Shown: one piece after another, positions 1-11,632 of the stretch
Layout of the letters: each line of letters starts with the position of its first letter
Position numbering within the stretch: position 1 is the first letter of the stretch
Origin: Planctomycetota bacterium
Lineage (GTDB): Bacteria > Planctomycetota > Brocadiia > SM23-32
Reading direction: 5' to 3'
DNA length: 11,632 bases
Assembly (NCBI GenBank): GCA_018400625.1
Contig: JAGYMJ010000541.1
Location: forward strand, 1 to 11,632
Translations under genes and position numbers: made by a program
Notes under the pieces: generated by a model
What the model was told of the DNA's origin: nothing
The model's input: only the letters and a program-made list of their open reading frames with translations
The model's database searches: none

Positions 1-1
1 A

Positions 2-193
2 CGATGCCGGCACAAATATAAGGCTTTCCTCTGGACCCACAATCCGGATAAGTTTGTCCCGGTGGCATACCGCGCCAAATCAAAGACCAACAGGCTGTTA
101 TGGCATGTCTGTTTCGTGCCCCGGAAGGAACTCCCCGACGCTTTTAAATCCCTGAAAAGTTGCCGATTAATTTATAACGGTTTATTACCATGA
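2..193 (+). CDS. C-terminal fragment of an unidentified protein
   Basis: An open frame runs in from the window edge and ends at TGA 191-193, giving 63 residues. The fragment is basic and aromatic-rich, with segments such as KYKAFLWTHNPDKF and LLWHVCFVPRK. I do not recognise a family. Its stop overlaps the next start as ATGA at 190-193, the usual sign of translational coupling, so it probably belongs to one operon with the XRE regulator and the HEPN-like gene downstream. The residues before the window are needed to identify it. The frame could be chance, but the coupled junction argues for a real gene. Confidence 0.5.
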   Translation, partial: RCRHKYKAFLWTHNPDKFVPVAYRAKSKTNRLLWHVCFVPRKELPDAFKSLKSCRLIYNGLLP

Positions 194-414
194 AATTCAG
201 ACCGGAAAATATTCAAAAACGCCGTGAGTATTTAGGCATGTCCCGGGAAGAACTTGCTCAAAAGGCAGGTCTTTCCTATGATGCTATCTGGCGCATCGAA
301 ACCGGTCAACGTGAACCTCTGGCTTCTACCCTGGGCGCTATTGCCAAAGCCCTGCAAACGAAGCGTATAAGTATGTTTTATGAGGAGGAGAAAGACTCAC
401 AATGCAGGAGATAG
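190..414 (+). CDS. XRE/Cro-type helix-turn-helix regulator (74 aa)
   Basis: This is a small single-domain DNA-binding protein, probably a transcriptional repressor or antitoxin-like regulator of its own operon. Residues about 7-60 form the five-helix XRE fold. The helix-turn-helix covers about residues 18-37 (SREELAQKAGLSYDAIWRIE) and is followed by the typical TGQREP turn. There is no ligand-binding or protease domain. The start is fixed by the ATGA overlap with the preceding frame. No clear Shine-Dalgarno site precedes it, which fits re-initiation after the upstream stop. Its 3' end overlaps the next gene by 13 bases, and the strong GGAGGAG site for that gene lies inside its last codons. 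With the HEPN-like product downstream, a regulator/toxin pairing is plausible but inferred only from context. Confidence 0.85.
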   Translation: MKFRPENIQKRREYLGMSREELAQKAGLSYDAIWRIETGQREPLASTLGAIAKALQTKRISMFYEEEKDSQCRR

Positions 415-1001
415 AAACTAAAATAGCCGCAAGCCCCAATTTCAAGCATTACAACCGTAAACCAGGCATGGTAGTTGATTCCCGAACTAATGAAGAATAT
501 ATTTACGACTCGCTCGACACTAAGATCCTTGTTTACGAAGATCGTGTCGCTGGTTGGTTCTTCCGCTACGGGAAACACCTCCAAATGCATCATGATGCCG
601 GTTTTATTGTTCTTCAGGTGGCTCTGGCTCAAATTGAAGGTATAGAACAATACCGACGAGGCCAATCGAGCGAGAACAAGTCCGGTCTCTTCTTTAGAAA
701 GGGCCTCAAGCGGATTTTTGGACTGGATGAATCCTCCGATGACTGGCTCAAAGATTTTTACACCCTCGTGCGATGCGGCCTATTTCACGATGGAATGACT
801 AGACGCCAAGTTTGGATCGAGAACAGATTCGATGCCCCCTTGGCCTATGATGGAGCCCATATTCAGATTAGTCCGAACAAATTCCTTGATGCAGTAATTG
901 AAGACTTCACTCATTATATCGCTGAACTCAAGAACCCGCTTAACGTGGATCTGCGGGAAGCGTTTCGGCGGAAGTGGGATCTGAGATGCCGTGTACAATA
1001 A
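402..1001 (+). CDS. Uncharacterised HEPN-like protein (199 aa)
   Basis: No family name comes to mind. The protein looks mostly helical and has a notable motif, RCGLFH, at residues 124-129, followed by DGM. R-x4-H is the signature of HEPN-domain ribonucleases and related helical proteins, and R-C-G-[IL]-[LF]-H recurs, from memory, in uncharacterised proteins near defence genes. An upstream aromatic and helical segment (about residues 45-85) and a C-terminal helix (about 160-195) would fit such a bundle. The ATG at 402 is well placed behind a GGAGGAG site at about 382-390 and overlaps the XRE gene by 13 bases, so the two are co-translated. A possible role is an RNA-cleaving or growth-arrest effector controlled by the XRE protein. 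The HEPN call rests on one motif; the function is inferred. Confidence 0.6.
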   Translation: MQEIETKIAASPNFKHYNRKPGMVVDSRTNEEYIYDSLDTKILVYEDRVAGWFFRYGKHLQMHHDAGFIVLQVALAQIEGIEQYRRGQSSENKSGLFFRKGLKRIFGLDESSDDWLKDFYTLVRCGLFHDGMTRRQVWIENRFDAPLAYDGAHIQISPNKFLDAVIEDFTHYIAELKNPLNVDLREAFRRKWDLRCRVQ

Positions 1002-1021
1002 CTGTAGTTATTGCCACTTTT
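996..1021 (+). terminator. Weak terminator-like hairpin after the XRE/HEPN operon
   Basis: A perfect 7-bp inverted repeat, CAATAAC-TGTA-GTTATTG, lies at 996-1013 and overlaps the stop codon at 999-1001. A run of five T follows at about 1017-1021. The stem is AT-rich and so weak, but its position at the end of the operon fits an intrinsic terminator. Confidence 0.3.
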
Positions 1022-1047
1022 TACAGATGTACAGAATCTATAAAAAG

Positions 1048-1059
1048 AAGTACGTACTT
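1048..1059. repeat. 12-bp palindrome AAGTACGTACTT
   Basis: This is a perfect palindrome, extended to about 9 bp per arm if one G-T wobble and two outer A-T pairs are allowed (1045-1062). It lies between the XRE/HEPN operon and the decayed gene downstream. A symmetric site in a spacer next to an XRE gene could be an operator, but nothing ties it to a particular regulator. T-rich sequence follows, so a termination role is also possible. Confidence 0.3.
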
Positions 1060-1087
1060 TTTACTAATTTTTCAGTCTGTTAATCGG

Positions 1088-1103
1088 CGCTGCGGATGCA
1101 GCG
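1088..1103. repeat. GC-rich hairpin CGCTGC-GGAT-GCAGCG
   Basis: A perfect 6-bp stem with a 4-base loop stands out as a GC-rich island in otherwise AT-rich spacer, about 30 bases before the decayed HEPN gene. Such islands can be remnants of a recombination site or of a terminator. There is no T tract after it and no flanking integron core sites, so no function is assigned. Confidence 0.35.
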
Positions 1104-1131
1104 GACAACCGGCTTCCCCCGAAATACGATT

Positions 1132-1715
1132 ATGAAGAAAGACATATTCGATAGCTGGGAAAAACTACTTAATCCGGAAAAATTCAAATACAATTTGATA
1201 AAAGCTTCATTGTATCTGTCCGCGTATGAGCTTTTAAAGAATTGCATTTTTGATCATCCGATTATGAAACCATAATAAGCGATGATTATAAAAAGAAAGT
1301 CAGGGCTCTTTATCCAAAAGATGAATTTCATGCTTGTTGTTTGTGGTTTCTTTAGAATAAGGCCATAGAAAAAGAAGATATGGATGCTATTCGAAAAATC
1401 AGAAAGCATAGAAATTTTATCGCGCATGAGTTACCCCAAATAATAGGCTCTACAGACCATGAAGTTGATACGGCTCTTTTCTGTAAAATTATAGAAATAA
1501 TTATAAAGGTGGATCAATGGTGGATCAGGGAAATCGAGTTGCCCACAAATCCGGATTTTGATCATATGAATTACGATAAAATTGACCGGGAAGATTTGGT
1601 GAGTGGAAATATGATTCTATTGGATCTTTTACGTAGCATCTATGAAAAGAATGATACCTTTTTAAAAGCCATTTACAATGAATTCATTGGTCACAAAACC
1701 GCGAATATCGTTTAA
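1132..1715 (+). pseudogene. Decayed gene for a HEPN-like protein (frameshift plus amber stop)
   Basis: Three open pieces read as one protein. The first runs from ATG 1132 for 47 codons (opening MKKDIFDSWEKLLNPEKF) to TAA at 1273. The second starts in another frame at about 1266 (ETIISDDYKKKVRALYP) and reaches an in-frame TAG at 1353-1355, inside the motif CLWFL-stop-NKAI. The third continues in that same frame to 1715 and contains ATG 1380. It carries RNFIAH (codons 1410-1427), a classic HEPN R-N-x3-H motif, and later DQWWIREIELPTNPDFD. From memory this pattern matches a widespread uncharacterised family of about 200-220 residues in which the stop position is usually Gln or Lys, so one C-to-T change would explain TAG. 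About 20 residues seem lost near the frameshift. A 111-residue product from ATG 1380 is possible but lacks the N-terminal half and has no good ribosome binding site. Confidence 0.7.
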
Positions 1716-1807
1716 AGACAAAAAATGGGACTCTTTGGCCGCGGTTTTTGCGCCGCTTAACTTAATCGTTTAACATTATATCACAAAAAAGCGAGAGGAG
1801 AATTATC

Positions 1808-2839
1808 ATGAAGCTTATATCTTTGTTTAACCACAAAGGCGGGGTAAGCAAAACAACTACCGCTTTCAATCTTGGATGGATGCTTGCAGAACAAGGCTAC
1901 AAGACGCTGATTGTAGATGCTGACCCTCAGTGTAATTTAACTGCTTTAGTGCTTGATTACAATGACGTCGAGGATATTGAAGATTTCTATTCCGAGAACC
2001 CTGGTTGTGATATATCTACTGGGCTTGAACCCGTTATGTCAGGACGTCTTATTGGATTAAAAGCAGGTCAGCCAGCGCAAACTGAAAACAAAAAGCTATA
2101 TATTTACTGTGGCAATCTCGCTCTTTCTGAAATTGAAACTCAAGTAAGCGTAGCTCTCACGACAAGTGCAGCAATTCCCGCTATACGAAATATTCCTGGA
2201 AGCGTTGGGGCACTTCTTAGATTAACTGCAGAGGAACATGCGTTCGATTACGTCATTATAGATATGAGCCCAAGTGTCGGAGCGCTTAATGAATGCCTTT
2301 TAATGTCAAGCAACTATTTTATTGTCCCGACCTCACCTGATTTTTTTTGTGCTCAGGCAATAAGATCATTGGCGAATGTCGTTCCCAGATGGAATGCAGA
2401 AGTTCAACCGTTTAGGGAAGCAAAAATCGATTACCCGCTGCCATCTGAGCCCCCAAAATTTCTCGGTTTTATTTCACAACGTTATCGTCCCCGAAGCGGT
2501 GTGCCCGCAAAATCTTTTCAAAGATGGATCGATGTTATAAGAGAGACGGTTAATGATCAACTAATCCCGACTTTATCACCAATTAATATGGCTGTGAGCC
2601 TCGACGAATTTCGGAAGTGTGTATCAGGCGATGAGCCAGATAACCTATCGAATGTCGCTGACTTTAATTCTCTCATCGCTCAATCTCAAAAACACAATGT
2701 TCCAATCTTTGCACTTACGGATGAACAGATTGAGCAAGGCGGTGTTATTTTGAAGAACATGAAAGAAAGTAGAGATAGTTTTCGTGGGGTATTTTCAATA
2801 TTAGCTAAAGAAATACATAAGTTAACAGAATTGGTATAA
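1808..2839 (+). CDS. Orphan ParA/MinD-family ATPase (343 aa)
   Basis: This is a deviant-Walker P-loop ATPase of the ParA/Soj type, a family that forms ATP-dependent dimers, often on DNA, to partition or position cargo. The deviant Walker A is KGGVSKTT at residues 10-17, including the signature lysine K10. DADPQCN at 37-43 is the A' motif and VIIDMSPS at about 149-156 is Walker B. The length exceeds the roughly 250-residue minimal ParA. The extra C-terminal part (about 255-343) looks helical and belongs to the larger AAA_31-type accessory ParAs rather than to chromosomal Soj. No ParB and no parS-like repeats are adjacent, so cargo and role are unknown. The start has a strong GAGAGGAG site at 1793-1800. 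The GC content is clearly lower than in the large operon downstream. Plasmid or integrative-element ancestry is possible. Confidence 0.88.
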   Translation: MKLISLFNHKGGVSKTTTAFNLGWMLAEQGYKTLIVDADPQCNLTALVLDYNDVEDIEDFYSENPGCDISTGLEPVMSGRLIGLKAGQPAQTENKKLYIYCGNLALSEIETQVSVALTTSAAIPAIRNIPGSVGALLRLTAEEHAFDYVIIDMSPSVGALNECLLMSSNYFIVPTSPDFFCAQAIRSLANVVPRWNAEVQPFREAKIDYPLPSEPPKFLGFISQRYRPRSGVPAKSFQRWIDVIRETVNDQLIPTLSPINMAVSLDEFRKCVSGDEPDNLSNVADFNSLIAQSQKHNVPIFALTDEQIEQGGVILKNMKESRDSFRGVFSILAKEIHKLTELV

Positions 2840-2944
2840 CCTTTAAGAATAGAGTCGAGCAATAGTGCCGAAGCGCAGCAAAATACCAAGCAAATCCGAT
2901 TGGTTTATCTCTATTTATTTTTCAAGAAGCTCGATGTTATGAAA

Positions 2945-2974
2945 TTGATTGTGTTTAACCTCCGTGCATATTAT
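2945..2974 (+). promoter_or_regulatory. Predicted sigma70-type promoter of the toxin-antitoxin operon
   Basis: A -35 element TTGATT (2945-2950) and a -10 element TATTAT (2969-2974) are separated by 18 bases. Transcription would begin near 2981, leaving a leader of about 37 bases before the toxin start at 3018. The -10 lies inside the dyad described at 2965-2982. Confidence 0.5.
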
Positions 2975-2982
2975 ACTATGCA
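2965..2982. promoter_or_regulatory. Operator-like dyad TGCATA-N6-TATGCA over the -10 box
   Basis: A perfect inverted repeat with 6-base arms at 2965-2970 and 2977-2982 surrounds a 6-base AT-rich centre. It overlaps the predicted -10 box. Toxin-antitoxin operons of this type are normally repressed by their helix-turn-helix antitoxin binding such a dyad, so autoregulation by the protein encoded at 3349-3675 is the natural reading. Binding itself is inferred. Confidence 0.5.
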
Positions 2983-3017
2983 TACAATGAAGCGTTAACG
3001 GTCAGAAACGGAAATAA

Positions 3018-3356
3018 ATGGGAAAAACTGTAACCCAGAAAACAATCATTGTTTATCAAGATGAAAACGGCAATGAACCTTATACGAATTGGTTTAACGC
3101 TTTAAAAGACAAGAAGGCAAAGAGCCGCATCGAAACCCGATTAAGGCGTCTGGAGCAGGGTCTTTATGGAGACTGCGCACCTGTCGGCGAAGGGGTTTTG
3201 GAGCTGCGAATGTTTTTTGGTCCCGGATACCGGGTTTATTTTGGCGAAGACGAAAAAAACATCGTTATTTTATTATGTGGCGGTGATAAGAGAACCCAGA
3301 AACAGGACATAAAAGCCGCAAAGAAATATTGGAAGGACTATCAGATCAATGGCTAA
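3018..3356 (+). CDS. RelE/ParE-superfamily toxin, HigB-like (HI1419 type)
   Basis: This is the toxin of a type II toxin-antitoxin pair. Family members are small RelE-fold proteins, usually ribosome-dependent mRNA interferases that stop translation when free of antitoxin. The 112-residue length is typical. Conserved blocks are visible: PYTNWFNAL (21-29), the basic helix RIETRLRRLEQG (37-48), ELRMFFGPGYRVYF (62-75), and VILLCGGDKRTQKQDI (83-98) followed by AAKKYW. These match the Gp49-like 'addiction module killer protein' family (COG3657). The basic residues R64, R72 and K91 are candidate RNA-contact or catalytic positions. The ribosome binding site is weak (about ACGGAA). Its stop overlaps the antitoxin start by 8 bases, so the pair is translationally coupled in toxin-first order, as in higBA. 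No truncation is visible, so the toxin is probably functional. Confidence 0.92.
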   Translation: MGKTVTQKTIIVYQDENGNEPYTNWFNALKDKKAKSRIETRLRRLEQGLYGDCAPVGEGVLELRMFFGPGYRVYFGEDEKNIVILLCGGDKRTQKQDIKAAKKYWKDYQING

Positions 3357-3675
3357 ACGCAAATACAGAACACTTAACGAGGTGTCCGAAGAATATTACC
3401 ATAATCATCCCGATGAGATTGACGGCTATCTCGAGACCTGCTTTGAAGAATATGCAAAAGATAGTTGTACCCCGGCTTTGCTGTCATCCCTGCGAATGAT
3501 TGCCCGTGTAAAAGGCATTTCAGCAATTGCGCAAGAAACGGGCATTACCCGAAACGGGATACAAAAAGCCCTGTCTGAACAGGGAAATCCCCGGTTTGAT
3601 AATATAAATTCCATTATGAAAGCGTTGGGGTACCGCCTTAAACCTCAAAAGATAGAAGTAAACAATCTGTTATAA
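3349..3675 (+). CDS. Antitoxin with helix-turn-helix, HigA-like (HI1420 type)
   Basis: This is the antitoxin partner of the upstream toxin. It should neutralise the toxin by direct binding and repress the shared promoter. Its length is 108 residues. The N-terminal part (about 8-40, including DEIDGYLETCFEEY) probably contacts the toxin. Residues about 57-76 (ISAIAQETGITRNGIQKALS) form the helix-turn-helix, followed by the family hallmark GNPRFDNINSIMKALGYRL. This arrangement matches the probable addiction module antidote family (COG3636), the usual neighbour of HI1419-type toxins. It overlaps the toxin gene by 8 bases. The dyad at 2965-2982 is its likely operator. Confidence 0.92.
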   Translation: MAKRKYRTLNEVSEEYYHNHPDEIDGYLETCFEEYAKDSCTPALLSSLRMIARVKGISAIAQETGITRNGIQKALSEQGNPRFDNINSIMKALGYRLKPQKIEVNNLL

Positions 3676-3717
3676 TGCCCAGCATCAAAAAGAATCTGTT
3701 ACACAAACATTACACAA
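3664..3717 (+). repeat. Short direct repeats at the end of the antitoxin gene
   Basis: AATCTGTTA occurs at 3664-3672 and 3693-3701, and TTACACAA occurs at 3699-3706 and 3710-3717, separated by ACA. The copies are exact but short. They might be binding sites or replication-slippage products; no role is assigned. Confidence 0.3.
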
Positions 3718-3742
3718 TGCGTAGGATACTATCTCCCTAACT

Positions 3743-3770
3743 GATGATGAGGGTATGATGATGAGGGTAT
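3743..3770 (+). repeat. Tandem duplication of the 14-mer GATGATGAGGGTAT
   Basis: Two exact copies abut at 3743-3756 and 3757-3770. They lie upstream of the promoter of the defence operon and could be a regulator binding site or a recent slippage duplication. A 14-base exact tandem is unlikely by chance in a 240-base spacer. Confidence 0.6.
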
Positions 3771-3798
3771 CAGGGCAATAATATCGCATAACTGGCTG

Positions 3799-3829
3799 GA
3801 TGTTCGGTATTGACTTAACACCGAACATC
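3799..3829. promoter_or_regulatory. Perfect 10-bp inverted repeat upstream of the defence operon
   Basis: GATGTTCGGT (3799-3808) and ACCGAACATC (3820-3829) are exact reverse complements with an 11-base centre. The -35 element of the predicted promoter (TTAACA, 3815-3820) lies in the centre and touches the right arm, which suggests an operator. As RNA the repeat would form a stable hairpin followed by GTTTT, so it could instead act as a terminator for the toxin-antitoxin transcript, but the T tract is short. No regulator gene for this operon is visible in the window apart from the XRE and antitoxin proteins. Confidence 0.6.
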
Positions 3830-3843
3830 GTTTTAGGTATAAG
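3815..3843 (+). promoter_or_regulatory. Predicted sigma70-type promoter of the defence operon
   Basis: TTAACA (3815-3820, one mismatch to TTGACA) and TATAAG (3838-3843, one mismatch to TATAAT) are spaced by the optimal 17 bases. Transcription would start near 3850, giving a leader of about 65 bases to ATG 3916, which has a strong GAGGAGG ribosome binding site at 3902-3908. A second TATACT lies at 3890-3895 but has no good -35 partner. Confidence 0.5.
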
Positions 3844-3915
3844 ATTTTTAAAATACTTGGCAAAAATAATTCTCAGCAGAATCCTTTAGTATACTTTCCC
3901 AGAGGAGGAAACTCT

Positions 3916-6900
3916 ATGCTGAAAACCGTCAAGGACGCCTGTAAACTCCACGAATCAACGCTTGAATATCAGGTAGCCGGCGGGGTCGAAAACCTGGCCC
4001 GGGTCATCGGCGCAGCGGACGAAGGACGCGACTTTTTCGAAAAAAGCTACATGACTGCCGGCATGGAGGATCTTCTGGCGCAAGGACTGCTCCGTTTGTC
4101 GGGGCAGACGGATCAAGCATTGTTTGAATTAGCGCAGGCCATGGGCGGAGGGAAAACCCATCTGATGGCAGCCCTCGGGCTGCTGGCACGGCATCCGTCC
4201 CGGAGATCTGAGGTGCTTCCGCAGGATTTGCTGAACCAGGTCGATGACCAATCGGCCCGGGTCGCAGTATTTGACGGTCGTAGCAGCCCGGATCATTACC
4301 TGTGGGGTGATATTGCTGAGCAGATCGGCAGTGAGAAAATGATGCGTCCTTTCTGGCAAAACGGCCCCAGGGCACCCGGCAAGGATGACTGGAAAAACAT
4401 GATCGGCAATGAGCCTACCCTGCTGTTGTTTGATGAGCTTCCCCCATATTTCCTGGAGGCCAGGACCATTTCCGTCGGCAAAGGGACCATGGTTGATGTG
4501 CTGACCCGGGCGCTTTCCAACCTGTTCATCGCCGCCCTGGAACTGCCCCGATGCTGTGTGGTCCTGTCCAACCTGACAGACAGTTATCGGACCCAGGTCA
4601 GGGAAGTCCGCAAGATCGTTTCAGACATTCAGCGTGAATCCCGCCGCCAGGCACGCATTATTACACCGGTTTCCCTGGAGGGAAACGAAATATACGCCAT
4701 TTTGCGAAAGCGCCTCTTTTCGGCGCTGCCCTCGGAAGACGACATCGACGAGGTGGCTGAAGCCTACGCAGAAAGGGTCAGGATGGCAGAGGACAGTGGC
4801 TATCTGACCGCCCGGAGCTTGGAACAGGTGGCCGAAGAGGTGCGCGATACATACCCGTTCCATCCGTCTTTCAAACATCTGGTCGCCCTGTTCAAGGATA
4901 ACCCGGATTTCCGGGAAACACGCGGACTGCTCCAGTTTGCAGCACGGGTCATCCGGTCTGTCTGGCTGCGGGAAAACAACGATGTGTACCTGATCGGCAC
5001 CCAGCATCTGAACTTAAACGACACCCTGGTGGCAAACGAGGTGGGCAACATCAACCGGGCCCTGCGGCCTGCAATTACCACGGACATCGCAGATAACGGC
5101 AATGCCCACGCAGAGATCATCGATGCGGAGATAAACAGCGATGCAGGCTCCCAGGTCGCGGCCATGATTCTTTCTGCATCGCTTTCCCTGGCTGTTAAGG
5201 GGCACATGGGATTGCGCGGTGAGGAGGTCATCGAATACCTGGCTGCGCCCAACCGGAAACCGGAGGAGTTTGCCCGGGCGTTTGAGAGGCTCCGCAAGAC
5301 CGCCTGGTATCTGCATTCCGAGGGGGAGCTGTTTTATTTCAAGGATACGGAAAACCTGATCAAGCGCGTCCAAAAAGAGGCGATCTCCCTGGCCAGGGGG
5401 AAGGTGGAAAAGGCGCTTCGAAACCGGCTGGAAGGAGAGCTCGACCCCCGCTCCCGCCAGGCTTACCAGGAAGTGCTGGTCATGCCGGAGATAGGCGAAA
5501 TCAACCTCGGCTCCCATCGGGTTCTGGTCGTTGTGCTCCCTGACAACAGCACTCCGCCCGAGGAGATCGACCGATTTTACCGCTCAGTCCCGGAAAAAAA
5601 CCATCTGCTGGTGCTTTCCGGCAATGATACCCACATGGCCGGCCGGGTAGAAGAAACCCTGAGGGAACTCTATGCCGTGAATCGCATTTTTAAATCCCTC
5701 CGACCCGGTGATACGCTCTATGAGCAGGCCAGGGAAATGACAGAGCAGTGTGAAGAATCCTTCATCCAGGCCCTGCAGGGTACATACAATCGGCTTTTTT
5801 ACCCCAACGAGGACGGGCTGCAGGCGGCGACCATAGAAAACGGTCTGAAATTCGGCTCGGAAACGGAGGATACCGGTGAAAAGCAGATCGAGGCGATGCT
5901 GGCCAGCATGCGCTGTGATCACAAACTGGCCATGGATGCACTGGATGACCCTACCCCATATTTCTCAATGGCGGAACATGATCTGTGGCCCCAAAGCGAT
6001 CGGCGCACCCCATGGCGGGACATCCTGATGCGCGCCAAGAGCAACCCGGCCTGGCCCTGGATGCCCGGAAGCAGGGGGTTGGAAAAACTCAAAGACATGG
6101 CCGTTGCCCATGGGCGCTGGCGGGAAGGCGCGGACGGATACATCGAAAAAGGGCCTTTCCCTAAAAACAAGACAGAGATCAACGTGGTCGAGCAGGCCAT
6201 GAACGAAAAAGCCGAAGAGATCATTCTTTCCCTGAATCCAAAACACGCAGGCCCCGCACCAAAAGTCCATTATGCCACAACCCCGACTGTTTCCGAGTCG
6301 GATGCGGTTGCAGAGGACCTGGAAGCATTCCGGACAAAACACCCGACGCTTTATTTTTTAACCGTTGATACTACCGGCGAGCATCAAACCGGCGAACCTA
6401 CCCGCTGGGTGGCGCGAATCAAGCTCCGTCACCAGGTTCATGATTACGCCGATCACCGGGAAGTAAAGCTCCAGGCCACTCCCTCCGCAGAAATTCGCTA
6501 CACCACAGACGGAACCAATCCCAGGGAAGGGCGGATATATGAAGGGGCGGTGACGGTTGGCGATGAAAAAATCCTGCTCCAGGTTTATGCCAAAGCCGGA
6601 GAAGCCACGGGACAAAGCTCGTTTACTATCCCTGAAAAAGGTCAACAGCGCGCGGAGATCGATGACACGAAGCCTGCCCGGCTGGTCAACCAGAAGGTTC
6701 GCCTGGATACTACGGACAAGGTATTTGGCCTTATTTCCGCTTTCAAGGGCAGAAACGGCGTATATTTTCATGGTGTGTCCCTGAACATCGGAGAGGGGGA
6801 GCAGGCGGTGACCGTGCGTTTCAACGATCGGTCGGTGGACCCGGATATGATCGGCCGGGTGGTGGATTCCCTTCGGAAAACCATCGGGGAACCCGACGCC

Positions 6901-7011
6901 CTGGTCCAGGTTTCCATCCGGGACGGGGCAAGCTTTGAGACCGGCTACGACCTGAAATCATTTGCCAACCTTGCGGGTATTGATCTTCCCATAGACAAGG
7001 TGGAACAATAA
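3916..7011 (+). CDS. Anti-phage-associated DUF499 AAA-type ATPase (1031 aa)
   Basis: This is a large P-loop ATPase of the DUF499/COG1483 group, probably the motor or signalling ATPase of the operon. The family mark GGGKTH appears in AMGGGKTH at residues 75-82 (Walker A, K80). LLLFDELPPYF places Walker B at D173-E174. Conserved YPFHP (313-317) and ETRGLLQFAARV (from 334) follow, as in other DUF499 proteins. The middle (about 480-760) is helical with a second conserved region (VVLPDNSTPPEEIDRFY and following). Near residues 845-895 a short beta module with IRYTTDGTNP (860-869) resembles the chitobiase C-terminal/Fn3-associated fold. The last 110 residues are a mixed alpha/beta segment. No signal peptide or membrane segment is seen, so it is cytosolic. 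Only 3 bases separate it from the next gene. The family assignment is strong; its role in defence rests on the neighbours and on known co-occurrence. Confidence 0.9.
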   Translation: MLKTVKDACKLHESTLEYQVAGGVENLARVIGAADEGRDFFEKSYMTAGMEDLLAQGLLRLSGQTDQALFELAQAMGGGKTHLMAALGLLARHPSRRSEVLPQDLLNQVDDQSARVAVFDGRSSPDHYLWGDIAEQIGSEKMMRPFWQNGPRAPGKDDWKNMIGNEPTLLLFDELPPYFLEARTISVGKGTMVDVLTRALSNLFIAALELPRCCVVLSNLTDSYRTQVREVRKIVSDIQRESRRQARIITPVSLEGNEIYAILRKRLFSALPSEDDIDEVAEAYAERVRMAEDSGYLTARSLEQVAEEVRDTYPFHPSFKHLVALFKDNPDFRETRGLLQFAARVIRSVWLRENNDVYLIGTQHLNLNDTLVANEVGNINRALRPAITTDIADNGNAHAEIIDAEINSDAGSQVAAMILSASLSLAVKGHMGLRGEEVIEYLAAPNRKPEEFARAFERLRKTAWYLHSEGELFYFKDTENLIKRVQKEAISLARGKVEKALRNRLEGELDPRSRQAYQEVLVMPEIGEINLGSHRVLVVVLPDNSTPPEEIDRFYRSVPEKNHLLVLSGNDTHMAGRVEETLRELYAVNRIFKSLRPGDTLYEQAREMTEQCEESFIQALQGTYNRLFYPNEDGLQAATIENGLKFGSETEDTGEKQIEAMLASMRCDHKLAMDALDDPTPYFSMAEHDLWPQSDRRTPWRDILMRAKSNPAWPWMPGSRGLEKLKDMAVAHGRWREGADGYIEKGPFPKNKTEINVVEQAMNEKAEEIILSLNPKHAGPAPKVHYATTPTVSESDAVAEDLEAFRTKHPTLYFLTVDTTGEHQTGEPTRWVARIKLRHQVHDYADHREVKLQATPSAEIRYTTDGTNPREGRIYEGAVTVGDEKILLQVYAKAGEATGQSSFTIPEKGQQRAEIDDTKPARLVNQKVRLDTTDKVFGLISAFKGRNGVYFHGVSLNIGEGEQAVTVRFNDRSVDPDMIGRVVDSLRKTIGEPDALVQVSIRDGASFETGYDLKSFANLAGIDLPIDKVEQ

Positions 7012-7014
7012 AAA

Positions 7015-7644
7015 ATGGCCCGGAAATCAAATAAAACGGGCGCAACCAGGACCAATGCCCACCCCACCGTGGGCTTTGGCGTACCGGTAACCACTGCTCC
7101 GCATCACTTTATCGTCAGTATCCCCCGGGGAACCCGTCAACCGGTGCGCATCACCGAAGACCTGGGTATGCATGCCGAAGGAGAGGACAACCAGGTGCTG
7201 GACCGGGTTTTTCTGCACCGTCCTGCCTGGACCGAGATTGCCAACCCGGTCAAGCGATTGTTCAACCAGCGCTTAAAAGCCCACAACCTTGCGGTCAGCC
7301 AGTGGAAAGCCGGGGAAAACCCGGTTGACCGACTCCTGGGAAAGGAGCTGTGCGTGCTGGCCTGGGCGGTTGAAGACCTGCCCCTTGAAAAGGTGGGTGC
7401 GGCCCTGCGCAACTGGCTGGCCCTACGCCCCGAAGAACGGTGGTGGCTGTTTGGCATGACCGCAGCAGCAGCGGGTGCGCCGGAGGATAAGGGACGCGGC
7501 TGGCGCGTCGCACTTGGATATGCCCTGGGTGATACCCCGGAAAAAACCATTCGCAAGCCCAGGCGCACGGGCAATGGCAATACGAAAAAGAACAAGACCC
7601 ATGACGGCGGCCAGTTACCCATGTTCGACAAGGCACCGGAATAA
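7015..7644 (+). CDS. DUF3780-like defence-associated protein (209 aa)
   Basis: This is a small cytosolic protein of unknown biochemistry. Size, position between a DUF499 ATPase and a DUF1156 methylase, and the general sequence match the DUF3780 family found in anti-phage clusters. Visible features are GFGVPVTTAPHHFIVSIPRG near the start (about 20-40), a helical WxEIANPVKRLFNQRLK stretch (about 71-87), an acidic/aromatic block ELCVLAWAVEDL, and RPEERWWLFGMTAAAAG (about 137-153) before GWRVALGYAL. The last 30 residues are basic and low-complexity (KPRRTGNGNTKKNK), probably a disordered tail that could touch nucleic acid, ending in QLPMFDKAPE. No catalytic motif is recognisable. Its ribosome binding site (AAGGTGG, 6997-7003) lies in the end of the DUF499 gene, so the two are coupled. 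An adaptor or specificity role is a guess. Confidence 0.72.
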   Translation: MARKSNKTGATRTNAHPTVGFGVPVTTAPHHFIVSIPRGTRQPVRITEDLGMHAEGEDNQVLDRVFLHRPAWTEIANPVKRLFNQRLKAHNLAVSQWKAGENPVDRLLGKELCVLAWAVEDLPLEKVGAALRNWLALRPEERWWLFGMTAAAAGAPEDKGRGWRVALGYALGDTPEKTIRKPRRTGNGNTKKNKTHDGGQLPMFDKAPE

Positions 7645-7669
7645 ACCGAAAGGAAATCAGATACAGCGT

Positions 7670-10600
7670 ATGAATGCAACCGCTGAAAAACCGGATACAC
7701 CCCTTCAGCCCCTGGCCCTAAAAGACGCCCCCGCCCTCATCGAACGGGTTTTCCCGGCACAGAAGATTTCTGCCGAAGCGCAGAAGGAACGCAAGGCCGG
7801 TGCCGGTCAAACCCTGACTGCCCTGGGCTCATACTGGAAGGGCCGTAAGCCGCTGATCATGGTTCGCGCTATTGTTCTGGCCGGCCTGCTGCCGGTAACA
7901 GATGACCAGCAAGCAGACCTGGACATATTTGAAAAACTCATGGCCATAGACGATGCCTCCTTTGGCCGGCGGGAGCCCAGGCTTTCAGCCGGTGATGTAG
8001 CAGCCAGGGTCAAACTGGAATCTCCGTGGGATTTTTTTGACTACACCATAAAGAAGGGTCAATCCGGTGAAGCGTTGTCATCTGAAGAAATTGAGTCGCT
8101 CTCCTTTCCCATCGACCCGGAACAATATCCGGGCATGTCTATCCGGTGGAAAAGAAATATCCCGGATGAAGACAAGTGGAGACTGCTGGTACAAGCCATG
8201 CAGGACCTGCCGTATGAAGAAAAGGTCCGCCTGTCCAAAAGACCGGAAGAATGCGACCCCAATATTTTGTATGGCCCCATATGGCAGGAGGTAAACTGGC
8301 ATTTGACCCATCTTGGCATTGCAGCCAGCCGGCATGAAGACCTGGTGGAGCAGTTGGGCATTCTGCGCTACGGGCATCGGCCCCGGGTTGGCGATACATT
8401 TTGCGGTGGCGGCAGCATCCCCTTTGAAGCCGCCCGGCTTGGGTGTGATGTGTATGCCTCGGACTTAAATCCGGTGGCATGTATGCTGACCTGGGGCGCG
8501 CTGAATATTATCGGCGCTTCCCCTGAAAAGCGTGCTGAAATCGTAAAGACCCAGCAGCAGGTCGCTGAGGCTGTGGATGCCGAAATTACCGAGCTGGGCA
8601 TCGAGCACAAAAGCCGGGGAGACCGGGCCAAGGCATACCTTTACTGCCTTGAGACCCGCTGTCCCGAAACCGGCTGGATGGTTCCCATGGCCCCAAGCTG
8701 GGTGATTTCAAAGAGACGGAATGTATACGCCCGGCTGATCCCGAAGCCTGATGAAAAGCGGTTTGAAATTGAAGTGATAACCGGTGCAGGTAATGAGGAA
8801 ATGAAAGCGGCCGAACAGGGAACGGTGCAAAACGGCCAGCTTGTATATAAACTGGATGGGAAGGTATATCGCACCCCGATTCGTACGCTGCGGGGGGATT
8901 ACACGGATGAAAACGGCAATTCCCACAACCGACTCCGGCAATGGGAAAAACACGATTTCAAGCCTCGCCCGGATGATATTTTTCAGGAAAGGCTATACTG
9001 CATTCAATGGATTACAAAAGAATCGATAGGGAAATCCCGGCAGGAAACATACTTTGTGTCTGTAACAAAGGAGGACCTTGAACGTGAGAGGCAAGTTGAG
9101 CAAATTGTTGAAAAGAATCTGGCAGACTGGCAGAAGGAAGGGCTGGTTCCGGATATGGCCATTGAGCCAGGCTACAACACGGATCAGCCTATCAGAGAGC
9201 GAGGTTGGCGGTATTGGCATCAGTTGTTTATACCACGGGAGCTTCATTATCTGGGGTTCGTGAGACGGGAAATTAGCCCAGAAAATATAGTTTTTTTCCC
9301 TAAAATTTTAGATTTTTGTTCAAAGCTGGTTCAGTGGATTATGCGAAGCCTAAATTCTGCAGGGGGAACCGATTTTCTTGGACACGTTTTTTATAACCAG
9401 GCATTTAACACCTTATTTAATTGGGGACATCACTCATTTGCTGACATAAACATTCGATTTTACTTTAAATCAAACAATATTAAAAATATTCAACAAACAA
9501 TCCGGTGTCTGCCAGGGAACCAATGCAAAGAAACCTATGATATTTGGGTTACAGACCCCCCCTACGCAGACGCCATCAATTACCACGAAATCACCGAATA
9601 TTTCATCGCCTGGCTCCGCAAAAACCCACCCCCTCCTTTTGACGAATGGACATGGGACTCCCGCAGGGCTCTTGCCATCCAGGGAATCGGGGACGATTTC
9701 CGGCGCTCCATGGTGGATGCGTATAAGGCCATAGCTGATCACATGCCGGACAACGGACTGCAGTGCGTCATGTTCACCCACCAGGACACCGGGGTCTGGT
9801 CGGACATGGTATCCATCTTCTGGGCTTCGGGGCTCCGGGTGGTTGGGGCCTGGTACATTGCCACGGAAACCAGCACGGCCCTGCGCAGCGGCGGCCATGT
9901 CCAGGGCACGGTCACTCTGGTTCTGCGCAAACGGCTTCAGGAGGAAGCCGGCTTCAAGCAGCGTCTGCTTCCCAAAATCCGCAAGGAGGTTCAAGCCCAG
10001 ATCGACGCCATGATGCGGTTAAACGAGGAAGCCAGAACACATGGCAAATCCGTGTTCAATGACTCAGATCTGCAAATGGCCGGTTATGCAGCAGCCCTTA
10101 AGGTGCTGACCAACTACACTGAAGTCGACGGCCGGGATGTGACCAACCTGGCGCTGCAGCCCCGGCAAAAGGGGCAGCGGACCGTGATCGACGACATCGT
10201 GGAATACGCCTCCGAGATTGCCAACAACCTGCTGATCCCCGAACGTTTAAAAGACTTCAACCCGGATACGTGGACCGAAATATCCGGGCTTGAGCGCTTT
10301 TACCTGCGGATGCTGGCCATCGAGCAAAGCGGCGGGGCCAAGCTGGACAATTACCAGAATTTTTCCAAAGCCTTTCACGTGGACTACATGCCCCTGATGG
10401 CCTCGGTAAAGCCCAATGCCGCCAGGCTCAAGTGTGCAATGGATTTCAAGCCCCGGGAAATTGCCGGAGGGGACATCGGCGGCACCCTGCTGGGAGAGCT
10501 GCTCATGGCCATCCAGGAATTGGTTAATGACAAAGAACCCAAGGTCGTTTTCGGGCAGATACGCGCCAATCTCGATGAAGCATATTTTAAAAAGCGCCCC

Positions 10601-10711
10601 CACCTGCTGGCAATGGCCCGGTACGTCCATGACATGCTGATCAACAGGCGGCCGGAGGAAGCCCGGAAAGCTGAAATCATTGCCAACCGCATCCGCAACG
10701 AGGGTATTTAA
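7670..10711 (+). CDS. DUF1156 adenine-specific DNA methylase (COG1743 type, 1013 aa)
   Basis: This is a predicted S-adenosylmethionine-dependent DNA N6-adenine methyltransferase, the likely self-marking enzyme of the operon. The N-terminal DUF1156 segment (about 20-70) shows IERVFPAQKIS, ERKAGAGQTL and GRKPLIMVRA. SAM motif I is DTFCGGGSIPFEAA from D242, with a following acidic ASDLNP. Catalytic motif IV is TDPPYADA with D629-P-P-Y632. A degenerate zinc-ribbon-like pair, C326-x4-C331, lies between them. Motif I to motif IV spans about 390 residues, so target recognition probably sits in this insert. STALRSGGHVQGTVTLVLRKR (from about 735) closes the catalytic fold, and a helical C-terminal domain follows. 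I chose ATG 7670, behind AAAGGAA at 7649-7655, because residues align with the family from there; upstream in-frame codons overlap the DUF3780 gene and look non-native. A GC-poor block lies at about 9250-9540. Confidence 0.92.
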   Translation: MNATAEKPDTPLQPLALKDAPALIERVFPAQKISAEAQKERKAGAGQTLTALGSYWKGRKPLIMVRAIVLAGLLPVTDDQQADLDIFEKLMAIDDASFGRREPRLSAGDVAARVKLESPWDFFDYTIKKGQSGEALSSEEIESLSFPIDPEQYPGMSIRWKRNIPDEDKWRLLVQAMQDLPYEEKVRLSKRPEECDPNILYGPIWQEVNWHLTHLGIAASRHEDLVEQLGILRYGHRPRVGDTFCGGGSIPFEAARLGCDVYASDLNPVACMLTWGALNIIGASPEKRAEIVKTQQQVAEAVDAEITELGIEHKSRGDRAKAYLYCLETRCPETGWMVPMAPSWVISKRRNVYARLIPKPDEKRFEIEVITGAGNEEMKAAEQGTVQNGQLVYKLDGKVYRTPIRTLRGDYTDENGNSHNRLRQWEKHDFKPRPDDIFQERLYCIQWITKESIGKSRQETYFVSVTKEDLERERQVEQIVEKNLADWQKEGLVPDMAIEPGYNTDQPIRERGWRYWHQLFIPRELHYLGFVRREISPENIVFFPKILDFCSKLVQWIMRSLNSAGGTDFLGHVFYNQAFNTLFNWGHHSFADINIRFYFKSNNIKNIQQTIRCLPGNQCKETYDIWVTDPPYADAINYHEITEYFIAWLRKNPPPPFDEWTWDSRRALAIQGIGDDFRRSMVDAYKAIADHMPDNGLQCVMFTHQDTGVWSDMVSIFWASGLRVVGAWYIATETSTALRSGGHVQGTVTLVLRKRLQEEAGFKQRLLPKIRKEVQAQIDAMMRLNEEARTHGKSVFNDSDLQMAGYAAALKVLTNYTEVDGRDVTNLALQPRQKGQRTVIDDIVEYASEIANNLLIPERLKDFNPDTWTEISGLERFYLRMLAIEQSGGAKLDNYQNFSKAFHVDYMPLMASVKPNAARLKCAMDFKPREIAGGDIGGTLLGELLMAIQELVNDKEPKVVFGQIRANLDEAYFKKRPHLLAMARYVHDMLINRRPEEARKAEIIANRIRNEGI

Positions 10712-10713
10712 GC

Positions 10714-11632
10714 ATGGACTCGGCGGCCATTCACCGGTATTCGTCCAGAACCCACCGGCTGGACCGGACAATGCTCGCCCGGCATCTCAGGGATGCGGCC
10801 CGGTATCACCGCATCGCCGGGTATTTCACATCCTCTTTGTTTGAAATTGCGGCAGAGGATCTGGAAGGCGTCGATGACGTGCGGATCGTTTGCAACTCCG
10901 ACGTGCAGGCCGCAGACATCAAAATTGCCCGTGTGCGGGAGGCAAAGCTTCTCGGCCGGCTGAACAGCCAGTCCGTGGAGGTTGACACGCTGCTGAACAA
11001 GCCCCGCTACCAATGGCTGTATGATTTTCTCACTCGGCACCCGGACGCCATACGGGTGGCGCCGGACGAGTTCTGCGGTTTTGTTCACGGCAAGGCCGGG
11101 GTCATCTGGAAAAAGGATGGCTCCCGGGTCGGGTTTATCGGCTCCATGAACGAGACACGCTCCGGGTGGCGGAAAAATTATGAGATCCTGTGGGAAGATC
11201 AAAGCCCGAAAGGGATTGACTGGATCGAGGACGAGTTCGATGCCCTCTGGGAAAAAGCCGTTCCTCTGCCCCGGGTGATTGTCCAGGAAATCGGCCGCCG
11301 GGCCCGGCGGGTTGAAATCGGGCTGGGGGAGCAGGAAAACGAGGAAAGCGTCGCACCAGCCGCCCTGGTCGAGTCCCCCATGTACCGGGAAGGATTGTCC
11401 CTGCAGCCATGGCAGCGGGCATTTGTGACCGAATCCGTTAAACATCGGCGCTGGTTCGGGGTGGTCCGGCTGCTGTTAGCCGATGAAGTGGGCCTGGGCA
11501 AAACCCTGTCGCTGGGAACCGCCGCCCTGACCCTGGCCCTTCTGGATGCAGACAACACAAATACAAACGTCAGGCCCCGGCCCGTGGTCATACTGGCACC
11601 GGCTTCTCTTACCGAGCAGTGGCAGACCGAGA
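10714..11632 (+). CDS. SNF2/HepA-type helicase with N-terminal PLD domain (5' part, 306 aa)
   Basis: This gene is cut by the window edge; only the first 306 residues are present and the frame is open throughout. Residues about 25-170 form a phospholipase-D-like nuclease domain: HGK at 125-127, then GSMNETRSGW with G143-S144 and N146, then NYE with E157. The Asp of the classic HxK-x4-D motif is replaced (W132), as in PLD domains that use His-Lys-Asn-Glu. Residues from about 230 start a superfamily 2 helicase core: the Q-like LQPWQRAFV segment (from about 231), Walker A ADEVGLGKT at 256-264, and motif Ia VVILAPASLTEQW near the edge. DEVGLGKT is typical of SNF2/RapA-like translocases. The start follows the methylase stop by 2 bases with GAGGG at 10700-10704. 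The expected full length is near 900-1100 residues. In the operon it probably translocates on DNA and cleaves it, but nuclease activity is inferred. Confidence 0.88.
   Translation, partial: MDSAAIHRYSSRTHRLDRTMLARHLRDAARYHRIAGYFTSSLFEIAAEDLEGVDDVRIVCNSDVQAADIKIARVREAKLLGRLNSQSVEVDTLLNKPRYQWLYDFLTRHPDAIRVAPDEFCGFVHGKAGVIWKKDGSRVGFIGSMNETRSGWRKNYEILWEDQSPKGIDWIEDEFDALWEKAVPLPRVIVQEIGRRARRVEIGLGEQENEESVAPAALVESPMYREGLSLQPWQRAFVTESVKHRRWFGVVRLLLADEVGLGKTLSLGTAALTLALLDADNTNTNVRPRPVVILAPASLTEQWQTE

Follow-up and report, generated by a model that had tools for sequence, protein, structure and literature searches.

A predicted Type-2 BREX-related defence operon with a candidate sliding-clamp docking tail on its DUF3780 protein

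The window, that is, the whole stretch of 11,632 bases analysed here, coincides with its contig and holds an operon of four collinear genes on the plus strand, encoding a DUF499 ATPase, a DUF3780 protein, a DUF1156 methylase and a PLD-SNF2 helicase (Table 1). The coordinates confirm the collinear order and the intergenic gaps of 3, 25 and 2 bases given in a preliminary description of this DNA; the contig ends inside the helicase gene, which is thus truncated. That description had placed DUF499, DUF3780 and DUF1156 in an anti-phage cluster and proposed a comparison with PADLOC models. All four genes do match their anti-phage-associated profiles, in NCBIfam as well as in PADLOC, and the arrangement is already laid out in passages of Rakesh and Krishnan (2026; PMC12839542).

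Table 1. Features of the operon, with positions in the window.
Feature	Position	Strand	Basis
DUF499 AAA+ ATPase, 1031 aa, BrxC-like	3916..7011	+	NF042962 1414 bits; PADLOC DUF499 1164 bits
Walker A GGGKTH of DUF499, residues 77-82	4144..4161	+	sequence
DUF499 Fn3-associated / CHB_HEX_C_1 domain, residues 850-894	6463..6597	+	PF13287 E 1.5e-7; PF13290 E 1.9e-7
DUF3780 protein, 209 aa	7015..7644	+	PF12635 238 bits; NF042961 262 bits (cut-off 200); PADLOC DUF3780 230 bits
QLPMF, DUF3780 residues 200-204, predicted beta-sliding-clamp binding motif	7612..7626	+	sequence, published consensus, conservation
DUF1156 adenine-type DNA methyltransferase, 1013 aa	7670..10711	+	NF042963 1330 bits (cut-off 1000); PF06634 residues 27-89; PADLOC DUF1156_MTase 1333 bits
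Methylase motif I DTFCGGG, residue 242	8393..8413	+	sequence
Methylase target-recognition segment, about residues 510-600	9197..9470	+	low identity, GC dip, exchange among relatives
Methylase motif IV DPPY, residue 629	9554..9565	+	sequence
PLD nuclease-SNF2 helicase, first 306 aa	10714..11632 (contig end)	+	PF13091 E 4.9e-12; PF00176 E 6.9e-6; PADLOC PLD_Helicase 426 bits
PLD HxK (HGK, residues 125-127), then GSMNET	11086..11094	+	relatives' HxK-GSxNxT

The DUF499 protein scores above the 1200-bit cut-off of the anti-phage family (NF042962), and the P-loop ascribed to it earlier is indeed present, together with a Walker-B-like LLLFDE; its Fn3-associated domain precedes the C-terminal domain. 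Methylase motifs I and IV are both intact, as had been stated, and a variable segment, the target-recognition insert, lies ahead of DPPY. DUF3780 is a standalone protein encoded between DUF499 and the methylase in the core locus. The helicase opens with a PLD (HKD) domain instead of TUDOR (PLDc_2, residues 25-179), after which SNF2 begins. As the contig stops within the gene, the protein reaches 415 bits over positions 2-296 of the 895 of NF042964, less than the 1100 required of a whole protein. HxK stands ahead of GSxNxT in all 72 helicases that bear GSxNxT, that of the window included. The PLD nuclease domain reported before thus stands as regards the domain and its HxK, but not the Asp of HxKx4D: the window has W at that place, and the compared relatives have W, Q or E.

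These profile matches place the operon, with nothing unusual about it, in a predicted anti-phage family that was described only recently, the Type-2 BREX-related (BR) systems; in itself it adds another example to the arrangement published in January 2026 (PMC12839542). The order DUF499-DUF3780-methylase-helicase, on the same strand, recurs in 109 of 109 fetched loci where DUF3780 is accompanied by one or more of the other core genes; all four are present in 86 of them. Only the window's genome, out of 58 in its wider kin, has a DUF3780 above the family cut-off, and one further genome has a weak, sub-threshold match. The genes upstream of the operon (HEPN-like ORFs, ParA, toxin-antitoxin) were rejected as parts of the system, since in the loci compared (L001-L096) only ParA has a relative, a single one at 29% identity. 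The gene arrangement of Type-2 BR systems is already known, and the additions made here are the tail motif and the segment exchange.

The target-recognition segment has a GC content of 0.387, against 0.536 and 0.557 in its flanks, and over methylase residues 511-630 the identity to five relatives is 23-47% in 60-aa windows. In 30 of 39 close operon pairs, which are not independent and in which the 30 exchange pairs involve 30 distinct operons, the target segment is less than 60% identical while DUF499 and the helicase are at least 85% identical. Near-identical operons swap only the target-recognition segment of the methylase, and the other subunits stay nearly identical, as would be expected if specificity resides in a single domain that can evolve with the other subunits untouched. 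Because only this segment is swapped, the non-methylase subunits need not read the site. Target-recognition domains in general diverge fast (PMC12839542), and segment exchange within BR operons does not appear in the passages of that paper covered. A second, shallower identity dip is also seen in the methylase, with 42-62% in windows at about residues 91-180.

DUF3780 has a conserved core (about residues 16-172 in the alignment), then an unconserved linker, and towards its C-terminus QLPMF, which fits the published clamp consensus Q-PHI-x-[LM]-[FL] but not QL[SD]LF. Our pattern C, written after the first DUF3780 tails had been inspected, is found in 284 of 467 usable tails (shuffles: mean 3.7, maximum 11) and, after 70% clustering, in 26 of 55 (shuffles: maximum 2); like all tail sets here, these include related sequences, and the shuffle results are not probabilities. 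The motif is retained across the 70%-identity clusters and the preceding linker varies. Within the last 25 residues of other ORFs pattern C occurs in 2 of 709. When one relaxed pattern (C or K) is applied to the last 20 residues of all subunits, in loci holding both DUF3780 and the methylase, it matches 71 of 102 DUF3780s, 0 of 89 methylases, 0 of 96 DUF499 proteins and 1 of 73 helicases; a wider pattern matches 72 of 103 DUF3780 tails. Only 68 of 476 DUF3780s fit the published consensus in its strict form, which begins with Gln; Thr occupies the first position in 36 of 64 motif-bearing tails, and some DUF3780s are without such a motif. One group (L119) ends in QMTLDQFL, with a spacing that differs from the usual motif; this tail looked archaeal, but the neighbouring genes look bacterial or phage by eye. 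No archaeal Type-2 DUF3780 was found in plasmid searches or among the named matches, a minority of those listed from protein searches.

Tails of a related kind are found on the methylases of Type-1 systems. Among those from named bacterial plasmids, clamp-type motifs occur in 6 of 9 and PCNA-type motifs in 0 of 9 under relaxed patterns, the clamp pattern having been widened after QGSLF (twice), QEGLF, QLELW and QMNLEL were seen; the narrower Q[LIVAMPQ].[LM][FL] matches 1 of 9 (QLSLF), and the Type-1 methylase tails of L100-L105 had been seen before any pattern test. Their counterparts from named haloarchaeal plasmids show the PCNA type in 8 of 9 and the clamp type in 0 of 9, the former count standing at 7 with the initial pattern, rising to 8 with an inner-position Phe added for L132, and falling to 5 without His. 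The haloarchaeal boxes carry a single aromatic, or His in 3 of 8, and the published FF is never seen; six haloarchaea fetched after the idea arose, two of them with identical tails, give 4 matches with the earlier pattern and 5 with the widened one. DUF1156-family methylases of viral contigs, scored with the already-widened pattern, have a clamp-type tail in 15 of 33 cases (shuffles: mean 0.84, maximum 5), one of the 15 (L142) sharing its contig with L129, whose tail had been seen earlier. Thirteen of these 33 tails come from stretches in which no DUF499 was found, and no DUF3780 was found in the loci of this viral set. A small gene lies directly upstream of the methylase in 13 of 18 fetched named Type-1 loci and matches DUF7680 in the four scanned; homology between DUF3780 and DUF7680, suggested by eye, found no support in a profile comparison (probability 0.2%), the DUF7680 alignment having only four rows.

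Since clamp-like tails are present on DUF3780 in Type-2 and on the methylase in Type-1, BR systems may dock on the replication clamp. For the operon studied here, we put at roughly two in three the probability of a Type-2 BR restriction-modification-like defence whose DUF3780 tail is predicted to plug into the DnaN clamp. In such a system the methylase alone would pick the DNA site and mark self DNA, DUF499 would serve as an ATP-driven scaffold, and the PLD-helicase would travel along DNA and cut what is unmarked; protection of self DNA by the methylase, as proposed in the preliminary description, is an inference in PMC12839542 as well. The conserved core of DUF3780, as proposed from the tail motif, would bind the methylase/DUF499 complex, and its C-terminal QLPMF-type peptide would insert into DnaN, the sliding clamp. 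Tethered in this way, the complex could ride newly made DNA, self DNA being re-marked behind the fork and unmarked replicating phage DNA being met there. In Type-1 the clamp peptide would sit on the methylase itself and be of the PCNA type in haloarchaea.

That the role of DUF3780 is not worked out, as the preliminary description remarked, holds true: passages of PMC12839542 report no homologs for it and suggest a reader of DNA modifications, a substitute for the TUDOR absent from Type-2 helicases, and the fusion of certain DUF3780s to ASCH/PUA or RAMA domains, reported there, speaks for that suggestion. The exchange of target segments makes it less likely that DUF3780 reads a specific site, and the tail data point to a clamp tether over a modification reader, a role that we regard as unlikely. 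The motif could also dock another protein. Were its partner another subunit of its own complex, confinement to one subunit in Type-2 loci would be expected of a docking peptide, and the common replacement of Gln by Thr would fit as well; yet the motif resembles the consensus of clamp partners and moves to a different subunit in Type-1, and its PCNA-like form in haloarchaea argues against an internal dock, which is not expected to track the type of the host clamp. We consider docking within the complex rather doubtful. A plain Type-2 BR system as published, with the tail as a neutral relic, would agree with all the gene matches and with PMC12839542; the presence of the motif in nearly half of the clustered tails, far above the shuffles, beside a variable linker makes this quite improbable.

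Extending the proposed clamp docking to BR defence at large, we find it somewhat more probable than not, from the tails compared, that the defence is coupled to replication, with one subunit per system (DUF3780 in Type-2, the methylase in Type-1) carrying a peptide that suits the host clamp, beta-clamp in bacteria and PCNA in haloarchaea, so that marking and surveillance would take place on new DNA. Solo DUF3780 genes without the tail motif are found in phage-like contigs, and these may be decoys that block clamp coupling. In Proteus phage Pm34, DUF3780 is accompanied by the final part of a DUF499; because similarity runs on in frame upstream of the point where this DUF499 fragment starts its translation, we read it as a leftover and not as a designed decoy. 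A term search of the main text of PMC12839542 gave no mention of clamp, PCNA, DnaN or replisome. At the level of listings, nothing was found in the literature joining sliding clamps to restriction-modification, anti-phage defence or BREX; one listed paper concerns Cas1-Cas2 and replication-repair.

If true, the clamp-docking tail would supply a function for DUF3780, which had none assigned. A widespread family, with DUF499-centred systems in 3592 taxa (PMC12839542), would then police DNA at the replication fork, and it would be explained how self DNA is re-marked after each round of replication and how replicating phage DNA is detected.

Among known systems, BREX has a BrxC-like ATPase, a methylase and a helicase in common with the operon, as argued in PMC12839542; PglZ and BrxL found no match among the nine window ORFs scanned, the contig ending in the helicase. 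PbeA of Dnd/Pbe likewise has PLD and then a helicase, and scores 89 bits over about 300 aa against 426 for PLD_Helicase; no phosphorothioation gene was seen among the window ORFs scanned. The closeness to Hma put forward earlier stands for a sister group only, the scores for HmaC, HmaB and HmaA being 157, 78 and 16 bits against 1164, 1333 and 426 for the other PADLOC models. Type-1 BR, or Hma in PADLOC, which PMC12839542 folds into the DUF499-centred systems, likewise has DUF499, a DUF1156 methylase and an SNF2 helicase, but is without DUF3780 and bears a clamp- or PCNA-like motif on the methylase instead. The Type-2 BR systems of PMC12839542, predicted there to be restriction-modification-like, have the same DUF499 with an Fn3-like domain, standalone DUF3780, DUF1156 methylase and N-terminal PLD-SNF2 helicase; the operon is no different in gene content, and the clamp-type tail is new relative to the term-searched main text of that paper.

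On its sequence, the operon of the window is a Type-2 BREX-related (BR) system with the published gene content. The sections of PMC12839542 (January 2026) considered here define Type-2 BR systems by exactly this set of genes and predict a restriction-modification (RM)-like mode of action for them, and these same sections describe no Type-2 experiment. Every defining feature open to testing is present in the window, among them the Fn3-like domain ahead of the DUF499 C-terminal domain. The preliminary description had proposed a collinear four-gene anti-phage-type operon, and this is borne out both by the sequence, in which four consecutive + strand genes are separated by 3, 25 and 2 bases, and by the profiles. 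NCBIfam 'antiphage' profiles are matched by all four genes, three over the cut-off and the helicase partially because the contig end cuts its gene after 306 residues, and the PADLOC assignment is concordant.

The window is one entire contig (G000:C541, 11632 bases) of a draft genome. In windows of 1000 bases, the GC content of the operon is 0.47-0.59, mostly about 0.56, and that of the DNA upstream is 0.36-0.42, except in the first 1000 bases (0.47). Desulfobacteraceae is the label on the closest named relatives of the window's DUF3780. Among 58 genomes of wider kin, DUF3780 exceeds the family cut-off in the window's genome only, so the system is patchy there. The window also holds two ORFs with HEPN-like Rx4H strings (RCGLFH and RNFIAH, by eye) and no Pfam, PADLOC or NCBIfam match, and, in the AT-rich DNA upstream of the operon, a ParA/MinD-like ATPase (AAA_31, E 3e-28) with one relative, 29% identical, downstream of a methylase in comparison locus L040. 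A HI1419/HI1420-type toxin-antitoxin pair (TIGR02683, TIGR02684) lies immediately upstream of the operon. In the PLD domain of the helicase HxK is retained and the Asp of HxKx4D is replaced, as in the relatives compared.

Relatives were compared in 80 genome loci, viral contigs and some plasmids. The order DUF499-DUF3780-methylase-helicase is kept in all 109 loci where DUF3780 is accompanied by one or more further core genes. All four are present in 86 of these loci, and extra genes are interposed in many. Between DUF3780 and the methylase stand genes which, by eye, we take to be DarT- and DarG-like (L057, L068, L072, L083 and others); in other loci, VapC-, HEPN- or NYN-like genes occupy this position or one ahead of the helicase. 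At several DUF1156 loci on plasmids, toxin-antitoxin genes are annotated within or next to the locus; these are VapC accompanied by antitoxin genes, and HicAB.

Coordinates of features in the window and in the comparison loci
Locus	Positions	Feature	Basis
Window	402-1001	ORF	
Window	1380-1715	ORF	
Window	1808-2839	ParA/MinD-like ATPase	
Window	3018-3675	toxin-antitoxin pair	
Window	9197-9470	low-GC segment of methylase gene	
Window	11086-11109	PLD motif	
L057	10606-12323	DarT- and DarG-like genes (presumed)	by eye
L094	9989-10444	solo DUF3780, phage-like contig, no clamp-type motif	
L123	9881-10354	solo DUF3780, phage-like contig, no clamp-type motif	
L125	8555-9031	solo DUF3780, phage-like contig, no clamp-type motif	
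L126	2784-3458	solo DUF3780, phage-like contig, no clamp-type motif	
L096	11428-12516	last part of DUF499, and DUF3780	
L136	4501-5144	toxin-antitoxin genes at DUF1156 locus	annotation
L140	4819-5220	toxin-antitoxin genes at DUF1156 locus	annotation
L141	4378-5114	toxin-antitoxin genes at DUF1156 locus	annotation
L110	7130-7866	toxin-antitoxin genes at DUF1156 locus	annotation
L100	5021-5641	DUF7680, Type-1 locus	
L101	4007-4567	DUF7680, Type-1 locus	
L102	4083-4592	DUF7680, Type-1 locus	
L103	4147-4626	DUF7680, Type-1 locus	

The methylase target segment, which precedes motif IV (DPPY), is exchanged on its own between operons. Residues 511-630 of the window methylase are 23-47% identical to five relatives, and most other 60-residue windows are 60-97% identical to the same five, though identity dips again, less deeply, around residues 91-180; GC falls to 0.387 in the low-GC segment vs 0.536 and 0.557 on its flanks. 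Among 61 complete operons, which are related to one another, 39 pairs have DUF3780 at least 90% identical. In 30 of these, identity in the stretch ahead of DPPY is under 60% (36-57%) with DUF499 and helicase at 85% or higher, and in the remaining nine it is 78-100%. The loci L045 and L047, for example, are 99% identical in DUF3780, 99% in DUF499, 98% in the helicase and 55% in the target segment. Since only this segment is exchanged, the DNA site would most simply be read by the methylase, as no other subunit must change along with it. The exchange also favours a methylase that guides restriction as well, and disfavours DUF3780 or the variable DUF499 end as a site-specific reader.

DUF3780 itself consists of a strongly conserved core followed by a variable linker and, at the C-terminus or close to it, a short motif. 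The window's motif reads QLPMF and that of close relatives QLSLF or QLDLF; many members of three sequence lists have TLPLF (first list), TLSLF or MSLF (second), and RQLDLF, RQLSLF or QQSLF (third). The clamp-binding consensus is given as QL(S/D)LF in the part of PMC9690074 consulted; that of PMC13254535 revises it to Q-PHI-x-[LM]-[FL] or Q-PHI-x-[LM]-x-[FL] and regards Gln as useful but dispensable. After exclusion of 9 of 476 sequences without a usable tail, pattern C ([QTNS][LMIPAFQ][SDPTNGA][LMI]F) occurs in 284 of 467 tails (shuffled mean 3.7, maximum 11), in 78 of 155 after 80% clustering (maximum 6) and in 26 of 55 after 70% clustering (maximum 2), counts to be read with the sequences being related and several patterns having been chosen or widened after the tails were inspected. 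The strict QL[SD]LF is found in 24 of the 467 (at most 2 in shuffles), and strict published forms in 68 of the 476. At loci holding DUF3780 and a methylase, pattern C or K lies in the last 20 residues of 71/102 DUF3780s, 0/89 methylases, 0/96 DUF499 proteins and 1/73 helicases; 2 of 709 other ORFs of at least 150 aa have pattern C in their last 25 residues. The sole methylase with pattern C (1/95), ending in PQQLSLFTEEAA, belongs to L103, a Type-1 locus without DUF3780.

The direct observations are gene content and order, the exchange of the target segment, and the conservation and distribution of the tail. Their best overall explanation, at a probability of roughly two in three, is an RM-like Type-2 BR system in which the methylase sets the site and the DUF3780 tail plugs into the bacterial sliding clamp, DnaN. 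Sliding clamps are established recruiters of proteins to nascent DNA. Riding on the clamp, the BR complex could re-mark self DNA behind the fork and would encounter unmarked phage DNA during its replication, with the PLD-helicase as the putative cutter; either re-marking or attack may be the main use of the link. The words clamp, PCNA, DnaN and replisome are absent from the main text of PMC12839542, and no paper on such a link was among those listed for clamps together with restriction-modification, anti-phage defence or BREX.

Moreover, DUF3780 occurs on the phage side. Seven viral-contig loci carry it without other core genes in the fetched stretch; five of these proteins have no tail of at least 10 residues, and those of L095 and L126 have motif-less tails. 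The solo gene adjoins terminase, portal and head protease genes in L094, and shares the locus with tape-measure, Sak4-like and exonuclease genes in L123, with an exonuclease gene in L125, and with a primase/helicase and, separately, a weak terminase match in L126. L124, which starts near a contig end with its upstream side unseen, has a ParB-like methyltransferase match, L095 has DNA-binding matches only, and the two proteins tried in L128 gave no match. Proteus phage vB_PvuS_Pm34 (L096) has the end of DUF499 with DUF3780 downstream of its lysis genes, with no further core gene annotated within 1-13620 and 26000-39558. With somewhat less confidence than in the main reading, we lean towards BR defence being coupled to replication through a host-type clamp peptide, the phage DUF3780s without this peptide acting as possible decoys.

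Finally, Type-1 BR systems, which are without DUF3780, are described in the consulted part of PMC12839542 as ATPase, methylase and helicase only. A small DUF7680 gene stands between DUF499 and DUF1156 in the Type-1 loci L100, L101, L102 and L103, the place of DUF3780 in Type-2; a profile comparison gave no support for homology of the two. Methylase C-termini were inspected at 18 Type-1 loci on named plasmids, nine bacterial and nine haloarchaeal. By patterns widened after inspection, clamp-type tails end six of nine bacterial methylases (QLSLF, QGSLF, QGSLF, QMNLEL, QEGLF, QLELW; none in Roseomonas, Planktothrix or Streptomyces) and PCNA-like tails eight of nine haloarchaeal ones (QGSLNDF, QAALNEF twice, QTDFSDF, QTGIDDY, QSTLGEH, QTELGDH twice; none in Salinirubellus). 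The latter resemble the PCNA box Qxx[I/L]xxFF, having a single aromatic or a His in place of its FF. The clamp pattern is found in 0/9 haloarchaea and the PCNA-like pattern in 0/9 bacteria, with at most 3 in shuffles. Further, the already-widened clamp pattern occurs in 15 of 33 non-identical tails of viral-contig DUF1156-family methylases (shuffled mean 0.84, maximum 5), in 9/20 where DUF499 was found and 6/13 where it was not; DUF3780 was not found at these loci. The simplest reading would be that each BR system needs one link to the host sliding clamp, made by DUF3780 in Type-2 and by the methylase in Type-1.
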